In this document: positions 1 through 47,580 of the stretch, in pieces | Numbering within the stretch: the stretch's first letter is position 1 | How the letters are laid out: each line of letters starts with the position of its first letter | From: Desulfobotulus pelophilus | GTDB taxonomy: Bacteria; Desulfobacterota; Desulfobacteria; Desulfobacterales; ASO4-4 | Direction: 5' to 3' | DNA: 47,580 bases | Assembly (NCBI RefSeq): GCF_026155325.1 | Contig: NZ_JAPFPW010000022.1 | Coordinates: 1 to 47,580, forward strand | Notes under the pieces: generated by a model | The model's database searches: none | What the model saw: the letters and a program-made list of their open reading frames with translations, nothing else | What the model was told of the DNA's origin: nothing | Program-made: the position numbers and the translations under genes

Positions 1-608
1 TCAATATGCAGGTGAAGCTTCTGCGCGCCATAGAGGGTGGAGGTTTTATTCCTGTGGGAAGTGACAGGCTGCATAAGCCGGATTTGCGGATTATCGGTGC
101 CACTAACCGGAATCTGATGGAGCTGGTGAGAAAACGCATGATGCGTGAAGATTTCTTTTATCGTATCAATATTATTCCCATACACCTCCCCCCGCTCCGT
201 GATAGGGGAGAGGACCTTACCCTTCTTATTTACCATTTTATGGAATACTATGGGGCTGATAAACGGGTACCTTCCATACCGCCCAATATCATGGCCATGC
301 TTCAGGCTTACACCTGGCCCGGCAACATCCGGGAACTGCAAAATGTTATTCAGCGGTATGTGACCATGAATCGTATTGATCTTCCCGGCCAGCCGGATAT
401 GGAGGATATGGATCCGCTTACCATACAGGATACGGATTATTCGGGAAACCCCATCAGTCTCAAGGATGCGGTGGACCACTTTGAAAAAATTTTCATTGAA
501 AAAGCCCTGAAAAAAAATCGCTGGAAAAAAACAATTACAGCGGAAGGTCTTGGGATACACAGAAAAACACTTTTCAGAAAAATGAGGGAGCTGGGGATTC
601 CGGACTGA
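1..608 (+). CDS. Sigma-54-dependent Fis-family transcriptional regulator, 3' part only
   Basis: The gene enters from the left edge, so its N-terminal (signal-sensing) domain and Walker A motif lie outside the window. About 202 residues remain. They start inside the AAA+ ATPase domain (QVKLLRAIE, then IIGATNRNL, DDF-type FFYRIN and the sensor segment PPLRDRGEDL) and end that domain with WPGNIREL, the standard junction of bacterial enhancer-binding proteins. After a linker of about 45 residues comes a Fis-type helix-turn-helix (GLGIHRKTLFRKMRELGI) that would bind upstream activator sites. Such proteins remodel sigma-54 RNA polymerase using ATP. The next gene, a FadL-type transporter, has a candidate sigma-54 promoter, so local control is a reasonable inference. 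What signal it senses cannot be told from this fragment. Confidence 0.93.
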   Translation, partial: NMQVKLLRAIEGGGFIPVGSDRLHKPDLRIIGATNRNLMELVRKRMMREDFFYRINIIPIHLPPLRDRGEDLTLLIYHFMEYYGADKRVPSIPPNIMAMLQAYTWPGNIRELQNVIQRYVTMNRIDLPGQPDMEDMDPLTIQDTDYSGNPISLKDAVDHFEKIFIEKALKKNRWKKTITAEGLGIHRKTLFRKMRELGIPD

Positions 609-640
609 TGCATGCTCCCGGGTTTTGTGTGGAATAAAAA

Positions 641-674
641 GTCCGTCAGGGGACATTTGTGTCCAGTGCCGGAC
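641..674. other. Nested inverted repeat
   Basis: An outer pair GTCCG (641-645) and CGGAC (670-674) encloses an inner pair GGACA (651-655) and TGTCC (660-664) around a TTTG loop, with 5-nt internal loops on each side. It starts 33 bp after the stop of the sigma-54 regulator. It could be a weak transcript end or a protein-binding site; there is no U-tract. Apart from this and the promoter candidates, I see nothing coding in 609-959. Confidence 0.35.
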
Positions 675-845
675 AGGCCCGTAGATTTGGTTTTGAATGC
701 CTTTCCGTATGTTAAACCGTGGCATTTATGCCCCGGTATCAATGTCTGCCCAGACAACTGGCGCAGGCATTTTTTTTGTACACAAAATAAAAAACCACAA
801 ATGATCTTGAAAAAACAAGCCCTTACAATTCATGAGACATTGTTT

Positions 846-875
846 GTGACAAGAAAAAAATGAAACTCTTATAAC
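846..875 (+). promoter_or_regulatory. Candidate sigma-70 promoter for the FadL-type gene
   Basis: GTGACA (846-851) and TATAAC (870-875) each match the consensus at five of six positions and are 18 bp apart. Transcription would begin near 882. It overlaps an alternative sigma-54-type element just downstream, and only one may be real. Confidence 0.35.
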
Positions 876-890
876 GGTTCGGAAATTGCT
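874..890 (+). promoter_or_regulatory. Candidate sigma-54 (-24/-12) promoter
   Basis: The invariant GG (876-877) and GC (888-889) are separated by exactly 10 bp, and the -12 block reads TTGCT, a full match. The -24 block CGGTTCG matches TGGCACG only in part. A sigma-54 activator gene ends 266 bp upstream. Transcription would start near 901, leaving about 59 nt of leader before the GTG start at 960. Confidence 0.4.
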
Positions 891-959
891 ATGTTCCATG
901 GGTTTTGCCGGATACTTTTTTATTTCATCCATCTTTTGCCTTCCATAAGGAGGTCCGTT

Positions 960-2180
960 GTGAAACCCATTGTGAAAATAGCCGTTTTGTCTACCATCGT
1001 CTTTGTAATGGCAGGGAATGTTTTTGCTACCCTGCTGGACAACAATACCAACCTGAGTACCGAGTTCATCCGCATGCAGGCAAGGGTGGCTTCCGCCGAT
1101 TCCACCGATGCGGTGGTGTACAATCCCGCCGGTACGGTCTGGATGGATGAGGGCAGTTATGGTGCCATGCATAACCAGAGTCTGCCTAAGGATTACACCC
1201 ATTTTTACGGAGACCGTAAGTACGAAACCACCACACTGACAACCCATAACCCCAGTTTGTTTTATGTCCGCAAAGCCAGTAACTGGTCTGCCTTTGCGGG
1301 AATTGCCGTACATGGTGGGGGAGGAACGCTGGACTATAATAATGGTACCATCCTTGGAGATATTTTTGACAGCCAATTCCCAGGAAACAACCTGAATCTG
1401 GGTAGTGCCAAAACCTCCATGACCCAGATGTACCCCGGCCTCACCATTGGTGGAGCCTATCAGATTGGAGAGAAACTGTCCCTTTCCTTAGGTGGACGTG
1501 TCATCCGGGGTATGCTTTCATTTAAGATTGATAAGGGCAGCATTCTGGATCTGGATGCGGAAGCCACTGGTTTTGCACCCATTATTGGTATCAATTACAG
1601 GCCCGTCGAATCCCTGAATCTCTCCATCAGGCATGAGTTCAAGACAAAACTTGATTTTGAATACAATACCCTCCGTGGAGCGGCACTGATACCCGGCCAA
1701 TTGGATATGGGGCATGTTTTTGCCCAAATGATGGGAGGGGATGATCAAAACTTCAGAAGGGATCTCTCGGCCCTTACGGCCTTTGGTTTTGCCTGGATGG
1801 TAAGGCCGGATCTTAAGCTTGCAGCCGATCTTACCATTGCCTGGAACAGGGATATCAATCAGGAAGGCAAAGAAGATAATTTTTCCGAAGGCTATGAGTT
1901 TGCCATGGGTGTGGAGTATTTTATGAATGAAAAGTGGACCCTGAGTGCTGGATACTCCTATTCCCATCCGGGGGATGATATGGAGCAGCTTTTCCCTCTT
2001 CAGCCTAAACTCCGTTACCATGGTGTTGCAGCGGGCTTCCGCTATGCTGTTAACTCAAAAATGGGCTTTCAGTTCGGAGCAAATCGACTCTTTTATGATG
2101 ATCAGACGGATCAGAAAGATATCACGTACCAGAAAGATCTTCTGATTCTTTCCCTTGGGCTTGATTATCGTTTCCGATAG
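960..2180 (+). CDS. FadL/OmpP1/TodX-family outer-membrane transporter
   Basis: A 406-residue outer-membrane beta-barrel of the FadL family, which carries long-chain fatty acids or aromatic hydrocarbons across the outer membrane. Evidence is a signal peptide (about 22 residues ending ...GNVFA), an N-terminal plug-like segment with the family's conserved YNPAG near the start of the mature protein, and alternating amphipathic strands to a C-terminal DYRFR (terminal aromatic-X pattern for barrel assembly). The start is set as GTG at 960 because AAGGAGGT lies 5-6 nt upstream (947-954) and gives a good signal peptide; an upstream in-frame ATG (891) would put 23 unrelated residues in front. The substrate cannot be told from sequence. 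Neighbouring genes do not indicate a degradation pathway. Confidence 0.88.
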   Translation: MKPIVKIAVLSTIVFVMAGNVFATLLDNNTNLSTEFIRMQARVASADSTDAVVYNPAGTVWMDEGSYGAMHNQSLPKDYTHFYGDRKYETTTLTTHNPSLFYVRKASNWSAFAGIAVHGGGGTLDYNNGTILGDIFDSQFPGNNLNLGSAKTSMTQMYPGLTIGGAYQIGEKLSLSLGGRVIRGMLSFKIDKGSILDLDAEATGFAPIIGINYRPVESLNLSIRHEFKTKLDFEYNTLRGAALIPGQLDMGHVFAQMMGGDDQNFRRDLSALTAFGFAWMVRPDLKLAADLTIAWNRDINQEGKEDNFSEGYEFAMGVEYFMNEKWTLSAGYSYSHPGDDMEQLFPLQPKLRYHGVAAGFRYAVNSKMGFQFGANRLFYDDQTDQKDITYQKDLLILSLGLDYRFR

Positions 2181-2343
2181 AAAAGAGCTTTCCGGCCGGA
2201 AATCTGCCAGTTATACCTGACGGCTCCGGCCCGTTGAACAGCCATGAAAAATCCGTACAGATATGGATGCCTTTTTGCAAAGAACATGGTAAAAGAATGC
2301 GGGTCAAATAACAGGAACTGTCAAAACACAAGGAGCTTAACCT

Positions 2344-2658
2344 ATGGATCAGGTGAAGGGGTTTTTTGCTGCCCGCAAAGATATGGCCATCCGCTTACTG
2401 TACACTGTCTTTTTTTTCATTGTGCTGGAGTTCTTGAAGACTATCCAGATCTTTCTATCCTGCGTGCAGTATGTATGGGTGCTCATTACGCTGAAACACC
2501 TTGAGCCACTGCGTACCCTGACAGATCGCCTTGCCGTATTGAGTTATCGTATTCTTCGCTATATTTCTTTGAATGAAAATCGAAAACCGTTTCCTTTTTC
2601 GGAGTTTCCCGAAGCTGTTGATGTATCTGAGTCCGTTCGTTTCACCGAAAAAGACTGA
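2344..2658 (+). CDS. DUF4389 family small inner-membrane protein
   Basis: A 104-residue protein with two closely spaced hydrophobic helices (about residues 15-33 and 37-52) followed by a cytoplasmic amphipathic part with ILRYISLNENRKPFPFSEFP, the hallmark of DUF4389 proteins. The family is common in Proteobacteria and has no assigned biochemical role. AAGGAG at 2330-2335 is 8 nt before the ATG. The gene stands alone: a FadL-type gene ends 163 bp upstream and a strong terminator follows at 2681-2730, so it is probably a single-gene unit or the end of the fadL transcript. Confidence 0.8.
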   Translation: MDQVKGFFAARKDMAIRLLYTVFFFIVLEFLKTIQIFLSCVQYVWVLITLKHLEPLRTLTDRLAVLSYRILRYISLNENRKPFPFSEFPEAVDVSESVRFTEKD

Positions 2659-2680
2659 TCTCCCATATGACCAATCAGAC

Positions 2681-2730
2681 AGAGAGTCCGGGTCTTGCAG
2701 AACCTTTTCTGTAAGACCCGGACTCTTTAT
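2681..2730 (+). terminator. Rho-independent terminator
   Basis: A long stem has 14 perfect pairs (AGAGTCCGGGTCTT, 2683-2696, with 2713-2726), continues inward for six more pairs with one G-U, and has a 4-nt loop. A short T-rich tail (TTTAT) follows. It sits 25 bp after the DUF4389 stop and before avtA. Confidence 0.85.
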
Positions 2731-2849
2731 CATACCTCTCCCGCATGCGGATATCTTCCTATATGAGCATTGACACATAAGCAGCCAGAAGGTAATACCG
2801 GAGTTTTGCTGTTTCACGGTTCTTATTGAAAGTTGACAGAGGAGGGGAG

Positions 2850-4121
2850 ATGCGTCTTTCCGCTTTCGGAGAAAAATTCAGTTCCAAAAGTGGTATTCTG
2901 CAGTTAATGGATGACTTGGGTAATGCCCTCGCAGGCGGCGGAGACATTGCCATGATGGGTGGGGGAAATCCCGCTCATATTCCGGAGGTGGAAGAGGCCA
3001 TGCGCCAGCGTCTTGAACGGATTCTGAACAGTCCTGAAGAACTGCGCCGTATGACAGGTATTTATGACCCTCCACAGGGTGAAAAAGCATTCATTGCCAG
3101 CTTGGCTGCATTGCTGAATCGTGAGTTCGGCTGGGATCTGACTCCGGAAAATATCGCCCTCACCAATGGTTCACAATCTGCTTTTTTCCTTTTATTCAAT
3201 ATGTTTGCCGGTTACGGTACGGATGGTCGTATGCGCAGGATTCTGCTCCCTCTGGCTCCTGAATATATTGGTTACGCAGATGCGGGGCTTGTGCCGGATT
3301 TTTTTACGGCCGTGAAACCGAAAATCGATTATCTCGAACGGCCGTATTTTAAATACAGGGTGGATTTTGAAAAACTTGTCATTACAGACGATATTGCCGC
3401 TCTATGCGTATCCAGACCTACCAATCCAACGGGTAATGTGCTGACAGATGATGAGGTCCATACTCTGGATCTCATGGCCCGTAAGGCAGGCATACCTTTT
3501 ATTCTGGACTGTGCCTATGGGACCCCTTTCCCGGACATTATTTTTACCAAAGCATCCCCTTTCTGGAATGACAACATTGTAATGTGCATGAGCCTTTCCA
3601 AACTGGGCCTCCCTGCCGCCCGTACGGGAATTGTCATTGCCCGTAAAGAAATTGTTCACGCCCTTTCCCGCATGAACGCCATTATGAATCTTGCAACCGG
3701 CAGCTTTGGTGCCATGATGGCCATGGATCTTGTTCAAACGGGGGATATCATCCCCTTAAGCCGGGATGTGGTGAAGCCCTACTATAAAAAACGGGCCATG
3801 GAAGCCGTAGCCCTGTTTGAGGAAGCCCTGAAAGGAACGGATTATTTTATTCACAAGCCGGAAGGGGCTATTTTTCTGTGGCTATGGTTTCGGAATCTGC
3901 CCATAAGCAGCCAGATTCTTTACGAAAGATTGAAGGCAAAGGGTGTGATTGTGGTTCCGGGTCATTATTTTTTTCCCGGTATGGCTGACGATAAAGCCTG
4001 GCCCCACCGCGAGGAATGTATACGGGTCAACTACAGTCAGGCTCCGGACCTTGTGGCCAGAGGTATTGGCATCATTGGAGAAGAAGTTCACCGCGCTTAT
4101 GCAGAAGCATCCAGGGGATGA
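2850..4121 (+). CDS. avtA: Valine--pyruvate aminotransferase (AvtA)
   Basis: A 423-residue PLP enzyme that transfers amino groups between valine and pyruvate (alanine/valine/2-oxoisovalerate), a cytosolic step linked to branched-chain amino acid and alanine synthesis. It aligns over its whole length with what I know of E. coli AvtA: FGEKF..SGI..LMDDL at the N-terminus, MMGGGNPAHIPE, LTNGSQSAFF, LAPEYIGYADAG, SRPTNPTGN, and SLSKLGLPAARTG with the PLP-binding lysine at about K251, then HKPEGAIFLWLWF. The ATG at 2850 follows GGAGGGG at a good distance; an upstream TTG (2826) has no SD. The stop faces recX, 14 bp away on the other strand. Confidence 0.93.
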   Translation: MRLSAFGEKFSSKSGILQLMDDLGNALAGGGDIAMMGGGNPAHIPEVEEAMRQRLERILNSPEELRRMTGIYDPPQGEKAFIASLAALLNREFGWDLTPENIALTNGSQSAFFLLFNMFAGYGTDGRMRRILLPLAPEYIGYADAGLVPDFFTAVKPKIDYLERPYFKYRVDFEKLVITDDIAALCVSRPTNPTGNVLTDDEVHTLDLMARKAGIPFILDCAYGTPFPDIIFTKASPFWNDNIVMCMSLSKLGLPAARTGIVIARKEIVHALSRMNAIMNLATGSFGAMMAMDLVQTGDIIPLSRDVVKPYYKKRAMEAVALFEEALKGTDYFIHKPEGAIFLWLWFRNLPISSQILYERLKAKGVIVVPGHYFFPGMADDKAWPHREECIRVNYSQAPDLVARGIGIIGEEVHRAYAEASRG

Positions 4122-4135
4122 AGCCTAAAAAAGAT

Positions 4136-4606
4136 TTAGTCCGGATCCATTTCATTCATAAAATCAAGAACATCCGAGGATGGATATCCCCTGGAAATAA
4201 GAAAACGATATAATTTTGCTTTTCGTTTAAGGGGATTGTCTTCCCGGATGGAGGCAAGTTTCTTACGGGCTGTCTGTGCAAGATATGCCCGTTCTTTTTC
4301 TGGTGACACGCACCCCTGAATTTTGCGTACCAGTATGTCTGGGATACCCCTTTTGTCCAGATCCCTTTGGATACGTAAAGGCCCATGGCCCGAACGAATG
4401 CCCGATTGAATAATCTGTCTGGCCCTTTCCTCTTCATCTATGTAGCCCCGTTCCATACAAATCTGGATGGCCCGTTCCACAACGTCAGTGCATGCCTTTT
4501 TCTTTTCAAGAGCGGTTTTCAGTTCCTTACGACTGAGGCTTCGGCGGCCCAGAATACCCATGGCAGCAGTCAGTACTCTGCGAAGCTCCGTTTCTTCCAT
4601 TATCAC
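4136..4606 (-). CDS. recX: Regulatory protein RecX
   Basis: A 156-residue, helix-rich, basic protein of the RecX family, which binds RecA filaments and limits recombinase and SOS co-protease activity. It shows the family's tandem three-helix repeats: SRKELKTALEKK, then GYIDEEERARQIIQSGIRSGHGPLRIQRDL with the typical G.G..RI...L signature, and a final repeat FLISRGYPSSDVLDFM. The GTG start at 4606 overlaps the stop of the upstream small gene in a GTGA, with GGAGGA 11 nt upstream, so translation is probably coupled. recA is not in the window. Confidence 0.88.
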   Translation of the reverse strand: MIMEETELRRVLTAAMGILGRRSLSRKELKTALEKKKACTDVVERAIQICMERGYIDEEERARQIIQSGIRSGHGPLRIQRDLDKRGIPDILVRKIQGCVSPEKERAYLAQTARKKLASIREDNPLKRKAKLYRFLISRGYPSSDVLDFMNEMDPD

Positions 4607-4881
4607 TTTCCGGATGATCCTCCGAAAAGCCCCATGCAGTAGTCAAACTGGGCATTGACCAGTTTTTTATAGGTGCTTCGAAAGGCATTCATTCTAAGTC
4701 CCATATCCTGCATCATATCAAGTACTTCGGGGGGAATGGCGTGAAAGTCAGCATAGGCGTGGGCAAGGTTTTTTTCCATTTCCGCCTGTATCATGACAAG
4801 ACTGTCTATATAGCGGCCGTACATTGTTTTCTGCTGACATATGGAAGCCTGCATATATTGTGAAAAGACAGGATGAAGCAT
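4603..4881 (-). CDS. Small helical protein of unknown function, upstream of recX
   Basis: A 92-residue predicted cytosolic protein, mostly amphipathic helix, with no signal peptide or membrane segment. It is rich in Met, Gln and Tyr (for example RYIDSLVMIQAEMEKNLAHA) and ends in a glycine-serine tail (LFGGSSGK). The general look is phasin-like (a long helix followed by a short flexible tail), but I do not recognise a family. AAGGAGGTAACCC stands right before the ATG, a near-perfect SD. It overlaps recX by 4 bp and is probably translated with it. Confidence 0.72.
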   Translation of the reverse strand: MLHPVFSQYMQASICQQKTMYGRYIDSLVMIQAEMEKNLAHAYADFHAIPPEVLDMMQDMGLRMNAFRSTYKKLVNAQFDYCMGLFGGSSGK

Positions 4882-4962
4882 GGGTTACCTCCTTTTGCTG
4901 TTGTGGAAAAGGAAGGAAAGACAGGTGACCGGGGCATTAAGGAAAAAGGCCCCGGATGTGTA

Positions 4963-6264
4963 TCATGCGGAAGCAATATAACGTTCTATGCTGTCGCTCA
5001 GGGTCTTCCAGATCCAGGGGCGTTTTGCATCATCTGTTTCCAGAAGGGTGAAACGGAAACCCTGTTTTTTGCAGCAGAATCCCGTAAGGGGTACCACACA
5101 GATTCCCGTTGCCCCCAGAAGATAATAAACAAACCGCTTGTCAACTTCCACATTCTGAACCTTTTTTTCCACGTAAGCACGCACTTCCGGGTTTTCAATG
5201 AGAAGGGACTGATGGGGGGTGAGTACATTTTCATCAAAAAGGGCTGTCATGTAAAAAGCACCATGGGCAGGAATTACCGAGATACCTTTGATATCCTTTA
5301 ATGCATTATAGGCTTCATTGGCCCGCATCTCAAACATTTTGGCACGGGAGTCCAGATGTTCCCGGTAACGGGGATCACCCATGACTTTGGGGATGGAAAA
5401 CTGGGGAAGGCTGGTGGAGCATACTTCCAGCATTTTAGCATCGCGTATGGTTTTAATGTAGGTGGCAAACATGGGAAAGCGGTCCTGATTAAAGACCTCA
5501 ATCCAGCCACAACGGCTTCCCGGCCATGGGTATTCTTTGGATATACCACGCAGTGCCATGCCAGGAACATCCCGGATCACTTCACTGAGGTGACAAGTTT
5601 CGGATCCGTTGTAGACAATGTGGGCATAAATTTCATCACAGATAACAAAAAGATCATAGCGGTGAGCAATATCAACGATGTCTTCCAGTACTTTTCTCGG
5701 GTACACCGCTCCTGTGGGATTATCCGGATTAATGAGAAGAATGCCGGCAATGGAGTCATTGTATTTGACCTTGTTTTCCAGATCCACAAGATCGGGCATC
5801 CAGCCGTTGGCCGGATCGAGCTCGTAGGTAAGATGCTCGTAGCCGGAATGGGCCGCTTCCGCTGAAGAATGGGTCGAGTATGCCGGTGAGGGGCCGATAA
5901 CGCGGGCTTCCCGCTTCAGAAAGCCAAAGATTTTGGCAACGGCATCGCCAAGTCCGTTGAAAAAGAGAATGTCTTTGGCGCAAATCTGGTATCCGCCGCG
6001 TTCGTTTACCTGTGCCGCAAGAAATTCGCGGGTTTCTTCAACGCCGGGTGTTGCCACATACCCGTAGGTTACATCGTCTTTTACAAGGTCATGGACTATG
6101 TCTTTGATCCACTGGGGAACTTTTTCGCCCTTCTGAATGGGATCTCCAATGTTTTCCCATGTGATCTCAACGCCCATCTGCCGGAGCTCATGGGCCACGG
6201 CAACAATTTCCCGAATTTCATAGGTGAGTTTCCCCGATCCCACATGAACGATATCTCTACGCAT
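4963..6264 (-). CDS. PLP-dependent class I/II aminotransferase
   Basis: A 433-residue fold-type I aminotransferase. Visible features are IGDPIQKGEKVP, the substrate/PLP loop FFNGLGDAVAK, NPDNPTGAV (about 179-185), ICDEIYAH with the PLP-nitrogen aspartate near D210, and GISKEYPWPGSRCGW with the Schiff-base lysine at K243. It then continues to a C-terminal small domain with GFRFTLLE carrying the carboxylate-binding arginine. It resembles the AlaA/alanine-aspartate group of aminotransferases, but the amino donor cannot be assigned from sequence. GGAAGGAAG precedes the ATG. It is on the same strand as the recX pair downstream (81 bp gap), so they may be co-transcribed. Confidence 0.85.
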   Translation of the reverse strand: MRRDIVHVGSGKLTYEIREIVAVAHELRQMGVEITWENIGDPIQKGEKVPQWIKDIVHDLVKDDVTYGYVATPGVEETREFLAAQVNERGGYQICAKDILFFNGLGDAVAKIFGFLKREARVIGPSPAYSTHSSAEAAHSGYEHLTYELDPANGWMPDLVDLENKVKYNDSIAGILLINPDNPTGAVYPRKVLEDIVDIAHRYDLFVICDEIYAHIVYNGSETCHLSEVIRDVPGMALRGISKEYPWPGSRCGWIEVFNQDRFPMFATYIKTIRDAKMLEVCSTSLPQFSIPKVMGDPRYREHLDSRAKMFEMRANEAYNALKDIKGISVIPAHGAFYMTALFDENVLTPHQSLLIENPEVRAYVEKKVQNVEVDKRFVYYLLGATGICVVPLTGFCCKKQGFRFTLLETDDAKRPWIWKTLSDSIERYIASA

Positions 6265-6439
6265 ACTTCCTTCCTTGAAAAATCTAAAGCGGCTAAGGGT
6301 ATATAAAACGGATCAACAACCCGTCCCCCCACGGGATCAGCTGACAATCCGTTGCTGGCAGTAGCAGTTCAACCTTCTTACGGGGCTTTTTACGTACCAT
6401 CGCTTCGTAACAGAGGGAAAAGATCTTGTAAAGAAAAAG

Positions 6440-6490
6440 GCCTGAAAACTCTGAATCTCCCCATGGCTAAAGCCAGGGGCTTTACGCCGA
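6440..6490 (+). mobile_element. IS200/IS605-like end hairpin (remnant)
   Basis: CCCC (6459-6462) and GGGG (6476-6479) enclose a bulged A and the stem TGGC/GCCA around a TAAA loop. It follows the stretch CTGAAAACTCTGAATC. A short imperfect hairpin placed after a GAATC-type lead-in, with GCTAAAGCC at its tip, is the usual look of the right end of IS200/IS605 (TnpB-type) elements. No tnpA or tnpB reading frame of credible length is present in 6265-6555, so at most a remnant or a small non-autonomous copy remains. The rest of this 291 bp spacer shows no gene. Confidence 0.35.
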
Positions 6491-6523
6491 CTTTTGCTAA
6501 AGAAGCGGGTGGTGGTGCGGAGA

Positions 6524-6549
6524 CAGGGGGCCAGCCTGTAGGCCCCCTG
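6524..6549 (-). terminator. Hairpin after the EF-G-like gene
   Basis: A perfect 9-bp stem CAGGGGGCC/GGCCCCCTG with an 8-nt loop lies 6 bp after the stop of the EF-G-like gene. There is no U-tract, so it may act as a 3' stabiliser or a Rho-assisted stop rather than as an intrinsic terminator. Confidence 0.5.
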
Positions 6550-6555
6550 ACCACC

Positions 6556-8622
6556 TTATTCAGTAAGCTTTTTAGCCGCATCAATAATTTTTTGGGCTAT
6601 CTCGGAAGGTACCTCTTCATAATGAGAAAACTCTGATGTGAACGTACCACGTCCGCCGGTCATGGACGTAAGATCCGGTGCATATTTCTGTATTTCTGCC
6701 AGGGGAATCTGGGCGTTAATGGTTCCCGTCTTTCCTTCGGTATCCATGCCCATGACCCGTCCTCTGCGTGAGTTCAGATCCCCCATGATATCTCCCATAT
6801 AATCACTGGGAGCCTTGACAAACACATTGTAAATGGGTTCAAGAAGTACGGGTTTTGCCTCTTCCATTCCCTTTTTGTAGGCAAGGGAGGCCGCAATTTT
6901 AAAGGCCATTTCAGAGGAGTCGACAGCATGGTAAGATCCGTCATCAGCCGTGGCCTTGAAATCCACGCAGGGGAATCCGGCCAGTACTCCTTTCGAAGAG
7001 GCTTCAATGAGTCCCTTTTCCACTGCCGGGATGTACTGGCGGGGAATGGAGCCACCCACAATTTCATCACCAAACTGAAAGCCTTCCCCTCGGGGAAGGG
7101 GCTCAAAGCGAATCCAGCAGTCACCAAACTGACCATGTCCACCGGTCTGCTTCTTATGGCGACCCTGCACACGGACCTTGCGGGTAATGGTTTCCTTGTA
7201 GGGGATTTTTGGCGTTTTCAGTTCCACATCCACTTTGAATTTGCGCTTAAGCTTTTCCACAATGGTTTCAATGTGAACCTGTCCTACGCCATAAACCAGA
7301 ATCTCACTGGTCGTTGCGTTGCGTTCCAGCCGTATGGCCTTATCCTCCTCGGCCAGCCTTGCCAGAGAAGCAAATATTTTATCTTCATCTCCCTTTTTGG
7401 CGGCATAGGCGGCAAAACCCATGCAGGGAGCCAACGGTGCAACCTGGGGAAAGATCAGGGGACGGGATTCGTCACACAGGGAATCAAAGGTGCCTGTGTT
7501 TTTGAGTTTGGCAAAGGCTACAATATCACCGGGGCCTGCTTCTCCGATGGGCTTCTGCTGCTTACCGGCCATGACATAGAGCTGGGAGTAACGTTCTTTC
7601 TCATCTTTGCTTACATTGAGAAAGGTACCATCCTTGCCAAGGGTTCCGGAAACAACCTTGCAGATATTGAGAAGGCCTGCAAAGGGATCCACCACGGTTT
7701 TGAAAACAAATCCCGCAAAAGGCGCGGTTTCATCATAGGCAACAGCAAAGTCTTCCTCACCCTTACGGGCCATGCGGGGAGGATTATCCAATGGGCATGG
7801 GGTAGACTGAATGATAAAATCAAGAAGATACTCCATACCTGTACCGGTAAGGGCAGAGCCCAGAAGAACAGGAGCAAATACCCGGTTTGTTACGGCTTTT
7901 TTCAGACCGCCTGCCAGCTCTTCTGCTGAAAGTTCCTCCCCTTCCAGATAACGTTCCAGAAGATCATCATCGGCTTCGGCAATGGCTTCCACAAGGGCCA
8001 TACGTTCCGTTTCCACATGATCCTGCAGGTCAGGGGGAATGGGTGCTTTTTGGATTTTACCTTCCCCGCTAGAAGTAAAGGCCTGAAGAGTCATCAGATC
8101 CACATACCCTGTGCAGAGTTCATTTTCCATGATTGGCAGCTGAATTGTAACGGGCCGGATTTGCAGGAGGGATTCGGCTTCCTGAAGAATTTCTTCGAAA
8201 ACAGAGCGTTCCTTATCCATTTTATTGATAAAGAGGACCACGGGTTTCTGCTGCTCTGCGGCACTGACCATGGCTTCTTCCGTCTTCACACGGATGCCAT
8301 CCACGGCATCCACAATCAGAAGAACGGTTTCGGCAGCCTGTATGCAGAGGAGGGTATCGGAGAAAAAGTTGGCGTTGCCCGGAGTATCCATCAGCAGAAT
8401 GTCATGCTTTTTCCATGAAAGCCCGTGAAGCCCAGTGGATACACTGCCCCCGCGGGCAATTTCTTCCGGTTCAAAATCCATTACGGTATTGCCGTCTTCC
8501 ACTCGTCCCATACGGGAAAGAATCCCGTTGTCAAAGAGGAGGCGTTCTGCCAGAAGCGTCTTTCCAGATCCGCTATGACCGACCAGCGCGATATTCCGCT
8601 TGAATTTGGCTTTTTCGCTCAT
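6556..8622 (-). CDS. Elongation factor G-like GTPase (EF-G2/FusA2 type)
   Basis: A 688-residue translational GTPase with EF-G domain order: G domain (P-loop GHSGSGKT at 15-22, switch II DTPGN at 79-83, NKMD at 133-136), beta-barrel domain II, domain III, domain IV (KQTGGHGQFGDCWIRF, EF-G usually has GGRGQYG) and domain V. The P-loop and switch II differ from canonical EF-G (GHVDAGKT, DTPGH), which marks it as an EF-G-like paralogue rather than the main translocase. The catalytic histidine of switch II is Asn83. Paralogues of this class have been linked to ribosome recycling or rescue; its exact role here is unknown. The ATG at 8622 follows AGGAGG; the longer ORF start lacks this. It is the last gene of the xseA-tlyA run, 34 bp after tlyA. 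Confidence 0.88.
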   Translation of the reverse strand: MSEKAKFKRNIALVGHSGSGKTLLAERLLFDNGILSRMGRVEDGNTVMDFEPEEIARGGSVSTGLHGLSWKKHDILLMDTPGNANFFSDTLLCIQAAETVLLIVDAVDGIRVKTEEAMVSAAEQQKPVVLFINKMDKERSVFEEILQEAESLLQIRPVTIQLPIMENELCTGYVDLMTLQAFTSSGEGKIQKAPIPPDLQDHVETERMALVEAIAEADDDLLERYLEGEELSAEELAGGLKKAVTNRVFAPVLLGSALTGTGMEYLLDFIIQSTPCPLDNPPRMARKGEEDFAVAYDETAPFAGFVFKTVVDPFAGLLNICKVVSGTLGKDGTFLNVSKDEKERYSQLYVMAGKQQKPIGEAGPGDIVAFAKLKNTGTFDSLCDESRPLIFPQVAPLAPCMGFAAYAAKKGDEDKIFASLARLAEEDKAIRLERNATTSEILVYGVGQVHIETIVEKLKRKFKVDVELKTPKIPYKETITRKVRVQGRHKKQTGGHGQFGDCWIRFEPLPRGEGFQFGDEIVGGSIPRQYIPAVEKGLIEASSKGVLAGFPCVDFKATADDGSYHAVDSSEMAFKIAASLAYKKGMEEAKPVLLEPIYNVFVKAPSDYMGDIMGDLNSRRGRVMGMDTEGKTGTINAQIPLAEIQKYAPDLTSMTGGRGTFTSEFSHYEEVPSEIAQKIIDAAKKLTE

Positions 8623-8656
8623 CCAATTCCTCCTAAAGTAAAAAGGCTGTTTTCGT

Positions 8657-9517
8657 TTAAACGTCTCCCTCATGCGAACCGGAAGGCAGAGTTGGCGTGT
8701 CCCCAGTTCTGATGTGATCAGGACGCATCGCCGGTTCCTGAGATTCCGGGTATTCTTCTTTCTGTTGTGTTGCAGCCCTGGTCCAGAGAGGCAGGATAAA
8801 CTCCTGATTCCCTTTGGGGCCCTGTATGGGCGAGGCTATGGCAGTACCTGCGGAAAAGCCTTCCTGAATAAAAAAATCCTGAAGATCCCGGACCACCTTT
8901 GCCTGTTGCAAAGGATCCCGGACCACACCTCCTTTACCCACTTCTCCCTTGCCTACTTCAAACTGCGGTTTAACAAGGGCGAGAATACGGGCATCTTCTT
9001 TCAGAAATCTGCGACAGGCCGGAATGACAAGACGCAGAGAAATAAAACTTGTATCAATGGTGATCAGATCCAGAGGGATATCAACGGCGTTCTGGGGCAG
9101 ATGGCGGATATTGGTTCTTTCCAGAACAACAACCCGCGGATCCTGTCGCAGGCTCCATGCCAGCTGACCGTATCCCACATCCACGCTGAAAACCCGGGCA
9201 GCTCCTTCCCGAAGCAGAAGGTCCGTAAATCCTCCCGTGGAAGCCCCCACATCCATGCAATTCATTCCATTTACAGAAATATTCAGTTTGTCCAGAGCAG
9301 CCTTCAGCTTCAGAGCACCCCGGCTCACATAGGGGAAATCCGGTATTTCCGCCTGAATGTCCGCATCGGATGTCAGTTGAAATCCGGCTTTATCCATACG
9401 CTGACCATTCACCAGAACCTTTCCAGCAAGGATCAGTGCCCGGGCCCTTTCCCGGCTTTGAACCAGTCCTTTTTCCACCATAAGGCTGTCCAGCCGTTTT
9501 TTTGATACAGAGGCCAT
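8657..9517 (-). CDS. tlyA: TlyA-family rRNA 2'-O-methyltransferase
   Basis: A 286-residue protein with an N-terminal S4 RNA-binding domain (RLDSLMVEKGLVQSRERARALILAGKV split over residues 7-33) and an FtsJ/RrmJ-like Rossmann methyltransferase domain: RGALKL (catalytic Lys), DVGASTGGFTDLLL (SAM loop), TIDTSFISL (catalytic Asp) and LVKPQFE (catalytic Lys). TlyA proteins methylate 16S and 23S rRNA riboses, which affects capreomycin sensitivity in mycobacteria; some family members are annotated as haemolysins. The C-terminal 30 residues are hydrophilic and probably disordered. Its ATG overlaps the dxs stop in an ATGA, so it is translationally coupled to dxs. Confidence 0.9.
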   Translation of the reverse strand: MASVSKKRLDSLMVEKGLVQSRERARALILAGKVLVNGQRMDKAGFQLTSDADIQAEIPDFPYVSRGALKLKAALDKLNISVNGMNCMDVGASTGGFTDLLLREGAARVFSVDVGYGQLAWSLRQDPRVVVLERTNIRHLPQNAVDIPLDLITIDTSFISLRLVIPACRRFLKEDARILALVKPQFEVGKGEVGKGGVVRDPLQQAKVVRDLQDFFIQEGFSAGTAIASPIQGPKGNQEFILPLWTRAATQQKEEYPESQEPAMRPDHIRTGDTPTLPSGSHEGDV

Positions 9518-11397
9518 CAGGCTGCCGCTTTCTTTAAAAGATTCCGCGCTACCTGAACAATGCTGTGGGCATCCAGGCCACAGGCCTTTCTGAGTTCATC
9601 CGGATGTCCATGGGCCATGAACCGGTCCGGTATTCCCACTCGTTTCAGGGGGCAAATCAGGCCTTCTTCTGCAAAAAATTCCAGTACGGAACTGCCGAAA
9701 CCGCCCGCAGCCACGCCTTCTTCCAGTGTGATCACAGGTTTTTGGCTGGAGCCTATTTCCCTGAGCAGATCCTGATCAAGGGGTTTTAGGAATCTGGCAT
9801 CCACAACGGCCGCATCAATGCCTTCTTCCGCTAATATGTCCGCCGCAGAAAGGGCCTCCTGAACAGGTCGGCCCAGTGCCAGAAGGGTCAGATCCCTGCC
9901 ATTTCGCAAAACTTCTCCCTTGCCAATTTTCAGCGGTTCCGTTTCCCAGTTAACAGCCGCTCCTGTGCCCGCTCCCCTGGGATAACGTATGGCACAGGGA
10001 CCATTGTGGCCTATGCCGGTTTTCAGCATGGCAACCAGCTGGGCTTCATTTCTGGGAGCCATAATCACCAGGTTGGGAATGGGTCGGAGGAAAGCCATAT
10101 CGAAGAGACCATGGTGAGTAGGGCCATCGTCACCCACAAATCCTGCCCGGTCAATGGCGAAAAGAACGGGATGTCCGTCAAGGCAGACATCATGGATAAT
10201 CTGATCATAGGCCCGCTGCAGAAAGGTGGAATAGATGGCCACCACAGGCCGGTAACCCTCCGTTGCTAGGCCAGCGGCAAACGTGACCGCATGTTGTTCT
10301 GCTATACCCACATCAAAAAAACGATCCTTGTATTGTTTTGCAAAGGCGGAAAGACCGGTTCCCTCAGGCATGGCTGCTGTAATGGCCAGAAGGGCCGGAT
10401 TTTCTTCTGCCATATGGCAGATGGTTTGTCCGAAAATATCCGTATAGGCCGGAGCAGAAGGCGGGGAAGGGTGCTTGATTCCTGTCCGGATATCGAAGGG
10501 GGCAATACCGTGAAAAAGGGTAGGATTTTTTTCGGCTGGTGGATATCCCATTCCTTTTCGAGTGGTTACATGGAGAAGGACAGGCTCATCAAGGGTTTTG
10601 ATATTTTCCAGTATGTCAATCAGATGGTCCAGCCTGTGCCCGTTGATGGGGCCAAAATAATCAAAGTTAAAAGCCTCAAAGAGCATGCCGGGCGTAGTAA
10701 AAGCCTTGAAGGATTCTTCGGTACGTTTTGCCAGCTGATAGACATCATCGCCTATTTTAGGAAGTGACTTCAAAAATCTGCCGAATTCAGCGCGGAGGTC
10801 CTGAAGGTATTTGGCCGAAAATGTGCGGCTTAAAAAAGAAGACAGGGCTCCCACATTGGGTGAAATGGACATATCATTGTCATTCAGGATGACCAGAAGG
10901 TTCCCCCTGGAATCTCCTGCATGGTTGAGAGCCTCATAGGCCAGTCCTGCGGTCATGGATCCGTCTCCGATAACGGCCACAATCTTGTGGGCGTCTCCGG
11001 AAAGTTTTTTTCCATGGGCCATGCCCAGCCCGGCGGAAATGGATGTGCTGGAATGGCCTGTGCTGAAGGCATCATAGATACTTTCCGTAATACGGGGAAA
11101 GCCAGAAATGCCACCGGGTTTTCTTAGAGTATCAAAGGCCTGACTGCGGCCGGTAACAAGTTTGTGGGCATAGGACTGATGGCCCACATCCCATATAAGC
11201 CGGTCTCTGGGAGTGTCAAAGACATAGTGAATGGCAAGGGTCAGTTCCACTGCTCCGAGGCTGGAAGCAAGGTGACCACCATTTCGGGAAGTCACATCAA
11301 TAATTTTTGCACGAATTTCACTGGCAAGACGGGGAAGATCCGAACGATCCAGTTGTTTCAGGTCTGCCGGTGAATGGATGGTATCCAGTAAGGCCAA
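9517..11397 (-). CDS. dxs: 1-deoxy-D-xylulose-5-phosphate synthase
   Basis: A 626-residue thiamine-diphosphate enzyme that condenses pyruvate and glyceraldehyde-3-phosphate, the first step of the MEP isoprenoid pathway. Motifs seen: SSLGAVELTLAIHYVFDTP, WDVGHQSYAHKL, the ThDP-binding GDGSMTAGLAYEALN..NLLVILNDN, FDVGIAEQHAVTFAAGLA, and the transketolase C-terminal domain. I place the start at TTG 11397 because GAAGGAGT lies 8 nt upstream and the protein then begins ALLDTIHSPADLK, as family members do. The alternative ATG at 11439 overlaps the ispA stop (ATGA) but has no SD and adds 14 unrelated residues. The neighbour ispA acts later in the same pathway. Confidence 0.95.
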   Translation of the reverse strand: MALLDTIHSPADLKQLDRSDLPRLASEIRAKIIDVTSRNGGHLASSLGAVELTLAIHYVFDTPRDRLIWDVGHQSYAHKLVTGRSQAFDTLRKPGGISGFPRITESIYDAFSTGHSSTSISAGLGMAHGKKLSGDAHKIVAVIGDGSMTAGLAYEALNHAGDSRGNLLVILNDNDMSISPNVGALSSFLSRTFSAKYLQDLRAEFGRFLKSLPKIGDDVYQLAKRTEESFKAFTTPGMLFEAFNFDYFGPINGHRLDHLIDILENIKTLDEPVLLHVTTRKGMGYPPAEKNPTLFHGIAPFDIRTGIKHPSPPSAPAYTDIFGQTICHMAEENPALLAITAAMPEGTGLSAFAKQYKDRFFDVGIAEQHAVTFAAGLATEGYRPVVAIYSTFLQRAYDQIIHDVCLDGHPVLFAIDRAGFVGDDGPTHHGLFDMAFLRPIPNLVIMAPRNEAQLVAMLKTGIGHNGPCAIRYPRGAGTGAAVNWETEPLKIGKGEVLRNGRDLTLLALGRPVQEALSAADILAEEGIDAAVVDARFLKPLDQDLLREIGSSQKPVITLEEGVAAGGFGSSVLEFFAEEGLICPLKRVGIPDRFMAHGHPDELRKACGLDAHSIVQVARNLLKKAAA

Positions 11398-11435
11398 AGT
11401 ACAGACTCCTTCATCAAAACAAAAAGGCATAAGAC

Positions 11436-12341
11436 TCATTTTCTGCGTTCCAGTACATAGGAAGCCAGCAGTCGAAGGGAATCCGCTCCCGTACCAAAAT
11501 CCTTCAGGCTGTCCAGCGCACCCAGAATAAGTTCCGATGCCAGGGATTGTGTCGCCTCCAGGCCGAGCAGGGAAGGGTAGGTGGCTTTCTGACTCTGGGC
11601 ATCGGAGCCTGCCGCCTTGCCCATCTCCAAAGGATCTCCTGTCACATCAAGAAGATCATCCGTTACCTGAAAAGCCAGTCCCAGAAGACTGCCATAGAGA
11701 GAAAGGGACTGCATCTGCCGGGGGCTTGCTCCGGCCAGAAGGGCACCACTTTTTACGGATACTTCTATCAGTGCAGCCGTTTTCAGTTTGTGCAGGGTTT
11801 CCAGTTCCTCACGTTCTATTTTTCTGCCTTCGGAGGCAAGATCCAGCATCTGTCCTGCAACCATGCCCCGGGGACCGGCTGATCTGGCAATTTCTCCTAT
11901 GATCTCGATCAGAAGTCCGGGGTTTTTATGCTTGTGTTTCGAAGATGCCATGCATTCGAATGCAAAAGTCAGGAGGGCGTCTCCTGCCAGTATGGCCGTT
12001 CCTTCATCAAAGGCCCTGTGGCATGTGGGAATGCCCCTGCGAAGATCATCGTTGTCCATGGCCGGCAGGTCGTCATGGATGAGGGAATAGGTGTGGATCA
12101 ATTCGAGGCTGCAGGCCACCTCCCTGCACATCTCCATGGCATCCAGCCTGTTTTCCAGAATGGTTTCGGCTGCAGCCATACATAATACGGGCCGCAGCCG
12201 CTTTCCGCCGGCCATCAGAGAATGGAACATGGCTGCCTGAAGACGTGGGGAGGGAGAAGACATCCGAACAAGACATTCCTTAAGGGCATCTTCCATCCAT
12301 TGATGGCACTGCGCCAGATACGTCGCAAGGTCCGGATTCAT
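11436..12341 (-). CDS. ispA: Polyprenyl (farnesyl/geranylgeranyl) diphosphate synthase
   Basis: A 301-residue trans-isoprenyl diphosphate synthase that builds C15 (or C20) diphosphates from IPP and DMAPP for quinone and undecaprenyl carrier synthesis. Features: GGKRLRPVL (substrate-binding Arg), the first Asp-rich motif DDLPAMDNDDLRRG, GDALLTFAFE, and the second Asp-rich motif QVTDDLLDVTGD. The size and motif arrangement fit the IspA group. Its ATG overlaps the xseB stop (ATGA), and its own stop overlaps an in-frame upstream ATG of dxs, so it sits in the middle of a translationally coupled run. Confidence 0.93.
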   Translation of the reverse strand: MNPDLATYLAQCHQWMEDALKECLVRMSSPSPRLQAAMFHSLMAGGKRLRPVLCMAAAETILENRLDAMEMCREVACSLELIHTYSLIHDDLPAMDNDDLRRGIPTCHRAFDEGTAILAGDALLTFAFECMASSKHKHKNPGLLIEIIGEIARSAGPRGMVAGQMLDLASEGRKIEREELETLHKLKTAALIEVSVKSGALLAGASPRQMQSLSLYGSLLGLAFQVTDDLLDVTGDPLEMGKAAGSDAQSQKATYPSLLGLEATQSLASELILGALDSLKDFGTGADSLRLLASYVLERRK

Positions 12342-12577
12342 GTAAAGGATTCCTCTTCAGAAGGGGGAGACGGCAGAAAAGGCCGTTCTTCTCCTGACTC
12401 GGTGAGTTTGGTAAGTCTGGACTCCGCATCATCCAGACAGTCATTGCAATATTTGGAAAGTTTCATGCCGTCCTCAAATTTTCGGATAGCTTTTTCCAAA
12501 GGAAGATCACCCGTTTCCAGTTCTTCCACAATGCCCTGTAATTGCGCAAGGGCTTCTTCAAAGCTTTTTTTAGCCAT
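12338..12577 (-). CDS. xseB: Exodeoxyribonuclease VII small subunit
   Basis: 79 residues. FEEALAQLQGIVEELETGDL followed by PLEKAIRKFEDGMKLSKYC is the XseB coiled-coil signature; several copies of this subunit bind each XseA to form exonuclease VII, a single-strand-specific DNase. A short acidic, proline-rich tail is species-specific. Its start overlaps the xseA stop by 8 bp, with GAGGAAA upstream inside xseA, so subunit ratio is probably set by coupling. Confidence 0.93.
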   Translation of the reverse strand: MAKKSFEEALAQLQGIVEELETGDLPLEKAIRKFEDGMKLSKYCNDCLDDAESRLTKLTESGEERPFLPSPPSEEESFT

Positions 12578-13925
12578 GGTCTATTTCCTCAATACGGCAG
12601 TGGACGGTTCCGCTTGCCAGCAGAATTTCTACCCTGTCTCCAATGCAGAGATTTCGGGTGTGTTTGAGAACTGTCTGCCCGGGAAGGACACGGGCTACGG
12701 CATAGCCACGGTCCAGAATGGAAAAAGGACTCAGGTTTTCCAGCCGGAGGGTCAGATTTTTTGTGATCATGCGGTGCTGATGCAACTCACGCTCAAGAAG
12801 AAGATGGAGCCCCTTATGCAAGGTCGATAATGTTTCATGGTCCTTCTGCAACCGGCGTATCAACAGGGTAGGGGAGATGGCTTTCTGTGTCCATGAGGCC
12901 TGCCGTGCTTTCCATGTCAGCAGGCGTTGAAACCGCCGGATCAGTTTCTGTTCCGTATCATCGACGCGCATGCGACAAAGAGCCAGATGACGGCTGGGGT
13001 GCAGCAGTTTTTCCGTACGGTTACGATTTTTTTCCCTGAGCCGTTCCAATTGTTTTCTAAAGGCGTTTGTAAGCTGTTTTTCCATAGCAGAAAGCCTGGA
13101 TTGCAACTCCTTTTTGTGCGGAACAGCGGCTTCCGCTGCTGCCGTAGGGGTCGATGCCCTGTAGTCAGCTACAAAATCGGCAATGGTGAAGTCCGTTTCA
13201 TGACCCACTCCCGTGATAACGGGAATTTCGGAATTAAAAATGGAGCGGGCAACAGCCTCACTGTTAAAGGCAGCCAGATCCTCAAGGGATCCGCCGCCCC
13301 GGGCCAGGATGATAATATCACTGGCCCTCTTTTCATTAATCAGTGCAAAGGCCCGACAGATATCACCTGCTGCTTCCTGCCCCTGAACCCGTACCGGAGC
13401 TATTTCTATGGAGAGTGCAGGAAACCGGTTGCGTAAAACCTTGAGCATGTCATGGAGGGCGGCGCCATCCGGAGAGGTGATTAAACTGATGCGAAGGGGA
13501 AGAAAGGGAAGCTTTCGCTTGCAGGCAGCATCAAACAGACCTTCGGCCTCCAGACGGATCTTGAGCTGTTCAAAGGCCAGCTGGAGGGAGCCCGCGCCGG
13601 AAGGTTCCAGATATTCCAGAATGAGCTGGTAACTGCCCCGGGGAGAGTATACGGAAAGCCGTCCGAAACCGATGGCTTTGAGTCCATTTTCAACCTGAAA
13701 ACGGAGCTGGCGGTTCTGACCCCGGAACATAATGGCCGCTATCTGTGCTTCCTGATCTTTCAGGACAAAATACAGGTGTCCGGAAGAGGGTTTTGACAGA
13801 TTGGAAACTTCACCTGTAATCCATACAAAGGGATAGGCGGACTCCAGACGGGAACGGATATCCGAAGTGAGTTCGGATACGGTATGGATTTTTCGGGTTT
13901 CTTTTCCCAAAATATCTGTCCCCAT
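12570..13925 (-). CDS. xseA: Exodeoxyribonuclease VII large subunit
   Basis: A 451-residue catalytic subunit of exonuclease VII, which degrades single-stranded DNA from both ends. It has the N-terminal OB-fold (TVSELTSDIRSRLE..VWITGEVSNLSKPSSGHLYFVLKD), the catalytic core (LITSPDGAALHD, the glycine-rich ILARGGGSLEDL, VITGVGHETDFTIADFVAD and RASTPTAAAE), and a C-terminal coiled-coil and beta segment (ILDRGYAVAR). It is the first gene of the minus-strand run that continues through fusA-like; its promoter must lie in the AT-rich spacer 13926-14525, but I see no convincing element. The ATG at 13925 has only a weak SD. Confidence 0.95.
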   Translation of the reverse strand: MGTDILGKETRKIHTVSELTSDIRSRLESAYPFVWITGEVSNLSKPSSGHLYFVLKDQEAQIAAIMFRGQNRQLRFQVENGLKAIGFGRLSVYSPRGSYQLILEYLEPSGAGSLQLAFEQLKIRLEAEGLFDAACKRKLPFLPLRISLITSPDGAALHDMLKVLRNRFPALSIEIAPVRVQGQEAAGDICRAFALINEKRASDIIILARGGGSLEDLAAFNSEAVARSIFNSEIPVITGVGHETDFTIADFVADYRASTPTAAAEAAVPHKKELQSRLSAMEKQLTNAFRKQLERLREKNRNRTEKLLHPSRHLALCRMRVDDTEQKLIRRFQRLLTWKARQASWTQKAISPTLLIRRLQKDHETLSTLHKGLHLLLERELHQHRMITKNLTLRLENLSPFSILDRGYAVARVLPGQTVLKHTRNLCIGDRVEILLASGTVHCRIEEIDHG

Positions 13926-14373
13926 TTGAGTCTGTTGTGCCTTTCCCTAAGGGTAACAGCAGGAAGCATCACTTCTGTTTTTTTTGCTCAGGCTTCAAAC
14001 TTCCGAAGGCTTGCGCAGAAGCAGGTGCGGAAATGGTGCAAATCCTATGCTTTTTTAAAAAATTTGACAAGCGTTTCGGATCTCTTCATCCATATTCCTT
14101 TTTTATATAAAACCTATAATGTGCATTATGTAAACCAATATCAACGGAATGGTTGCTTTATCCGTTCCACCGTTTTGTACAGCCTTTTGAGTTCAGGACA
14201 GATGCTTTCCATCCTCCGCATTTGACAGCAGGATTTTTTTACAGCAAATGGCATCAAATTTTGATTCCAGTCCTTTTTTTCCCTTTTAATAATTATTCTC
14301 GCTGCTTCTCGTCTTTTTTTTTGTCTGTTTTTGTTTGAATATGGAAAAAAACAGCGCTTTTTTCCGACTTTTC

Positions 14374-14402
14374 TTGATTCGAAGGCCAGCCTTTCTTATA
14401 TT
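14374..14402 (+). promoter_or_regulatory. Candidate sigma-70 promoter for the BI-1 family gene
   Basis: TTGATT (14374-14379) and TATATT (14397-14402) are 17 bp apart; the -10 box matches five of six consensus positions. Transcription would start near 14409 and give a leader of about 117 nt that can fold (next entry). T-rich DNA at 14234-14332 lies upstream. Confidence 0.5.
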
Positions 14403-14425
14403 ATCCAGTTGAAAGACTGCAGAAA

Positions 14426-14488
14426 TTCAGGTTCTTCCGTGATCCTGAAAAAGAAAATCCATAGGGATTTTCTCCTGCCAGGAAAATC
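14426..14488 (+). promoter_or_regulatory. Leader with alternative hairpins
   Basis: First stem: TTCAGG (14426-14431) with CCTGAA (14444-14449). Second stem: AGAAAATCC (14452-14460) with GGATTTTCT (14465-14473), loop ATAG. The right arm of the second stem can instead pair with GAAAATC at 14482-14488, so two of the hairpins exclude each other. The ribosome-binding AGGAGG (14512-14517) comes just after. Whether this switches expression is not known. Confidence 0.35.
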
Positions 14489-14525
14489 AATGCAACGTGT
14501 AAACATACTTTAGGAGGAAAAAAGC

Positions 14526-15209
14526 ATGGAAAAGATCCTTGCTCCCAATGAAGCCACCCGCGCCCATGTGAACGGCTTTATTCAGAGTGTCTACAACTGG
14601 ATGGCCATTGGTCTTGCCGTTACCGGAGGTCTGGCTTATCTGGTTTCAGAGATGTTTGTGGTACCACCCGGTCTTTTTCTTATTCTTGTTGTTGCTCAGC
14701 TGGGAATGGTGTTCGTGCTTGCGGGTAAAATTCAGTCCCTTTCCGCTTCAACGGCCACGGGGCTTTTTGTTCTGTACGCGGCGCTCAACGGAGTCACCCT
14801 TTCCTGGATCTTTTTAGTTTATACCAATGCGTCCATTGTCTCCACATTCTTTATCTGTGCCCTGACCTTTGCCGCTGCCAGTGCCTATGGCATGGTGACC
14901 AAAAAAGATCTGACAAGTTTTGGTGGCTTTCTGATGATGGGACTCATTGGTATCATCATTGCCTCCGTGGTCAATCTTTTTCTGCGTAGCCCTGCTATGA
15001 CCATGATTGTCAGCTATATCGGCGTATTTGTTTTTGTGGGACTGGCTGCCTGGGATACACAGAAAATTAAGCAGATGGCACTGTCACAGCCTGCCGATCT
15101 GGATAACGCCACCCTGAGAAAAGGCGCTATTTTTGGTGCCCTCTCTCTTTACCTGGATTTCATCAACCTTTTTATTATGATGCTGCATATCTTTGGGAAC
15201 AGGGATTGA
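14526..15209 (+). CDS. Bax inhibitor-1 (BI-1/YccA) family inner-membrane protein
   Basis: 227 residues with seven hydrophobic helices and the short Asn-rich N-terminus (MEKILAPNEATRAHVNGFI) typical of bacterial BI-1 family proteins. The final helix pair has WDTQKIKQMA and GALSLYLDFINLFIMMLHIFG, the conserved family C-terminus. Relatives include E. coli YccA, which interacts with the FtsH protease, and Bacillus YetJ, a pH-dependent calcium leak channel; which applies here is unknown. AGGAGG is 8 nt before the ATG. The gene is a single transcription unit, bounded by a 600 bp AT-rich spacer and a strong hairpin. Confidence 0.9.
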   Translation: MEKILAPNEATRAHVNGFIQSVYNWMAIGLAVTGGLAYLVSEMFVVPPGLFLILVVAQLGMVFVLAGKIQSLSASTATGLFVLYAALNGVTLSWIFLVYTNASIVSTFFICALTFAAASAYGMVTKKDLTSFGGFLMMGLIGIIIASVVNLFLRSPAMTMIVSYIGVFVFVGLAAWDTQKIKQMALSQPADLDNATLRKGAIFGALSLYLDFINLFIMMLHIFGNRD

Positions 15210-15250
15210 TTGTACCAGAGATGGCAGGCACCCTAACGGCTACCTGATAA

Positions 15251-15292
15251 AACAGGCGCTGTTCCCCTGCTATAAGGAGAACAGCGCCTGTT
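15251..15292. terminator. Terminator hairpin between convergent genes
   Basis: AACAGGCGCTGTTC (15251-15264) pairs perfectly with GAACAGCGCCTGTT (15279-15292) over 14 bp; the loop is 14 nt. It lies between the BI-1 gene (+) and the mannose enzyme gene (-), so it can serve both. T-tracts are weak on either side. Confidence 0.7.
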
Positions 15293-15325
15293 CCGTATGC
15301 AAAAATCTTCCTGAGTTTGGCATGC

Positions 15326-16783
15326 CTATGCAGAGGGTGTGGCGTTCTTTGCGTCAGGGTCTTTAACCCGTCCGTACACATCATCAAAACGAACGATGTC
15401 GTCTTCGCCCAAATAGCTCCCGGACTGAACCTCAATGAGATCCAGAGGTATTTTCCCCGGATTTTCCAGCCTGTGGGTCACACCCAGAGGAATATAAATG
15501 GATTCGTCTTCCCTGAGAAGAATTTCCTCATCACCTCTCTGCACCACAGCCGTTCCCCTCACCACAACCCAGTGTTCCGCCCGATGGTAATGTTTTTGTG
15601 CGGAAAGCTTGGCTCCCGGTTTAACGGTGATCCGTTTAACCTGGAAACGATTATCCATGGCAATGGTTTCATAGCTGCCCCAGGGGCGGTAGACTCTTCG
15701 ATGGGATATGGCTTCCCCCCTCCCTATGAGCCGCATGTAATCCACCATTTTACGAACATCCTGCACCCTGTCTCTGGGAGAAACAAGCACGGCGTCCGGG
15801 GTTTCCACCACTATATGATTTTCAAGGCCCACGGCAGCCACCAGACGGCTTTCTGCATGGAGAAATGAGTTCCGGACATCATGGGTCAGTACATCGCCAT
15901 GAATGACATTGGATTGTAAATCTTTTTCCCCAACCTGCCAGAGAGCTTCCCATGAGCCGAGATCACTCCACCCTGCTTTCAGGGGGATCATGGCACCCTT
16001 TTGGGTTTTCTCCATAACGGCATAGTCTATGGAATCGGAAGGAGAGGCATGAAAGCTGGGCCCATCCAGGCGGATAAAATCCAGGTCCGTTGCGGCCTTT
16101 CTCCGGGCCGCTTCACAGTTGGAGAGTATTTCCGGAACCAGCGTGCGCAGTTCTTCCAGTATGGTGGATGCCTTGAAAAGAAACATGCCGGAATTCCAGA
16201 AGTAATTTCCTGAAGCCACATAGGAAGTGGCCGTTTCCAGATCCGGTTTTTCCACAAATCGTTCAATGGCAAAGGCACAGGAAGAAAGGGGGACTCCTTT
16301 CTGGATATAGCCATATCCTGTTTCCGGGCCATCGGGTACAATGCCAAAGGTGATGAGCCTGTCCTTTTCCGCCTCCCCTGCCCCTTCCCGGACAGCAGAC
16401 AAAAATGCTTGCGTATCCGCAATGAAGTGATCGGCCGGAAGTACGAGAATCAGTGGGTCATTATGACGGGATGCGGCTTCCATGGCGCAGACGGCAATGG
16501 CTGGAGCCGTGTTGCGTCCTTCCGGTTCAAGCAGAATGGTTTCTGGACAGATATTGAGCTGACGCAGTTGTTCTGCAACCATAAAACGGTGATCATCATT
16601 GCATATGACAATGGGACTGACAGCTTCGGATAAATTGGCAAGGCGCAACGCGGTTTCCTGCAGCATGGTACGGGAGCTGTTCAGAGCAATGAGCTGTTTG
16701 GGGTAGAGCTGGCGGGAAAGGGGCCACAGCCTGGATCCGGATCCGCCTGCAAGGATAATAGGGACAATGACATTTTTTTTCAT
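15326..16783 (-). CDS. manC: Bifunctional mannose-1-phosphate guanylyltransferase / mannose-6-phosphate isomerase
   Basis: 485 residues. The N-terminal two thirds is a nucleotidyltransferase ([18 protein letters not shown] with the GTP-binding loop and catalytic Arg and Lys; [10 protein letters not shown] later) that makes GDP-mannose. The C-terminal third is a type II phosphomannose isomerase cupin with [28 protein letters not shown] and [10 protein letters not shown], the metal-binding His/Glu set. This is the architecture of AlgA, XanB and ManC. GDP-mannose feeds lipopolysaccharide or exopolysaccharide. GGAG precedes the ATG. It lies 55 bp after glmM on the same strand, so glmM and manC are probably co-transcribed. 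Confidence 0.93.
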
Positions 16784-16838
16784 GAATGACTCCGGGATAA
16801 AAAATAAAACATCGAAACGCTAAGCCCTTTTCCTGCGG

Positions 16839-18188
16839 TTATCCCGTACAGGCCTGGAGGGCATCCTGAATTCTTCGGCAGTAAGTTTCTGCTTTGTCCC
16901 TGGTGGGAGCTTCCACCATTATCCGGCACATGGATTCCGTTCCCGAATAACGCACAAGGATACGGCCGGCTGTCCCTAGTGTTCTCCGCACAGCTTCCAT
17001 CTCGTTTTGGACTGGAGCCAGCGTTTCCAAAGGGATTTTTTCTTTCACAGGCACATTGATCAGCACCTGCGGATAAAGGTTCATGCAGGAGGCCAGTTTT
17101 TCCAGAGGAGTCTTCAGACACAGCACGGCAAGTTTCACTGCCGCAAAAAGACCGTCTCCTGTACAGTGGGGGCCAAGAAAAATGATATGACCCGAATCTT
17201 CCCCACCAATGAGAGCCCGATGTTCCTGCATGCGTTCCAGTACCTGCCGATCGCCTACCCCTGTGATCTCATGCCGGATTCCTGCCTCTGCAAGGCTTTG
17301 ACCAAGGCCGAGGTTACTCATGACCGTGCTGACCAGAACGGGAGGATGTAAAGTCCCCTCTTCCAAGGCGGCTCTGGCAAAAATGGCAAGGAGCGCATCA
17401 CCGCTGATTTTGTGCCCGGAAGCATCTACGGCGATGAGCCGATCACCGTCGCCATCAAAAGCCAGACCCGCATGGGCTCCGACCTCACATACCCGATGGG
17501 AAAGCCTTTCCGTATGCTGTGACCCAACTCCTTCATTGATATTGTACCCATCGGGTTCTGCGCCCAGTACATGGATCTCTGCACCAAGGGCTTGAAAGAC
17601 GGCCGGTGCAGCCCGGAACATGGCACCGTTGGATGTGTCCAGAACAAGACGCAAATCCTTGAGGGAGGCCTGGGTTCCGGCAGCACTCCGGATAACAAAC
17701 TCCATGTAATCGCTAATACAATTGACGGGAAGAAGCTTTTGACCCATGGGGTAAGGCTCGGTTTCCACGGGGGTGTGCAGCCGGTCCGTAATCTCCCTTT
17801 CCTCCTTTTCGCTGAGCTTGAAGCCTCCTTTTCCGAAAAACTTGAGACCATTATCATGATAAGGATTATGGGATGCGGAAATAACCGCTCCTGCATGGGC
17901 ATGCCCGGCACGGACGGCCAGAGCCACGGCAGGAGTAGGAAGGATGCCGTCATCGATAACATGCACCCCCGCTTCCATCAGGCCAGCGGCAAGGGATGCG
18001 GCAAGCATGTCTCCGGAGTAACGGGTATCACGGCCGATGATAACGACGGGGGATGATGAACCCGATATTCCTGATCGGGTTCGCAGCCAGCTTCCAAAAG
18101 CTTTTCCAAGCCCAAGAACACTACGGGCATCCATGGGAGGACAGCCAACACGGCCACGGATTCCGTCTGTGCCAAAAATGTTGTCCAT
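16839..18188 (-). CDS. glmM: Phosphoglucosamine mutase
   Basis: 449 residues of the alpha-D-phosphohexomutase family; it converts glucosamine-6-phosphate to glucosamine-1-phosphate for UDP-GlcNAc synthesis. Features in order: FGTDGIRG at the N-terminus, the phosphoserine loop ISASHNP (active Ser about 106), the metal loop DGDGDR, the sugar-binding GGEDSGH, and the phosphate-binding RYSGTESMCRIMVEA. The RYSGTE form is typical of GlmM rather than of phosphomannomutase. The ATG at 18188 has CAAGGAG upstream and starts MDNIFGTDGIRG; a longer frame adds 40 unrelated residues. It lies 16 bp after the beta-helix protein gene. Confidence 0.92.
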   Translation of the reverse strand: MDNIFGTDGIRGRVGCPPMDARSVLGLGKAFGSWLRTRSGISGSSSPVVIIGRDTRYSGDMLAASLAAGLMEAGVHVIDDGILPTPAVALAVRAGHAHAGAVISASHNPYHDNGLKFFGKGGFKLSEKEEREITDRLHTPVETEPYPMGQKLLPVNCISDYMEFVIRSAAGTQASLKDLRLVLDTSNGAMFRAAPAVFQALGAEIHVLGAEPDGYNINEGVGSQHTERLSHRVCEVGAHAGLAFDGDGDRLIAVDASGHKISGDALLAIFARAALEEGTLHPPVLVSTVMSNLGLGQSLAEAGIRHEITGVGDRQVLERMQEHRALIGGEDSGHIIFLGPHCTGDGLFAAVKLAVLCLKTPLEKLASCMNLYPQVLINVPVKEKIPLETLAPVQNEMEAVRRTLGTAGRILVRYSGTESMCRIMVEAPTRDKAETYCRRIQDALQACTG

Positions 18189-18204
18189 TGTTTCTCCTTG
18201 AAAA

Positions 18205-19395
18205 TCATTGGGCGGAGAGGATTTCCCATGCCCGTTGAAGCCGATCATCCACCAGAGACTGAAGCCATGATCTCCCCGCCTCCCTCCATTGATCATCCAT
18301 GGAGGCAAGGGTGGAAAGATAGCTTTCTTTTACCTTCATTGTTTGTAAAAAATCCGCACGATGACGGATGATATTCCTACTTTCAGTTTCACGGGTATCC
18401 CGGCCAAGGAGAGCGCAGACAGTATCCGCTTTTTCCGACCAGACTCTGCCTATGCCCTTCTCTTCTCCGTGAAAAGCGGCAACCTTATTCCGCAATTGGA
18501 TAAGACGCTTGATTCGTTCAGCAATGCCGGATTCTACCTGAAGAAGGAGGCCTTCATACAGTTCAAAGGGAAACGTTGAATCCAGAAATTGATGACGTAC
18601 ATGCCGGTACCATTCCCTGAGGGCGTGAAGATTGGCTATATAAGTGAAGTTATTTTGCAGAATTTTCTTCAGCCCAGGATACTTCCCCGGTACTCTTTCC
18701 ACATTCCCTGCCTTGAGGCTGGAACCAAAAATCAACCGGTTTTCACGAAGTTCATCTTTACGCTGCAGGGTACCTGCTGCCACAACCGTACCAAAGGCCA
18801 GACGACATGGGCCTACCAGGCCACCTTGTCCTCCGAGAAAAACAGGAGGCTTGTTGAGCATGACGCCCGAAGGAACGTCCCCAATCAGGGAAGCCGTTGC
18901 CTTATCCTGATTGGGTGTAAAATTAAAATGAATGTAGCTGCTGCCCACCTCACTGTGATTGTCTGGCCCTGTACCGCCTGCCATGAGAATATCGCAGAAG
19001 TTTATCTGGCTTCCGAGGGTAACGTAGGGAAAAAGGATGGTCTGCTTCAATCCCACGCTATGGGCAATGGATGCCCTTTCCTCAAGGATTGTTCCTCCAC
19101 GGACATGGCTTCCGGAACCTGCCTGCGCTCCCTCAAGAAAAACCGCCTCCTGAAAATAACCACCTTTCAGGTGTACATGGCAGCCAGTGCGGACATTGTG
19201 AAGGACCGTGCTCCCCTCCCCTCCCAGGCAGGACCCCCGAAGAATAAGTGTGTCAGAGCCAGAGATCCGTGTGCCCGGATGGAGAGTGACTCCGCTCTCG
19301 ATACGTTTTTCGCGGATATCATCGGCAATGAAAACCTGTGAGGGATCGGGCATGCGAACTCCCTTTTCTAAAAGCCTTGCCTGAATACCTTGCAT
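18205..19395 (-). CDS. Left-handed beta-helix (hexapeptide-repeat) protein, GlmU-like
   Basis: A 396-residue protein whose first half is a chain of imperfect hexapeptide repeats ([LIV]-G-X4 style; for example GVTLHPGTRISGSDTLILRG) with an acetyltransferase-like turn HFNFTPNQDKATASLIGDVP and GVMLNKPPVFLGGQGGLVGP. The second half is helical. It matches a delta-proteobacterial group often labelled GlmU-like or UDP-GlcNAc pyrophosphorylase-like, but no nucleotidyltransferase domain is present, so I do not assign a reaction. GGAG precedes the ATG at 19395; a start at 19443 lacks an SD. It sits next to glmM, which makes the substrate used by GlmU, so a role in amino-sugar metabolism is likely. Confidence 0.78.
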   Translation of the reverse strand: MQGIQARLLEKGVRMPDPSQVFIADDIREKRIESGVTLHPGTRISGSDTLILRGSCLGGEGSTVLHNVRTGCHVHLKGGYFQEAVFLEGAQAGSGSHVRGGTILEERASIAHSVGLKQTILFPYVTLGSQINFCDILMAGGTGPDNHSEVGSSYIHFNFTPNQDKATASLIGDVPSGVMLNKPPVFLGGQGGLVGPCRLAFGTVVAAGTLQRKDELRENRLIFGSSLKAGNVERVPGKYPGLKKILQNNFTYIANLHALREWYRHVRHQFLDSTFPFELYEGLLLQVESGIAERIKRLIQLRNKVAAFHGEEKGIGRVWSEKADTVCALLGRDTRETESRNIIRHRADFLQTMKVKESYLSTLASMDDQWREAGRSWLQSLVDDRLQRAWEILSAQ

Positions 19396-19530
19396 GCTGA
19401 TAAACTCCAAATTTATGGAAAAATCTGTAGCAACCCGGCTCATGCGCTCAGCTGTAAGGCATGATCAGGATACCTACCCTTTCTTTTATTCATGGCTTCA
19501 TATCATAAAGCAAAGCAGGACGCACACACC

Positions 19531-21138
19531 ATGCCAATTTTCCATGATAAAAAATTAAAAAATCTTTCTTTGAAAATGAAGGAACCTGCCTTCCATCTGC
19601 GCAGTCTGCTGCAGGATAAGGAGCGTTGCGCTGCCTTATTCTATGAAGGCGGCGGACTGTATCTCGATCTTTGTCGTCAGAATATGAATTCAGAAGTCAT
19701 GGTAACCCTGACGGAAAAAGCCAGAGAACGCGGTGTTCGTCAATCTTTTCAGGATATGATGGCAGGCCTCAAGGTGAATGCCAGTGAAAAAAGGGCGGTC
19801 CTGCATACCGCGGCAAGAAATCCCGGGGCTCCTGTCTGGGTGGATGGCAACGATGCTGCAGCCATGCTGGCAACAGTCCTTCGAAAGATTTTTGCCTTTG
19901 CGGATGCTGCTCACAACGGGGAAATCCTTGGTTCGGCTGGTAACCGGTTCTCCCATGTACTGGTTGTGGGTATTGGAGGTTCCCGCCTCGGAACGGAGGC
20001 CGTATATGAGGCTCTGAAAGCCCGCCACCCAGTTTGGCTGCCGCTGGTCTTTCTTTCCACCATAGATCCCAATGCCTTTTATCTGCAGACACGGGAACTG
20101 AATCCCAAAACAACCCTTGTTCTTGTTGTCTCCAAAAGCTTTACAACAAGAGAGGTTGCCATGAATCAGAAGATGGTCCGTAACTGGCTCAAAAACTCAG
20201 GGGTGGAGCCATCGGATCACATGATTCATGTCACGGCAAAGGGGAGCCCGGGTGATTGTAAACAGGATATATGCCGGGATGTCTTTCACATGTTCGAATT
20301 TATCGGAGGACGTTACAGTGCATCCTCAGCGGTGGGTACTCTTCCCCTGAGTCTTGCCTTTGGCAAGGACGTTGTGGAAAGATTTCTTGCCGGATGCAGG
20401 GAGATGGATGCTCATGCAGCACAGGCACCGGAAGAAAAAAATTTGCCACTTCTGGCTGCCTTATGCGATATCTGGAACGGTGAATATCTTGGATTTCCTG
20501 CCTTTGTTATGGTCCCCTATGCAGCCCCTTTGTTGTTTTTTTCTTTCCACATGCAACAGCTGTACATGGAAAGTCTGGGCAAAGGACAAACCCTTTCTGG
20601 TCAACCCATTCCGCCGGAAAAACAGGCCATGCTTTGCTTCGGGCATATTGGAACCGATGCCCAGCACTCATTTTTTCAAATGCTGCATCAGGGCAGAGGC
20701 GCTCCCGTTGAGTTTATCGGTGTGCTCAATTCACCCTTGGAGGCTTGTGCGGATGTTTCCGGACATGGGCTGACACCCCATGAAGAACTCTGGTCCAATC
20801 TGCTGGCACAGGCCGATGCTTTCGCTCTGGGTCGCAGAGAAGGAAGGCCTGAACAGCTTTGTCCCGGCAACAGACCCAGCAGCATTCTGACCCTCAGGGA
20901 CCTGGATGCGAACCATATCGGCCGCCTTCTTGCCTATCTTGAAGCCCGGACAGTATATGTCGGATTGTTAAAAGATATCAACCCGTTTGATCAGTTCGGC
21001 GTAGAAAACGGAAAGACGCTGGCAGCCGATCTGCGTAAGCATTTTTCAGGTGAGGTCCCCTCCTCCGGGGAAAGGGTGGAGACCTACCTGAATGCCCTCA
21101 GACAGGGATTTTTCCGTGATCAGGAACCGAAACGATAA
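19531..21138 (+). CDS. pgi: Glucose-6-phosphate isomerase
   Basis: About 535 residues, interconverting glucose-6-phosphate and fructose-6-phosphate. Motifs: VVGIGGSRLGTEAVYEAL (sugar-phosphate loop), VVSKSFTTREVAMN, GGRYSASSAVGTLPLSLAFG (the PGI signature with catalytic Arg), QLYMESLGKG (catalytic Glu), HIGTDAQHSFFQMLHQG (catalytic His), and INPFDQFGVENGK with the terminal Lys. Start choice is uncertain: ATG 19531 has AGGA 8 nt upstream, while ATG 19492 has no SD. Its 3' end overlaps that of fabH by 19 bp on the opposite strand, so the two transcripts can form an antisense overlap. Confidence 0.93.
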   Translation: MPIFHDKKLKNLSLKMKEPAFHLRSLLQDKERCAALFYEGGGLYLDLCRQNMNSEVMVTLTEKARERGVRQSFQDMMAGLKVNASEKRAVLHTAARNPGAPVWVDGNDAAAMLATVLRKIFAFADAAHNGEILGSAGNRFSHVLVVGIGGSRLGTEAVYEALKARHPVWLPLVFLSTIDPNAFYLQTRELNPKTTLVLVVSKSFTTREVAMNQKMVRNWLKNSGVEPSDHMIHVTAKGSPGDCKQDICRDVFHMFEFIGGRYSASSAVGTLPLSLAFGKDVVERFLAGCREMDAHAAQAPEEKNLPLLAALCDIWNGEYLGFPAFVMVPYAAPLLFFSFHMQQLYMESLGKGQTLSGQPIPPEKQAMLCFGHIGTDAQHSFFQMLHQGRGAPVEFIGVLNSPLEACADVSGHGLTPHEELWSNLLAQADAFALGRREGRPEQLCPGNRPSSILTLRDLDANHIGRLLAYLEARTVYVGLLKDINPFDQFGVENGKTLAADLRKHFSGEVPSSGERVETYLNALRQGFFRDQEPKR

Positions 21139-22133
21139 ACAAGGCCTGCCCAGGTAAGGCCGGCTCCCAGAGCGGCCAGCAGAAGGGTATCCTTTTCCGG
21201 ATTGAGTCGACCAAGCTCGATGGCTTCATCCATGGCAATGGGAATGCTTCCTGCGGTTGTGTTGCCGTAACGCATAATATTATGAAACATTTTTTCATCC
21301 GGCACATCAATGGCCCGCTGGTAAAACTGATTGATGCGAAGATTGGCCTGATGGGGAATGATAAGATCAATGTCGCTCAGGGTAAGACCGGCTTTGGCCA
21401 GAACTTCCTGCGTGACTTCCGGAAGGCGTTTAACGGCATGTTTGAATACGGTTTTTCCTTCCATGCTGGGATAGTGCCGCCCCTGTTCCAGCATTTCAAC
21501 CGTAATGCGTTCTGTGTATCTTGATGCGGGAGCTTCCAGCATAAGGCTGGAGGCGTGCCTGCCCTGAGCATGCAGGGCGGTGGCCAGAATGCCGATTTCC
21601 TTATCCGTTTCTATGCCTTCCACGCAGGCAGCTCCGGCACCATCTCCAAAAAGAACCGCCACATCCCGGCCACGTGTTGTAATGTCAAGGCCTGAACTAT
21701 GCACTTCCGCACCAACCACCAGCACACGTTTTGCCATACCGGCCTTGATATAGGCATCCGCTGTAGCCAGTCCATAGATGAAACCCGTACACTGCTGACG
21801 GATATCCAGTGCCGGTGTGGTCTCGAGCCCCAGTTTGTCCTGAAGAAGACAGCCTGATCCGGGAAAGAAAATATCCGGGCTTAAGGTGGCAAAGATAATA
21901 AGGTCAAGATCTTCGGCTTGCCAGCCAGCTCGGTTCAGTGCGATACGGGATGCCTCGAGACCCAGATCCGAAGCACCAACGCCCCCTTCTTCCGGAATCC
22001 AGTATCGTTGCTCAATGCCTGTGCGTTGCTGAATCCATTCGTCGGTTGTATCCATCAGGCGGGTAAGATCTTCGTTTGTTACAAGTCTGGGAGGAAGATA
22101 GCGGCCGGTACTTCGGATAAGACTGCGGATCAT
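21120..22133 (-). CDS. fabH: 3-oxoacyl-[ACP] synthase III (KAS III)
   Basis: 337 residues. It condenses acetyl-CoA with malonyl-ACP to begin fatty acid synthesis. The thiolase fold carries the Cys-His-Asn triad typical of FabH: C115 in DIRQQCTGFIYGL, H261 in IIPHQANLRI and N291 in RYGNTTAGSIPI. The N-terminus (GRYLPPRLVTNEDL..TTDEWIQQRTGI) is family-typical. AAGGAGATACC precedes the ATG. It stands apart from other fab genes, with no acpP or fabD nearby, so it may be a second KAS III with a specialised primer. That remains inference. Confidence 0.92.
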   Translation of the reverse strand: MIRSLIRSTGRYLPPRLVTNEDLTRLMDTTDEWIQQRTGIEQRYWIPEEGGVGASDLGLEASRIALNRAGWQAEDLDLIIFATLSPDIFFPGSGCLLQDKLGLETTPALDIRQQCTGFIYGLATADAYIKAGMAKRVLVVGAEVHSSGLDITTRGRDVAVLFGDGAGAACVEGIETDKEIGILATALHAQGRHASSLMLEAPASRYTERITVEMLEQGRHYPSMEGKTVFKHAVKRLPEVTQEVLAKAGLTLSDIDLIIPHQANLRINQFYQRAIDVPDEKMFHNIMRYGNTTAGSIPIAMDEAIELGRLNPEKDTLLLAALGAGLTWAGLVYRFGS

Positions 22134-22509
22134 GGTATCTCCTTACGGTTCAGGTGATATGGTAGAAAATCTGGTGTGATTGTGCAGAATAAATGAAGAC
22201 GCAGGCATGGGATGCTGCCGGAGAATCATTTTTGGCATGGCACCCGGAATGCAATCAGGACATATTCAGGCCATAAAATCAGGTGACAATTAATTTTCTG
22301 CCTGCAGTCTGGAATGGCCAGTATCCCGAAAGCCTGCACGGCAAGATAGCAAAAGCATTTTCAAATGAGAAGGAAAAGCTTGGCAGAAAAACCTGCCTTT
22401 CCCCTGAAATAGACATGTCGGTGCATGGCAAGAGGGGCTAGCCTGTGATAGGCTTGTATGATAGATGTTCATAAAGGGTTTGACTGCTGAAACTGAAAAG
22501 GGGGTAACA

Positions 22510-23028
22510 TTGGAAGAAAAAGAAACCATGCAGGAACTTTCAGAATCACTCGTTGCCTATGCCACTCATAGTAAGGATATCCTTCCCTTCGTGGAAGCGC
22601 TTCCTGAAGAAAGTCGCATTGCCAGACCCACCATGGAATATGAGATGCGCATGCTGAAAATTCTTTCCGTCGGTTGGGGACTTGCCTTTATTTTGTCGGA
22701 TCACCCCGCAAGAATAGAACTGAGCGAAGCTTTCTGGCACCGTATTTCATCATTGTCAAAGGAAATCGATGAAATTTGCAAGGCTTCCGGCACGGAAATT
22801 GATTATTTTGCCGCCCTGAGAAAACGTCTGGATATATACGTCAGCGCTCTTTCCGGTGCAAAGGATCCGGGAGATCCAGGTATAGAGGTGGGAAGCTGCT
22901 ATGCTGAACTCTGTGGCGATGCAGAGGACACCTATGCCCTGGTAGCCGGCCGGCGTGTGTTTACGGGAGTTCTCTCCAGTCTGCACGAATACCTGAAAGA
23001 CAGTCTCAATCCCGCGCAGCCAGCCTGA
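22510..23028 (+). CDS. Unknown cytosolic protein
   Basis: 172 residues (TTG start at 22510 behind AAGGGGG; an ATG at 22465 is possible but lacks an SD). Predicted largely helical, acidic, with no signal peptide or membrane segment. The centre has DEICKASGTEIDYFAALRK and two cysteines in GSCYAELCGD. I do not recognise a family. The 376 bp spacer before it (22134-22509) holds no other gene that I can support. Its stop lies 13 bp from the nuclease stop on the other strand. The codon use looks like that of its neighbours. Confidence 0.65.
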   Translation: MEEKETMQELSESLVAYATHSKDILPFVEALPEESRIARPTMEYEMRMLKILSVGWGLAFILSDHPARIELSEAFWHRISSLSKEIDEICKASGTEIDYFAALRKRLDIYVSALSGAKDPGDPGIEVGSCYAELCGDAEDTYALVAGRRVFTGVLSSLHEYLKDSLNPAQPA

Positions 23029-23041
23029 GCTATTCCTTCCT

Positions 23042-23686
23042 TTACGGACAGATGGGATCAGGAAGACACTCCCTTGCCGGAGCATATCCGGCCATAAATG
23101 CGCTTTTCAGGGATGGAAAAGTAACCCGGTTTGCCGTGTTGATTTTTCGGGCATAGCTGCAGTCTGATTGGTGAAACCGATAGGAACGGCGGTTCCCGGT
23201 CAGGCTGTGGCTTTTATCAGGAAGCAGGGACCAGATCCCCTCCCCCATACGGATGGCTTCCTGCTGTAATTGTAACCATGCCTCTGTGTTCTGATCCGGT
23301 TTTCCGTGGATATACACCCATGCCATTCCCATGCGAATCATTTCTGTGGAAATACAGGTCCCATCCTGAAGGAACAGGGAACCGAGTACACGGCCATATC
23401 GGTCCATGCCACTGGATTTCATGAAAAGCCTGCTGCCACCGATAAGATCCCGGAGGGAATCACGTGACATGATGCCACCGCAATTGTCCGGCCGATCTCC
23501 ATGACCTATTTCAGGGGCGTCCATACCGGGGAACCGAACCCATCGACCATCTTTCAGCCGGATGGTGTCCCCATCCGGGATGAAAGATACGTTGACCTCT
23601 TCCATATCAGCAGAAGCAACCCCGACAAAAAAACAAGCACCCGACAGCAGCAAAAGAAAGAATATCTTAATCAGAATAAATTTCAG
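23042..23686 (-). CDS. Secreted staphylococcal-nuclease-fold endonuclease
   Basis: 214 residues with a signal peptide and a thermonuclease (SNase) domain: PDGDTIRL, WVRFPGMDAPE (catalytic Arg and Glu) and DRYGRVLG (second catalytic Arg) all match the family, so activity on DNA or RNA is likely. The C-terminal 45 residues carry RSYRFHQSDCSYARKI and later cysteines, a small module seen after SNase domains that resembles a metal- or substrate-binding motif. The reading frame has no ATG, GTG or TTG that fits both SD and signal peptide. A CTG at 23686 sits 6-7 nt after AGAAGGA and gives an ideal signal peptide with two lysines. The TTG at 23653 would lose the charged start. I list the CTG start, with caution. 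Confidence 0.8.
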   Translation of the reverse strand: MKFILIKIFFLLLLSGACFFVGVASADMEEVNVSFIPDGDTIRLKDGRWVRFPGMDAPEIGHGDRPDNCGGIMSRDSLRDLIGGSRLFMKSSGMDRYGRVLGSLFLQDGTCISTEMIRMGMAWVYIHGKPDQNTEAWLQLQQEAIRMGEGIWSLLPDKSHSLTGNRRSYRFHQSDCSYARKINTANRVTFPSLKSAFMAGYAPARECLPDPICP

Positions 23687-23765
23687 GCTTATTTCCTTCT
23701 GGAAAAATCAAAATTATCTGTATCATATTTTTATGGCTCCGGCATGCTTTCCGCCAATGTAAAAA

Positions 23766-24233
23766 TCAGAGAAACGCCAGATAGGGACCAAGGGCGTCCG
23801 TATGTTCCTGCGAGACAAAGGCCATGCCTACGTACTGACTACGGACATTTTTAACGAGAGCCTCTCTTCGAATCAGGGGAAAGCTGCCTTTGTCCAGGCG
23901 AAATTCCAGTTCAACCCTCTCACCCGGATAAAAGACATGCAAAACCATCGACTGTATCTGAAGGCCAGTACGTGAGATGTCCACAACAATCATGTCACCC
24001 TCGCGGGGAGTGCGGCCGCTTATCCTGTACCGACCGGCACAAGCTGTTGGTTTCCGGATAAAGCGCCTGCGCTCAAGTAGTACCCGGTAGGTATGACGAC
24101 ATTCCCTACAGGTACAACGTATGCGGACAGCGCTTTCAATCTGCAGGAATCGCAATACATCCCGGCAGGTGGAAAAGCCGCAGGCCGGGCAGATGAATGT
24201 AGCATGGTGACCGGTCACGAAAATTGTTTCCAC
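23766..24233 (-). CDS. PilZ-domain protein with N-terminal zinc ribbon
   Basis: 155 residues. Residues 1-50 have CPAC and CRECRH pairs (CP.C..C.C..C), a zinc-ribbon-like module. The PilZ domain follows, with RRRFIRK (the c-di-GMP-binding RxxxR) and DISRTGL (the second signature D/NxSxxG). PilZ proteins bind cyclic di-GMP and control pili, polysaccharide and motility. The GTG start at 24233 has AAGGAG upstream. It is the last gene of the operon, 25 bp after the PilB/GspE ATPase, which suggests direct control of that motor or its assembly by c-di-GMP. Confidence 0.88.
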   Translation of the reverse strand: METIFVTGHHATFICPACGFSTCRDVLRFLQIESAVRIRCTCRECRHTYRVLLERRRFIRKPTACAGRYRISGRTPREGDMIVVDISRTGLQIQSMVLHVFYPGERVELEFRLDKGSFPLIRREALVKNVRSQYVGMAFVSQEHTDALGPYLAFL

Positions 24234-24258
24234 CGCAGACTCCTTTATCCGGCGGCAC

Positions 24259-26646
24259 TCAGCTTACACAGACACGCCGCACCTCTTCGATATCTGTGAC
24301 TCCTTGAAAGGCTTTCACAAGTCCGTCCTGAACAAGGGTGTCCATTCCCTCTTCAGCTCCCTGCTTAAAAATTTCCTCTGTGGGAGCTGCTTTTTTGATC
24401 AGTTGCTTGATCGGAGCGCTTCCCAAAAGGAGCTCGTGGATACCAAGGCGGCCCCGGTATCCTGTATTGTTACATTCCGGGCAGCCTTTGGGTCTGTAGA
24501 GAGTCAGTTCATCACTGTACACAATGCCTACTTCATCCATAGCCCTGCCGTACAGTCGGGTAATTTCATCAAACATCTCTTTTGTGGGATGGAAGGCTTC
24601 TTTGCAGTCCTTGCACAAACGACGAACAAGGCGCTGAGCCATAACCCCCAGGAAGGCATCCGAGAAGTTCAGTGGGTTAAGGCCCATATCCAGAAGACGC
24701 GTGATGGTTTCCGGAGCACTGTTGGTATGAAGCGTTGAGAAAACAAGATGGCCCGTAAGGGAGGCTTCAATTCCGATGGCTGCGGTTTCGTGATCCCTCA
24801 TTTCACCAATCATAATGACGTCCGGATCCGCGCGGAGGAATGCCCGCATGACTCTAGCAAAATCGAGTCCGATTTTTGCCTGGCATTCCACCTGGCGAAG
24901 GCCCTCCTGAGAAATTTCTACAGGATCTTCTGCTGTCCAGATCTTAATTCCGGGCTTATTGATTTCACCCAATGCGGCATGCAGTGTTGTGGTTTTACCA
25001 CTGCCTGTCGGCCCTACCACAAGCACGAGGCCATAGGGCTGACGGATGATTTTCTGCAGACAGCTGAGATTTCGTTCACTCATACCCATTTTCGTAAGGG
25101 GCATGGCTCCGGATTCCGCCAGAATACGAAGAACGGCATCTTCAAAACCACCTGCCGTTGGCAGAGTGGCCACACGAAGTTCAAAGGGCTGAATTCCCTT
25201 TCGTCTGAACTTAATCTTACCGTCCTGAGGCATCCTTCTTTCAGCAATGTCCAGTTTGGCCATAATTTTAATTCTGGAAATCAGCGGGCGGGCGCTCTGG
25301 TTGGGAATCTGCAGAATTTCCTGGCAGACTCCGTCTATACGGTAGCGGATGCGGGTTTTTTTGGTTACGGGTGAAGGCTCGATATGAATATCCGAGGCAC
25401 CTTTCCGGTAGGCAGTGATCAGAATCTGATCCACCATGCGGACAATCTGACCAGATTCTTCTTCTCCGGAATCGTGGGAGGTATTTTCATCATCATCATC
25501 AAAATCTTCAAAGGATACATCGGGAAGCATGTCAAAACCATCAGGAAGAGAGATACTGCCATCCTGATCTTCTTCTGTCTCATGGCGTTCATCATAAAAA
25601 AGATTAATAAAGGCTTCAATATCTTCTTTGAAGCCTACAAACAGCCTCAGATTGTTGGTTTTAAGAAGGGTCTGTGCCTGATCTGTCTTGATAATGTTTT
25701 TAGGATCATCGATCAGAATATCTACGGAATTCAGATCCCATGAAAGAGGAACCCACTTGTTTTCATAGAGAAAACTTTTTTTAAGCTTCTGAACAAGTTC
25801 GTAAGGAGCCGGAAATTTCGGATCGAAATTCTTAAAGGGAACATCGTAAAAAAGTTTGAGGGATTCAGCAATTTTTTCCCGGGGAATACGGTATTCTTCA
25901 ATGAGAACCGTCTCCACACTTTTTTTGGATTTTTTGGCCTGAGCCAGGGCTTTCTGGAGCTGCTCAGGATTTACCATCTTGTTTTCGAGCAGATATGCAT
26001 AGCGGGAATTGTAGCGCTGGGAAATGTTAAATTTGGCCAGTTCAATTTGAAGGCCCGGATACTGTGGGTTATCCTGCTTGATGTGAACAAAAAACTCTTC
26101 TGCCGCATCCAACTGTTGCCGTTTGATCAAGTCTTTGCCACATGTAAAAAGCAGCTCCTGACTTTGTTTGCCAGAAAGTTTCGTATCCTTCAGAAAAAGT
26201 ATAAACGGCTCCAGTATACGTCCTCCTGGATGGGCGGCCAACAGGCAGTCCAGTATTAACTTAGCCGTTTCCTGAATGGGGGTGTCCTTTCCCATCAGCT
26301 TCACATATTCACCGAGGGCCTCCTGATAAAGCCCCAGTTCGGAGAAAGCCTTTCCGCTTTCCAGAATATCCGATGGCTTTTCCTTGCTTCCCCATGCACT
26401 CCGGATACAGTCCAGGTCTCTGGAGGAAAGTACCTGACGGTCAATACTTTCCATTTCTTTAATCTTTTTTTCAATTTCCCGGATCCGTTCAGCAATGCCC
26501 TCAGCACTGTCCGCATCCAAAGAAGTGTCTGCCAGCAACTTTTCGTAGAGCTGGGTAGCCTCCGTGTACAGCCCGTGGCGGTAATATTCTTCTGCTTCAC
26601 GAATACGGATTTCTATACTGGAAAGTTCCTGCTGGTTCAGACTCAT
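24259..26646 (-). CDS. Type IV pilus / type II secretion assembly ATPase with extended N-terminus
   Basis: 795 residues, well above the usual 560-580 of PilB. Order: a TPR-like helical part (about 1-215); a MshEN-like domain (about 216-350); an acidic linker (352-398) rich in Asp and Glu; then the secretion ATPase with Walker A GPTGSGKT (545-552), Walker B IMIGEMRD (about 611-618), the His box STLHTN and zinc-ribbon pairs CKDC (678-681) and CPEC (722-725). PilB-type ATPases power pilus extension or GspE-type secretion; MshEN domains in relatives bind c-di-GMP. AAGGA precedes the ATG. The flanking genes encode a Roadblock-like and a PilZ protein. Confidence 0.92.
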   Translation of the reverse strand: MSLNQQELSSIEIRIREAEEYYRHGLYTEATQLYEKLLADTSLDADSAEGIAERIREIEKKIKEMESIDRQVLSSRDLDCIRSAWGSKEKPSDILESGKAFSELGLYQEALGEYVKLMGKDTPIQETAKLILDCLLAAHPGGRILEPFILFLKDTKLSGKQSQELLFTCGKDLIKRQQLDAAEEFFVHIKQDNPQYPGLQIELAKFNISQRYNSRYAYLLENKMVNPEQLQKALAQAKKSKKSVETVLIEEYRIPREKIAESLKLFYDVPFKNFDPKFPAPYELVQKLKKSFLYENKWVPLSWDLNSVDILIDDPKNIIKTDQAQTLLKTNNLRLFVGFKEDIEAFINLFYDERHETEEDQDGSISLPDGFDMLPDVSFEDFDDDDENTSHDSGEEESGQIVRMVDQILITAYRKGASDIHIEPSPVTKKTRIRYRIDGVCQEILQIPNQSARPLISRIKIMAKLDIAERRMPQDGKIKFRRKGIQPFELRVATLPTAGGFEDAVLRILAESGAMPLTKMGMSERNLSCLQKIIRQPYGLVLVVGPTGSGKTTTLHAALGEINKPGIKIWTAEDPVEISQEGLRQVECQAKIGLDFARVMRAFLRADPDVIMIGEMRDHETAAIGIEASLTGHLVFSTLHTNSAPETITRLLDMGLNPLNFSDAFLGVMAQRLVRRLCKDCKEAFHPTKEMFDEITRLYGRAMDEVGIVYSDELTLYRPKGCPECNNTGYRGRLGIHELLLGSAPIKQLIKKAAPTEEIFKQGAEEGMDTLVQDGLVKAFQGVTDIEEVRRVCVS

Positions 26647-26670
26647 TCTCTCATCCTTTTATAAGAAACA

Positions 26671-27054
26671 TCAAAAATCAAAGGCTTTGAAAAAACTGGA
26701 TGTTTTTTTAGTCTTTTTGACTTTTCTGAGTTTGGGTATCAGGGTGTCGGAAACTAGACGAACCATATCTGTGGAGGCACTACGATTCATGATAACCGTC
26801 AGATAATTGGGGCTTATGTTACGGATCAGAATCTTTTTGGCATCAAAAAACAATTCTATCTCATGCATGCCATCAAAGCTCTGGATCATTTTGGCTATAT
26901 CACCCGGGTTGGGAAAGTGAGACTGCCAGTTTTTCTGATCCATGTGAGCCTGGATTGAAGACGCAAAGGACCAGGACAGCAGCTCTCCTTCCGGCGAAAA
27001 AAGCAGGCTTCCCTCCACACCTTCCAGGGATAAAATTTCTGAAAAAAGGGTCAT
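26671..27054 (-). CDS. Roadblock/LC7-like protein
   Basis: 127 residues. The core (GVEGSLLFSPEGELLSWSF.. and KKILIRNISPNYLTVIMNR) has the alpha-beta-alpha-beta-beta pattern of Roadblock/LC7 folds, such as MglB, with a basic C-terminal tail (LRKVKKTKKTSS). These folds act as GTPase-activating or scaffold subunits for Ras-like GTPases. It lies 24 bp before the PilB gene, so it is a likely regulatory partner. The similarity is weak by eye, so the assignment is tentative. Confidence 0.65.
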   Translation of the reverse strand: MTLFSEILSLEGVEGSLLFSPEGELLSWSFASSIQAHMDQKNWQSHFPNPGDIAKMIQSFDGMHEIELFFDAKKILIRNISPNYLTVIMNRSASTDMVRLVSDTLIPKLRKVKKTKKTSSFFKAFDF

Positions 27055-27130
27055 GGTTTTCTCTCAATATGAATTACAGATAAAGCAAACACTTTTTTTT
27101 TTAAAAAAAAATCATGCAGAATATTCTCTT

Positions 27131-28210
27131 TCAGAGAACCCCTCCGCTAGTGCGGAAAGATGGCTTTTTTGCCAGAAGGCTCACAAGGTGTTCCCGTTTA
27201 CAGGCCGGTCGTACGGCTATTACCGTGGCCTCTTCATCCGGAAGCGCAAGAAACTCCGATGCATCTTCCGTGTTAACGTAACAGGCCTCCAGTTTTCCGG
27301 CATCGAAGGCTGCGCCAATCAGGCTGGCATAGTTCAAAAGTTCCTTCCACGAAGCATCTTGATATACCCCCTGAATCCCCAGTGAGCGATCATGTTGGGA
27401 TTGGGATTGAAGCCATTGCTGAAGGGAATCAATGGTGGATGGGGTAGAAGGAGCATGATTTTCGCTCTTATCCGTACTGGCAGGCAGGACGGTCTGTGCC
27501 GCAGGCTGGAGTTCCTGAGGGCCTTCTTCATCCTTGAGACGCATAGCCTCCATGAGCATGCCCTGAAGATCGGCTTGGATAGTCTCCGAAGGTGCACGGC
27601 AATGATTTTCAATCATAAGGGATACGGGTTGCCACCCCAGTATGGTGTAGGCTGCGCTGATACCATCACTTTTTTTGGGACCGGGAATTCGTGCATGGAT
27701 TATATTCCCGCTGCTGAAAAAAAGAATGCCATAGCCTTTGGAAGGAGGGTGCAACACCCGCAGAGTACAGGTTTTCTGCTCCATTTCGATCATCTGGGCA
27801 AATGTATCCAGGGAGGCCCCATTCAGAGCCCCGCCTTCCTGTATGCGTTGCAGTGTTTTACCCAGAGCGGAAAGAAACAGTCTCTCGTCAACGGGTTTGG
27901 GAAGAAATTCTTCCGCCCCTTTCCGCAAAAGAATCTCCCTTGTTTTGGGCTTGCCATGGGCAGAAATAACAATGGCTGGAACCTCGGAACATTCTTTGTT
28001 TACCCAGTCAAGAAGACCAAATCCATCAATATCGGGCAAAATCAGCTCTGTTATTAAAAGGACAACAGCCTTGCTCCGGAGATAATCCATGGCCTCCATA
28101 CCAGTGGCGGCGTGAAGGCACTCAAAGTTATTCCCCTGACTGTCAATCCACCCGGAGATACGCTGTGCCATCATTTTATCCGGATCGGCTATCAAAACAT
28201 GCAGCTGCAT
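27131..28210 (-). CDS. Pseudo-receiver / DUF4388 two-domain regulator
   Basis: 359 residues: an N-terminal receiver domain (about 1-125), a DUF4388 domain (about 130-225, GALNGASLDTFAQMIEMEQ then GYGILFFSSGNIIHARIPG), a Pro/Ser/Gln-rich linker, and a C-terminal region that resembles a Roadblock-like fold. The receiver has the acidic residues near the start (ADPD), the conserved Lys-Pro (LPKPVD) and the switch Ser (VISAHG), but the phospho-acceptor position in the motif LITELILPD is Glu55, not Asp. Glu there mimics the phosphorylated state, so it probably signals constantly or by binding only. The ATG at 28210 has GGAGG 4 nt upstream. It sits 75 bp after the preceding gene. Confidence 0.82.
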   Translation of the reverse strand: MQLHVLIADPDKMMAQRISGWIDSQGNNFECLHAATGMEAMDYLRSKAVVLLITELILPDIDGFGLLDWVNKECSEVPAIVISAHGKPKTREILLRKGAEEFLPKPVDERLFLSALGKTLQRIQEGGALNGASLDTFAQMIEMEQKTCTLRVLHPPSKGYGILFFSSGNIIHARIPGPKKSDGISAAYTILGWQPVSLMIENHCRAPSETIQADLQGMLMEAMRLKDEEGPQELQPAAQTVLPASTDKSENHAPSTPSTIDSLQQWLQSQSQHDRSLGIQGVYQDASWKELLNYASLIGAAFDAGKLEACYVNTEDASEFLALPDEEATVIAVRPACKREHLVSLLAKKPSFRTSGGVL

Positions 28211-28285
28211 TGAACCTCCAGCAGTCTTCCGGCCCAAAGGGCAATAAGGAGAGTTCCTTCCCTTGGGTTTATGACCCCATGGGTA

Positions 28286-29272
28286 TTATGAAAAACGAAT
28301 CTGTAAATCATGGAGCCGTTTTTCATGCTCATCTTTCCACTGCTCAAAAATGGGTGAAAAATGATTCTCCAGTCCGGATTCCTCCAGCATGGACAGAACA
28401 GCCCGGCAGACGCCTTCCGTAACTTGTGCATCACCGGCTTTGCCTTCAAAAGAGAGAATTCCATCCCGGTAGTCCAGCTCGGCAACAAAAGGATCAAGAA
28501 AATCATAGGTTTCTGCCCATTGTACACAGGCCTTTCGGAACCGTATATCAAAGGTGATTCTATCTTTTTTCATATTGTGAAAGTACTGTTCCGTTCTCAC
28601 AATGAGCTTCTGAAGCATCTCAATCGTTTCAGCGGAAACAGGCGCTTTCTGTGTGCTGTTTTCTCCTGTTACATTCTGTGATAAACCCCAGAATGTAGTT
28701 TCAACACGGGATGATGTTTCAAATCTTTGAATGAAATCAGGCATTTCCTCTGGTTCCATCCAAGGGGCCTTTTCGCCGGGAAGACGGAAACCATAGATAC
28801 GTTTTCCCTGAAAAAAGGCCCACCCAAGCTGACGTTTTTTATCACCCTGCAAGCGCAAATAACCGGTAAAAGGACGGTTTTCATGCTCCTTGTCGAGCAG
28901 TGGCAGGAGTTGATTGCAGGTTAAAATAACTGGTTTTGCCATGGGAACTACATGGATAAGAGAAACCCAATACGAGAGGGCATCCGGCTGAATACCGTAG
29001 ACAGAGACCCTGAAATTTTTTTCCGGCATGGATTTCATAAGAAGGTCTGTAGCGGAAGTTCCGGTAGAACGTCCTTTTTTATCTTCAAATACGGCATTTA
29101 CAAGCCGTTGTTTGTCAAAATACAGAAGTGCTTCGGCAGAAGCTGACCTGCCATGAATACAACCACAACCAGCCACTCCCTGATAGTGCTCTACCAGCCT
29201 TTGTAAAGAAAGATAAAAACTGCTCATACCCGTTATCAGCGGGGTATCGTTGGGAAAAAGAAGTTCAGCCAT
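28286..29272 (-). CDS. DUF4388-like protein, unknown function
   Basis: 328 residues, no signal or membrane segment. Residues 15-90 (LSLQRLVEHYQGVAG..AEALLYFDKQRLVNAVFED) and 110-170 (LRLQGDKKRQLGWAFFQGKRIYGF) repeat the pattern of a DUF4388 beta-sandwich (strand-turn, then FxxGxLVxA). The last 120 residues are helical. I assign DUF4388 by pattern only. It lies between the HAMP sensor and the pseudo-receiver, and GGAGCAGGCAGG precedes the ATG. Confidence 0.65.
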   Translation of the reverse strand: MAELLFPNDTPLITGMSSFYLSLQRLVEHYQGVAGCGCIHGRSASAEALLYFDKQRLVNAVFEDKKGRSTGTSATDLLMKSMPEKNFRVSVYGIQPDALSYWVSLIHVVPMAKPVILTCNQLLPLLDKEHENRPFTGYLRLQGDKKRQLGWAFFQGKRIYGFRLPGEKAPWMEPEEMPDFIQRFETSSRVETTFWGLSQNVTGENSTQKAPVSAETIEMLQKLIVRTEQYFHNMKKDRITFDIRFRKACVQWAETYDFLDPFVAELDYRDGILSFEGKAGDAQVTEGVCRAVLSMLEESGLENHFSPIFEQWKDEHEKRLHDLQIRFS

Positions 29273-29305
29273 CCTGCCTGCTCCAGAGAATCAAAAATAA
29301 GGACG

Positions 29306-30487
29306 TTATCGTCTTCGTCGTAGACGTTCAATTGACAGTTTTAAGCTGTCCTGCATTCGGGAAATGGCATCCGCAAGGTTGCCGATTTCATCATTGGAAC
29401 GAACCTGGATTTCCATATCAAGCTCACCCACACTGATCCTGTCGGCTGCATCGGTCAGATATTTGATGCTGCGGGTAATTCGGTAGCCGTAAACAGAAAT
29501 GGAAAGACCTATAATCACAAGGGATACGGCGAGGATAATCAGCGTAACGTTACGTGTATGAAGCGCCATGGCATTGGCTTCTGTTTCCAGTACCCGCACG
29601 GGCTCCGTAAAGTCGTCGATATAGGCCGTTGCCATAATGTGGTACCGGGTACCCTCCACTGGGCTGATAACAGCAAATTTCTGCCGGAGCTGACCGTCCC
29701 TTTCCACCCATGTGTAATATCCCCTTGCTTCCCGCAACCTTGTGGCATCCTCGATAATTCTTCTGAATTCAGGATAGTACTGAGGCCCCAGTGCCTGCTG
29801 CAGACTGTCAAGAACCGGTACGCCGATGATGCGGGCATCGGGATGGGCCCAGATACGAAAGGCCTGGTCACTTTGATCCGGTGCTGGACGTTCAAACAGA
29901 ACCGTGTAACCGGAATCCGCAACACGCTGCACGGCAATGCGGCTGAATTCAGGATCATAATTGAAATCCATTTTTCCCAGCTCAGGGTGGCTGCGCAGGA
30001 AAATATTCGACTGAAGGGCAACGGAACGGGCTTTTTCCGCAATGATTTCTTCGGCCATACTCTGTACAACATGGGTACTTTCCGTTGTTATACGTGCGGA
30101 AAGATCATTGAGTTGGTTTTGGGAAAACAAGCCGGAAATTGTCATCAGAAAAAGGGGGACAAGCAGAAAGAGAAAAAACATTTTTGCCCTGAGCCCGAAG
30201 CCTTTGCGCCGGTCCGCGTCTTCAACAATCGCTTTTTTAGAGACTTTTTTTCTCGATTCCTTCCGAGGCTCGTCAAAGGATGTCATTTCAGCCTTTTCCT
30301 TTGCTTCGTACTTGGCGGGAACACTCTTCGGGGGGGGGGCTGCGACCAGCTGTTCCCTCGTCACAAGCATAACATGACCACACTCCCGGCATCGGGTTCT
30401 GGCCTCATCTCCGGCAAGCTTTTCTTTAAGCTTTTCCGGATCCAGATGATAAATTTTACCACATTCTTCGCAGATTAGAGTTGTCAT
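29306..30487 (-). CDS. Zinc-ribbon membrane sensor with Cache-like domain and HAMP, no output domain
   Basis: 393 residues: an MJ0042-type zinc ribbon (C6, C9, C33, C36), a charged Lys/Glu linker to about 100, transmembrane helix 1 (about 102-121), an extracytoplasmic Cache-like sensor (about 125-310, with DSGYTVLFE and AHPDARIIG), transmembrane helix 2 (about 313-335), and a HAMP domain (336-388) that ends the protein at a basic tail. Histidine kinase, cyclase and methyl-accepting domains are absent. Signals must therefore pass through the HAMP to another protein or through the zinc ribbon. GGAGGAGATAGC precedes the ATG. Confidence 0.85.
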   Translation of the reverse strand: MTTLICEECGKIYHLDPEKLKEKLAGDEARTRCRECGHVMLVTREQLVAAPPPKSVPAKYEAKEKAEMTSFDEPRKESRKKVSKKAIVEDADRRKGFGLRAKMFFLFLLVPLFLMTISGLFSQNQLNDLSARITTESTHVVQSMAEEIIAEKARSVALQSNIFLRSHPELGKMDFNYDPEFSRIAVQRVADSGYTVLFERPAPDQSDQAFRIWAHPDARIIGVPVLDSLQQALGPQYYPEFRRIIEDATRLREARGYYTWVERDGQLRQKFAVISPVEGTRYHIMATAYIDDFTEPVRVLETEANAMALHTRNVTLIILAVSLVIIGLSISVYGYRITRSIKYLTDAADRISVGELDMEIQVRSNDEIGNLADAISRMQDSLKLSIERLRRRR

Positions 30488-30506
30488 GCTATCTCCTCCG
30501 GAGGCC

Positions 30507-31079
30507 TTAGCGCGGCAGGTCTTTTAAAAGCTGAATCATGGCCTGCTGAAAGGTCATGCGTTTTGCTTCCCTGGGAATCTGGCGGGCAAGCAGGTTAATC
30601 AGCTCAGGTGCCCGGTCGATGGGAAATTTTTTCCAGGTTTCATCCATCAGTTCGATTTCATCTTCTATCATTACGGAGGCAATGGGGCCGATGGCCAGAG
30701 CCAGATGTTCTTCAAGGAAATCCATGAAAGAGGATGAAGAGTTACTTCTTGTTTCTGTTGCAGGGGATTCTACGGGAGCGGATCGAGGAGCAGGCTCGCT
30801 GGCCACGGTAAACGAGTAACCCGCAAGGCTTTGCCTATGCAAAGTAGGAGGGTTTTTTTCTGCGACTTCAGCCACATCGGCATCCAGAAGTCGCTGGATG
30901 ACTTCACGGATAAGGTTCGGTGGCATGCCGGTATGGGCAGTGATATCCGCAAGGCTCCGCTTACCGTCAATGGCCGTAAAGACCTTGAGCATATCCCTGT
31001 CCATGGAAAATTCACGGTCATTCCCGTCGTCTTTCTGTCTGAGAATAACTGCGGATGGGTTTCCTGAAAAAGTTGCCAT
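30507..31079 (-). CDS. Winged-helix / DUF8082-like protein
   Basis: 190 residues. The N-terminal 65 look like a winged helix (LKVFTAIDGKRSLADITAHT then LIREVIQRLLDADVAEV), as in small DNA-binding modules. The C-terminal 75 residues (FLEEHLALAIGPIASVMI.. and LARQIPREAKRM) fit DUF8082, a small helical domain found at the end of bacterial kinases and regulators. A disordered Ser-rich linker separates them. AAGGGACAGAC precedes the ATG. Family names are by eye. Confidence 0.68.
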   Translation of the reverse strand: MATFSGNPSAVILRQKDDGNDREFSMDRDMLKVFTAIDGKRSLADITAHTGMPPNLIREVIQRLLDADVAEVAEKNPPTLHRQSLAGYSFTVASEPAPRSAPVESPATETRSNSSSSFMDFLEEHLALAIGPIASVMIEDEIELMDETWKKFPIDRAPELINLLARQIPREAKRMTFQQAMIQLLKDLPR

Positions 31080-31180
31080 GTCTGTCCCTTATATGAAACG
31101 TTCCCGTTACGGAAAGAGCCTGCAAACTTCCATGGCCCGACATTCTGCTGCTCTGTTTGTGCTCAAGTAAAAAGTAAATG

Positions 31181-31840
31181 TCAGGAATTTTGAGTACGGT
31201 GGATCTCATCCAGCAGATCTTTGCGGAAAGACTCCAGCTCTTTACGCACAATACTTCGTATGAGATTGACAAGCTCCCGGTTTCTTGGGGCTGGCATCTT
31301 ATCCGTAGATTTTTTACCAGCGATCTGTTCCTTGAAAGCCTTGAACCGTTCATAGGCTTGATTGAAATAATTTTTTTTCTCGTTATCTGACAGTGTAGGC
31401 TGCAAATCGAGAAACAGACCGGCACCGGATTGTATTTCCTGAAGTATTCTCAAGGTATCCTGGTGGGCATGAACCTTGTTGCGTTTCAGGTACAAACTGA
31501 CCGACTCCAGAAGCCTGAAAAAGTTGAGCAGGGCTTTATCGTCCTGCGCAGCTTTTTGTAAGCGTTTGATTTCTGTAAGGTACTGAGCCATAACACTGTC
31601 ATCTATTTCCCATTCCATGGAAAGTAAAAGAGCATTCAGACCCCGTAGTGTTTCCCCTCCCGGCTGCGGTTCTTCACCCTGCCTTTCCGGATGACTGCGA
31701 GGTATATCTTTTTTTTCTCTGGGTTTCGGATCCGGTTGAGAAGCAAGAAAACTTTCCGGATTTTCAAGGCTGTCCTCATCAAAGAGGTCGTCAAGACGTT
31801 TGTCCAGCTCCACCCCCAGGGTATCCTCTTTATCCGTCAC
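31181..31840 (-). CDS. Unknown helical protein beside the MglA-type GTPase
   Basis: 219 residues. Residues 1-65 are acidic and disordered; the rest is strongly helical (for example LTEIKRLQKAAQDDKALLNFF then LRILQEIQSGAGLFLDLQ) and may form a bundle or coiled coil. I know no family name. The GTG start directly follows the GTPase TAA without a gap, with GGAGG upstream, so the two are coupled. A partner or effector role for the GTPase is inferred only from this. Confidence 0.7.
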   Translation of the reverse strand: MTDKEDTLGVELDKRLDDLFDEDSLENPESFLASQPDPKPREKKDIPRSHPERQGEEPQPGGETLRGLNALLLSMEWEIDDSVMAQYLTEIKRLQKAAQDDKALLNFFRLLESVSLYLKRNKVHAHQDTLRILQEIQSGAGLFLDLQPTLSDNEKKNYFNQAYERFKAFKEQIAGKKSTDKMPAPRNRELVNLIRSIVRKELESFRKDLLDEIHRTQNS

Positions 31841-32452
31841 TTATTTTTCCTCCAGCTTTTTTTTAAGGGATCCAATCGTTATAGAGATAATTTTTTTCAT
31901 GGTTAAAGCCACATTATCTCCTGTGATTGCGCTGGCTTCGATGTAGGGAGCATTGAGCGTTGAGTTGAGATCCTGCTGCATGGTTTCAAGGGGCAGAAGA
32001 GAGATGTTGTGCGAAGCAAGGTCTCGTTTATTATACTGGAATACCAGTGGAATTCTGGCAAGATCTTTATTGAAGGAACGAAGGTTCTCTTCGAGATTCT
32101 GCAGGGAGCGGATATTCATATCCCGTCTCAGCCCCATGGAATCTGCAACAAAAACAATACCGTCCACACCGCGAAGGACAAGTTTGCGGGTGGCATTGTA
32201 CTTTACCTGACCCGGCACGGTGTAGAACTGTATTTTAATGTTATAGTCATTAATAGTACCGATATCGAGGGGAAGAAAATCAAAGAAAAGCGTTCGGTCA
32301 CCATAGGTTTTAACCGTAACCATTTCCGATTTGATACGGGCCTTGAATTTCTGATTAATGTATTCGAGATTCGTTGTTTTTCCACCTCGGCCGGGTCCGT
32401 AATATACAATTTTAACCTGGACTTCTTTTTTTTTGGGATTAATCAGCGCCAA
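31841..32452 (-). CDS. MglA-type Ras-like GTPase (copy 1)
   Basis: 203 residues of the bacterial MglA family. P-loop GPGRGGKT (19-26), switch region and strand VKTYGDRTLFFDF, G3 region FYTVPGQ, G4 NKRD and G5-like ASAITG. MglA in Myxococcus sets cell polarity for gliding and type IV pili and is controlled by Roadblock proteins. The start is TTG at 32452 with GGAGG 6 nt upstream. A Roadblock gene sits 19 bp before it, as in mglBA. Confidence 0.92.
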   Translation of the reverse strand: MALINPKKKEVQVKIVYYGPGRGGKTTNLEYINQKFKARIKSEMVTVKTYGDRTLFFDFLPLDIGTINDYNIKIQFYTVPGQVKYNATRKLVLRGVDGIVFVADSMGLRRDMNIRSLQNLEENLRSFNKDLARIPLVFQYNKRDLASHNISLLPLETMQQDLNSTLNAPYIEASAITGDNVALTMKKIISITIGSLKKKLEEK

Positions 32453-32471
32453 AATAAGCCTCCGACTTTTT

Positions 32472-32867
32472 CTATCCGAAAAGGGATTCGATTTTTCTCA
32501 CGGCTTCACTCACTTTCAGCCGAAGAAAGCCCAGTGAGACTTCTTTACCGAAAATGGAAAGAAGAAGCAGGTCGTCGGTTACTTTGCTGAAGTGGATGCT
32601 GTCTGTCTCCCCTTTGTGAAAAAGGAGGGAAAATTCCTGTTCTCCTATCAGGTTGGCCATGGCGCTGACAGCACCGAAGTTCCCTGCTGCAAGGGCGGCC
32701 AGGGAGTAAACGTCATGCTGGGTATTCCCATTGTCCAGATTGACAATGACGTTGCCGGCAAGATCCAGCAGAATCACGTTGCTTACACCGAGATCGATCA
32801 GTTCTTCATCCAGAATCTTTTCAATCTTTTCAAGCTGATGCTTGTCCAAATCTAAGGTAAAGTCCAT
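32472..32867 (-). CDS. Roadblock/LC7-domain protein (MglB-like)
   Basis: 131 residues: LEKIEKILDEELIDLGVSNVILLD then NVIVNLDNGN, LAALAAGNFGAVSAMANLIGE and a closing helix; the standard Roadblock pattern, as in MglB, the activator of MglA GTPase. It precedes the MglA-type gene by 19 bp and is the first gene of the long operon. GAGGAAGGG precedes the ATG. Its promoter should lie in 32868-33000; I see no clear box there. Confidence 0.9.
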   Translation of the reverse strand: MDFTLDLDKHQLEKIEKILDEELIDLGVSNVILLDLAGNVIVNLDNGNTQHDVYSLAALAAGNFGAVSAMANLIGEQEFSLLFHKGETDSIHFSKVTDDLLLLSIFGKEVSLGFLRLKVSEAVRKIESLFG

Positions 32868-33246
32868 AGTCCCTTCCTCAAATGGTACTTTGGGTCATAA
32901 GTGTCAATGCAGATTCTGATAAGCCAGAATCCAGAAATTCATGTTGCAACGAAACCATTGTAACATTCTCCCTGCCAGGTTCTGGAGTCTGTTCAGGTTC
33001 TGCTCGTTCAGCATAAATCAGGCATTGAAGTCTATCCAGTGTGTATCCTTGCCCATTGTTGGGTTGAGGATTTTTTTTACTCTGTGGCGTTTTGTGTCAT
33101 GTTTTGCGGCAGTCAGGAAGATGGGTTTCATCTTTAGACCGGGAATATAACCTAAAAGATCTGTGGAAGCAAACCTTAAGTTTTCACATATATCCATATA
33201 AAAAATTATAGTAGAATAGGGTTTGATTCAGGAGATGTTCGTTTCC

Positions 33247-33276
33247 TTGACAAGAGCGGCAGCCTGGTCGTATGTA
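33247..33276 (+). promoter_or_regulatory. Candidate promoter for the binding-protein gene
   Basis: TTGACA (33247-33252) is a perfect -35 box. The best -10 is TATGTA (33271-33276) after 18 bp, matching three of six. Transcription would start close to 33283, about 38 nt before the ATG. Nothing else that I can support lies in the 453 bp spacer 32868-33320. Confidence 0.4.
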
Positions 33277-33320
33277 GTTTGGATAATCTGTCCTTTCGAA
33301 AAATAAAGAACGGTGAGGAA

Positions 33321-34526
33321 ATGATTTTACAAAAAATGAGAAGCTGGAAAAAAAATGCCTTCGTTTTAGTTTGCTCCCTTTTTTGTGTGGCATCATCCGG
33401 ACTGGTCCGGGCCGATGACAATCCGGAGCTTATCATTGGCCTGAGCCTGCCCTTGAGTGGTCAGGGTGCCGTGCATGCACGCAAGTGGCTCCACGGAATA
33501 CAGGCTGCTGTGGAAAATGTGAACAGCGAAGGGGGAGTTCATGGACACATACTGCGTGTTCTTCCTCTGGATGACGGTGGTGCAGCGGTTCGTCGCTCCG
33601 AAAACCTCCTGACACTTACGGAACAGGAAGAAGTATTTGCTCTGGTGGGGGCCTACGGTGCCGATGGCGCAGCCGATGCCCTTTTACGGGCCGAAGAAAG
33701 CGGTGTGCTGCTGTTCGGAAGCAATAGCGGCTTACAGTCTCTGACAAACCCTGTAAAAAGCAACGTCTTTAATCTCAGGCCGGACACAGAAACAGAAATG
33801 CGCATACTGGTGGACCGTTTTATAAACGAAACCGGCAGGAGCAAAATAGCCGTCTTCCATACGGAAAACACCTATGGAGAAGAAGCAGAATTAGGAGTCC
33901 GCAAAGCCCTTGAGCAGAAAGGGCTGGAGCCGCAAGCTGTCTTTTCGGTACCTGCAGCCAGTGCTGTTCCTGCCATAGCACCCGCTGTTGCGGCTATGAT
34001 GGAAAGCTGGCCCGATGCTGTGATCATAGCGGCGGATAAGGACACCACAGCTGCTTTTGTTCGCCTTGTAAGAGAGCACACAGGAGAAACGGTTCTGATT
34101 GTTGCCGCACAGGATGACCCCATAGAGCTGGCGTCCATACTGATGAACCGGGGGCTAGGTGTTGTGATCAGCGAGACGGTACCCTTTCCATTTTACAGGC
34201 GAATCCCCGTAGTCAGTGCCTATGCGTCGGCCGTTGAAATTTTCAAACAGGATGATCCATCTATTGAAATGAGCTTTCCTGGTTTTGAAGGTTACCTGAA
34301 TGCCAGGGTTTTTATTCATATTCTGCAGCAGAGTCCTGCCCTCACAACAGAGGCTTTTATTACCACAGCATCCAAGCAGACGGAAACGGACCTTGGTGGT
34401 TTCCGCTTTACCTTTTCCGATCAGAGACGCATCGGATCCGGCCAGGTCTATCTGACACAGATTGCACCCGGCGGCTTTGTAACGCCTATCCGGACATTTT
34501 CGGAAATGTATGAATTTCATCCATAA
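33321..34526 (+). CDS. Periplasmic binding protein, branched-chain amino acid type
   Basis: 401 residues with a signal peptide (basic start, hydrophobic core and VRAD cleavage) and a type I periplasmic-binding fold: IIGLSLPLSGQGA, LPLDDGGAA, VGAYGADGAADA, GSNSG, DTETEMRILVD and HTENTYGEEAELGVRKAL. It would bind a small amino acid or related ligand. No ABC permease or ATPase is next to it, so it could deliver to a distant transporter or act as a sensor. GGTGAGG precedes the ATG at 33321; a second Met at 33336 is possible. It faces the terminator shared with the pseudocaspase gene. Confidence 0.85.
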   Translation: MILQKMRSWKKNAFVLVCSLFCVASSGLVRADDNPELIIGLSLPLSGQGAVHARKWLHGIQAAVENVNSEGGVHGHILRVLPLDDGGAAVRRSENLLTLTEQEEVFALVGAYGADGAADALLRAEESGVLLFGSNSGLQSLTNPVKSNVFNLRPDTETEMRILVDRFINETGRSKIAVFHTENTYGEEAELGVRKALEQKGLEPQAVFSVPAASAVPAIAPAVAAMMESWPDAVIIAADKDTTAAFVRLVREHTGETVLIVAAQDDPIELASILMNRGLGVVISETVPFPFYRRIPVVSAYASAVEIFKQDDPSIEMSFPGFEGYLNARVFIHILQQSPALTTEAFITTASKQTETDLGGFRFTFSDQRRIGSGQVYLTQIAPGGFVTPIRTFSEMYEFHP

Positions 34527-34697
34527 CAATCTGTCGGTCTTTTTTGCCTGAAAAAGGTATGGGTAAGGGAATTTGGCAGCACGTATCCGTGCCTTCATTC
34601 TTATACTGGTTCAGCTTCTTCAGTAATGTACCTGATTTTTTGAACAGACCTGAAAAAAACAGGTTTGTTGAGTGAGTTCCGATTGTAATTTGTAACG

Positions 34698-34749
34698 GTA
34701 AAAACAGCAGGACCGCAGCCTGTTCAGGCTGCGGTCCTGCTGTTTTTAC
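34698..34749. terminator. Bidirectional terminator, 23-bp stem
   Basis: GTAAAAACAGCAGGACCGCAGCC-type left arm (34698-34720) pairs without a mismatch with 34727-34749; loop TGTTCA. T-tracts at both ends of the stem make it a terminator in each direction, serving the binding-protein gene (+) and the pseudocaspase gene (-). Confidence 0.95.
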
Positions 34750-34784
34750 GATCAGATCAGACCTGTCTGTACGGTTTCCATCTT

Positions 34785-36875
34785 TTAAGGCCGGATTACA
34801 AGGCGAAAACCGATGTTGGCATAGGCGGCGGAGGGTTCTGCCGTGTGACGGTTAGCAATGCGCGCAGCATCCATATCCGTATCCCACCCACCTCCTCTGA
34901 TAATTTTTCTCTGACCTGTGGCTGGACCGGAAGGGTCTGAAGATTCCCCATCGCCGGAGGGATAGTCCGCATACCAGTCACGGCACCACTCCCATACATT
35001 GCCATGCATATCCCGAAGGCCCCAGTCATTGGGAGCCAGGGCTCCTACGGGCATGGGCTGTTGACGATAGCTGCCGGCCGGACAACCTGACCGGAATGAA
35101 TTGGCAGCAAAATTTGCCTGTTCCTGAGTCAGGCAGTCCCCATAGGCATAGGTTGTCTGACTGCCAGCTCTTGCTGCATACTCCCACTCCGCTTCGGTGG
35201 GAAGGTCATAGAAAAGTCCCTCTTCTTGGCGCATCCACTGTACAAAAGCCTTTGCATCATTGTAGGAAACGGCACTTACGGGAAAAGAATCCTCAATGGC
35301 ATATCCTGGCTGCTTCCAGTTGTACGCAGGATCGCGGACCCAGCGGAATCCGTTTTCCAGGGCAAAAGCTCCTGGGCCCGTTTCTGCCTCCGTCCTGTAT
35401 CCTGTAGCCGTGATGAAGCGTTTCCACTGCCCGATGGTAACTTCTTGTTCCTGCATAAAAAAAGGTTTTGTGATGAGTACCTGATGTTGTGCTTCATCTG
35501 CCTTTCTCCGGGTTTCTCCCCCGGAACTACCCATGGTGAAACGACCACTTTCTATCCTCAGGAACCTCATCTGAAGTTCGTTTTCAAAAGAAGGCAAAAG
35601 AGTCAGTTCCACGTGAATGTTCTTTTTTTCACCGGCCCGGATGCTGATATTTTTTTCCAAGGTTTCATGGAGAGGCGCTTGGAAGCGAAGTGCATGAATG
35701 CCCGGGGCCAGTGGCAGCTCCGGCCTGTAGCCATGATCCTTATCCATAAATTCAATATGTGTATTTTCTGGCAATGTTCGAATCAAAAGAAAACCTTTTT
35801 CTGGTCTTCTGGCAGAGAGGAACAGGGAGAGCTCCCTGGATTCCCCGGAAGACAGCAAAATTTCTTCGCTGAAATCCTCATAGCCCGAAGCACTGGCCTC
35901 CACACGATAGCGCCCTGCATCCAGTCCTGTTATCTGCAGCGGTCCGGCTCCACGATCCTGCCCGTTGATTCGTATCCGGGCTTCTTCAACATTCGTTCGT
36001 ATTCCAAGGTGTGCAGCAGGTTCTTTTTCCGGCGTGTGCACCTCCGGGACAGACTTTTCACGGATTGCGGTGCTGAAAACAGGATCTCCGGTAAAGGGCT
36101 GACCTGTTGTAAGATTACGATATTCCAGTCTGCCACCGAGCCCCTCCGCTTCCTGTGAAAGAGCGGTGAAAATTTCGTATCCGCTGAAGCTGGCCCCTTT
36201 CGATGACAGTACATGGAAAAGGGATGACACCAGAAGACCTGTCGGGCCTTCGGAAATAATGGCATTGCCTGATGACCTGTACAGAACCGTATGGGCAAAC
36301 CCACCGGAATCTTTATTCGAGAGTTGTGCACTTTCCTGGGTGACAGGGTCACCGCAGGCTGATTCGGGAAAAACTGTGTCAGAAATCAGAAAGATGCGTC
36401 TGGCAGCGGCCTGACGCAAAATTCGCTGTACGGATCCGATGTCCACCCAGGTCTGTGAGTCTGAATGAACGGCATCCGTTCCCAGCCACCATCCGTATCC
36501 ATAAAGAGTTTCGACTTCCGCAGCGCCCGCGTAATAAATCAGAAGTGCATCTTCTGGGGCCGTATTTCTGGCAGCGGATTCAAGAGCAGTCATGATGGCT
36601 TGTTTTGAGGCAGAAGAGCCGGAAATTTTTGTAACCTGAAACCCGAGTTTTTTTTCAAGAAAAGCGGCCATGGCGTCTGCATCGGCTTTGGCTGTGACCG
36701 GCGCTTGAATATCTTCATCCGTATACGTATGGACCCCAATAATCAAGGCCCTGTTCTCAGCTGCAAAAACAACAGTAACTGTCATTATCAGCAGCAGACC
36801 GCTGAGTATCGGTATAAGCTGACGGCAGAATGCCATAGCAGGTATTCTGGCTGAATATGATTGCAATTTCATCAT
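34785..36875 (-). CDS. Secreted pseudocaspase-PEGA-FGE-fold protein
   Basis: 696 residues: a signal peptide (to about 39), a caspase/C14-like domain (about 40-265), two PEGA beta-sandwiches (about 288-355 and 358-428), and a FGE/sulfatase-modifying-factor (C-type-lectin-like) domain (about 435-696, with GRFTMGSS, LPTEAEWEYAARAG and MHGNVWEW). The caspase dyad is absent: the His position in IYYAGA is Ala118 and the Cys position in LISDTVF is Val168. The FGE domain lacks the copper-binding Cys pair near GGGWDTD. It is thus probably a binding or structural protein of the cell surface or periplasm, not a protease or FGE oxidase. AGGGGA precedes the start. It ends an envelope cluster. Confidence 0.88.
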   Translation of the reverse strand: MMKLQSYSARIPAMAFCRQLIPILSGLLLIMTVTVVFAAENRALIIGVHTYTDEDIQAPVTAKADADAMAAFLEKKLGFQVTKISGSSASKQAIMTALESAARNTAPEDALLIYYAGAAEVETLYGYGWWLGTDAVHSDSQTWVDIGSVQRILRQAAARRIFLISDTVFPESACGDPVTQESAQLSNKDSGGFAHTVLYRSSGNAIISEGPTGLLVSSLFHVLSSKGASFSGYEIFTALSQEAEGLGGRLEYRNLTTGQPFTGDPVFSTAIREKSVPEVHTPEKEPAAHLGIRTNVEEARIRINGQDRGAGPLQITGLDAGRYRVEASASGYEDFSEEILLSSGESRELSLFLSARRPEKGFLLIRTLPENTHIEFMDKDHGYRPELPLAPGIHALRFQAPLHETLEKNISIRAGEKKNIHVELTLLPSFENELQMRFLRIESGRFTMGSSGGETRRKADEAQHQVLITKPFFMQEQEVTIGQWKRFITATGYRTEAETGPGAFALENGFRWVRDPAYNWKQPGYAIEDSFPVSAVSYNDAKAFVQWMRQEEGLFYDLPTEAEWEYAARAGSQTTYAYGDCLTQEQANFAANSFRSGCPAGSYRQQPMPVGALAPNDWGLRDMHGNVWEWCRDWYADYPSGDGESSDPSGPATGQRKIIRGGGWDTDMDAARIANRHTAEPSAAYANIGFRLVIRP

Positions 36876-36972
36876 GATGTCCCCTCACTTTTTCTACCGC
36901 ATCCGACACGGATTGCCGGAGCCGAAATGTAAAAAGGCACAACCCTTTTTGGGTGCAGGGTTCGTGTCTCCC

Positions 36973-38145
36973 TCATTCCGTAAAATGGGGGTTTTCATCC
37001 ATCACAGACCGGTTTTGCCCCCCGCTTATGATGGCGTTTTTTCCGCCAGCTCTGTTTTTTCGTCCTCCGACAGTGGCAGAAAAATCACCATCCGCACGGT
37101 TCTCTTCACCGCCAATGGCCAGAGCGGCCTGGCCGGAAACGGTGTTGTCTTTGCCTGAAACCGCAGCACCATATACACCTGTCACCTTATGCCCGCTTCC
37201 GGATATAAGACTTCCATATCCACTGCAGCTGTGATTATCACCCACCAGCATATTGTGGGATCCCGTAACATTCTGAAGCTTTGAGTAGCCAATTACAAGG
37301 TTGCCGGTTCCATTGGTGCTGGCTGTTTTACCCTCACCATTTACCAGAATAAGATTGATACCTTCCAGCTGAAGATTGGATCCTGTGCGCTGTACGCCTT
37401 CCAGAAGCCTTGTCAGGTGAGCCACCTGGGCTTCAAGGGTGGCAATTCTCTGATGAAGATGAACACCTTCCCCGCCAGCAGCCACCACACCACCCACCAG
37501 AAGAGGCTGAACCAGACTGATGTCGGCTTTATTTTCAAGGGCAGCGGTCAGCTCAGACCGCCTCACCAGTGAAGAATCAATGCGCTCTGCGGGGAGAACA
37601 CCGCTAAGGTTGGCAAGGTCGTGGGTATGATTTCTGTCCGCTTTTTCTGAAAGCATCTGCTTCCATCTCCGCTGCGTAAAGACAGGCACACAGTCCGTAA
37701 TCCCCATTTCCCGAAAATAACCACATATCCCTGCATCATCGATACGTTCATAGGTGGCAATATCCGTAGGGCCCACGAAAAAGAGATAGGGAAAGTTTCT
37801 CGGAATGATAAGGCTGGAAGCACCCCGCTCAAAAAGAACCATGGCAATGGCGGGAGTATCCGGAGAAATGGTTGCCTTATAAGCAACGGCCGCATACTTG
37901 TCGCTAAGGTCAAAAAAATCCCGTATGCCCTTTACTGTCACATCCCTTCCCCGTCGGGACTGACGTTGTACCACCTGCTGTCTCGCCTGAGCCAGTGCCT
38001 GCATAACGGATTCCGTGTCTTCCAGTTCCAGCAGTACGGACACTTCGCGTTCGGACTGTACGGAGGTTGCTCCGGCCGGTGTGCCCGCTACGGCCCATGC
38101 GAAAACCCAAAGGCCAACCATGGTGAAAAATGCCCTGCGTCTCAT
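36973..38145 (-). CDS. Secreted protein with tail-fibre-like stalk and YadA-like head repeats
   Basis: 390 residues: a signal peptide (to about 26), an unassigned N-terminal domain to about 170, a segment like phage tail fibres (HTHDLANLSGVLPAERI), a short heptad coil (IATLEAQVAHLTRLLEGV), and about 100 residues of 14-15-residue YadA-head repeats (GSHNMLVGDN, GAAVSGKDNTVSG, AALAIGGEENRADG). YadA heads are normally N-terminal and held by a C-terminal barrel; here they are at the C-terminus with no anchor. A trimeric adhesin or fibre is likely. The ATG at 38145 has GGGGGG upstream. It lies between the porin and the pseudocaspase gene. Confidence 0.78.
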   Translation of the reverse strand: MRRRAFFTMVGLWVFAWAVAGTPAGATSVQSEREVSVLLELEDTESVMQALAQARQQVVQRQSRRGRDVTVKGIRDFFDLSDKYAAVAYKATISPDTPAIAMVLFERGASSLIIPRNFPYLFFVGPTDIATYERIDDAGICGYFREMGITDCVPVFTQRRWKQMLSEKADRNHTHDLANLSGVLPAERIDSSLVRRSELTAALENKADISLVQPLLVGGVVAAGGEGVHLHQRIATLEAQVAHLTRLLEGVQRTGSNLQLEGINLILVNGEGKTASTNGTGNLVIGYSKLQNVTGSHNMLVGDNHSCSGYGSLISGSGHKVTGVYGAAVSGKDNTVSGQAALAIGGEENRADGDFSATVGGRKNRAGGKNAIISGGQNRSVMDENPHFTE

Positions 38146-38228
38146 ATTCCCCCCGTATGGATAAAGGCCATGCCCTGCCTGCAAGGGGCAGAGCATGACA
38201 TGTTCTGCATGGATAAGCTTTCTAGAAA

Positions 38229-39476
38229 TCAGAAACTTACGGTCATCTTGGCAGCAAAGAGGAACCAGTTTTCGGAAGTGTTCAGGATATTGTTTTCTGA
38301 GTTGATGTCCTTCATCAGAATGGCGGCACCGTTCATGGCATGGCCTTCCAGCTTGAACACCCAGTTGGGGGTGAGATCAAAGCGTGCGGTGAGGGCCAGA
38401 TCCTTCAGCCAGGCGTCGTGGTCCTTATAGCCTGCAGCAATACGATTTTGATCGGTTTTGTTTTTATTACCGTCCCTGTCATCCTTGTCCGCATAGTATT
38501 CCGAATAGGAAAGACCCATTTCCAGCCAGTCCGTAAAGCGGTAGCCCATGGCTGCATAGTAGCCTTCGGTATTCAGTGTATTTGTTTGATTTACCAGGTT
38601 ATTTGAGAATTCATACCGGTTGCCCATGTATTCTGCCGCAAAGGTGAAGGAGCCAAAGATATACTCAAGAGATGCTGTATAGGCTTTGGATATTGTATTG
38701 GCACGAAAATCTAATATTTGACCGCTACCGCCAAGGTATAAATCAGCATCCGTATCAAATTCAACTATCCAGCCAGTTGTGCTCAGCCGAAGACCATTCA
38801 CAGGGGTGGACCAGACAAGGCCACCGGCATAGCTGTGTTTTGTGTGAGTGGACCTGGGGTCAGCGCGGTTACCCTCAAGCTTGGCCTGGTCTTTCAGTGT
38901 CGCCACGACCCCGCCGTCAGTGGGAAAATCAGCCTCTCCACCCTGAAACTGATAGGTAAGGGAGCCGGCATTGCCCATATAGATATCCCCGTACACCTCG
39001 GCACCGGTAATGGATGAAACCGTATCCCTCCAGGCCTCGTTGTATACACTCTGGGGAAGGAAAATGCTGGTACGGAGCATGTCGATGTCACGGGTGGTAT
39101 TGTAAAGGCCGTGGACCATTTTCATTTTACCAACACGAAGGCCCATCCAGTCTCGCCACCGGTAATCGGCAAAGGCCCAGTCAATTTCAGGATCGCCTTC
39201 TCCAAACTCGCCAAGGTTCCGGCCGAGAATCTGCAGACCCACGCGGAGCTGATCACTTACCTGGCTGCTGATATTCACCCCGAATTCATTGAAACGGGCA
39301 CTTCCGTCTTCGGTTTTGGCAAAAAAGTTGTTGTTGTCACTTTTCAGGTAGCCCTGAGAGATAAAACCATGAACCGTGACACCACCAAAAAGGTCGTCAC
39401 CAAATTCAACGGCCATTGCCGGAAATGCCATGCATAACAGGCCAAGCCCGAGCATGAGTCCCTTCAGCGTTTTCAT
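38229..39476 (-). CDS. Outer-membrane porin
   Basis: 415 residues with a signal peptide (to about 22, AMA), then about 16 amphipathic strands with Asp/Asn turns and a final aromatic residue (KMTVSF). The N-terminal VTVHGFISQGYLKSDNN is usual for general or phosphate-type porins. AAGGAGGCTTT precedes the ATG. The small binding-protein gene lies 49 bp upstream on the same strand, a pair seen elsewhere, and suggests that the porin serves that solute. The substrate is not shown by the sequence. Confidence 0.85.
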   Translation of the reverse strand: MKTLKGLMLGLGLLCMAFPAMAVEFGDDLFGGVTVHGFISQGYLKSDNNNFFAKTEDGSARFNEFGVNISSQVSDQLRVGLQILGRNLGEFGEGDPEIDWAFADYRWRDWMGLRVGKMKMVHGLYNTTRDIDMLRTSIFLPQSVYNEAWRDTVSSITGAEVYGDIYMGNAGSLTYQFQGGEADFPTDGGVVATLKDQAKLEGNRADPRSTHTKHSYAGGLVWSTPVNGLRLSTTGWIVEFDTDADLYLGGSGQILDFRANTISKAYTASLEYIFGSFTFAAEYMGNRYEFSNNLVNQTNTLNTEGYYAAMGYRFTDWLEMGLSYSEYYADKDDRDGNKNKTDQNRIAAGYKDHDAWLKDLALTARFDLTPNWVFKLEGHAMNGAAILMKDINSENNILNTSENWFLFAAKMTVSF

Positions 39477-39525
39477 AAAGCCTCCTTATACAAACAGTCT
39501 GTTAGTAAATGCGGGGGGAAAAATA

Positions 39526-39951
39526 CTAGGGTGTAATGCCCAGAACCTTCACCTCATCCGTCCGGGTTCCTTCCGGAACAAAGCCGATGGCTCCCTGAGT
39601 GTTGGCAACGTAGGTGACCATATCACTGGCTCTGCCCATGGCCGGAGGCATCTGCCCCCTTCCTGTGAAAACCTGACGCTTCCAGTGCTGGTCAAACTGG
39701 GATGCAGACATTTTCACATAGTCAGACAGAAAACCCTCCATGGTGTCGCCCCTGAGAACGGCAAAATTGATCCGGCTGCCGTCTTCCCACCGGCTCATTT
39801 GGCCACGGTAGATACGTTCCACCTCGCTTTTGGAAATGGTGGCCACTGGCACACTGCGGTTGGCGATGATCAGGACATCTGCCAGGGCATGCCCTGTGAA
39901 GCCCGCCAAGAATAATAGGATCAGGGCTCCTATCCGTACATGCTTCATCAT
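39526..39951 (-). CDS. Small phosphate-type periplasmic binding protein
   Basis: 141 residues: a signal peptide (to about 24, ALA), then ADVLIIANRSVPVATISKSEV, RIYRGQMSRW and VKMSASQFDQHWKRQVFTG, the PstS-like PBP pattern. It is half the size of PstS and may be a one-lobe or dimeric form. The ATG at 39951 follows AAGGGGAG; a second Met comes directly after. No permease is near. It probably works with the porin 49 bp downstream. Confidence 0.82.
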   Translation of the reverse strand: MMKHVRIGALILLFLAGFTGHALADVLIIANRSVPVATISKSEVERIYRGQMSRWEDGSRINFAVLRGDTMEGFLSDYVKMSASQFDQHWKRQVFTGRGQMPPAMGRASDMVTYVANTQGAIGFVPEGTRTDEVKVLGITP

Positions 39952-40065
39952 AATCTCCCCTTGGTGAAGTATGAAATGAACCACCCCCCATGGGCGGTTT
40001 TTGACAGCAGATTTTACAAAAATACAGGTCAGAGCCTTGCCTTGCCCATTCCTGTTTTCGTATAC

Positions 40066-40096
40066 AAAAAAGGGCAGCCCGTAAAAGCCGCCCCTT
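40066..40096 (-). terminator. Rho-independent terminator after purC
   Basis: On the minus strand an 11-bp stem with three G-U pairs (AAGGGGCGGCT and GGGCTGCCCTT arms) is followed by six T. It lies 16 bp after the purC stop. Confidence 0.75.
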
Positions 40097-40111
40097 GATG
40101 TTCCAAATGGT

Positions 40112-40993
40112 TTACTGGCTGAGAAGCGCAAGGGCTTCTTCATATTTTTCAGCCGTCTTCCGTATGACCTCTTCCGGAAGACGAGGTCCCGGAGCCTCTT
40201 TGTTCCACTCCAAAGTTTCAAGATAATCCCGTACAAACTGCTTATCAAAACTCTGCTGGGCTCCTCCGGGACGATAGGAGTCAACGGGCCAGAAACGGGA
40301 AGAGTCCGGAGTCAGTACCTCATCAATCAAGATGAGTTCTCCGTCCACAAAGCCGAATTCAAACTTGGTATCCGCGATGATAATTCCCCGCTGACGGGCA
40401 TATTCCGATGCTTCTTTGTATATGTTCAGGCTCAGATCCCTTACCTTTTCAGCTGTTTCTCTCCCCACACGGTCAACGGCTTCTTCAAAAGTTATATTGA
40501 TATCATGATCACCCACATCCGCTTTAGTCGAAGGGGTAAAAACGGGCTCGGGCAGCTGACTGGATTCCTCAAGACCTGGAGGGAGAAGAATACCGCATAC
40601 GCTCTGGTCTTTTCGGTAGGATTTCCATCCGGAACCCGAAATATAACCCCGCACCACGCATTCAATGGAAAGGGGGGCTGCTTTTTTGACCCACATGCAG
40701 CGATCCCGCAGATAGTCTGCATGGGGACGGCAGACCTCAGGGAAATCATCCACATTTCCGCTGATGATATGATTCCCCACCAGTGAACGCATACGCTCAA
40801 ACCAGAACAGAGAAAGCTGTGTCAGCACCCGTCCCTTTCCGGGTATGGCATCGGGCAGTACCACGTCAAAGGCAGAAAGCCGGTCGGAAGTAACCATAAG
40901 GTAGGTGTCGCCCAGATCATAGATATCCCGGACTTTCCCACTGCGAAGCAGTGCAAGCCCATGTAGTTCCGTATTGGTAAATGAAGCAGTCAT
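40112..40993 (-). CDS. purC: Phosphoribosylaminoimidazole-succinocarboxamide synthase
   Basis: 293 residues. It joins CAIR and aspartate to SAICAR in purine synthesis, using ATP. Motifs: [71 protein letters not shown]. The SD is poor. It lies 51 bp after the YfcE-type gene and ends the second signalling operon; a terminator follows. Its function has no obvious link with the genes upstream. Confidence 0.95.
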
Positions 40994-41044
40994 AGTATTC
41001 TGGAGAATCCTTTCCGGTAAAGATCAATCAGGAAAAAAACAATG

Positions 41045-41560
41045 CTAAAAAGAAACGGGAAAAATATTCCCGCTGATACCTCCATTGGAAGAAATTGTCA
41101 ATATTCCAACCGTACGGGGCCATGCCCCCCTCCGGTTATCCGTGTAACTGCCGGGGTTGAACATAAGCACCCCATCCAGCATACGGCATTCCGGTTCATG
41201 GGTATGGCCGAAAACAACAGCATCCACATTCTCAAAAGAGTGGCGTGCCCGCTCCATTACACCACTGCGTTCTCCCCACCCGTGGATAAGACCGATGGAA
41301 ACCGGCCCTATGGGAACAATGCGGGTGACCGGGCATATCTCCCGTACCAGAGGGCCATCACAGTTGCCGCATACGGCCAGAACTTCCACATCATGAAAAC
41401 AGTCGAGTACGGATGGATGGATGATATCTCCGGCATGAAGTATGAGAGATACGCTGGCAAACACTTCCTCCCGTATACGAGACAGGCCCTCATCAGCCCT
41501 TTCCAGATGGGTATCCGATAGAACGCCTATCCGGATTCCGCTGTCAGCTTCCGCTTCCAT
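41045..41560 (-). CDS. YfcE/MJ0936-type metallophosphoesterase
   Basis: 171 residues. Calcineurin-like fold motifs: GVLSDTHLE, HAGDII, CGNCDG, LIHGWGE and FGHTHEPE, all metal ligands present. YfcE hydrolyses phosphodiesters such as bis-pNPP; the natural substrate is unknown. AGGAAAG precedes the ATG, 9 bp after the PilZ stop. Breakdown of a nucleotide signal is conceivable but is inference only. Confidence 0.9.
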   Translation of the reverse strand: MEAEADSGIRIGVLSDTHLERADEGLSRIREEVFASVSLILHAGDIIHPSVLDCFHDVEVLAVCGNCDGPLVREICPVTRIVPIGPVSIGLIHGWGERSGVMERARHSFENVDAVVFGHTHEPECRMLDGVLMFNPGSYTDNRRGAWPRTVGILTISSNGGISGNIFPVSF

Positions 41561-41569
41561 TACACTTTC

Positions 41570-41932
41570 CTATATATATTCTTCAAATCGTTGAATAAAA
41601 AGGGACAAAAGCCTTGCCTTCGGACCCGTCATAGGCAAAAAAGCAAAGCCTATATAGATAGTACCCTCCCGGGAAGTTCTTATATGTGCTGTAATGGCAT
41701 CCAGTTCAAGAATATCGTCCTCTATGCCAATGGACAGCTGTACACGGGAACCTTCGGGAATGGGGGTGTGAATTTCCAGAAGCACACCTCCCCGGCTGAT
41801 GTTCAGGGTTTTTCCCATCCCCTGAAGAATAAGGCCTCCCCGATCTCCCAGAACAAAAAAGTGAACAAGATTCCGGGTTTCCGGACGAAAGATAAAACGC
41901 CTTTTTTCAGATTGATTCCGGGTCTGTGTCAT
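41570..41932 (-). CDS. PilZ-domain protein (copy 2)
   Basis: 120 residues: RRFIFRPE (RxxxR c-di-GMP motif) and NISRGGVLLE (second motif), then the beta-barrel to the C-terminus. It has no other domain. I chose the ATG at 41932 with GAGGAAA upstream; it overlaps the end of the preceding gene by 26 bp. An ATG at 41950 has no SD. It probably reads c-di-GMP for the neighbouring GTPase or cNMP protein. Confidence 0.88.
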   Translation of the reverse strand: MTQTRNQSEKRRFIFRPETRNLVHFFVLGDRGGLILQGMGKTLNISRGGVLLEIHTPIPEGSRVQLSIGIEDDILELDAITAHIRTSREGTIYIGFAFLPMTGPKARLLSLFIQRFEEYI

Positions 41933-43073
41933 GGCTTTTTCCTCTGACATCTATGGATTCTCCAATGAGCTCCAGGGTTGTCTGCACCGACTTCAGGGAA
42001 AAACCCAGCATTTTTCTGAACGTTGGTGAGAGCCTGTCCCAGAGCATGCCCGCATCTGCATCGCTTACCGGTACAATGGATGTATGACTGTCTCCCATAA
42101 AAACAAGGCCATCGATGGCAAGGGGGTTACCCGCCATGGGGTGGGCAAGGATACTGTCTTCGGCAAAAGATGCCAGTTCCCATGTGACGTCTTTCCCTTT
42201 ATAGGCCAGAATGGCCCGCCCTCCCTTTACACAGAAAAAAGATCCTGAAGAAAGGGTGCCTGAGGCCTGCAGGACAGTCCATGATTTCGGTATTTCCGAA
42301 GACAGGGAAAGGGACGACCGAAGCCTTGCGAGAGTTTCGCCAAGCTGAGTCAGTTCTTTGTCCACATCCAGAAAAAGCTGCTGGAAAAAAGGAGAAAAAG
42401 TTGTGTATTCACGGGCGAGCCTCTGGGCATCCAGAACTCCCAGCAATACCTCACCAACCGCATGTACGGATGCATTTCTGGGGCGATTCATGAGGGAAAA
42501 AGTGGCAGCGCTTCCGATAAAAGCACCCTTGCCAAGGCAGAAAAGGGGTATGCTCCGCCCCCCTATTTCCCTGTGGGTGCGGACTTTCCCCTCCAGAATA
42601 ACCCATAGCCATGAACCAAAACGCCCCTGACGCACCACCACGCTGCCGTCCCGGTGGAACTCTTCATCGACAATATCACTGTACTCAATGGATGGGCCTT
42701 TGAGAAAGGGCTCTTTACCTGACGAGCTGTGATGAAAGGACTGTTCTTCCCGGGACTCATCCACCCGGCGGAGAGCATCCAGAAGAAGCCCTGTGAGATT
42801 TCGGTGGATCTCTCTGGAAGCTGGGCCAGTCCCCGGAAGAAAAAGGAAATCCCCATCCTGCCAGGTAAACAGTTCATGGAAAGCCTTTTCACCGGAAAGT
42901 CCCCCCTGGCGGGCATCAAAAACATCTCCGTTTTTCATGTTAATGACACCTTCCGCACCATTTTCCGCAAAAATGCGAACCTCACCACTGGCTACAGCGG
43001 TTCCGAGAAACTGAAGAAGGTCAGCAAGACTGATAAAAGACAGCTTGCCTGAAAGGACGTCTGATTTTGGCAT
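41907..43073 (-). CDS. DUF4388 / cyclic-nucleotide-binding domain protein
   Basis: 388 residues: a DUF4388 domain (about 8-110, LSGKLSFISLADLLQFLGTAVASG split in two parts, NGDVFDARQGGLSGEKAF), then a cNMP/CRP-like beta-roll (about 130-250, VVVRQGRFGSWLWVILEGKV and GKGAFIGSAATFSL), and a second beta-rich part to about 370. No helix-turn-helix follows, so it is not a CRP-type transcription factor. The ATG at 43073 has GGAAA; a TTG six codons earlier lacks an SD. It lies 41 bp after the GTPase gene. Confidence 0.85.
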   Translation of the reverse strand: MPKSDVLSGKLSFISLADLLQFLGTAVASGEVRIFAENGAEGVINMKNGDVFDARQGGLSGEKAFHELFTWQDGDFLFLPGTGPASREIHRNLTGLLLDALRRVDESREEQSFHHSSSGKEPFLKGPSIEYSDIVDEEFHRDGSVVVRQGRFGSWLWVILEGKVRTHREIGGRSIPLFCLGKGAFIGSAATFSLMNRPRNASVHAVGEVLLGVLDAQRLAREYTTFSPFFQQLFLDVDKELTQLGETLARLRSSLSLSSEIPKSWTVLQASGTLSSGSFFCVKGGRAILAYKGKDVTWELASFAEDSILAHPMAGNPLAIDGLVFMGDSHTSIVPVSDADAGMLWDRLSPTFRKMLGFSLKSVQTTLELIGESIDVRGKSHDTDPESI

Positions 43074-43114
43074 CGGTATTTCCAGAATCAATCATGGCCG
43101 TTTACGGACAGACT

Positions 43115-43732
43115 TTATTTTTTCGCCCAGTCCAGTTCTTTCTGCAGATGTCTGAGTGTGCTTTCTATGCAGGCTTTGAGTGTCTTTCCAACCCCTTCTC
43201 CGGTTACCGCACTGGCGGCAAAGGAAGGAACCTTCAGCTGGCGGTTGAGATCCCTTTCCATCTGAGCAATGGACATGACGGGCAGCCCTTCTCTGGCCAG
43301 GTCCCGCTTGTTGTACTGCATGACCAGAGGAACCCGTGCGATATTCAATCCGTAGGATTTGAGATTTTCATGCAGATCCTTCAGGGAGAGCATGTTTTTT
43401 TCCCTGCGAACCGTAAGGGAGTCAGCAACAAAGACAAGGCCATCCGCCCCTTTCAGAACCAGTTTTCGCGTAGATGCATATTGGGGCTGGCCGGGAACGG
43501 TGAACAGCTGTACCCTGACATCGCAGCCATGAATCTTGCCAAGCCCCATGGGCAGAAAATCAAAGAAAAGGGTCCGGTCTCCCTGAGTATCGATGGAAAC
43601 CAGCTCTCCTTTCATATGCTTCCGGAAAAGTTTGTGTATGGTTTCGAGGTTGGTTGTTTTACCGCATCGGCCCGGGCCATAGTAAACAATTTTACATTCA
43701 ATGACCCGTTGCTGCATGTTAAAAACGGCCAT
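43115..43732 (-). CDS. MglA-type Ras-like GTPase (copy 2)
   Basis: 205 residues. P-loop GPGRCGKT (19-26), GDRTLFFDF, TVPGQPQ, NKRD and ASAVTGEGV, clearly related to copy 1 at 31841-32452 but with Cys in the P-loop. No Roadblock gene is next to it; the regulators may be the DUF4388/cNMP protein or the Roadblock proteins of the other operon. GGAGGGTCTTT precedes the ATG at 43732. Confidence 0.92.
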   Translation of the reverse strand: MAVFNMQQRVIECKIVYYGPGRCGKTTNLETIHKLFRKHMKGELVSIDTQGDRTLFFDFLPMGLGKIHGCDVRVQLFTVPGQPQYASTRKLVLKGADGLVFVADSLTVRREKNMLSLKDLHENLKSYGLNIARVPLVMQYNKRDLAREGLPVMSIAQMERDLNRQLKVPSFAASAVTGEGVGKTLKACIESTLRHLQKELDWAKK

Positions 43733-43795
43733 AAAGACCCTCCAGAATTCCGTTACTCCAACCATGACAATCCGCTGGGACCCTATGGGAAAACA

Positions 43796-44656
43796 TCAGC
43801 CCTTGATTTCTATGTTCAGGCACCAGTCCCCCTTTTTGGGTCCGGCATGAATCTGGTGCTTGGAAGCCACTATTCCTGAACTCCGAAAAACTGCCACTGG
43901 GGAATAGCAGCGCATGTCATTCAGCCGAAGCCCTACCTTCAAGTCATCAATGAGTTTTTTATCTTTACTGGAGATGATCAGACTTACCTGGTTGCCGGAC
44001 TGAAAACTCACATCAAGATCTACCTGATCATTCAAATCCTCCGGAACGTTTTCCAGCCGGATACCCACGGAGCTTACCGGAAGCAGATCCATTTCATTTT
44101 CATCCGCCGGGTCCGCTTCCGATGCCATGCCGGGAATAAGACTTTGGCACCGCACCAGAAACCTTTCGTTGAAATTCCGGCTTTTTTCCCACTTTTTCAG
44201 AAGGTTGACAGCATCATTATCTTTTCCGTCTTTGACCATGGCCGTGATAAGGCCCTTTGCCGCCTCCTCGCCCACTTCTTTTTCCTTTACCAGAGGAGAA
44301 AAGAGAGCAATAGCGGCTGCGTAGGAACCGTAACGTGCAAGAAGCCGTGCCTTTTCCAGTCTCATTTCAAGGGGAATTTCATCGGTATCCGGCAGAAGCG
44401 TTGTAACCAGTTCGGATTCCTCGGCTGTAAAAATTCTGGTTTCATTTTCCTCAGAAACATCGGCCATCTTTCTTTTCAACTCGGAAATACGGGCACGGAT
44501 ATCTGCCTGTAGCGCTTCTTTCTTTTTAAGCCCTGTTATTTGATGGACAAGGATTTCAAGGGTCTCAAAGCGGTTCAGGGCTTCATCGAACAGTCCCTGT
44601 GAAGAATAGAGTCGTGCCTCTTTGAGGATAGTTTGAAAATTCTCTTTCGTCGGCAT
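43796..44656 (-). CDS. TPR-like protein with the PilB-type N-terminal module
   Basis: 286 residues. The first 70 (LKEARLYSSQGLFDEALNRF.. IRARISELKRKMAD) repeat the pattern of the PilB N-terminus in this window (EAEEYYRHGLYTEATQLYEK.. IAERIREIEKKIKEM). The centre is helical; the C-terminal 80 residues look beta-rich (VDLDVSFQSGNQVSLIISSKD). GGGAG precedes the ATG at 44656. It begins the second signalling operon, 63 bp before the GTPase gene. The family name is unknown. Confidence 0.75.
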   Translation of the reverse strand: MPTKENFQTILKEARLYSSQGLFDEALNRFETLEILVHQITGLKKKEALQADIRARISELKRKMADVSEENETRIFTAEESELVTTLLPDTDEIPLEMRLEKARLLARYGSYAAAIALFSPLVKEKEVGEEAAKGLITAMVKDGKDNDAVNLLKKWEKSRNFNERFLVRCQSLIPGMASEADPADENEMDLLPVSSVGIRLENVPEDLNDQVDLDVSFQSGNQVSLIISSKDKKLIDDLKVGLRLNDMRCYSPVAVFRSSGIVASKHQIHAGPKKGDWCLNIEIKG

Positions 44657-44705
44657 GGATTCTCCCGCATAAATGCCTAAATTTAATTTTGAACTTAAAT
44701 ATTCT

Positions 44706-44734
44706 ATACTACCAGAAGCTGATATGGAGCACAA
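44706..44734 (-). promoter_or_regulatory. Candidate promoter of the second signalling operon
   Basis: On the minus strand TTGTGC (44734-44729) and TAGTAT (44711-44706) are 17 bp apart; matches are three and four of six. Transcription would start near 44699, about 43 nt before the ATG at 44656. Confidence 0.4.
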
Positions 44735-44807
44735 TCCTTTAGACTCCAATCCCATAGTCAATTATTTTCCTTTGAATATGTTTTGGCAAGCTCAGAGAAT
44801 CATAACT

Positions 44808-44843
44808 CCATGAAAACGAGCATCATGTCTCCGCTTTTCATGG
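44808..44843. repeat. Inverted repeat in the long spacer
   Basis: CCATGAAAA (44808-44816) and TTTTCATGG (44835-44843) are perfect 9-bp arms, with a further GAG/CTC pair inside. It stands in the 634 bp spacer between the TPR-like and Mqo genes and could be an operator or an RNA hairpin. I see no gene in this spacer. Confidence 0.5.
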
Positions 44844-45133
44844 CAAGAAAGAGGATTATACAGGTAAGCGGCAAACAACTGACAGCAGGAAGCGGCAGCG
44901 TGATATACTTTGTTGCTAACCGGTGCAATTCCCCAACCTGCCAGACAGCCGCACCGATAGGCAGGCCAGATTGTTCTTCTGCTCTCAAGCGCAAAAACCA
45001 TGAATGCGGGACAGAATCATGCACACACATGCCTGCCTTTCACCGGGCTCCGGTGGCGGAAATAACATCTTTGAAATTCCTGCATGCCATATGCTGAGCT
45101 GCGGCTATTTTTTTTTCAAAAAAGCAGCAGGAG

Positions 45134-45160
45134 TTGTCCCCTTTTGATTTTCAGTATAAA
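45134..45160 (+). promoter_or_regulatory. Candidate promoter for the Mqo-family gene
   Basis: TTGTCC (45134-45139) and TATAAA (45155-45160) with a 15-bp spacer, slightly short. It would give a leader of about 120 nt. The CCCCTTT (45138-45144) and AAAGGGG (45171-45177) arms overlap the promoter and could pair. Confidence 0.3.
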
Positions 45161-45290
45161 AGGCTTTTTCAAAGGGGATTTTATTACCGGCTGCGAAGGA
45201 ATCCCGGGGTGGGTGTTCAGGAAGACACCGGCAGAAAGTCAGAAGATCTGGCAGCCCGAAACAGGCCTCAATTATTAAAGGATAACAACA

Positions 45291-46613
45291 ATGGCAACGG
45301 ACCGATATGACGTTCTGATTATTGGCGGGGGGATATCAGGTACATCCCTGCTTTATGAGCTGGCAAGGTATACAGACCTCAAACATATAGGGCTGATTGA
45401 AAAATACAGGGATTTTTCTCTGGTTAATTCCGCTGCAAGCAACAACTCTCAGACTCTGCATTGCGGAGACATAGAAACGAACTACTCTCTGGAAAAAGCC
45501 ATCAAGGTCAACAAAGCTGCCCATATGCTGATTCATTATGCCAAAGCGCAGCAAAACACCCATGCCCTGATGGAGGTCTACTCTAAAATGGTGCTGGGTG
45601 TGGGTCCAGAAGAATGTGCGCTTCTGCGTAGGCGATTTGAGAATTTTACCCCCCATTTTCCGGACATGTGTCTTTGGGAGGAAAAGGATATTGCCCGCAT
45701 TGAGCCGGCTGTTGTCAAGGGTCGGAAGGATGAGATTGTGGCCATTGGTGTGCAAAATCAGTATACAGCTGTGGACTACTATGCCATGGCTCACTCTTTT
45801 GTCCGTAATGCCCGCAGGGAATCCGGAAAAACCGTAGACATACGTCTGAGCGAGCCAGTCCTCAGAATTCGTAAGCAGGAAAACGGATACGACATAACGA
45901 CAGCCCGAGGTAACATTTCTGCAAAATTTGTGGTTGTTTCAGCGGGAGGTCACTCACTGCTTTTTGCGCAGAACATGGGGTATGGACACGAGTTCAGCTG
46001 CCTCCCCGTGGGAGGGTCCTATTACTTTATTCCTCCTTACCTGAGGGGCAAGGTGTACACAGTCCAAAATGACAGACTTCCCTTTGCAGCCATTCACGGA
46101 GACCCTGATTTTGTTGCTCCCGGCATGACCCGCATAGGCCCTACCGCCCTTCTGCTCCCCATGCTGGAGCGATATAACGCCAGAACAATCGTGGATTTTC
46201 TTCGGGTTCTGAAACTGGACACCTCCGTCGCAAGTGTTTTGATGGATCTATACACCGTCCCGGACATCAGAAACTATATCTTCAAAAACTTCCTGTTTGA
46301 AATTCCCTATATCAACCGGAGGCTTTTCCTGAAAGATGTGAAAAAAATTATTCCTTCCGTAAGACTGGAAGACTTGAAATTTGCCAAAGGCTTCGGTGGC
46401 CTGCGTCCCCAGCTGATTGACAAAAAGAAAAAAGAACTTCTCCTTGGTGAGGCGAAGATCGATACGGGAAAAGGGATTACTTTCAACATGACACCATCCC
46501 CGGGAGGAACCGTATGTCTTGATAACGCCCATAAAGACCTTAAAATCATTCAAAATTATCTTGGCTGCACCTTTGACGAAAATCGTTTTACGGAAGAACT
46601 TTTGTTTGGATGA
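45291..46613 (+). CDS. Malate:quinone oxidoreductase-family FAD flavoprotein
   Basis: 440 residues. Rossmann FAD loop IIGGGISGTSLLYELARY (GxGxxG at 12-17), then an Mqo/DAO-type substrate domain with SAASNNSQTLHCGDIETNY, RIEPAV, AVDYYAMAHSFV, SAGGHSLLFAQNMGYG, LPVGGSYYF, TRIGPTALLLP and GFGGLRPQLIDK. This shape resembles the Mqo group of epsilon- and delta-proteobacteria, which oxidise malate and reduce quinone at the membrane. Substrate is not proven. AGGATAACAAC precedes the ATG. It is alone, with a hairpin after it. Confidence 0.85.
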   Translation: MATDRYDVLIIGGGISGTSLLYELARYTDLKHIGLIEKYRDFSLVNSAASNNSQTLHCGDIETNYSLEKAIKVNKAAHMLIHYAKAQQNTHALMEVYSKMVLGVGPEECALLRRRFENFTPHFPDMCLWEEKDIARIEPAVVKGRKDEIVAIGVQNQYTAVDYYAMAHSFVRNARRESGKTVDIRLSEPVLRIRKQENGYDITTARGNISAKFVVVSAGGHSLLFAQNMGYGHEFSCLPVGGSYYFIPPYLRGKVYTVQNDRLPFAAIHGDPDFVAPGMTRIGPTALLLPMLERYNARTIVDFLRVLKLDTSVASVLMDLYTVPDIRNYIFKNFLFEIPYINRRLFLKDVKKIIPSVRLEDLKFAKGFGGLRPQLIDKKKKELLLGEAKIDTGKGITFNMTPSPGGTVCLDNAHKDLKIIQNYLGCTFDENRFTEELLFG

Positions 46614-46635
46614 CATGAAGGGACAGCATAAATAA

Positions 46636-46671
46636 TACAGGCTGCACCCTGGGGATGGGGTGCAGCCTGTA
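46636..46671 (+). terminator. Terminator hairpin after the Mqo gene
   Basis: TACAGGCTGCACCC (46636-46649) pairs with GGGTGCAGCCTGTA (46658-46671), 14 bp without mismatch, loop of 8 nt. No T-tract follows. Confidence 0.7.
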
Positions 46672-46919
46672 CAAGGGAGGAAGTTAGGAGTGGGTTGGTG
46701 GTGTACGGTTATGGGTCATAGCAGACCCGTTACAAAGCTTTACCCAATAAACAATGTTTACTCCTGAGTCCTACCTTTCCACATACAGAACATATGTGTC
46801 AAGAAAAAAAACGGATACGATGTATCATAGGGGAAATATCAGGTATCAGGATATCTACCCCATCCCGGCCTTCCTGGGCCGCATTCAGATCCATGGACAG
46901 AAGAGTAAAGGAGGAACCA

Positions 46920-47303
46920 ATGCCGAAAGTTCGGATCCGCCAGTATAAAGGAACCAGTGATGAAGAAGTGGGTATGGCAATCACCTCAATGGCAAGCCCC
47001 ATGCTCTCGGCCTGTAATGGAGAAATGGAACTGATGGCTGCTTTTGCTGAACTGACGGTTGCCGGGTGGAATCTGTCTCTGGAACCGTCAGGGGATGATG
47101 GTTATGCGGCACGCATTGAGAGCCATTTGCCTGCCCGGCTGGCGGGAGAGCAGCGCCAGGTCCTTTATGCATTCATGGAAACGGTTATCCGGAAGCGGCA
47201 AAATAAATATCCGGGTATTCTGAAAGGAATTATTCATCATGAAATCTGTATGGACCCGGAACCCGGAATACGGGTAAGCACCCTTCCTGTACGACCTTTG
47301 TAA
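46920..47303 (+). CDS. Unknown small cytosolic protein
   Basis: 127 residues from ATG 46920, which follows AAAGGAGGAACC, an excellent SD. It is mixed alpha/beta, with LMAAFAELTVAGWNLSLEPSGDDGYAARIE and a helix FMETVIRKRQNKYPG. No signal, membrane segment or known motif. The 306 bp before it (46614-46919) hold only the hairpin and the palindrome TAAACA-A-TGTTTA at 46748-46760, a possible operator. In 47304-47520 I see nothing that I can support. Confidence 0.7.
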   Translation: MPKVRIRQYKGTSDEEVGMAITSMASPMLSACNGEMELMAAFAELTVAGWNLSLEPSGDDGYAARIESHLPARLAGEQRQVLYAFMETVIRKRQNKYPGILKGIIHHEICMDPEPGIRVSTLPVRPL

Positions 47304-47523
47304 GTCCCATCTTTACCATCCGATGCTAATAGAATATACCGGCTGCCAAACATGATGACAGCAGGTGTAAAAAACCGGAGACTTCCTTGGGCCAAAACAG
47401 GGGGAAGCAACCGCATATTTTTTTATTACCACTGCGATACCATGAGCATAAGCTTTTGTTTTTGTGTTTAATTGCGCAGCATAGCACGCTCTGCACATTC
47501 GAAGGCATGATTATTGCTAATCA

Positions 47524-47580
47524 TTAAAGAAGAGATCCGTTCATTTCATAACCAGACTTTAGCCCATCAACCCAGGCCTT
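47524..47580 (-). CDS. Possible C-terminal end of a gene entering from the right
   Basis: The minus strand is open for 18 codons from the window edge (KAWVDGLKSGYEMNGSLL) to a TAA at 47524-47526. The composition looks protein-like, but the fragment is too short for any family or for proof that it is coding. Confidence 0.25.
   Translation of the reverse strand, partial: KAWVDGLKSGYEMNGSLL

Follow-up and report, generated by a model that had tools for sequence, protein, structure and literature searches.

The window considered here, a stretch of 47,580 nucleotides from Desulfobotulus pelophilus, carries on its minus strand a gene (34785..36875) for a protein of 696 aa, called the pseudocaspase below, in which a caspase-fold domain, two PEGA stretches and an FGE fold are joined in one chain. 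The explanation that we favour, at a probability of roughly one half, is that this protein is exported, has no catalytic activity and serves for docking or as a structural part, and that it works as the closing member of an envelope module of four genes. The module is the strongest functional clue to the protein, and one that goes beyond the initial annotation of this DNA. In the open-licence literature searched, neither the module nor its tie to the loss of the catalytic dyad was found in print; pseudo-orthocaspases, caspase-FGE fusions and a dead FGE fold that acts as a hub are already known. As the gene order ties a divergent dead lineage to three envelope proteins here, its job is open to test. 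If the docking role is true, this would be a second case of an FGE fold recruited as an envelope hub, and the caspase fold would be a structural part outside the cytosol.

Two enzyme folds without their catalytic residues

The pseudocaspase ORF is preceded by a GAGGGG box that ends 5 nt from the ATG and opens with a signal-peptide-like start (residues about 1-38, 36762..36875, minus strand, as are all domain coordinates given here). Such a start, lacking a lipobox, was found in all 13 module pseudocaspases read by script (the cut copy of genome G590 was left out); the call was made by eye and with a hydropathy script rather than with a trained predictor. The caspase-fold domain spans residues about 41-271 (36063..36755) and is followed by a first PEGA domain (residues 290-353, 35817..36008, Pfam PF08308), a second PEGA-like domain listed by Pfam and modelled mainly as strands (residues about 359-424, 35604..35801, boundaries by eye) and the FGE-fold domain (residues 438-693, 34797..35564, PF03781). 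Export as claimed in the initial annotation is thus in keeping with the start of the protein, while the further statement that it acts 'at the surface' is not supported, as no lipobox occurs in 13 orthologues and no anchor was seen. Periplasm and secretion are indistinguishable from such a start, and a periplasmic location would be as likely as one at the surface.

Pfam Peptidase_C14 does not list the pseudocaspase even at E<=1, and the NCBIfam family caspase_w_EACC1, whose cut-off is 140 bits, matches residues 42-182 (2.6e-11) with 43.4. The caspase fold is nonetheless real. When three copies from the same genus were compared by hhalign with eight active relatives, the two alignments matched at 99.9% (E 9.9e-32), and a profile of nine orthologues run against the PDB recovered metacaspase-1 (1e-7). 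Eight of the 13 members of one alignment (A1) do match Peptidase_C14 at E<=1, and matches to this family include both a dead copy (L094, 1.1e-6) and an active one (L092, 2.4e-21). The structure prediction that the initial annotation had proposed as a check gave the same answer: an AlphaFold2 model built on a 9-row alignment reached a mean pLDDT of 70.9 (35 for a single-sequence prediction), with values above 80 in 11 of the 13 ten-residue blocks at its N-terminal end, and aligned with MALT1 (VIA-align) at Z 21.5 and rmsd 2.6 over 196 residues, in a PDB structure search confined almost wholly to model residues 1-234, the caspase part.

The catalytic residues are another matter. The hhalign comparison pairs GHG of the active relatives with GAA and DSC with DTV, which places Ala118 (codon 36522..36524) at the position of the catalytic His and Val168 (36372..36374) at that of the Cys, exactly as first numbered. 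Alignment of the orthologues, also proposed at the outset, shows both residues to be absent in 14 of 14 module ORFs, the window's included, where A, R, S, Q, Y or K stands in place of the His and P, T, S, A, V or L in place of the Cys (the alignment around the L, which is that of L062, is prone to gaps, and the residue could also be read as S). A complete dyad at shifted positions, which would have overturned the first interpretation, was looked for with hhalign and by conservation and was not found: the only His and Cys residues in the window's caspase domain are H49, H137, C174, H195 and H221, and none of these is conserved across the 14 module proteins, the best being H195 in 3/14. The Asp that precedes the Cys position (D166 in the window protein) is kept in 11 of the 14. 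The Asp of the S1 pocket (D65) is kept in 7/14, as against 11/11 of the closest active relatives, and its loss in the remainder argues for the docking reading; D65 was equated with Asp95 of TbMC2 by eye, via the metacaspase-1 sequence, and the pocket roles are those given in the relevant part of PMC6426788. As read from these alignments, the domain has the fold of the caspase/orthocaspase (C14) proteases without their His-Cys dyad, and in its p20-like fold with replaced dyad residues it corresponds to a pseudo-orthocaspase.

According to the part of the bacterial orthocaspase survey drawn on here (Klemencic et al. 2019, PMC6426788), 858 of 9,994 orthocaspases, about 9%, lack one or both dyad residues; 90% of these pseudo-orthocaspases occur in Alphaproteobacteria and Cyanobacteria, and the commonest cyanobacterial pairs are Tyr/Ser and Tyr/Asn. 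The window protein shares with them a p20-type caspase fold without the dyad, but it carries Ala/Val, comes from the Desulfobacterales, has an export-like start, belongs to a four-gene module and is too divergent for Peptidase_C14.

The FGE fold is present (Pfam FGE-sulfatase, residues 438-693, E 1.1e-55; PDB FGE, 3.1e-27), yet the copper-binding catalytic Cys pair is missing, and the protein has no Cys past residue 631. The catalytic positions are T666 and A671, aligned with the CxxxxC pattern of a relative (L010) that we take, from the known FGE motif, to be the catalytic pair; a PDB alignment was also used for this equation, and has a gap at that point. Because the model is of low confidence at mature residues 615-648 (ORF residues 652-685), the loss of the pair is called from sequence. 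The absence of the cysteines noted in the initial annotation is confirmed, as is its wider statement that two enzyme folds without catalytic residues lie in one protein. The FGE half of the observation is ordinary, however, since 40 of 41 aligned FGE domains lack the pair and only one keeps both Cys in a column-based survey of loci chosen by likeness to the window pseudocaspase; the other FGE genes found in the genome of the window lack it as well (3/3). The relative used for the alignment (L010, 1468-3486, genome G050) is itself a caspase-PEGA-FGE protein of export-like kind; it retains the CxxxxC pair of the FGE domain as well as the His-Cys dyad, and it possibly comprises two live enzymes in one chain. 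Fusions of metacaspase and FGE-sulfatase domains in one chain have been described, with 33 among 671 in one study (Asplund-Samuelsson et al. 2012, PMC3501461); the window protein differs from what is described there in having PEGA between the two domains, in that both folds have lost their catalytic residues, and in its dedicated neighbours.

A four-gene module in the Desulfobacterales

Four genes follow one another on the minus strand, in the order PstS-like protein, porin, beta-roll companion and, last, pseudocaspase. The small PstS-like protein (39526..39951, 141 aa from an internal ATG) resembles PF12849, with a match that is below the cut-off in the window and above it in L142. The OprO/P-like porin (38229..39476) matches Pfam Porin_O_P at 1.4e-5, while Pfam recognises nothing in the L141 copy; both genes owe their assignment in part to conserved order. 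The companion (36973..38145) is an exported-looking protein of 390 aa from its listed ATG, and lies directly upstream of the pseudocaspase with a gap of 97 nt. It is built of an N-terminal domain, a coiled coil and a C-terminal beta-roll, the last of which matches the head of UspA1 (PDB profile, 2.8e-13). The likeness to UspA1/YadA-type adhesins lies in these repeats. In the companion the head is C-terminal, after the coiled coil and the N-terminal domain, and a Pfam scan at E<=0.1 gave nothing beyond LbR_Ice_bind and a weakly matching phage tail repeat. The C-terminal YadA-type barrel anchor that marks a type V autotransporter was not found in that scan. The UspA1-head-like C-terminus speaks for the docking reading.

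All four genes stand in this order in 12 of 14 genomes (window, L141, L142, L146, L147 and L227-L233), a fixity of order that also speaks for docking, and contig ends cut the module in the other two (L145, L236). L142 has an extra porin ahead of the set, and a longer antisense ORF overlaps the beta-roll ORF that is present in L230 and in L231. In a fifteenth genome, G479 (L148/L238), the first three genes are followed by the contig end. None of the other three module genes was found at the active-relative loci L234 and L235. The genus of the window genome sits in the Desulfobacterales; G001 belongs to the same genus, and the companion of L141 is 66% identical.

Matches in 389 genomes of the order include 18 complete companions, 16 of them full-length matches and two of them complete ORFs matched in two pieces (G019:C15 and G083:C289, loci L143 and L144), and 14 of the 18 adjoin a dead caspase. 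Beside the remaining four (L143, L144, L149, L150) the caspase profile finds no match, so the companion is not always in need of the pseudocaspase, which weighs against a docking role. Of 395 genomes sampled from the phylum, only the window genome and G022 gave companions of full length at E<=1e-10. The porin (E<=1e-20) occurs in 39 of 155 genomes of the order and the PstS-like protein (E<=1e-8) in 41 of 155; by their listed coordinates the two are often adjacent (uncounted), and the pair is therefore a wider unit. That many genomes have porin and PstS-like protein without companion or pseudocaspase likewise counts against docking.

Among signals in the DNA itself, a hairpin between companion and pseudocaspase does not clearly exceed shuffled sequences in stability (z -1.19), no RNA family reaches its gathering score in the window, and promoter-like and terminator-like sites number 3 (5.6 expected) and 13 (7.2 expected). 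Some related arrangements occur elsewhere. The four companion relatives without a caspase match have other neighbours, and those of L149 and L150 come after a gene in the BLAST cluster of the window's Cache-HAMP gene (29306-30487). In genome G015 a companion relative with most of the beta-roll absent (L128, 1339-2430) follows a porin and a 190-aa protein, and the PstS-like protein and the porin are multiplied there, with at least 25 and at least 11 matches respectively.

Loss of the dyad and the companion gene

Wherever the companion lies directly upstream, in 14 ORFs from 14 Desulfobacterales genomes (the window included), both dyad residues are gone (14/14), whereas 35 of 37 ORFs with at least 400 nt of flank and no companion keep both. 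This contrast is among the points in favour of a docking role, although the 37 are the best-scoring loci among the matches listed, found partly with a profile made from dead copies, which weakens it. As only the best matches of the lists were fetched, dead copies without the companion could exist among the others. Moreover, the loci from named genomes come from a contig search with the companion alignment (A2), which favours companion carriers. Three pieces of viral contigs are among the active relatives. There were 64 countable ORFs, that is 69 less five (L050 and L053, unreadable as caspases, two fragments and one truncated), and 13 further active ORFs with upstream flanks below 400 nt were left out of the 37.

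The two exceptions, one with the His only (L015, H/S) and one with neither residue (L011, N/P), are half-dead or dead without a companion and count against a strict link. They (L011, 1501-3510; L015, 1492-3420) belong to a separate caspase-FGE lineage that is losing the dyad, with no companion in the flank seen.

Phylogeny limits how much the association can bear. The 14 dead and 11 active rows fall in one well-supported clade (100/98; 99/97 in a second tree). In the second tree the dead rows form two groups, the first gives them no resolved deeper branching, and the AU test does not reject a tree that unites all dead rows in one clade (p 0.168). Independent comparisons number one on well-supported branches and three on all branches. 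Loss of the dyad and gain of the companion may thus be one or two events only, and the correlation is for this reason of little statistical weight, a further point against the docking reading. The link is complete in direction for companion carriers, yet rests on one or two events.

In the close pairs tested, purifying selection acts on the dead caspase domain, with dN/dS of 0.07-0.26 in seven unsaturated pairs; those involving the window protein are saturated. In one pair (L097/L098) the caspase domain gives 0.106 and the FGE domain 0.121, and in another (L002/L003) the values are 0.257 and 0.088, so that in the latter the dead domain is under weaker constraint than the FGE domain. A constrained dead domain is what the docking reading would expect, and its laxity in L002/L003 goes the other way. 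Of the roles first proposed, a non-catalytic scaffold or binding protein fits the absence of the dyad in 14/14 and the purifying selection, whereas a glycan ligand is not supported.

Possible roles of the pseudocaspase

The precedent for a docking role is PorK, a Cys-free FGE fold that is a structural docking hub at the outer membrane (as described in part of PMC12421860). With PorK, GldK and GldJ of type IX secretion and gliding the window protein shares an exported-looking FGE fold without catalytic cysteines; it differs in its added caspase and PEGA domains and in its phylum, and while PorK is a lipoprotein, no lipobox was read by script in 13 pseudocaspases of the window type, which tells against the parallel. 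No PorL/M/N-like families were found among 21 window proteins scanned with Pfam. In favour of the precedent, the GldK/PorK profile matches the pseudocaspase at 1.1e-29, with 103.9 bits, short of its cut-off of 350. On GldK the active relative L092 does better, at 122.9 bits; the likeness to PorK is common to the FGE superfamily, and this too must be set against docking.

In the favoured docking scheme, the dyad would have been lost in the module lineage and the caspase fold retained for binding or assembly, the FGE fold without Cys would act as a docking hub as in PorK, and the PEGA domains might be spacers or envelope contacts. Most likely the pseudocaspase would hold, cap or present the beta-roll companion beside the porin at the outer membrane, a physical complex and an envelope location that we infer. 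A bolder version, offered tentatively and with distinctly less confidence than the docking role itself, is that the four genes encode an undescribed Desulfobacterales envelope apparatus, in which an exported, trimeric beta-roll fibre would be assembled or presented beside the porin by a protein with two dead folds; the caspase would be structural, the FGE hub independent of the T9SS, and catalysis lost as the protein joined the module.

The main rival of the docking reading, which we consider possible and a little less probable still than such an apparatus, is a receptor, an extension of the ligand or glycan receptor of the initial annotation. Outside the cytosol, the groove of the dead caspase and the FGE fold, which is C-type-lectin-like, would capture a peptide or a sugar and hand it on to porin and PstS-like protein for uptake. 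It is suggested by the fact that the module starts with a solute-binding-like protein and a porin, and by FGE-fold proteins that bind ligands, such as the Treponema variable protein (PDB match 2y3c). Across the 14 proteins, however, neither the S1 Asp nor the dyad positions are constant, and hence the old caspase groove is not a family-wide conserved binding site; nor was a diversifying element seen, the genome having no reverse-transcriptase match. A variable protein of a diversity-generating retroelement was considered separately and rejected (PF00078, no matches in the protein's own genome, which is 97.66% complete; matches in 3 of 14 control genomes).

That the protein has kept an enzymatic activity, whether through a different mechanism or through substitute residues, is improbable. 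A Ser stands at the Cys position in orthologues L116, L142 and L145, but the range of residues at both dyad positions across the 14 and the want of any other conserved His or Cys in the window's caspase domain tell against it. Slightly more doubtful again is a c-FLIP-like decoy or inhibitor that would act on an active caspase in its own cell, a role for which the part of PMC3501461 cited here offers a basis, in that caspase homologues free of catalytic residues can regulate active ones. The same 97.66% complete genome has zero Peptidase_C14 matches, with a profile that misses divergent members, the pseudocaspase among them, and the protein is exported-looking and encoded with three envelope proteins. 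Decay of a gene without function, to which the long branches of the dead lineage might point, can be dismissed as very improbable, since the frames are open in 14 genomes, the operon position is fixed and the dN/dS values contradict it.

Apart from the docking reading, one feature of the surroundings deserves mention. The module is flanked in the window by genes for Ras/MglA-like GTPases, a roadblock protein, a PilZ protein and a DUF4388 protein (31841-32452, 32472-32867, 41570-41950, 41907-43091, 43115-43765), a block that hints at a tie to polarity, motility or adhesion. A block resembling it is found close to the module in L141, judging by BLAST clusters, and a like one in L228 and L229, judging by ORF starts only.
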